Below, in pieces: positions 1-34,297 of a DNA stretch of 34,297 bases; within the stretch, counting starts at the first letter, position 1, and each line of letters starts with the position of its first letter. A program made the translations under genes and the position numbers. The stretch lies in contig NW_003107594.1 of the NCBI RefSeq assembly GCF_000003605.2, positions 1 through 34,297 on the forward strand, written 5' to 3'. A model generated the notes under the pieces. It saw only the letters and a list, made by a program, of their open reading frames with translations, ran no database searches and was not told the DNA's origin. Source of the DNA: Saccoglossus kowalevskii (taxonomy: Eukaryota > Hemichordata > Enteropneusta > Harrimaniidae).

Positions 1-1636
1 TAGCCATGGAGTGTACACTGTATAGTGACTGAAATTGGGAAGCCATGGGAGTATGCACGATTTAGTGACTGGCATTGGGTAGCCATGGGAGTTTACACAG
101 TATAGTGACTGATATTGGTTAGCCATGGGAGTATACACATTATAGCTTCTGATACTGCGTAGCCATGGGAGTTTACACAGTATAGTGTCTGATATTGGGT
201 TGCCACGCTAATATTCACAATATAGTGTCTGATATTGGGTAGCCAAGGGAGTATACACATTATAGTGACTGATATTGGGTAGCCATGGGAGTATACATAA
301 TATAGTGACTGACATTGTGTAGACATGGGAGTATACTTAGTATAGTGACTGATATTGGGTAGCCATGTGAGTATACTTAATATAGCGACTGACATTAGGT
401 AGCCATTGGAGTATACACAGTAGAGTGACATACATTGGGTAGCCATGGTAATGTACACCGTATAGTGACTGACATTGGACAGCCATGTGAGTATACACTG
501 TTTAGTGACTGACATTGGGTAGCCATGGAGTATACACAGTATAGTGACTGACATTGGATAGCCATGTGAGTATGCACAATATAGTGACTGACATTTGGTA
601 GCTATTGGAGTATACACAGTATAGTGACTGATATTATGTAGCTATGGGAGTATACTCAGTATAGTGACTGACATTAGGTTGCCATGGAGTATACACAATG
701 TTGTGTCCGATATTGGGTAGCCATGGGAGTATACACAATATAGTGACTAACAATGTGTAGCCATGGGAGAATACACAGTACAGTGACTGATATTTGGTAG
801 CCATGGGTGTATACTTAGAATAGTGACGGACATTAGGTAGCCATGGGATTATACACACTGTGATTGACTTTGGGTAGCCATGGGCGTATACACAATACAG
901 TGACTGACTTTGGGTAGCCATTGGAGTATACTCAGTATAGTGACAGACATTCGGTAGCCATGGGAGTATACACAATACAGTGACTGATATTATATTGCCA
1001 TGGGAATATACACAGTATAGTGACGGACATTGGGTAGCCATGGGAGAATACACAATATAGTGACTGATATTTGGTAGCCATGCGAGTATACACAGTATAG
1101 TGACTGATATTAGGTTGCCATTGAGTATACACAATATAGTCACTGATATTGGGTAGCCATGTGAGTATATATAGTTTAGTGACTGACATTTGGTAGCCAT
1201 GGAAGTATACACAATACAGTGACTGACATTGGGTAGTCATGGGAGTATACACAGTTTAGTGACTGATATTCGGTAGTCATGGGAGTATACAGCGTATAGT
1301 GACTGACATTGGGTAGCCATGGGATTATACACAATATAGTGTCTGATATTAGGTAGCCATGGGAGTATACACAGTATAATGAATGACATTGGGTAGCCAA
1401 ATGATTATAATATAGTGACTGATATTAGGTAGCCACGGAGTATACAGCGTATAGTGACTGACATTGTGTAGCCATGGGAGTATACACAGTATAGTGTCTG
1501 ATATTAGGTAGCCATGGAGTATACACAGTATAGTGACTGAAATTGGGAAGCCATGGGAGTATGCACGATTTAGTGACTGGCATTGGGTGGCCATGGTAGT
1601 TTATACAGTATAGTGACTGATATTGGGTAGCCATGA
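1..1636. repeat. 40-bp minisatellite, about 40 copies
   Basis: This is a head-to-tail array with a unit of about 40 bp. The recognisable core is gtagccatgggagtatacac followed by agtatagtgactgatattgg. Copies differ by scattered substitutions and 1-bp indels. The array is truncated by the left edge of the window and ends abruptly inside a gtagccatg core near 1636. Positions 1-120 closely match 1509-1628 (offset 1508 bp), including rare variants such as gaaattgggaagccatggga, so a longer higher-order unit exists. Open frames across it carry frequent stops and vary freely, so I do not regard them as coding. Confidence 0.97.
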
Positions 1637-4076
1637 TTGCAAAGAAATGTCGAACTTCGCAGTTGTTGTTTTGTGATGGCGAGTTTTTATTACACAAATG
1701 GTACATGATTATGTGACGTCGTGTTTATCCGGATTGTATGTATATATGGAAAAATCATTTCTTCTACGGAAAAACGTGACTAGGTCTGATCACACTGATA
1801 TTCCGTACATGGTTTCTCAGTGTGAGACTCTATGTGTTTTTCAACATGTGTTACATTTCAATTAATTTTCAGTGTTAGATGTAAGTTTTATACATCTGCA
1901 TGCAACAATGTGTTACCATTTCAATTATATATTCATAGTCTGAGTCGTAGTCAGGTAATATATTCGAAGTATAATTCGACCCGGGTCTTTGACATGTGAT
2001 ACGAATAATTATCTGATTTGCGTAGAATTTAATTTTAATTTTAGTTAGTGAATCACTTTATTTTATAAACTATTATATCTATTTTTAATATATTCGGATA
2101 GTTAATCCAAGTGTATACCAACGCATTTAGTTTTTTGCACAAATAGTTTTGGTGTAAAGCTGTGACAACGGCAACAATAATTTCATTGACAATAAGTGGG
2201 TATGTCATCGGGTATGGGTATGCTACGTCATTGTCTTACTATGTGTCTCGTTTATTGATGGTGCGTCTGACGTCACCTGTGGTCGATGTGAAATTTCAGT
2301 ATTGATAAACTAATAAACATCAATAGATGTTCGGAAAACTAACGATGAGCTTGCGTCACAAGGCGACATCCACTGCGCCACGAAGGTGCTGTTTTCGTAA
2401 ATCAACGTAGTTATTTAATTGGTTGAATGTTATAGTGGTTTAAGAGTCAATCATATGATCGTGAATTTTAAATGCGTCAGATCTTAATCTCCCGTGACAT
2501 ATCGGTTTAAATTTGAATTATGAACTTGTCGACAAGAAACACTGCGATAAAGTCTTCCCGCTTTTAACATTTAAAAATTCCTTCGTTTTTTTTTTGGGGG
2601 GGGGGGGTGCTGAATATAACTGTTTTGATAAGAAAATTCAGAAATAGATTAAGAATAATTCATAACGAAATGTAGTCCATATGCACAACCATGATAATTT
2701 TCATAATTATTGATTACAAAAGACTGTTAAGAAAAAAATCTTGAATTATGACTGAAATAATCAGAATGAAATTACAAACTATGCAGTTTACTTTTTTGAA
2801 ATGCTATAATTTTCTCCAACAAAATGAAAGAATTTCATAATGTCGAAAACGAAATGTCTTTATCGTAGTGTTAGTGCCATTGTATTGACATAAAATACTT
2901 CGTTTTAGCATTTGGAAGGGAGAATTGGCGCGTAGCTAAATGTTCTTTGATAGTCGCCATGATTCTGTATCAAAACGGAAACACGTGACAGATTGTGTCG
3001 TATACAACAGTGAGTTGTAGCAAAAGGTTGTACCTTATAAACATATTTATATTAATTTGTAAATACCAAGTAGTAAAGTGACTCATTCAAAATGAAAAGC
3101 TTGCTGATTGGAAAATATTGAACTAATTAATATTAATTAGGACTTGTAATGATGTCGCCATATCGTTTCTGGATTAGTCAATTCGAATTCCATCAGTCAT
3201 TTTAATTTATTTGTATAAAATGTTTATAACATCTCCAGTTTATATGTTTTATATCGCTACCACTAACCAATTTCCTTGTATATTTATAAAAGTCAATGGC
3301 AACCGAAAATAAAGTATTACAATGTTATTCCATCGGCCAATAGTTACCCATTTATTCAATTGTTTGTCGTTTACCGATCATTTAAATTGATATCTGTTTG
3401 TTGGTGAAGCAGAACTGTTTTGCTGGAGTCGGTGTTACAGTAGCTAACATGGGTGACAAGTGACAGACGTTAAGGAATAACACCGTGCTTTGTACTATCG
3501 TGAACGTCGTACTTGTGTTGAATGCGTGACGTTACTTGCGTCGATGTTCGATTCGCCATCGCAATGATGATGACATGCGCACAATGGTGCGCAGGATAAC
3601 ACATAATTTATCGACACGTGTTTAACCCAATCAAATCGACCTTTATTACAACAGAAATTTGTATACTCAAAGCACATTCATTAAAAACTCAAATTACAAG
3701 AACGAAATTTTCTTGTATGCTCTGTTTATTTTGCCATGGAATTAAAATAATAAATAAAACCTAATTTGTTACATCGAAAATATATACATATATAAAACAG
3801 ACCTAATAGGGAATTTAGGTACCTGCTACTGTTCACAAATGACATGCATACTACTTCACTGCTGGTCATGCGCAAAGCTTATAGATGTTATCGTGCGTAT
3901 TGTGTACAAATACAGTTCAAAGTCCTGTATTGTCAATCATGTGTCGCCTGACACGAGTGTATTTTTTCGAGTCAAGGGTTATGCCTGACCCGATCAACCT
4001 CTATGCGAAATATATTTTATGGAATATGAAAATAAAATTTCATTTTTGATGTGAATGCCAATTACTTTAGATATGT
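1637..4076. other. Non-coding stretch, includes likely 3' UTR of the peptide gene
   Basis: No convincing gene is visible. There is a homopolymer run of ten T followed by twelve G at 2586-2607, which is likely length-polymorphic. The right-hand part should hold the 3' UTR of the minus-strand peptide gene that ends at 4077. The short open frames here, for example 3677..3495 on the minus strand, have no recognisable features. Confidence 0.6.
3725..3730 (-). promoter_or_regulatory. Candidate poly(A) signal of the peptide gene
   Basis: AATAAA on the minus strand, 346 nt beyond the stop codon at 4077. It is one of the first canonical hexamers after the stop; another lies at 3647..3642. Choosing between them needs transcript data. 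Confidence 0.3.
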
Positions 4077-5090
4077 TTATTCGTCATCGGATGCATCTTT
4101 CTTTCCAAGCAAATCAAAACCACCGACGCCAAAATCCGGTGCTGCTTTCTTTCCAAGGAGATCGAATCCACCAACACCGAAATCTGGTGCTGCTTTCTTT
4201 CCAAGAAGATCAAATCCACCAACACCGAAATCTGGTGCTGCTTTCTTTCCGAGGAGATCGAATCCACCGACTCCGAAATCTGGTGCTGCTTTCTTTCCGA
4301 GGAGATCGAATCCACCGACTCCGAAATCTGGTGCTGCTTTCTTCCCGAGGAGATCGAATCCACCGACTCCGAAATCTGGTGCTGCTTTCTTTCCGAGGAG
4401 ATCGAATCCACCGACTCCGAAATCTGGTGCTGCTTTCTTTCCGAGGAGATCGAACCCACCAACACCGAAATCAGGGGCTGCTTTCTTTCCGAGGAGATCG
4501 AACCCACCAACACCGAAATCTGGTGCTGCTTTCTTTCCGAGGAGATCGAACCCACCAACACCGAAATCTGGTGCTGCTTTCTTTCCAAGAAGATCGAACC
4601 CACCAACACCGAAATCTGGTGCTGCTTTCTTTCCAAGAAGATCGAACCCACCAACACCGAAATCTGGGGCTGCTTTCTTTCCGAGGAGATCGAATCCGCC
4701 GACGCCGAAATCTGGTGCTGCTTTCTTCCCGAGGAGATCGAATCCACCGACGCCGAAATCTGGTGCTGCTTTTTTTCCGAGGAGATCGAACCCACCGACA
4801 CCGAAATCGGGTGCAGCTTTTTTACCTAGAAGATCGAACCCACCGACGCCGAAATCTGGCGCGGCTTTTTTTCCGAGAAGATCGAATCCACCGACTCCGA
4901 AATCAGGCGCTGCTTTCTTTTCATCGCGTTTTCCCGCAGCATGGCTTCTACGTTTACCTGTACCCCTGCAGTAAAACCCAATTGGCTCTAGTTGGTAGTC
5001 AAAGCATGGCTGTGACCGTCTTTTGCTTATTGAATGTCGTGTTTCTAATTTGTTGACGTGGTTTTTTAGTGAGTCTGTAAGGCTTCTTTT
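4077..5090 (-). CDS. Multi-copy amidated neuropeptide precursor, main exon
   Basis: Terminal coding exon, 337 residues plus TAA, opening after a strong acceptor (pyrimidine-rich tract, then ttctcttgcag) in phase 0. In order it encodes: KR and a 20-residue spacer (SLTDSLKN...SIS) ending in KR; SQPCFDYQLEPIGFYCRGT followed by G-KRR; SHAA followed by G-KR; DE; then 17 identical copies of KKAAPDFGVGGFDLLG; and a final KK with acidic tail DASDDE. Each copy would be released by prohormone convertase at KK and amidated through its C-terminal Gly, giving AAPDFGVGGFDLL-amide. The Cys-containing peptide, with 11 residues between its two Cys, would probably form a disulfide loop and also be amidated. 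Synonymous sites vary among copies while the encoded peptide does not. No named neuropeptide family is recognised; the -FDLL-amide end and CRG motif give only vague resemblances. In-frame sequence upstream of 5090 contains a Met but is intron by the splice reading. The signal peptide comes from the exon at 8837..8778. Confidence 0.88.
   Translation of the reverse strand, partial: KRSLTDSLKNHVNKLETRHSISKRRSQPCFDYQLEPIGFYCRGTGKRRSHAAGKRDEKKAAPDFGVGGFDLLGKKAAPDFGVGGFDLLGKKAAPDFGVGGFDLLGKKAAPDFGVGGFDLLGKKAAPDFGVGGFDLLGKKAAPDFGVGGFDLLGKKAAPDFGVGGFDLLGKKAAPDFGVGGFDLLGKKAAPDFGVGGFDLLGKKAAPDFGVGGFDLLGKKAAPDFGVGGFDLLGKKAAPDFGVGGFDLLGKKAAPDFGVGGFDLLGKKAAPDFGVGGFDLLGKKAAPDFGVGGFDLLGKKAAPDFGVGGFDLLGKKAAPDFGVGGFDLLGKKDASDDE
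4104..4919 (-). repeat. 17 x 48-bp coding tandem repeat
   Basis: Seventeen uninterrupted 48-bp units, each encoding KKAAPDFGVGGFDLLG with no amino-acid change. Neighbouring units share synonymous variants. For example, one run uses a plus-strand ccaccgactccg version (about 4263-4425) and the next uses ccaccaacaccg (about 4449-4660). This points to local homogenisation by unequal exchange or gene conversion. Units near 4780-4900, at the 5' end of the exon, are the most diverged at third positions. Confidence 0.95.
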
Positions 5091-5400
5091 CTGCAAGAGA
5101 ATACAAGGAAAATGAGATATCATTAGCAACAATTTTTAACACTCTATTTTTTAACAATAGAGTAACAAAATAAAACACCTTTTCTGGTTTTCGAGGTTAC
5201 ATGATTGTTTAATCACGCGATTTTGAACCACTGGTTACAACAATTAATTTATAAAATGCAATGACCCGTTTTTTTTTCTAGAAAAATTGCCCGGAGCACT
5301 GGCAATTTTGAATTTAAATACCTTAGCCCCGTTCCTTGTGATTCTGAAAAATGTGATGCAGATAAAGGAGTATATGTGTATATGATTATATGGATTAAGT

Positions 5401-6116
5401 GTACGTGTCATTATTGAAATCGAGGATACATGTAATTGAATGATTATATGTATACGTGCCATTGAGTGATCAGAGTACACGTGTCATTGAGTGATCAGAG
5501 TACACGTGTCATTGAGTGAATCAGATTGTATGTGTCATTGAGCGTATGTGAGTATATGTGTCATTGAGTGGATCAGAGCACGCGTGTCATTGAGTGGATC
5601 GGTTTATATGTGTCACTGAGTGGTTCCGGTATAAATATCATTGAGTGGATATGAGCATACGCGTAAGTGAGTGGATCTGAGTATACTTTGCATTGAGTGG
5701 GTCAGAGTACACGTGTCATTGAGTGAATCTAATTATATGTGTCACTGAGTGGATCTTAGTATAAGTGTCATTGAACGGACCAGAGTACGCGTGTCAATGA
5801 GTGGTTAAGGTTATATGTGTCATTGAGTGGATCTAGTTATATGTGTCATTGAGTAGAACTTAGTATAATTTTCATTGAGTGGATCAGAGAACGCGTGTCA
5901 TTGAGTGAATATAATTATAAGTGTCATTGACATTGAGCGGATCAGAGTACGCGTGACATTGAATGGATCTTATTATATGTGTCATTGAGTGGATCTTAGT
6001 ATAAGTGGCATTGGGCGGATCAGATTACGCGTGTCATTGAGTGGTTCAGGTTATATGTGTCATTGAGTGAAAATGAATGCACGTTCCATTGAGTGAAGAT
6101 GAATATACGTGTCATT
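5401..6116. repeat. 26-bp minisatellite within the peptide-gene intron
   Basis: About 27 degenerate copies of a roughly 26-bp unit with core gtgtcattgagtggatcaga followed by gtacac. The copies at both ends are the most degenerate. The array starts about 310 bp upstream, in transcription direction, of the acceptor of the main peptide exon, so it is intronic if the splice model is right. No coding potential is seen. Confidence 0.93.
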
Positions 6117-7774
6117 TACCGATATAGTGATACGATGATATAATGATACGCTCTGAGTATGTCGTTATAGACTAAGGACACTATTTCTCGCGTTAGTTTG
6201 TTTTACTGATTTCCCTTATCCGATATCTAATGCTCGACGAATATAGAGCAGAATATAATTAGGGCGGGGAAAATGTGTATCGATAGTTTATATGCTTCCG
6301 ATCGTGACTAGAAGCAACGTTTTTTTTAATTCGTGACTATTCTAACTATTTATTCTTATTTATTCGCTCTGATCTAAGGATATATTCCCCTCTATGTAAG
6401 AAGATGTAAGTGAATAAATGGTGCCGATTCGTTATTATGGCTAACGACGTATTGACCACTACATGTTTCTAAGTCTCATAGATTGATTTGTGTGTCTCCA
6501 CGTCACCAGAGTATGAATGGAACATCTCAATAATTACACCGCAGCCACCACGAACAAGGTATTCACAGTTGACTGTGGATGCGAGTAAATTTGGCACCAG
6601 TTTAATTGTCACTTCGCATGTGTTAAACTGCGGAAAGCGGAATGTAATGAACGCCCAGACTCCAGTAATTATTAAATGTGTAATACATGTCACTACCAGG
6701 CAATTATCGTGCGATTCACTGATTTTTGTTGCTTAATATAGCTTATGCAAATTGTGCATTAGAGTTTGCTATTTTCAGTGAAAATAATTTAAGGGCATTG
6801 ACTGTTGCCATCGTGTGACATTGAATCAACTGTGAACAGAAAAGAATCGTTTTGTTTGATTTGACTCAAGATTCAAAATTACTTTAAATCAGTGCATCCC
6901 ATTATACACATTTACCAGCTGCCAACAATTAATAAGAGTAGACTTTTAAGTCCAATCTAGTGCTAGTATGTCACAGCAATAATTCTCAAAGTTTGATGTT
7001 TAAATTGCAGGAGAGCGACACGTATTAAACGATAATTTGTTCGGGTACGATTGTTGGAATCTTTTACGTGAATACACAATGACTGTATCAGTTTCTGAAA
7101 TGTCATGTTTAATGAAAAACCTCTGATCAGCAAATATCCCCACTATTTTGGTCATTATTAAATTACAAATGCATATATTCAATATACGTATGTGATTTAT
7201 GCAAGATTACAAGCTACTTCTTTCAAAATAATATAAACATATGATATTTGATGCTTTGAGTTTACATTAAAATACTTTTAATTGGCAGAAACTACGGACA
7301 TCGCTAAATATAAACTTATGATGTGGTGCCGACAGGGATTATCGTTGGAAAACCCGTAGCGTGCTGAAAATAAATACAATAATCCACGGTGTGATCTGAA
7401 AATCTGATTTCCGCAGGAAACGTAGAAATAAATAAACATTATTTGTAATGCCTGAGCAGAATTTTACGCTTCTTGTTAATATTCTGCTGAAATAAATAAC
7501 TTGCTTCGTAATAGGGTGTACCGTGCAAACGACAAAATCCGTTATGCTCTTCCTGTGACAACGCCGCCAAAATGTTTTCAAATTACAATATACCGGGTCC
7601 AGATTGTATGAGTGATTACATATCCAAAGATGCATATATTAGTAGCATCTTTCTCCACACCCGAGTATACCATTTTACAAAACATATATACCAAAATAAG
7701 TTTGTCAAATATATATTGGTTCAACAAAAATATTTTTTGTGAAGATAATGAATGTTTTTATTCGAATGGCGACA
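6117..7774. other. Intronic non-coding stretch
   Basis: Unique AT-rich DNA with no recognised gene. A segment at 6507-6627 is open on both strands and has a fair acceptor (ccgctttccgcag) and a weak donor on the minus strand. Nothing else supports it as an exon, so I leave it uncalled. Confidence 0.5.
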
Positions 7775-7846
7775 CGTATCAATCGTTGTGTCGCTTCGCG
7801 TATCAACCGTTGCGTCTCTCCACGTATCAGACGTTGTATCGTACTC
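7775..7846. repeat. Three 24-bp tandem repeats
   Basis: Three direct copies beginning cgtatcaatcgttgtgtcgc, cgtatcaaccgttgcgtctc and cgtatcagacgttgtatcgt, plus a partial fourth. The patch is GC-richer than its surroundings. The period is a multiple of three, so both strands read as 8-residue repeats, which explains the open frames here. Confidence 0.85.
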
Positions 7847-8036
7847 CGCATCTCGTCCGCGATTCAAGCACACTGTATAAAGTATGAACCGAATGAGATT
7901 TGAATCTAATCTTGTGAAATACGAATTTGTTTTAATTATCTTGGAAATCAAGTTATTTTCGATGTTTTTTAACTCTCCATGCTGGTCATTAACGCCATTA
8001 ATCAAATTGTATACCGCGGATTTTTTAAAATATATT

Positions 8037-8053
8037 TGTGTGTGTGTGTGTGT
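8037..8053. repeat. (TG)n microsatellite
   Basis: Eight and a half TG dinucleotides, uninterrupted. Confidence 0.95.
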
Positions 8054-8777
8054 CTGACGACGGAGAGCTACGGATGTTATACATATATTTCATTTATTTT
8101 TTAGGGTTATATTTGGCATATAACATAATCAACAGCATCCTGTGTCAATACTTTTAACTCATCGAATCATCCTGACTATCAAACTATTCAACGTAAAGAC
8201 GTCATCTAGATTACGAGTTGAGTAAATCAGAGATGGGGTGGCATAGGCGTAAATGAAAAATAGGACCGAGCTGTCATGTGCATTGTTACATATGTTAGAT
8301 ACTTCCATTTTATATTTTGATTTTTCATAATTATCTGAGAAGAACTCTTTGGAACAGATGGAACGTCTCTCACGTACATCATACTAGAAATACGGATGGC
8401 TTCTTATACTAATTCTTGCAATTCAACAACTTCCGATCGACACTTTTGTTCAGTAATGAAATAATGGCTTATGATTATTGGTGCTAACCTCCATTATAAA
8501 CACTGGAAGGTTATTTAGTAAATTGGAATTCTGAATTTCAACGATATTTATTGAAATCGATGACAAACAAAAAATATAAAATTACGTGATTGTGGTCGCT
8601 GATTTTATATTACAAATACATCTTCTTGTACTGTATTCTGATCCGAATGATTCAATTATCCTCCAAATATAATTTATTTTTCAGTTAAAAAAAATTTGAA
8701 TATCGCGAAATCGTAAAGGTGTGAGTACTAAGTAATTAATGATGGAATTGTTTGTACAAATATTGCAATGTACTCAC

Positions 8778-8932
8778 CTGGTCTTCAGCTTTTACAATGA
8801 TAATACAGCATATGGCAAGTATAAGTAAGGTTTTCATGTTTATCGACAGTTACTATTATCCCACACTTTATGTTACGTTGTCGCCTAGCGTTATAGTTAT
8901 TCTCAGTCTACTCCAATATTATATATCTCCGC
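8778..8932 (-). CDS. Signal-peptide exon of the peptide precursor
   Basis: The coding part is 8837..8778 and encodes MKTLLILAICCIIIVKAEDQ, a textbook secretory signal peptide with a short basic N-region, a hydrophobic core and probable cleavage after VKA. It ends exactly at a consensus donor, CAG|GTGAGT, in phase 0, matching the phase-0 acceptor of the repeat exon at 5090. The start codon has A at -3. Upstream of it lie 95 nt of 5' UTR back to a good acceptor (ctgtttgttcattttcag) at 8933-8935. Joining to the downstream exon gives ...VKA-EDQ-KR-SLTD..., so a dibasic site falls right after the signal peptide. The linkage is inferred from strand, phase, a missing signal peptide downstream and this orphan signal peptide upstream. 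The 3.7-kb intron between them contains the 26-bp minisatellite. Confidence 0.8.
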
Positions 8933-9156
8933 CTGAAAATGAACAAACAGTACTTAGTGAGTATGTGCAACACGTGATCACACAGACTGTCTATTTCTTG
9001 GATCGTCTTCCGTAATTAGTCTCTTGTCTGAACAAATAATTTGTGCTACATTAATGCGCAGCCAATTCCACGACGATCATATCATATCGTAGCACAGATA
9101 CTGAAGTGTCTTTAAAATCCATCTGCACGTATGAACTGTATGAACAATTTACTCAC

Positions 9157-9551
9157 TTTGCTAACAGAAAAGGATACAGCTAAGGTAACACAAAAGACAA
9201 AGTCAAATTAAAACGCTAAGCCGGTATCTTTTCAACAGGTAGAGCAATCCATGTAGTTACACTCTTGTACGACGAGTATGGTAACATTTCATTTAGACAT
9301 CAAATATATAGAGCAAATGTATGTGTGATGTCATAGCAAATTAGCATAATTTATTCACATTGTGACGTTACCACTGTATTAGCATATTTTTATTAACGTG
9401 TGGGTGTGAAGGCAATCTACTATACAATCAGTGTTCATTGGCTATGCAATAATTCAAGGCGAATCCAAATACTTGAATCATGAATTTCAAAGAAGCTTAT
9501 TGCAAACACTTGAGAGGGCGGCTTTACAGGTTTGCACAAATGCAGCTGGTC
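9157..9551 (-). promoter_or_regulatory. Possible near promoter and 5' exon of the peptide gene
   Basis: A minus-strand TATATAAAG lies at 9581..9573, and a donor-like CAAA|GTGAGT ends at 9157. Together they could bound a roughly 395-nt untranslated first exon only about 225 bp upstream of the signal-peptide exon. TATA-like strings are common in such AT-rich DNA and the exon has upstream ATGs, so this is the weaker structurally but the closer of two candidate 5' ends; the other is at 29.4-29.6 kb. Confidence 0.22.
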
Positions 9552-10042
9552 CAATATTCGCTGTAAGAGAATCTTTATATAGAATTCAATCGTCATTAAT
9601 CCGAATACATTTCCATGGAAATCCGCAATCTAATTAATTGAAAGCGATCACTTTAAATCAGTTTGACGATCTTCCTTAATGATTAATGCTAACAAACGTT
9701 TACAATAAAAACAACCCTTACACTTTTAAAGTTCCCATTATCGTGTGATTAATATACAATTATGATAAGTCTACATTGTATCACACCAAAATAATATTAA
9801 TTAATTCCATATACGCATACAAGATACGTGAATGCATTTTCATATAAAATTCACATTGACTATCGTTATAAGACTGGGAAAACAATAATTATATGATTCG
9901 GAACACTTTCTAAAACGTTTCTATAATATCCCGAATCTTGAATAGATATTCCATAACATTGAAATAGGTAACATAATTAATGAAAATGTTTCAAATAAGA
10001 AAAACTTAGAAGTAGCTATTTTGCAGTTTGGTAGTACCGAAA

Positions 10043-10255
10043 ATGAGCCAATTGGGAGCGTGTTATCTAGGATGTGTAGTCGGACTCTGGATAAGTTTTC
10101 TTGCGTGGGTCGGCATCGTCCACGAATACTTTAGTTCTAATGGTTCATGTCGAATCTATAATCGGGATTGTCCGGCTTTCGCACCACAGGAACCGGCTGG
10201 CTTATATTTGAGTAGCACGGCTGAACAAGACTATTTTGTTTCATCAAAATCTTAG
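10043..10255 (+). CDS. Small membrane or secreted protein, 70 aa, unknown
   Basis: The ORF starts MSQLGACYLGCVVGLWISFL and carries one strongly hydrophobic segment at about residues 4-27. A polar tail follows with two further Cys (SCRIYNRDC), a Pro-rich APQEP and a Tyr/Ser-rich end. It could be a signal-anchored small membrane protein, or the last exon of a longer plus-strand gene, because a splice-acceptor-like tattttgcag ends at 10026 and the frame stays open back to it. The start has A at -3. The TAG stop is followed after 5 nt by AATAAA, fitting a very short 3' UTR. Local base composition is GC-richer than its flanks. It lies on the strand opposite the peptide gene, inside that gene's intron if the far promoter is used. 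No family is recognised. Confidence 0.38.
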   Translation: MSQLGACYLGCVVGLWISFLAWVGIVHEYFSSNGSCRIYNRDCPAFAPQEPAGLYLSSTAEQDYFVSSKS

Positions 10256-10260
10256 CTAAT

Positions 10261-10266
10261 AATAAA
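10261..10266 (+). promoter_or_regulatory. Poly(A) signal after the 70-aa ORF
   Basis: Canonical AATAAA 5 nt after the TAG of the small membrane-protein ORF. It supports a transcript end here, though AATAAA also occurs by chance in this AT-rich DNA. Confidence 0.35.
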
Positions 10267-10827
10267 GTACATTGAAATGTCATATATACATCATATTCTC
10301 ACACAATTCTATAAAAAATGATCTCTCAACAAAGGAATAAACTCTAACTTCAGTGATTATGTGCCTATCCTGTGTCCAAATTCAATTGAAGTATTATTTG
10401 TAGGTGCACGTAATTTAAACTTTATAATGATTACATGATTTTGTCATGACGTGTATGCATGGAATTGATCCTGAGACATTTGTTTTTGTTCACTAATGGG
10501 TTCCACGTCAAAGTATTCTACATGTTCACGAAGAATAGTTTAAAGCAGTGACGTCATGTTATGCATCCAATAGCATGCGTTAATGAGCTCCATTGGTCTA
10601 AATAGGTGGATGGCGAACTTTCAATTTCTATTTATTAAAATCTCCCTGTTAATACTTCATTTGTGAATTTACATGTATACCTTGAATTGTGAAATGTCGT
10701 TTGTTGGTATGATTTGTTTCTGACGTCATTGCACAGTCTTGCTTAGAGTCATGTCTGTTCCATTAAGCAGATTAACAATTAGGAATTCTCATTTTGAACA
10801 GTCGAAGCACGACCTCAGCAACGTGGA

Positions 10828-12709
10828 TGTACGTTATTCCTAGGTTTTACTGAGTGTGTACATTGGGAGTGCGTTATTTCTAGGTTTTACTGAGTGTGTA
10901 CATTGGAAGTGCGTTATTTCTAGATGTATTTGAATGTGTACATTTGGGAGTGCGTTATTTCTAGGTATATTTGAATGTGTACATTTGGGAGAGCGTTATT
11001 TCTAGGTTTAACTGAATGTATACATTGGGAGTGCGTTATTCCTAGGTTTAACTGAATGTGTACATTGGAAGTGCGTTATTTCTAGGTGTATTTGAATGTG
11101 TACATTTGGGAGTGCGTTATTTCTAGGTGTATTTGAATCAATGATGTGTACATTTGGGAGTGCGTTATTTCTATGTGTATTTGAATGTGTACATTAGGAG
11201 TGCGTTATTTCTAGGTATATTTGAATGTGTACATTTGAGAGTGCGTTATTTCTAGGTTTAACTAAATGTATTCATTGGGAGTGCGTTATTCCTAGGTTTA
11301 ACTGAATGTGTACATTGGGAGTGTGTTATTTCTGGGTGTATTGGAATGTGTACATTCGGGAGTGCGTTATTTCTAGGTGTATTTGAATGTGTAAATTTGG
11401 GAGTGCGTTATTTCTATGTGTATTTGAATGTGTACCTTTGGGAATGCGTTATTTCTAGGTGTATTTGAATGTGTACATTATGAGTGCGTTATTTCTAGGT
11501 GTGTTTGAATGTGTACATTTGGGAGTGCGTTATTTCTAGGTGTGTTTGAATGTGTACATTATGAGTGCGTTATTTCTAGGTGTATTTGAATGTGTACATT
11601 TGGGAGTGCGTTATTTCTATGTGTATTTGAATGTGTACAGTTGGGAGTGCGTTATTTCTAGGTGTATTTGAATGTGTACATTTGGTAGTGCGTTATTTCT
11701 ATGTGTATTTGAATGTGTACATTTGAGAGTGCGTTATTTCTAGGTGTATTTGAATGTGTACATTATGAGTGCGTTATTTCTAGGTGTGTTTGAATGTGTA
11801 CATTATGAGTGCGTTATTTCTAGGTGTATTTGAATGTGTACATTTGGGAGTGCGTTATTTCTATGTGTATTTGAATGTGTACATTTGGGAGTGCGTTATT
11901 TCTAGGTGTATTTGAATGTGTACATTTGGTAGTGCGTTATTTCTATGTGTATTTGAATGTGTACATTTGAGAGTGCGTTATTTCTAGGTGTATTTGAATG
12001 TGTACATTTGGCAGTGCGTTATTTCTAGGTGTATTTGAATGTGTAAATTTGGGAGTGCGTTATTTCTATGTGTATTTGAATGTGTACCTTTGGGAATGCG
12101 TTATTTCTAGGTGTATTTGAATGTGTACATTATGAGTGCGTTATTTCTAGGTGTGTTTGAATGTGTACATTTGGGAGTGCGTTATTTCTAGGTGTGTTTG
12201 AATGTGTACATTATGAGTGCGTTATTTCTAGGTGTATTTGAATGTGTACATTTGGGAGTGCGTTATTTCTATGTGTATTTGAATGTGTACATTTGGGAGT
12301 GCGTTATTTCTAGGTGTATTTGAATGTGTACATTTGAGAGTGCGTTATTTCTAGGTGTATTTGAATGTGTACATTATGAGTGCGTTATTTCTAGGTGTGT
12401 TTGAATGTGTACATTATGAGTGCGTTATTTCTAGGTGTATTTGAATGTGTACATTTGGGAGTGCGTTATTTCTATGTGTATTTGAATGTGTAAATTTGGG
12501 AGTGCGTTATTTCTAGGTGTATTTGAATGTGTACATTTGGTAGTGCGTTATTTCTATGTGTATTTGAATGTGTACATTTGAGAGTGCGTTATTTCTAGGT
12601 GTATTTGAATGTGTACATTTGGCAGTGCGTTATTTCTAGGTGTATTTGAATGTGTACATTTGGCAGTGCGTTATTCCTAGGTGTAACTGAATGTATACAT
12701 TGGGAGTGG
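10828..12709. repeat. 41-bp minisatellite with higher-order repeats
   Basis: About 46 copies of a roughly 41-bp unit with core tgcgttatttctaggtgtat followed by ttgaatgtgtacatttggga. Variants (attatgag, tttggtag, tttgagag, ctatgtg) recur in the same order. The block at about 11372-11650 reappears at 12024-12302 (offset 652 bp, 16 units) with almost no change, and another block recurs at an offset of 611 bp (15 units). The two edges share an older ttcctaggttt and aactgaatgtatacattggg variant, so the middle expanded by recent block duplication. Confidence 0.97.
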
Positions 12710-15700
12710 ATATTGATTTGCAACCATTGTCAGGAGTCAAACGGCGATGATCGATGGAATCTTTTCCTTTCAAAGAAAATAGTGTAGACTTAAAATTGAA
12801 CATTGATTTCCGTTTGAGAGAGTAAAACATCGATACAAATCCGTATACAGGTCAAGTCAAAGCGAACCATCTCGTTACAAAATACGCCTCTGTTAATAAG
12901 GAGCTGACGAAAACATAGAAAATATACCAACAAGATTTACTTGATTACATAGTTTATATTCTAAAAAAAAATCAGTTTACTCGCATTCCATTCATTCTAT
13001 GGTGAAATACGAAACCAGTGTAATTAAAATCGGATGAAGGTATATTATTTGTAATCAAGTCAAGTAAAATTCTAAACACATCCAATCAACGATTTTGTAT
13101 TCACGATCAGGTTATCGAAATGAAAGGGCCATACGAAGAACAGAACATAGATAAACAATTGGTAGAATTATGCTCCCGTGTTTTAATTGAAACACAATAT
13201 TTATTTACCAGTTTGCAATAGTTTTAAATGTCGACACCCCCAAGAAAAGAGACTACAGTATATAACTGACTAGAACCCTTATGACAATAAAAAATATTGC
13301 ATATATAGATTACGTATGCATTCATAAACGATATATTGATATCATCTTAAAGACACAGATAGTGTATGTATCTTGTGTTTTACTTGTTTCATATTATAGC
13401 ATAACTCCTACCTCTAGCAGACATCACGTGATGCATGTTTGTTTGTTTGTTGGAATATATGTCGTTCATTCTCAGTGAATTTATCGAATGCATTGAATGA
13501 AACATATTGACATTGTTTTTGTCACTGAGTAAATGGTTTAATTTTGATTATAACGGCACGAATTGAAATCAATCACGTGTAACAAGAGATATCATATTGA
13601 ATGTAGAATTGTTTGTATTATCTTAGCATCACAGTAACGAGTTCTGTGTTGTCGTGAGTATAATAATCGTCATAATAAATTACTCTAATAATATTTAAAT
13701 TTACAAATGTTTGTGGAACTATGACTATAGGGAATTTTTTGTTAATGATTTGTAACTAACTAAACCAAATCTATACAGTTCAGATACGTTGTAACTAACA
13801 AAATCAACATGTAGAATTGTTAGCAGTGACACTTCTATTAAAATAATGATATTCTTATTACCCAGTTTAATTTTAAACAAGACCTATGACCCATGTCCCC
13901 TATCCCATGCTTAAAAAGAAAACCTATACAATTACTGAATTAATACCATAAGCATCATGGTTTGCAATGCGCCGGTGCAAAAACATCACAAAAGTGTTCT
14001 TCCGAATAAAGGCAATTGTTCATGATTCCTTCGCATTAGACTCCATTGAAAGCAACATGATACCAAGTCCAGGCTACAATGCAAACTAATTTTCTTTCCG
14101 CTAGTGCTAATATTGAAGCAGCAAAAAAGAATAGATTAAATATAAACCAAATGTACATAATGGTGATCGCGTGAAAAGACGGTTTCTGTTGTATCTACGT
14201 GCTTTTAGATGCATACAGCGCCATGAGGTCAGCGTGCTATTAACCTCTACGTAATATGAAGACGCTTGCGTAGCGGATACGTTTAACGAAGCGTTGAAGG
14301 CAGGCTAACTCCAAGTACCGCACGGTGTAAGTTCATATTCTGAGAATACAATCGTTCTTTTAAGCGAATATTTCAAAATAATCAACTGGGCAATATATTT
14401 ATAAAGTAATAATTATGTCCCAGAATGTGTATGCATACACGAAACAATAATACCTGAAAATATACGCCCTAGCCTCCATTAATACAACGTCTGAGCATAA
14501 CAGTCAGGATACGCAATAATAAAACCAAATTTTAAATTTAAGAACGTATCAAATATTTCTATTCACATCTTATTTTTAAATGAGTTAAATGAAACTTGAT
14601 CTTTCCAAATACAATCACAATTACTACGCCATTTATATCATACCTACTTGATTCCTTCATCGATTGAACACGATGAATTTGTATCGATACTAGTTTTCTT
14701 GAACAATAACAGAATATAATCCTGAAATGATGAGTCAGAAGATGTCATTAAAATTGAAAATAGTTATTAATAACGAGAGAATTGAATTGGAAATAACACT
14801 ACGCATCGTGACGCCAGTGTCGATTGATCCAGGTTACCTGATATCATCGGAAATTACACAAAATTGACTTGTACATCAATGTTTAATGGAACAAAAGTGG
14901 ATTATATTTCTCAAAATGTAACGAAAATGCCCGTCTACATTGTCGAATAATATGAAATAGGAATTATATTTTTGTGAGTACGTACTTTCCTATGGAACAC
15001 ATCCATTTAAAACAAGTATGACCAAAAAGTATGATATATAGTAATATATTTGGTAATCGTTGTCCTAAGTAACTATTAAAAATAACCAATTTATTAATAG
15101 CCAAAAAGTATATGTGCTCCCTAGTATACACGTAATAACTTGGTGTTTTCAGTTTAGTGCCGATTACTGGATCTATGTATATATACTATAGCGTATAACT
15201 TATCAAAGCAGAAGGATGTTTATGATCTCGGAATATTGTACTATGCAACGTACGGACGAGTACTGGACGCATGTTGCCTCATAGCATGTACACCTTATGA
15301 AGTACACGTTGCCTTGTAACATGTATAACATTATGAGTGTACATTATGCTGCCCTGTAACATGTATATGGATGTATATTTTACTTAAAATATTGTGCGAT
15401 TGTAATCCTATAATGTCCTGAATGAAATGCCCAGAGCTTTCTCGATAATGGCCGTTAATGTTCTGGGATATTCACTAAGATGGATTATCGCTTCTGATGT
15501 CACGATGCAGAGTTGCTTCATATCATAGAGTGCATGTAGATATAGCTGTTTCTGTAAAGTGGGAAGTGTGTCTTTCAAAACTGGAGTACAGATATACTTG
15601 GAATACATAATAACCGGAATAAATGTATCTATTTTTGAATCTGAGAGTATTCTTTGTACAGGAAATGACGTACTAAAAATATCGAAATGACACGCACATT

Positions 15701-18025
15701 CGAATGAGTTTTATGCGCAAACATTTGTTCGGAAAATAACATTTTCGCTGGAATTGAATATTTTCACCAACTAGTAACAATTTGATTTAAGCCTTGTATT
15801 TCTTTCCTTTTTTATTTATTCGTAATTCGTTTAGCACTACTGTACGCAATGATTAATCGTGCCATACAGGAACATGGCACTTACAAACGGTGCACTCAAG
15901 AAATTGATTATTTGTCCACAGCCCATACACCACTTAACTTCATCATACTCCATTCAATGTTATGACGTCTAGCCCCTTCATATAGTGAAATTAATTACAG
16001 CTGTCGAGTTGTGTCTATTCCTAATGGAATTTCAACACTGGAATATTACTTGCGTAACGGATCCATTGACAGTGTTTTACTACCTAATTACCAAACCAGA
16101 CTCTCGTGTCAATGTGTTTGCAAGATATCAGGCCCAATAGTCCTTTTGAGGGCTTCTAGTACGCATGCTATGCTGTTCAATGACGTCAACAACCTCTAAG
16201 CTTGTTCGATGTTCGTATGATGAAGTTCATATTTACACGCCACAACTATAATTGTCAATGTTACGCGTTTTCTAAAATGACGTGTCATGTTTTGGTGTGT
16301 CTTGAGGGTGTATCCTTTCCTGTGGTAGTTGTTATAGGTCAGTGACACAATGCAACTATCTCCGAACTCGGAACAACAAGATGACGGAGTTGCTAGGATA
16401 CTGAAACTTATGAATGGTCTATTGAAACACTGTTTATACTCGAAAGCCATATGGGTAATATTTCCTTCCTCTAGTAATTTATCATTTCACATAAGTGCGT
16501 AATTAGACCGCACAGAACGAACATATGTTTACTAACATGTGATGTGGTAGAGACCGTCTGAAACCCCCTAGAAAACATTAAGTCTGACTGATACATGCAC
16601 ATAATCTAGTTATATATTTTGTACTACTCAGGGTACACATTTAGGCGCCAGAAAACTGACGAATTTCTTGTTGGAAATCCGACATTGTGTCGTCACTGAC
16701 AAACATTGTGAATTGTCATATAATTCGAGTTTATAGATGACTCAGTGTAAGTTGCAGAGTGTATGTAAAAACACGTACGTGTCACAGAAACGACAAGTTA
16801 TATAATGAGCTTATCCACCATGCAAAACCGCGCTTGTCTAAATTCCAACATACTTTACCTGTGTGTGTCAACATCTGACGAGTAGCTCTACGTTCTTCCT
16901 ATTATACTGGTTAGTTAAACACCGAATTTATAATAAGAATTGTGTGATATTCTAACAAATATTTTGATATTGCTCCAAAATCATTTGAAGAATTGAACGA
17001 TTTTTGGAATCTTGTTGTTTTCTAGTATTTGTGACAATTATTCAATTTGTGAAAACTCTCCCATGGCTAGCCTACGCCAAACAGGGGCGTTGCCGTTACA
17101 ATTTGATGGCGTGTGAGTGAATTATATACAAATATTTGTACAGAAAAGACACCTTTTTAAAAAAAAAAAAAAAAAACATTTCTGTCCAACCAAACACACA
17201 CTGTCTCACACCAACTGTTGCATTAATCATGAGACAATAATGTGTAACGTAGATAATTACTTTAACATAATAGAGCGAATTTAATACTAACAGATTAGTT
17301 ACTTTCATCGAACGATCGCAATATTTTAGTGAATCCCAAGGGTTATTTCATTTTATAATTCACATAATGTAGCAGACATAGTGCACGATGATTCTCATAT
17401 TTCATCGTGTCTATCGGCACTGTTTCTCATTTTCCCATTCACGGCCTGTGTTTAGCGGCAACAGCTTTCAAGCAATATTTTAAGATTACGAATTAAAATT
17501 GATAAAACATTTTGTCTGACAAAAGCTGTAAAGTACAGACGTTCTGTTTTTATTAAACGTGCTCGCGTGCACAATTTGTTATTATTAAAATAACGATATA
17601 TCCAGTGACTTTACGAACAAACTTTCCACCTTAATCGAATATGCATATGCACGTATTCGTGACATTGTCAATACAATTATGAAAATATACATTATCTTTA
17701 AAATATTTTGGAAGCTAACATAATGTTAGTAATTTCAACATTTTACTTGACCTTCACACCTACTCGCATTAATGCCCACATTTGTGATAGTAAATAGTAT
17801 TTGGTTTCTTGACCTTCACATTGTACAGACTTGTATTAGTCATACAGTTATACACTACGTTGCCAACGCTTTATGTCACCCACGTACGCTTTCAACTCTT
17901 GCAAAATTCGAAAAATGCGACCGACAGACATATTTATGCCAATGTTCGCGCAAGAAAAACATTTTCAGAAGCGAAATAACACATATACATAAATACATGT
18001 TATGCGTGTCGCATTATTACCAGAG
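12710..18025. other. Long, mostly non-coding stretch
   Basis: Unique AT-rich DNA. Three open segments have splice-like ends: 15551..15408 on the minus strand (see its entry), 16001-16140 on the plus strand after attaattacag, and 17848-17979 on the plus strand after ttagtcatacag. Both plus-strand segments end in a stop. Open segments of this length are expected many times by chance here, so I call no gene. A 19-nt A run lies at 17159-17177. Confidence 0.5.
15408..15551 (-). CDS. Weak candidate terminal exon, unknown product
   Basis: After a good acceptor (gacacacttcccactttacag) the minus strand stays open for 47 residues, KQLYLHALYDMKQLCIVTSE and onward to ...GISFRTL, then TAG. The composition looks protein-like and helical, with few Asn or Lys runs. 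No AATAAA follows closely, no partner exon is identified and no family is recognised. In DNA of this base composition an open run of this size is not significant by itself. Confidence 0.17.
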   Translation of the reverse strand, partial: KQLYLHALYDMKQLCIVTSEAIIHLSEYPRTLTAIIEKALGISFRTL

Positions 18026-18640
18026 TATGACTAGCAAATATACACACCAATGATAGTAACAGAATTGTATGTCTAGCAAATATACACACCAATGATATTA
18101 ACAGAATTGTATGTCTAGCAAATATACACACCAATGATAGAAACAGAATTGTATGTCTAGCAAATATACACACCAATGATAGAAACAGAATTGTATGTCT
18201 AGCAAATATACACACCAATGATATTAACAGAATTGTATGTCTAGCAAATATACACACCAATAATATTAACAGAATTGTATGTCTAGCAAATATACACACC
18301 AATGATAGTAACAGAATTGTATGTTTAGCAAATATACACACCAATAATATTAACAGAATTGTATGTCTAGCAAATATACACACCAATGATATTAACAGAA
18401 TTGTATGTCTAGCAAATATACACACCAATAATATTAACAGAATTGTATGTCTAGCAAATATACACACCAATAATATTAACAGAATTGTATGTCTAGCAAA
18501 TATACACACCAATAATATTAACATAATTGTATGACTAGCAAATATACACACCAATGATAGTAACAGAATTGTATGTCTAGCAAATATACACACCAATGAT
18601 AGAAACAGAATTGTATGTCTAGCAAATATACACACCAATA
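18026..18640. repeat. 42-bp minisatellite, 14.6 copies
   Basis: Very regular units of 42 bp, core tgtctagcaaatatacacac followed by caatgatagtaacagaattg. The main variation is at one site (gatagaaac, gatagtaac, gatattaac, aatattaac). Because 42 is divisible by three, the minus strand stays open for about 212 codons as a 14-residue repeat. The differences change amino acids freely (Leu, Phe, Ile, Ser), so there is no sign of protein-level constraint. Confidence 0.97.
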
Positions 18641-19189
18641 AACAAGAGGCAAAATATGTGAAGGTATCTCTCCATTAGTTTACATTGCACATCAAATCAT
18701 AAGACATTTTACTGAAAATGTCATCAACCATTAACATCTGATAACAAACGCAAACACGTGTTCTTTGAGCATATCTAGTTAGATTAATCCTGACAGAAGT
18801 GATGTAGCAGTAGCTTAGCTAGGCAATTACGAATTGTTCAATTCAAATGGCGACAAAACTCTTAGTATATTTCATTAGTTATCTAACATATCACTAACAT
18901 TATAATTTTGCACATATTCAAAAGCATGATTCGCATATTTATGATTAAAGTAATACTTTGTGACCTCAACGTAATGGAGTATAATATCCCAAGCACACTG
19001 TGAGAACTGTGATACCACGTTATAAGCTGCTCTATTTGAGGAAAAATAATTCTTAGGATATTACCATGTTTTTCAATACGGACTTATTGTTTTCTAAGGA
19101 TTGACAATTTTCAGTCTTGTTTATACGCTTCTTATCAGTGGGTTACATCTCGGCAAATATTTCTTTCAGTGTAGTGGTCTTACCACCTT

Positions 19190-19440
19190 CCGAGGTTATC
19201 ATACATATCTGTTATCATGAATGATGTACGGAGAAGAAATGGTCTTTCAGATGCTGTTATCTTCTTCAGCAGGATTAAATTACGGATGACATTTGCACTC
19301 AGCCTGGGAACCCCCATAGATTAGAAATTGTCTAATTATCTTCACCTTACTTCTAAACTGTTTCTTGGCAACCAATACTCTAGCACAGAATAACGCGCTA
19401 GGCAAACAGCGTAAAGTGAACAAAATGCATACCGTACATT
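19190..19440 (-). mobile_element. Possible degenerate retroelement 3' tail
   Basis: On the minus strand one frame stays open through about 19440..19290 (ALFCARVLVAKKQF and onward), stops, and resumes as NPAEEDNSI before another stop. The DNA there, ctgctgaagaagataacagc, folds as a TGCTG/CAGCA hairpin. This resembles the hairpin tails (CTGAAGAAG...CGAAACG type) often found at the 3' ends of Penelope-like elements and some SINEs or LINEs. No reverse-transcriptase motif is visible, and the resemblance is from memory only. Confidence 0.22.
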
Positions 19441-19876
19441 CTGACGTCATCGAATAAATCGCAAAAGCTGTACAAATAAAGTACTACATCAAGTAATGAA
19501 AAAAACAAGCACTTGAAAAAAAAACGAGTTTCATTTTGTGGATGGCATAACAATATACAAAAATTTACATCATAGTTTCGCCCTGCTCACGCAATCTAAA
19601 TAGACTGATTCGATTCGCTGTTAGACATATCACAAAAAACAAAAGCAAAATGGAACTCATAAACAGTATTCGACCATCACTTTGCGTTAATGTGTTCAAG
19701 GGGCTGTCAAAAATAGCAATTTGGGAACCAGTAATATAAAGTCAAAAGAGACATGATTTTCAATACATTTCTACTTACTGATTACTTCATTCACAATAAT
19801 ACGCATACATTAAATAACCATTTAACCCTAATTCACGTTATACACACTGACTGCAAATTCTCACTTAATTTGTTAC

Positions 19877-19974
19877 CTCCCAACGATCCAGAACATCTTG
19901 GGTTTTCTCCCCTAAAACATAAGACTTGCCGCTTAAGTGAATATTTTCTGGTTGAGCTGCACTTATAGTAGAAC
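19877..19974 (-). CDS. Weak candidate internal exon, unknown product
   Basis: A 98-nt segment between a pyrimidine-rich acceptor (cctccatatattaccacag) and a good donor (GGGAG|GTAACA). It is open in a frame reading STISAAQPENIHLSGKSYVL then GEKTQDVLDRWE, a markedly protein-like composition. It would start with the last two bases of a codon and end in phase 0. It does not join in phase to the nearest other candidate (20276..20145). No family is recognised. Confidence 0.2.
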
Positions 19975-20144
19975 CTGTGGTAATATATGGAGGTATTTGG
20001 GGTCGCGTAAAGGACATTTGACCTCAATATATATATATAAATTATAGTCGCGTGTGTTGTGTCATGAGACAATAGATTTCTATGTACTTTGTTTTTTTAT
20101 ATTTCTCAAAGAATGTTAAATAGATAAGGTGTCTCATAACGTAC

Positions 20145-20276
20145 CTGTATCAATAAGATTTGGCCTAATTGAATTGCATCGACAGAGGCATATACCATCC
20201 AATCGATAACGAATTTCAAATCAAAGATCTCGAGAGCACGAACTATACTCCTTAAAGTGTATAAAATAATGGAGAA
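20145..20276 (-). CDS. Weak candidate internal exon, unknown product
   Basis: A 132-nt segment open for 44 codons, containing RSIVRALEIFDLKFVIDWMV then YASVDAIQLGQILLIQ. It ends at a strong donor, ATACAG|GTACGT, in phase 0. The acceptor is ambiguous: catatcattactag just before the segment, or ttttatacactttaag slightly inside. The sequence looks like an amphipathic or membrane-associated helix. No family is recognised and the open run alone could be chance. Confidence 0.2.
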
Positions 20277-20895
20277 CTAGTAATGATATGGTGGCTACAG
20301 GCTGTAGGCACGCGTACTTAATTAGTTATTGCCCCAAATCCCGAACATTCACGCGATACTTAGTTAATGAATTGCGGCAAAGAATTTTTGTATTTGGACC
20401 TGGAAATAATATTCGAAAATGCCTCCAAGTAGATTCATGTTTAATTAAAATTGTCAATACCAGGTTCGTTTTGCCTAGCGCGAACACAATGAGTTATGAC
20501 TGGCCGCAAATCACGTGACTAAATGACAATTTCCGGTTTAGAATATTTCTGCAATAGAAAACCATCTCAGCTAATGGATAAACGAAATAGCTGATTCCAT
20601 ATTCTCAAACAAAAATGCCCATTCATTTTCTTGACATGTTGTAATAAAAGATGTGGATGATGCAGCACGGGAATGTGTTAGTTGGCATTTATGTAACTAG
20701 CTTAAAACGCGCTCGAATCCATCGAGATTTGTATCAAAAATATTGCATTTTATAGAATGCAAGAATTATCACACATTGCCGTCTGACATGCATGTAATCG
20801 ATGAATTTTACCCTGTGTTATCAGCGACCGTCTTTGACAGGCTGTGAATCTTTCGCTCATATATCACTATTATTCGTCATTTTGTAGTTCTGACA

Positions 20896-21282
20896 ATGTT
20901 GCAGAAACCTGTCCTATACCGAATGTATCCCGGGTATACGTGTAAAGCAGAGAAGTTCGATGTCCGAGACATGAGACATGGTTTCCACTGTTCCTTCATC
21001 TGTGTAACCATGGTTTTAGGAATAATGAACGCCATGACGAGAGAGAACGGAACACTATATGTGGGACAAAAACAAATCTCGTGGCTCGCTCGGACACAAC
21101 AAGATCCCGATGGTTATGTGCGAGATCTCGATGGTTATGTGCGTCTTGTTCTATTGATTTATTTCCACACGAATCTTATCCGCACTCGTTATTGTAATAG
21201 GTTTCCATATTCCGCCTCGCATGGCAAAATTTGCTGTGAGTACCCTAAGGTTATGAACAGCATGGCGAACATATTAGCATAA
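20896..21282 (+). CDS. 128-codon ORF, unknown
   Basis: One of the two longest open frames outside the repeats and the peptide exon. It starts MLQKPVLYRMYPGYTCKAEK and ends ...NSMANILA. It contains a 21-bp in-frame duplication (DPDGYVR, DLDGYVR), nine Met and several Cys. The TAA overlaps an AATAAA at 21281-21286, which would mean almost no 3' UTR. An acceptor-like tgacaatgttgcag overlaps the start. In roughly 25 kb of such DNA an ORF this long is only mildly surprising, and no domain is recognised. Confidence 0.22.
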   Translation: MLQKPVLYRMYPGYTCKAEKFDVRDMRHGFHCSFICVTMVLGIMNAMTRENGTLYVGQKQISWLARTQQDPDGYVRDLDGYVRLVLLIYFHTNLIRTRYCNRFPYSASHGKICCEYPKVMNSMANILA

Positions 21283-24200
21283 TAAAGCGTGGCGACAAGC
21301 CTACTGCGACTAAAATGTAAATAAGATTGCCATTAATCGACGCTGGTAAAAAAAGGCTTTTCGCCGTCAGCTAATTTCATTACTTTCGGTTTTAATTGAA
21401 CAGGGATCATATCATATAAGTATATGCGGTTCAAATTAAAATATATACATCCCGAATATTATATTTCGGTCATGGTCAAAAATTTCCACATAGAACATCG
21501 AATAAATGACTCATTCAGCGTGATAAGTTTTCTTCCTAATGTCGGTCTGTGTAGTAGTATTGAAATAATAACATGGCTCGAATTCGTATTGCGCATTGGA
21601 ATACTCAAATGTACAGGAACATAGTGCAATTACAGACCTGGAACCTAGAGCCTATACTGAGGGATATCTTGAGGGATTGAATCTAATTACCTCACCCGTT
21701 ATTCTCTGTAATGCCGATGGTTCGTGCATTGGGGACATTGGGCACATACGACACCGTTCTCCCAACCCTGATATGAACATCCGTATGGGCAGAATGCCAG
21801 TGTACTCTGGCTTATCTTGCTGATTGATTATTTTCCGGCGATACATTCACTGTGTTTGATTACAAGTAAATTTGTTTGCTTCACGTATTAAGTCATCCCA
21901 TACCGGTAATAATGCCAACATTTGCATTTACACTACAGTAGGCTAATTGTCGGATTGGTTTTATTATCACGAAAATGCAACTTGTCCAATGCATTGCAGT
22001 TGTGTTTAGTTACTGAAATGTGTCAGAAAGAGCTTTGAAAGTGAGAATTATCACTTGATTTTCACAAAAATATTTATTTTTACGTGACATATATGTTCAT
22101 TATGAATTTACTGGATGATATCACATTCCTAACACTGGCTTACAATTAGACCTCAAGAAGATCTCTATTGACAGTTTTGATTGTATGCAATGTGTTGGAT
22201 GCACAGGAATGTATTTATTCAAATTATAAGCATGATTAATGAATTTGTTTGCATAAATCATTTTATGTGAATCTGTTCATGAATTCAACAATGCGGTAAT
22301 GTTCATTTTAGAAACAACACACCAATTTTAAGCTGAAATTGGAATTAAACTGTTTTGAAAATGTCAATCATATTTAATTGAAGAGTGCGTAGAAGAGAAT
22401 AAGGGATTCAGTACTTATTATTAGTGAGAAAACGATCACCACATCACTGTTCACATCTAGCATCGGAATGTTATGAGCGACGCGGCACAACAAATAACGT
22501 TTTGAAGTCGATATTAAATTCGACACTCAAAGTCTCACTTAGAAAACCATCGAGAGCATTTAATTGTTATATTGTTGTATACGATTAAAGACTTATTGAC
22601 AATCGTTAAGCGCGACCTTCGTCAGTAATGCCACAACATAAGCGAGGCTTTAAGTTTTAGGCCTATATTGTAATATACACGCTCCAATGGAATAATCTTC
22701 GACAAATACTATTAAAGTACACAAATATAATATTTCAATAACACAGTACGCCACAACTGATAGCGAAATCCCTATAGATTGGTAGTTCAGACAAGTCTTT
22801 GTTGCAACCCGCCTAGTAGATATTCAAGATCAGGGTTTAACATAATCCCCTTATAATCAGAAGTCGTTCGTGGTACTTATTTGGCGTGTATATAAATTAA
22901 ATCATAAGCGAATGGGTTGTTTGTAATATCTTTGTACCCGTGACGCCGGAACTAAAAACTACAATAATGAAAATTGGTTCACGGAATGACTAAGATGAGC
23001 TCCAGTTTTATATCAGTGCAGTTGTTATCAAACACATTGTACTCATCTCAACAACTTGAAGCGAACTCCTCATTTCCAATGAATTCTTATGTACCTACAT
23101 TTTTATCTCTCAAACATCCATTACCATAAGAGGGCGCGGTTCATTATCCAAATGTATGAGTATCTTTAGCAAACATTAGGCAAATAGAACTCGTTATTAA
23201 AACAACCATTACTGATGACGTCAGTGCATATTCATCGAAAACAGCTTTTAGCACGAGATATATGAATTCAAATATTAACATTTTCCCTGGCTGAGGACGA
23301 CTCAGCCATGAGTGTAATTTCGAAAGTAGTCCATGTTTGTACACACGTCATAATTTTATTCTGGTGTTTACAAAATGAATAATTCATTACGTAATGTGCA
23401 TAAAATGCGTGATATATATGTGTTTACGATTTTTTCGTATCTGGATCGGGAATGTTGGGAAACAGCGCTCACGCTGATTGGTGTCATATACTAATCTGTT
23501 AAATAATGTTATCGCCAATTTCATCGACAGGTAGTAATTTTAGTTCAAAGTATGTAAATCGAAGTCTGACAAATAAAAATTACTTTATGATATTAGTGAC
23601 CCCTATAGTTACCAACCATCGCCGTCATTTCATTTGACAAACCACACCTGTCTAACATATTCTCCCCAATTCATATTGAAATAGTGTGTTCATTCGCCGA
23701 ATGTGACAACCTCACAGCAGGTTAGGCGCAGTCTGATTGGAATTTCATCGCCTCGTTCTTTTCACTTCATATCGGTATAATAGCTATTGAACCGCAATTG
23801 GCAATTTGTATTGCACACACCTATGTGAGTGATTACGAACTAGAGTTACGCATTGACTGACTTTTAGTTCAGATTCGAATTACTCTTCTTTTTTTAAATG
23901 TGCAAACCACGTCCAATTATGCAGGTGAGCGATCAGCGATTGAATGATACATTGTTACCACTTGATGTACGAATGTCACATTTCAACAATTACCACGGAT
24001 AGCATTACTCACATAACACCTTCATGATCAAATTGAAATGTAGCGGTTATATTCTAAATGTTATGAATATTAATCTATCATATACGACTAGACAATCATA
24101 TAATGAGACATCATAAATCTATATCTTTATTGACTTTTTTAAACGACGTGAAATATGCTAACTACGAAGAGTATCGATAAATGGAAGCTTGATTTAGAGT

Positions 24201-24334
24201 GATAATGGATATAGCTTTCAGGTTTAAAGCTTGAAGGACGCCCTTACACATAGCGAATGTAATTAGGACCTATCTTAACAAGAGAATGTTGTCCATAATA
24301 TTGGTACGCTTTGGATTTATTGTTATATCGGCAG

Positions 24335-24457
24335 CATCTCGAACAAAACTGTGAATACAGCATTGAACGAAAGTCTGCGACATCCCATGGTTTTGTAAAC
24401 CAATTTGTTGTTATTGTCATAGAAACATTATGTCGCCATGACGCCTGCGAATTGCAG
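24335..24457 (+). CDS. Weak candidate internal exon, Cys-containing
   Basis: A 123-nt segment (41 codons) in phase 0 at both ends, after tgttatatcggcag and ending at a strong donor, TTGCAG|GTAATT. It reads HLEQNCEYSIERKSATSHGF then VNQFVVIVIETLCRHDACEL, with three Cys and an alternating hydrophobic stretch, as in an extracellular beta-rich domain. The plus strand here is opposite the peptide gene. No partner exon could be assigned. Confidence 0.22.
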
Positions 24458-27400
24458 GTAATTTATCACACTGGAACTACAGCAATATTCCGATCATTTG
24501 CCTTGTTTTTGATATCACTTTTTGACAGGCGACCCATGGTGATTTAACCACCGATGCGATCAAAGTGTCTGCCTCAGCAAATAAGTGTTCTATAATGTCA
24601 ACGCAATTCACGAGGACAGCTGATACTCATATGTTGCAATTGATTGATTTTTTTCGACTGCCAACATATAGTACATGGTTATCGTAACTACATTTGAACT
24701 GTTCAAATTACTATGTTACTTATTACTAATTAACAACCGATAACAAATAAGTATGTGACCCTCTGTAGTCTTATCGGTGTGCTAGTATGTGGGAAATGTG
24801 TTTTACTTCTTGCCGTCTTACTCTCCGATCTTAATGTGGTAACCCCGAATAGTGATAACACAAACACTCATTAAATTGTGTATGTTTTAATTCTGTTCTC
24901 GCAGTAACCGTGTCACCTTTCTAGTTTTAAGCCATGAAATTGTAATGTTCAACCAGTGAATACATTGCAGTGGTTGTATTAATAAGTGTGACCTTCTGTG
25001 CTCCGATACCAATAATTTAATTCAATTATAAGGTAAAGCGCTTATAGGATCCCCTACCACGCTCAATAATCCATGAATCCACGAAAATTGGAAAAGCGGA
25101 AACATTTGCAGCAGTCTTTGTTGCCTGCATTAGCATACATGGTCATAGTCATTAAATCATCAACCATGAATCACGAAACACACATCGTAAAATAACCAAC
25201 ATTTAAAATTGTGACCAAAGCTATCGTAGTCGAATTGAAATATTATACGTCATCGTTCTAAGATGTGAACACAATGTATAATCAATTGTATTTATTGATT
25301 TATTTATTTTCAGTACAACAGCATGTGACAGTGTATATCATGACATATTCATTCAACATATTGAAATATGTACATAGTGTACAATCACGACTCAAGCCTT
25401 TATTACTATTAATAATCGGTTATGTAACATTAACGTTCGTTTCGTTAGTTTCAGATTGTACAACTCTCGTTAATTCTAAGTCACTGAGTCCGTTTAAACT
25501 ACCAAGTGAACATTATGCGGTATTATTCCACAATTTACATTCGATATATCGCTTTTCGGGATTATTATTTTTTTATTTTAAAAAGTTATCAATGATATAT
25601 ATTATTCCCGGTGTCCAATCTCTAAGCCAATAGATCTGAATTGCCTAGATAACGATAACGAGCGAGTATTTATAGTGGATGACTGAAATCGAAACACGTT
25701 ACCGAAACTATATAGCAGCGCACTTTACTTTTGCTTTCTACATATATACTATTCTTTGCCGAAAATTGTTTTATTCATCTCTCACGCTGTCTTTCTAACC
25801 TGATAATATTGAGAATTGTATCTATGCGTCACTTCTTGTTTTATCAACGCTGTATTACACACAGAGCACCGAGTGGTTTTCATTTATAAACTTATTGGTG
25901 AATATTAACAGAAATTGTCTCTGATAGAAACGCTGATGTCATTTAGCGATAACAGTAATCTCTGATGCTACATCATATGTCATGTTATAACACCAATTAT
26001 CCACTATTTAGTTAAATTACTTAACAATATCACCTTTCCCGGAAATAGCTGCATTTTATGACTGCATTTTACTCACGGAATTCGAGTGTGAATCAAAGAA
26101 ATACGACGACCCGAGATAATTTACTTTCAGATTTTATAGAAATTCTACTTCGTGGTTTATTTCATAGCCATGGGGCGCTATAACCTCCAATCCCTGTCGT
26201 GTAATGAGAGAATGGAATGTAATTTGTACAATAATGCTTTCAAATGTATGTCTTGCCTCAGGGCACAATACGTTTTTCGGCACTGACAAGCTACAAACGA
26301 ATTGAAAACATTTCGTCACAAACTAGAAATGAAATTTTCTATCATCCACAGTCAAAAGTTATATATTGTATCTTGACATTGCATTATAACCGAGTGTCAG
26401 ATTGTCTGATATCTTTATTATGGTTAAATGGTTAAATAATAATTACCATTTATTGATGTAGATTGTCTTACAATGCCTCTTCCTGTGTCCCATCTCGGTA
26501 ATGTGAGTGTACAAGTATGTGTTGTGTTTGAATGTTGCCAAATACGCGATACATCTACTGAAGAATAACGAACATTACGGCTGTAGAGTATATAATATGT
26601 TTTCGAAATTCTTCTCTCCTTGGATTTTCGCGTGTGTCGTCATTTCTTACTCAGAAACAAAATAACCATTTCAGCTGTGTAATCGTTACAACGAAAAAAT
26701 GTGAAGTATACTGTTTTAATAAGCAACTAATATCTACCTGCTATGTACGTGTTGCTGATATTCACACTATAATGAAATGAAATGAATGCTATATATTCAA
26801 TAATATCGGTCGCAAATATAGGTACGACATTTGCAATGGGTTATGAAAAAGTATATATCATGTTCTATTCTATTCTTTTATCAACATTTTTTACCATGTT
26901 GGAATTGAATTATATCTAATATTTGTTTGAATATGATGACCTGTATATTTGGGGATATGTTCAAATTAAATACAATGTCGTGACGTGATACATAATGCCC
27001 CTCAGTATGCGTAAACTCGATTGCAGCTTCAAGGAATGCATTTTCTTTATTACACTTTTCACCAACTATATTACGTGGAACCTTTAATAAAATCTAGACT
27101 TCATCAATCAGTGTAGGGCCCAAAAAGTAATACTGAATGTCGCTCAAGAGGCAGTATTATTGAAACATTATTAAATTAAAGGAAATATCGTCGTTTAATT
27201 TTAGACACTCCTCGTAGTGTGCCCGTCTTTACTATAATATTTGTTATTGGTAGTCAAAAGTGTACTACCGTTTCCTATCAGTACTCTTGCTTTCATTTCA
27301 TTATTTATGTGAGTTACACCTATCTGATATTAGAATTGCTCATTTTACGTATTTTTAGAATGTAGCTTCTTGTTGTACACTGTCTTTGGCACAAAGTGAC

Positions 27401-29436
27401 GGTGTTTTCCTTGCACTAAAATACCGAGAACCCCAAGAAGATGAACAATTATTAATGCATTGATGCCAGTTACCGCTAATCCCTCGTTACGAATGTAGTA
27501 GTAAACTATTTTATAATGACATCAGCAGATGGACGTAAAAGTGTTATCCCTACAAATTGGGCAATTCGATCGATGCATCCGAAGCGTGTTTACATACCGA
27601 TAATTTCGTGAGATGTCAGCATCTTACATAAGGCACTCTGAAAGCGTAGTTTTGCGTTACAATAATTAGCTGGCAAGAGCCTAATCTTCTTAATAGTCGA
27701 AAGGCTTTGAGAATCTACTTTCTTGAATATACAAGCCACTCCATTGAAATTATCTTTTATACATTCCATATACAGGGAATGGCATACAAACACGCATCTA
27801 TTTCTATGTGAGAGTTGTAATATTCACTATTGGGATCTAGTGTAGTAGCGAGAAACTAAAAAAACATCACTTTTCACATTTACTACTCAGGTGAACTAAA
27901 TTTGTAGATATACAGCAAACGTGAATCGGAATATTAAATATCAAACTAGTAGATATCCATATATTGTGAAAATAACCCATGAATCGTGCCTATTATAATT
28001 TGTTTTGGGGTACACTTTCACGAATAACTACTAATCTGTTTGGCCTGAGTGCCTCTGGCCAACTCCAAGTAAAACATTTATGCAACGCGCCATTACCCTG
28101 ATTACTGCCTGATTAATTTATGAAGTGAACAGATTTTTTTATCAATGAATTATCTTTCAATGCTCTATCTGCGCAATGGGGTTGGCCTATCACAATATGT
28201 TTAGCTTCACCTCATTGAGGCATTTTTTTTCCAGATAAACGAAAACTGGGATATTGCTAAATTTGCTTGAGGTCATGGGCCGAATTGTTTTTCCTTAAAG
28301 ATATGAGCGTGTGATTATAAAGTTCATGATTAAATCCTATACTATATATTTTTGCAGATCACAATTTCAATCATCTTATTGGCTGCACATCTTTTCGCCA
28401 ACAGGCATGCATAGGTACGTCTTAATTTCGCTAAAACTCCTGAACAATCGAAGTAGAAGGATTCTGGACATTCAATATTCTAATACTAGGGATTTCTTGA
28501 GATATATTTTAAGTACGGATTATTATGGGCTCATAGGTCGAGAGAATCTTTAATCCATGCAACAATTACGGCTACATCTTTGGGTCAAATATTTAGAAAG
28601 GGATTATGCTTGTAAATAGAAGAAATATCTTTTCAAATTGGGCCTCTGTTTAAAAGTAGGCGGGAATATTCTTTTCGCTTTTCGCAATGGTGGTTGAAAA
28701 AAAAATGTAGTTTCAATCTAAGCAACCGCGATTTACAGAATTTAATACTTTGCCTGGACAATGCCTTTGTGCGATAACGGCTCCAGCAAATTGAATTCAG
28801 TCTTATCCTCACTTTGAAATAGAGATTACAGAATCCCCACTGAGACATGGGCTTTTCTTCTCTACCAGCGAGTTGGAGGCGTGTTTGTCTACAATTTTCT
28901 GCATAATAATCACAGTAAAATTGTACTACATATTGAAAATTAATAAATAATACACTGTCGTCACCTGGCGGTACGGCATGCATTAGGAAGATATATTTGT
29001 AAATTGCTATCTGCCCTGAATACCTTGTCAATACTCTCTATGAACTCTAATTAGACTACAGCAGAATATACATATTCCGTTGTGATAGTTTGCTTTTCGA
29101 ATTTAATATTCATATTCATATTCTATTCACGATTTCTAATACAACAATTACCCATACATACGATATGAACTACTGAGCGATGATAAACGTAGTTACATGC
29201 ATTCTGGTTCCTCATTAAACTGACGGTTCGATTCCTACCACGTGACCTCTTTTATATATACATATATCCACTATATGTATCTTTATACAAGGTGTGAGTC
29301 ATTATTACTTACATGAGCTGTGAAGTTTTCAACTGGTGCATAGTATATAATACATCAATTGTAACATTATTATTATCATTATATAACTGGACAGAAACGG
29401 CTGTCATTTCATTCACAAGAAAGAACAAGTACTCAC

Positions 29437-29565
29437 CTCCGTGGGTTTGATAACTGCTTCTAGTGTCAAGTGAGGATACTTAAGTTGCAACTCAAAAAAC
29501 TCAAATTCAAACTTCTCAGAAAATGGAAAAGAAAGCTCCAGCCAGTCTCTGCCGTACCTTTGAGT
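29437..29565 (-). promoter_or_regulatory. Candidate first, non-coding exon of a minus-strand gene
   Basis: A TATA box (29594..29587) is followed by a locally GC-rich stretch of about 129 nt without any ATG. This ends in a perfect donor, CACGGAG|GTGAGT, at 29437. The predicted start site is about 29565, near ctgccactcaaagg, about 29 nt from the first T of the TATA box. Spacing, lack of ATG and donor quality fit an untranslated first exon. It could be exon 1 of the peptide gene, whose signal-peptide exon begins with an acceptor and 95 nt of UTR, which would imply a roughly 20.5-kb first intron. It could equally belong to another minus-strand gene. Confidence 0.45.
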
Positions 29566-29586
29566 GGCAGTGCCAAGTCAGTGCTC

Positions 29587-29594
29587 CTTATATA
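29587..29594 (-). promoter_or_regulatory. TATA box
   Basis: TATATAAG on the minus strand, placed about 29 nt before the predicted start of the exon ending in GAG|GTGAGT at 29437. A TATA promoter suits a strongly cell-type-restricted gene such as a neuropeptide gene. Confidence 0.45.
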
Positions 29595-29638
29595 CGATAT
29601 GGTGATCGGTCATAAGTCGATTTAATATGATATTAAAC

Positions 29639-29646
29639 ATGCAAAT
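29639..29646 (+). promoter_or_regulatory. POU octamer site
   Basis: A perfect ATGCAAAT octamer (ATTTGCAT on the minus strand), 45 bp upstream of the TATA box. POU-domain factors often control neural and endocrine genes. The match is exact, but its function here is inferred from position only. Confidence 0.3.
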
Positions 29647-29659
29647 GAAATTCAAATTT

Positions 29660-31632
29660 TATTCAAGACGCATGTCGTTTCACAGACGTGGGCAGATTTA
29701 AATAATCGCCCCATATACAACGATTGGGCTTTCTATTTGAAGAGCTAGAGTATTCATGACGTTTCTTCTCAAAACGCCCCTAGGGGGTTAGTAGTACTAC
29801 TTACGTACACAAGCCATTTTGGAAGAATAAATTAATATTGAGGTGAAATAAAAATTCCATATCCGCAGTGAACATTCGTCTACAAACTGTGTACGTTTTC
29901 ATGGCTATAATACGTAACAAAGTTGACATTACTATATGATTCTCTTCATAAAACCACGGTATTTTGTGTTACCTGTGGTGGGAGACGACGTTTGAAAACG
30001 GTAACAACACTTTCCAAATGATTCAATATTTAACAGACACAATGTTCAAAATAACGAAGCAGTAGTATTCGTATTAAATTGTAGTTACAACTTCATGTCC
30101 ACAATGTAAGCACATAGATACATATATCATACATATATATAACATTGTATGCCTTCTGAGAGTAATATCAAACATTTCAGACATTTTATCCAAGCCACTA
30201 CAATATAGTAAACCCACACTTACTGTATAAAGGTAATAAAAGACAAAACAAAAGCTAATTGAAGATAATAACAGATCTGACAGATATATGTGGACGACCA
30301 CAATATTATATTCATGTATTGTATATAAGTTGAACATTGAATGCCATGTCAAGATTCCACAAGAGTATGTGTGCACATTGATAATATTATACATATATAT
30401 CGTATATATCATATATATATCATATATATCATATATCAGACGATTCGGAATGTGCAGTCACACTTTGACATTCTATTTGTGGACATCTGCAATATTTTAC
30501 ATTAGATGAACATTAAATTTGTAATGAATAAAGCAGATTTATTTTTGCATTTTTGATCGACTTTTCAATAAACGTACTTTTGAATGACAAATAAGATGTT
30601 TCAATCTATATGAACAATGAAAAATGTATTAATTTCCTGAGAATGGTTTAGAAAGTCGAGAAATTGTTAACATTCATGAGTCTCTGCGAGGACAAGTTTC
30701 AACAGACATCAATTGACTAAGCTAAGAAAAGGGGGATAAGAAGACAACGCAGAGTCTGTGAGAAGTCTCAGAGGGAGATTAATACTTGATGGTCTCTCCC
30801 CGCTGGCCCAGATTTCTCCAACGTCTTCAAATATGCACCGCAAATTTTGATGAAAACTCAACATGCCTACAGTCAGCTGTCCGTTATCTAAAGATAGAAA
30901 AATATCTTTCTTGACGTCATTGAGGTTTTATCGTCCATGATGTTATAAGTCATAAAATGTTTATCATTAAAGTGTTCTCATTAGTCTCTTAGTGTAATTG
31001 TTATAAATTAAACGTGACTGCATAAATCCCAAACAGAATATTCACCTGATTAACGGAACCATGAATCTAACAGGAACAAACAATTAGCCTATCACATGTT
31101 ATTTAACGCCTACCGCGTTGAATTCATTTTATTGGATGTTGATTTGGATCAGCTGTCTGACGTTTATGAGCTCTTAGCTGTTCCAATACTATGATAATTG
31201 GTAATATAATTTATTGTAACTATATAACATAGACATACGGTTGAGATGAGTCACACCGGGATTAGGTGAAAGTTGGATTTGTTTACCGTTTTTATTATAA
31301 CCCATATAATCATATTCTTCACAAAATTTAAGCTAGTTAGAGTTTGTACTAGTAGCACCCATAGGAAGCGCCATTCGTGGTTACTTAGTTACACATAACA
31401 CATTGTTTATTAAGGCAGAAAAGGACATTGACTATGTAAACTTTGTGTACGCCATTCACGTAAATAACGAAGCTGAAATAACATGATGGTTAGATGGTCG
31501 ATCTTCATTTCAAACAATTATAGTGTGTTGAGTTGTATCACAGGGACATGATCATCAAATACTCAACTCTATATATTCCAGTAAATTACATGAATTAACA
31601 CGAATAACTAACTCATGTGTTGTTAAACATAA
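29660..31632. other. Non-coding stretch with an AT microsatellite
   Basis: No gene is called. Near 30390-30440 there is an impure (AT)n tract with repeated atcatatat. Short open frames on both strands at 30074-30509 come from this low-complexity DNA. Confidence 0.5.
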
Positions 31633-31636
31633 TTAA

Positions 31637-31937
31637 AGGGCGCCAGTCGTCGCGCTGCGCATGCGCGACACTTGTGTTGCTAAACATTGATTTTCCCACA
31701 ATCCAATGCGCTCTTCTAATGAAAGTCACAAGTATGAGGTTTCACCTGGGCGCAACTTGCACTGATTACCGCCGGTGATTCCTTCCATACTTTCCAATCA
31801 CATAAAAAATACCTTAATTAAAGCTTGGTAACGTCTCAGTCTGTACACGTTAATCTGCGTAACAGTCAATAGTCTCCATCTTTGTTTATATGAGACCCAT
31901 ATATCTCAAGCATGTGTGGCCCGACGACTACCGCCCT
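31637..31937. mobile_element. 301-bp MITE with TTAA target duplication
   Basis: The element is bounded by TTAA on both sides (31633-31636 and 31938-31941). Its ends are inverted: the left end AGGGCGCCAGTCGTCG matches the right end, read inward, AGGGCGGTAGTCGTCG at 14 of 16 positions, with weaker similarity inward to a shared catgc. No coding capacity. TTAA target choice with duplication and short terminal inverted repeats is the hallmark of piggyBac-class elements, so this is most likely a non-autonomous piggyBac-like MITE. The left arm carries tgcgcatgcgcg, a perfect match to the NRF1 binding consensus, and ttttcccacaatccaatgcg further in. Confidence 0.72.
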
Positions 31938-31987
31938 TTAATGTGATAAATCGCAAACATGTTCAGCTGACATGAGAATCTCGAGTT

Positions 31988-34297
31988 GAATTACGTACAC
32001 ATACTAGTACTGTAGTGCAAAATACTAGCAGTATAGTGAAACATACTAGTAGTATAGTGAAACATACTAGTAGTATAGTGAAACATACTAATAGTATAGT
32101 GAAACATACTAGTACTATAGTACAACATACTGGTAGTATAGTGAAACATATTAGTAGTATAGTGAAACATATTAGAATAGATTGAGACAAACTAGTAGTG
32201 TTGTGAAACATGCTGGAATAGAGTGAGACATACTAGTAGAATAGTGAAACATATTAGTAGTATAGTGAAACATATTAGAATAGAGTGAGACATACTAGTA
32301 GTGTAGTGAAACACACTAGTACTATAGTACAACATACTAGTAGTATAGTGAAACATATTAGTAGTATAGTGAAACATACTACTAGTATAGTGAAACATAT
32401 TAGTAGTATAGTGAAACATATTAGAATAGAGTGAGACATACTCGTAGTGTAGTGAAACATACTAGTAGTATAGTGAAACACACTAGTACTATAGTACACC
32501 ATACTAGTAGTATAGTGAAACATACTAGTAGTATAGTGAAACACACTAGTAGTATAGTACAACATACTAGTAGTATAGTGAAATATACTATTAGTATTGT
32601 GAAACATACTAGTAGTATAGTGAAACATATTAGAATAGAGTGAGACATACTAGTAGTGTAGTGAAACATGCTAGTAGTATAGTGAAACATACTAGTAGTA
32701 TAGTGAAACTTATTAGAATAGAGTGAGACATACTAGAAGTGTAGTGAAACATACGAGTACTATAGTAAAACATACTAGTAGTATAGTGAAACATACTAGT
32801 AGTATAGTGAAACATATTAGAATAGAGTGAGACATACTAGTAGTGTAGTGAAACATGCTAGTAGTATAGTGAAACATAATAGTAGTACAGTGAAACATTA
32901 GAATAGAGTGAGACATACTAGTAGTATAGTAAAATATATTAGTAGTTTAGTGAAACATATTAGAATAGAGTGAGACATACTAGTAGTGTAGTGAAACACA
33001 CTAGTACTATAGTACAACATACTAGTAGTATAGTGAAACATTTTAGTAGTATAGTACAACATACTAGTAGTATAGTGAAACATATTAGAATAGATTGAGA
33101 CATACTAGTAGTGTTGTGAAACATGCTGGAATAGAGTGAGACATACTAGTAGAATAGTGAAACATATTAGTAGTATAGTGAAACATACTAGTAGTATAGT
33201 GAAACATATTAGAATAGAGTGAGACATACTAGTAGTGTAGTGAAACATACTAGTAGTATAGTGAAACACACTAGTACTATAGTACAACATACTAGTAGTA
33301 TAGTGAAACATATTAGTAGTATAGTGAAACATACTACTAGTATAGTGAAACATATTAGTAGTATAGTGAAACATATTAGAATAGAGTGAGACATACTCGT
33401 AGTGTAGTGAAACATACTAGTAGTATAGTGAAACACACTAGTACTATAGTACACCATACTAGTAGTATAGTGAAACATATTAGAATAGAGTGAGACATAC
33501 TAGTAGTGTAGTGAAACATACTAGTAGTATAGTGAAACACACTAGTAGTATAGTACAACATACTAGTAGTATAGTGAAATATACTATTAGTATTGTGAAA
33601 CATACTAGTAGTATAGTGAAACATATTAGAATAGAGTGAGACATACTAGTAGTGTAGTGAAACATGCTAGTAGTATAGTGAAACATACTAGTAGTATAGT
33701 GAAACTTATTAGAATAGAGTGAGACATACTAGAAGTGTAGTGAAACATACGAGTACTATAGTAAAACATACTAGTAGTATAGTGAAACATACTAGTAGTA
33801 TAGTGAAACATATTAGAATAGAGTGAGACATACTAGTAGTGTAGTGAAACATGCTAATAGTAGTACAGTGAAACATTAGAATAGAGTGAGACATACTAGT
33901 AGTATAGTAAAATATATTAGTAGTTTAGTGAAAACATATTAGAATAGAGTGAGACATACTAGTAGTGTAGTGAAACATACTAGTAGTATAGTGAAACACA
34001 CTAGTACTATAGTACAACATACTAGTAGTATAGTGAAACATTTTAGTAGTATAGTGAAACATATTAGAATAGAGTGAGACATACTAGTAGTGTAGTGAAA
34101 CATACTAGTAGTATAGTGAAACACACTAGTACTATAGTGAAACACACTAGTACTATAGTACAACATATTAGCAGTATTGTGAAACATACTAGTAGTATAG
34201 TTAAACATACTAGTAGTAGAGTGAAACATACTAGTAGTATAGTGAAACATATTAGAATAGAGTGAGACATACTAGTAGTGTAATGAAACATGCTAGT
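31988..34297. repeat. 21-bp minisatellite with roughly 1-kb higher-order unit
   Basis: More than 100 copies of a 20-21-bp unit, actagtagtatagtgaaaca plus t. They are interspersed with regular variants: attagaatagagtgagacat (20 bp), actagtactatagtacaaca, and a gtgtagtg version. Landmark variants recur at offsets of 913 bp (32211/33124), 955 bp (32378/33333) and 996 bp (32587/33583). The array is therefore a large tandem duplication whose copies differ by small unit gains. It runs off the right edge. The many open frames on both strands are consequences of the 21-bp period. Confidence 0.97.

Follow-up and report, generated by a model that had tools for sequence, protein, structure and literature searches.

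A gene on the minus strand of the DNA analysed here (34,297 nucleotides of contig NW_003107594.1 of Saccoglossus kowalevskii, hereafter the window) very probably encodes a secreted prohormone that gives rise to 17 identical amidated peptides and one ring-shaped amidated peptide. As far as sequence can tell, it is best read as a multi-copy precursor of amidated neuropeptides that is new and may be limited to hemichordates. The two coding exons join in phase 0 and their translation gives a precursor of 357 residues, composed as follows.

8837..8778, minus strand: coding exon 1, 60 nt, encoding MKTLLILAICCIIIVKAEDQ; donor CAG/gtgagt, phase 0
8787..8837, minus strand: signal peptide MKTLLILAICCIIIVKA at the start of exon 1, from the rule-based scan
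5091..8777, minus strand: intron of 3,687 nt, containing a 26-nt minisatellite at 5450-6116 (sequence and TRF)
4077..5090, minus strand: coding exon 2, 1014 nt including the stop TAA; acceptor ttctcttgcag/AAAAGA
5025..5084, minus strand: linker, or possibly a peptide, SLTDSLKNHVNKLETRHSIS, flanked by KR sites (translation)
4959..5015, minus strand: candidate cyclic amidated peptide SQPCFDYQLEPIGFYCRGT-NH2, with KRR before and GKRR after it (translation); predicted MH+ of the disulphide form 2220.984
4935..4946, minus strand: short segment SHAA, followed by GKR (translation)
4098..4913, minus strand: 17 units of AAPDFGVGGFDLL-G-KK; predicted product AAPDFGVGGFDLL-NH2, MH+ 1277.652, 2+ 639.330
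4077..4097, minus strand: C-terminal tail DASDDE and stop (translation)

The original prediction had placed a signal-peptide exon and a repeat exon on the same strand with matching phase-0 splice sites, and this arrangement was confirmed by translation and by scans for donors and acceptors. Signal peptides were sought with our own simple hydrophobicity and cleavage rule, and a phase-0 donor scoring at least 8/9 was required; among the 1610 ATGs on both strands of the window, only that of exon 1 combined a signal-peptide-like N-terminus with such a donor. Across both strands of the window, no donor other than that of exon 1 reaches 9/9, and the exon 1 ATG has A at -3 and an in-frame stop 15 nt upstream. 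At the other end of the intron, the acceptor before 5090 has 14 pyrimidines out of 16 followed by CAG, whereas the remaining sites among the 12 AG sites in 5133-4950 reach at most 10, the two alternative phase-0 sites scoring only 5 and 10. We counted the position of the polyadenylation signal against the gene reading: besides one AATAAA overlapping the stop codon, the nearest one 3' of the stop begins 346 nt downstream; the variants CATAAA and AATATA are found 55 and 60 nt past the stop.

In protein, all 17 units read AAPDFGVGGFDLLGKK, and the translation closes every one of them with G-K-K, exactly as had been predicted (17 perfect 16-residue units, each with Gly and then Lys-Lys). TRF described the array as 17.2 copies of period 48 with 92% matches. 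At the DNA level the 17 units comprise 14 distinct sequences (mean pairwise pS 0.42, JC dS 0.62, dN 0), and the 14 variable columns out of 48 consist of 13 third codon positions and one Leu first position. Differences from the unit consensus number 57, of 23 distinct changes, and every one is synonymous, a pattern that has P = 1.5e-10 under type-matched random placement. The 17 copies are held identical in protein by purifying selection. The array ORF is not a product of chance, because all 57 inter-unit differences are synonymous (dS ~0.6, dN 0). In the other five frames of the array the numbers of distinct units are 13, 13, 14, 3 and 13, and three of these five frames contain stops.

The reading as a neuropeptide precursor is based on the N-terminal signal peptide found by the rule-based scan, on peptides bounded by dibasic sites and provided with a Gly amide donor, and on purifying selection that has conserved the 16-residue unit across synonymous change. 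The same features support the earlier proposal of an amidated multi-copy neuropeptide precursor whose putative main product ends in FDLL-amide. Of the predicted products of the precursor, that proposal had named the repeat peptide and had missed the Cys-pair peptide (5015..4959) and the SHAA-G-KR segment; the former, SQPCFDYQLEPIGFYCRGT-amide, is a second candidate product. Since Lys-Lys is a less common convertase site than Lys-Arg, it was counted against the processing reading.

In neurons or endocrine cells the precursor would pass into the secretory pathway, where prohormone convertases would cleave at Lys-Lys and Lys-Arg and a carboxypeptidase would remove the basic residues. PAM could then convert the exposed Gly, giving up to 17 AAPDFGVGGFDLL-NH2 per precursor, and the same molecule would yield one disulphide-closed SQPCFDYQLEPIGFYCRGT-NH2; the released peptides would presumably act on G-protein-coupled receptors. 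Exons of the Cu2-monooxygenase (PHM/DBH) family, PF01082, are present in the host genome, three of the four matches being above the cut-off; they could belong to DBH and not to PAM. Neuropeptides and the markers PC2, GPC and PAM are documented in hemichordates (excerpt of PMC10508912).

Searches with shortened versions of the precursor found nothing in Pfam or NCBIfam (E up to 1 in both) or among PDB sequences (E up to 10), and the peptide strings were not found as neuropeptides in the open-access papers searched, where DLL-NH2 occurs in contexts that are unrelated, to judge by title. Within these collections, the suggestion that the peptide belongs to no characterised family was borne out. 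Judged by its sequence, the mature peptide fits no known family, a point that was counted against the neuropeptide reading, and no family matching the Cys-pair peptide was found either; the precursor may already be listed in the 2013 surveys of Saccoglossus peptides. A search of the genome (572 Mb) for the repeat motif gave one further match, at chance level, and the gene is single copy in this assembly. With the Cys-pair region, the genome search returned the region itself and one weak match (C207:46590-46697, E 0.088, 42% identity), which we took as chance because the first Cys is absent from it and its frame spans only 29 codons between stops. WFMRFamide has been reported from S. kowalevskii (in the excerpted literature); a pattern of WFMRF-G plus a basic-type codon and Arg/Ser had 0 matches in the genome, but it was possibly too strict and would miss G-K-K.

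For relatives, molluscs, annelids, brachiopods, nemerteans and echinoderms had been proposed as the phyla to search, a list that omits hemichordates, whereas the host mitogenome has the acorn-worm pattern. COX1 is inverted, ND1/ND2 are transposed and nd5 and cob are adjacent, while AUA stands at Ile positions, AAA at Lys, AGA at Ser and UGA at Trp, the AAA and AGA assignments having been made by eye against human residues. The published mitochondrial code and gene order of Saccoglossus agree with this (excerpts of PMC3121625 and PMC2697986). In a computed alignment with COX1 chain 1occ_A, the 9 AUA codons faced 5 Ile, 3 Val, 1 Leu and 0 Met, and against the top-matching COX1 chain, 7o37_a, they faced 5 Ile, 2 Val, 1 Leu and 1 Met. 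An origin from a mollusc, annelid, brachiopod or nemertean was rejected on the mitochondrial code and the inverted COX1.

Alternatively, the peptide could belong to a known ambulacrarian family from whose other members it has diverged strongly, for example as the ligand of a hemichordate kisspeptin-type receptor or as a relative of galanin/allatostatin-A or SALMFamide, which we consider rather unlikely. Candidate receptors exist: the kisspeptin-type receptors of S. kowalevskii fall in clades 1-3, and the discovery of their ligands is named as future work (PMC9400282, in excerpt); the GnIH/NPFF-, QRFP- and PrRP-type receptors of this species were without known ligands in 2014 (PMC4062910, in excerpt). 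Against such membership, the 13-mer ends in DLL-amide and not in the LRF/LPF-amide or similar aromatic amide of AjKiss and the vertebrate kisspeptins (PMC7282810), and it has neither the LxF-amide or FxF-amide C-terminus of SALMFamides, nor the FGL-amide of allatostatin-A, nor the FxGLM-amide of deuterostome tachykinins (as defined in excerpts of PMC3594158, PMC4489612 and PMC6880623, respectively). The echinoderm kisspeptin-type precursors (AjpreKiss of sea cucumber, ArKPP1 of starfish) offer a likeness in the two Cys, as in starfish ArKP1. However, AjpreKiss has two single-copy peptides ending in LPF-NH2, whereas the acorn-worm precursor has 17 copies ending in DLL-NH2, and its Cys-pair peptide does not resemble the sea cucumber sequence in PMC7282810, the Cys pair and its surroundings being unlike those of AjKiss1a.

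Elevenin has eight residues between its Cys and conserved D5, F11, P13, R16 and G17, and its signalling is described as primarily protostome (both from an excerpt of PMC10175484). The Cys-pair peptide shares with it a Pro between the two Cys and an Arg-Gly behind the second, but was rejected as an elevenin with 11 residues between Cys instead of 8 and no Asp before the first Cys; furthermore, its Pro lies five and not two residues before the second Cys, and a Gly amide donor and KRR follow. Echinoderm TRH-type precursors likewise contain many copies with a Gly amide donor (19 putative neuropeptides in sea urchin and sea cucumber; PMC4772807, in excerpt), but their peptides are short pQ...-NH2 forms such as pQWYT-NH2, unrelated in sequence to the 13-mer. 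Pedal peptide/orcokinin precursors, of a family present in echinoderms according to the excerpted literature, share the multi-copy peptides between dibasic sites. Their peptides have a free C-terminus whereas the 13-mer is predicted to be amidated via Gly, a distinction drawn at the level of description.

Returning to the new-precursor reading, we tentatively propose, as quite possible though less than probable, a hemichordate-restricted dual system of 17 FDLL-amide copies and one cyclic CRGT-amide, both without homology to any described family. Its receptors would have originated, or have been recruited, within the acorn-worm lineage, and the hemichordate kisspeptin-type receptors that lack ligands may include them. 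Since hemichordates connect echinoderms with chordates, and several of their peptide receptors are named as without known ligand (excerpts of PMC9400282 and PMC4062910), a highly amplified peptide from a one-copy gene is of use as a defined ligand for receptor screening. Antibodies or in situ probes directed at it could mark a cell type of the acorn-worm nerve plexus, and it allows one to test whether new peptide families emerge late in this lineage.

Secreted defence peptides, antimicrobial or deterrent, are an improbable alternative to neuropeptides: skin secretions and venoms, too, contain secreted amidated peptides of the multi-copy kind, but the 13-mer is acidic, with two Asp and no basic residue, unlike cationic antimicrobial peptides. 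Slightly less probable still is a secreted but unprocessed repetitive structural or mucus protein. The identical tandem repeats, rich in Gly/Ala, and the abundance of minisatellites in the window would suit it, whereas the G-K-K of each unit, the KR-flanked, amidation-ready Cys-pair peptide and the short acidic tail suit a prohormone better, and the shortened precursor is without a Pfam domain. The idea that the array is a minisatellite whose frame is open by accident can practically be dismissed. Open frames do occur in further minisatellites of the window, and one antisense reading of the array itself is open, giving only 3 distinct units, but the wholly synonymous differences in the sense frame (57/57, P ~1.5e-10) contradict this idea, as do the exon for the signal peptide and the strong splice sites, which lie on the array's strand.

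For the rest of the window, Rfam at gathering scores gave 0 matches. Pfam was scanned with 19 of the 28 window ORFs, the other 9 being mostly frames of the same repeat arrays. Three scanned ORFs had only sub-cut-off matches (DUF3145, HRXXH, Ery_res_leader1), and one minisatellite frame matched Galaxin_repeat barely above the cut-off and three other entries below theirs, the other scanned ORFs being without a Pfam match.

Translation of the window gave two coding exons on its minus strand, at the coordinates of the original prediction and with the phase-0 join that it proposed, which together encode a 357-residue precursor:

8837..8778, minus strand: exon 1, encoding MKTLLILAICCIIIVKAEDQ, with the 3' end CAG/gtgagt
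5090..4077, minus strand: exon 2, preceded by ttctcttgcag and ended by the stop TAA

The precursor consists, in order, of the signal peptide, EDQ-KR, SLTDSLKNHVNKLETRHSIS-KRR, SQPCFDYQLEPIGFYCRGT-G-KRR, SHAA-G-KR, DE-KK, 17 units of AAPDFGVGGFDLL-G-KK and the tail DASDDE. The predicted copy number was also correct (17 of 17 units identical in protein), and the Cys-pair peptide SQPCFDYQLEPIGFYCRGT is an addition to that description. On both strands of the 34 kb window, 1610 ATGs were scanned for a signal-peptide-like start, called by a simple hydrophobicity and cleavage rule made for this analysis and not by SignalP, together with a phase-0 donor of at least 8/9 within 50 codons; exon 1 was the sole ATG found, and its donor is the one 9/9 donor of the two strands. 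At the acceptor before 5090, pyrimidines fill 14 of 16 positions; the 11 other AG sites checked have at most 10. The locus has open coding exons, strong splice sites, a signal-peptide-like start, dibasic sites and amide-donor glycines.

Purifying selection acts on the unit. The 57 nucleotide differences from the consensus among the 17 units are all synonymous and are confined to 14 of 48 columns, 13 being third codon positions and one the first position of a Leu codon. When each distinct change was entered once (n=23) and placed randomly among same-base sites, the chance of all being silent was 1.5e-10, which is a guide and not an exact probability because the copies share descent by duplication. 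Fourteen of the 17 units are distinct at the DNA level, and two units differ on average by 5.1 nt relative to 12 synonymous sites (dS ~0.62, dN 0). Since neighbouring units differ less (mean 3.4, 16 pairs) than the two array ends (10, one pair), local duplication or conversion seems to have enlarged the array, with the peptide maintained by selection. An antisense frame of 312 codons (FFPRRSNPPTPKSGAA repeats) is open on the plus strand at 4036-4974 and stop-free across the array, and the signal-peptide scan gave no start exon anywhere on that strand of the window; one antisense frame of the array has just three distinct units.

Tandem repeats are abundant in the window, and a 26-nt minisatellite (5450-6116) partly fills the intron of the neuropeptide gene. 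The long minisatellites, several of which carry spurious open frames, are as follows:

1-1635: period 40 nt, ~41 copies
10832-12708: period 41 nt, ~46 copies
18025-18639: period 42 nt, ~15 copies
31999-34297: period 21 nt, ~110 copies

A Galaxin_repeat match in the open frame 18031-18534 of the 42-nt minisatellite (E 6.8e-7; 29.7 bits, just over the Pfam cut-off of 28) was interpreted as low-complexity chance.

In the assembly (572 Mb, 4,830 contigs), the degenerate pattern GF-D-[LF]-[LF]-G followed by two basic-type codons was found at 18 sites, namely the 17 units and one reading GFDFFGH; the reversed pattern matched once on each strand genome-wide, so the GFDFFGH site is at chance level. 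Among the best-scoring candidates, searches with the shortened precursor and with its N-terminal region matched their own locus and had one weak match to the Cys-pair peptide, PAFDFALPGYGFWCVGT (C207:46590-46697, contig coordinates; L026:1501-1608, locus coordinates), in a 29-codon frame; this match misses the first Cys and is probably chance. On these candidates the gene appears to be single-copy in this assembly. The shortened precursor had no match in Pfam, NCBIfam or PDB sequences.

The DLL-amide C-terminus of the unit peptide does not fit the C-termini that define the kisspeptin (PMC7282810), SALMFamide (PMC3594158), allatostatin-A (PMC4489612) and deuterostome tachykinin (PMC6880623) families. 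A peptide from the precursor may still act at a kisspeptin-type receptor; PMC9400282 sets the identification of hemichordate ligands of these receptors as future work. The Cys-pair peptide resembles elevenin in the Arg-Gly after the second Cys, but has 11 residues between the Cys, whereas elevenin has 8, and lacks further conserved elevenin positions (PMC10175484, in part). In the open-access literature searched, strings of the two peptides had no match except DLL-NH2, which occurs in three papers; by title, two concern the antimicrobial peptide DGL13K and one fish TAC3. Hemichordate and ambulacrarian neuropeptide papers among the matches listed were consulted in part (PMC9400282, PMC5860471, PMC4772807, PMC4062910, PMC7282810, PMC10508912, PMC8557429, PMC10175484), and two surveys of S. 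kowalevskii peptides from 2013 may already list the precursor. Reported peptides of this species include VIamide, luqin, WFMRFamide and NNFamide (PMC10508912, in part); a WFMRFamide pattern had no genome match, which speaks against S. kowalevskii itself as the host, although the pattern is possibly too strict.

The gene would be transcribed and its two exons spliced, after which the precursor would be cleaved by convertase, trimmed and amidated by PAM. Cu2-monooxygenase family exons are present in the genome (three of four matches above cut-off), and this family includes DBH as well. The Cys-pair peptide would be closed by a disulphide, and the released peptides would presumably signal through a GPCR. 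The high copy number would provide many mature peptides from one precursor, a multi-copy arrangement also seen in TRH-type precursors of the sea urchin and the sea cucumber, for which PMC4772807 gives 19 putative neuropeptides.

The mitochondrial contig (17,037 nt) has the order ATP6-COX3-G-ND3-R-ND4L-ND4-H-S-ND5-CYTB-E-(P, ND6, S reversed)-T-W-D-F-[rRNA region]-L-M-ND2-L-K-V-ND1-I-(COX1 reversed)-C-Q-A-(N, Y reversed)-COX2, where COX1 was named via Pfam, other protein genes by eye from translations and tRNAs by ARAGORN, and rRNAs were placed solely by the interval that tRNA-Phe and tRNA-Leu leave between them. AGG does not occur in the 12 protein genes that were counted, and comparison by eye with human residues puts AAA where Lys is conserved and AGA at positions of Ser; the nine COX1 AUA codons align with five Ile and no Met in 1occ_A, and with five Ile and one Met in 7o37_a. 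As far as the available parts of PMC3121625 and PMC2697986 go, AUA is Ile in echinoderms and hemichordates, AAA is Lys in Saccoglossus, nd5-cob adjacency occurs in hemichordates and also Xenoturbella, and S. kowalevskii differs from Balanoglossus by COX1 inversion and ND1 or ND2 transposition; code and gene order agree with this pattern, and the host is therefore read as a Saccoglossus-type acorn worm. The end of this contig (locus L011, contig C4830, about 16200-17037) is tandemly repeated with a 191-nt period and 91% identity at that lag.
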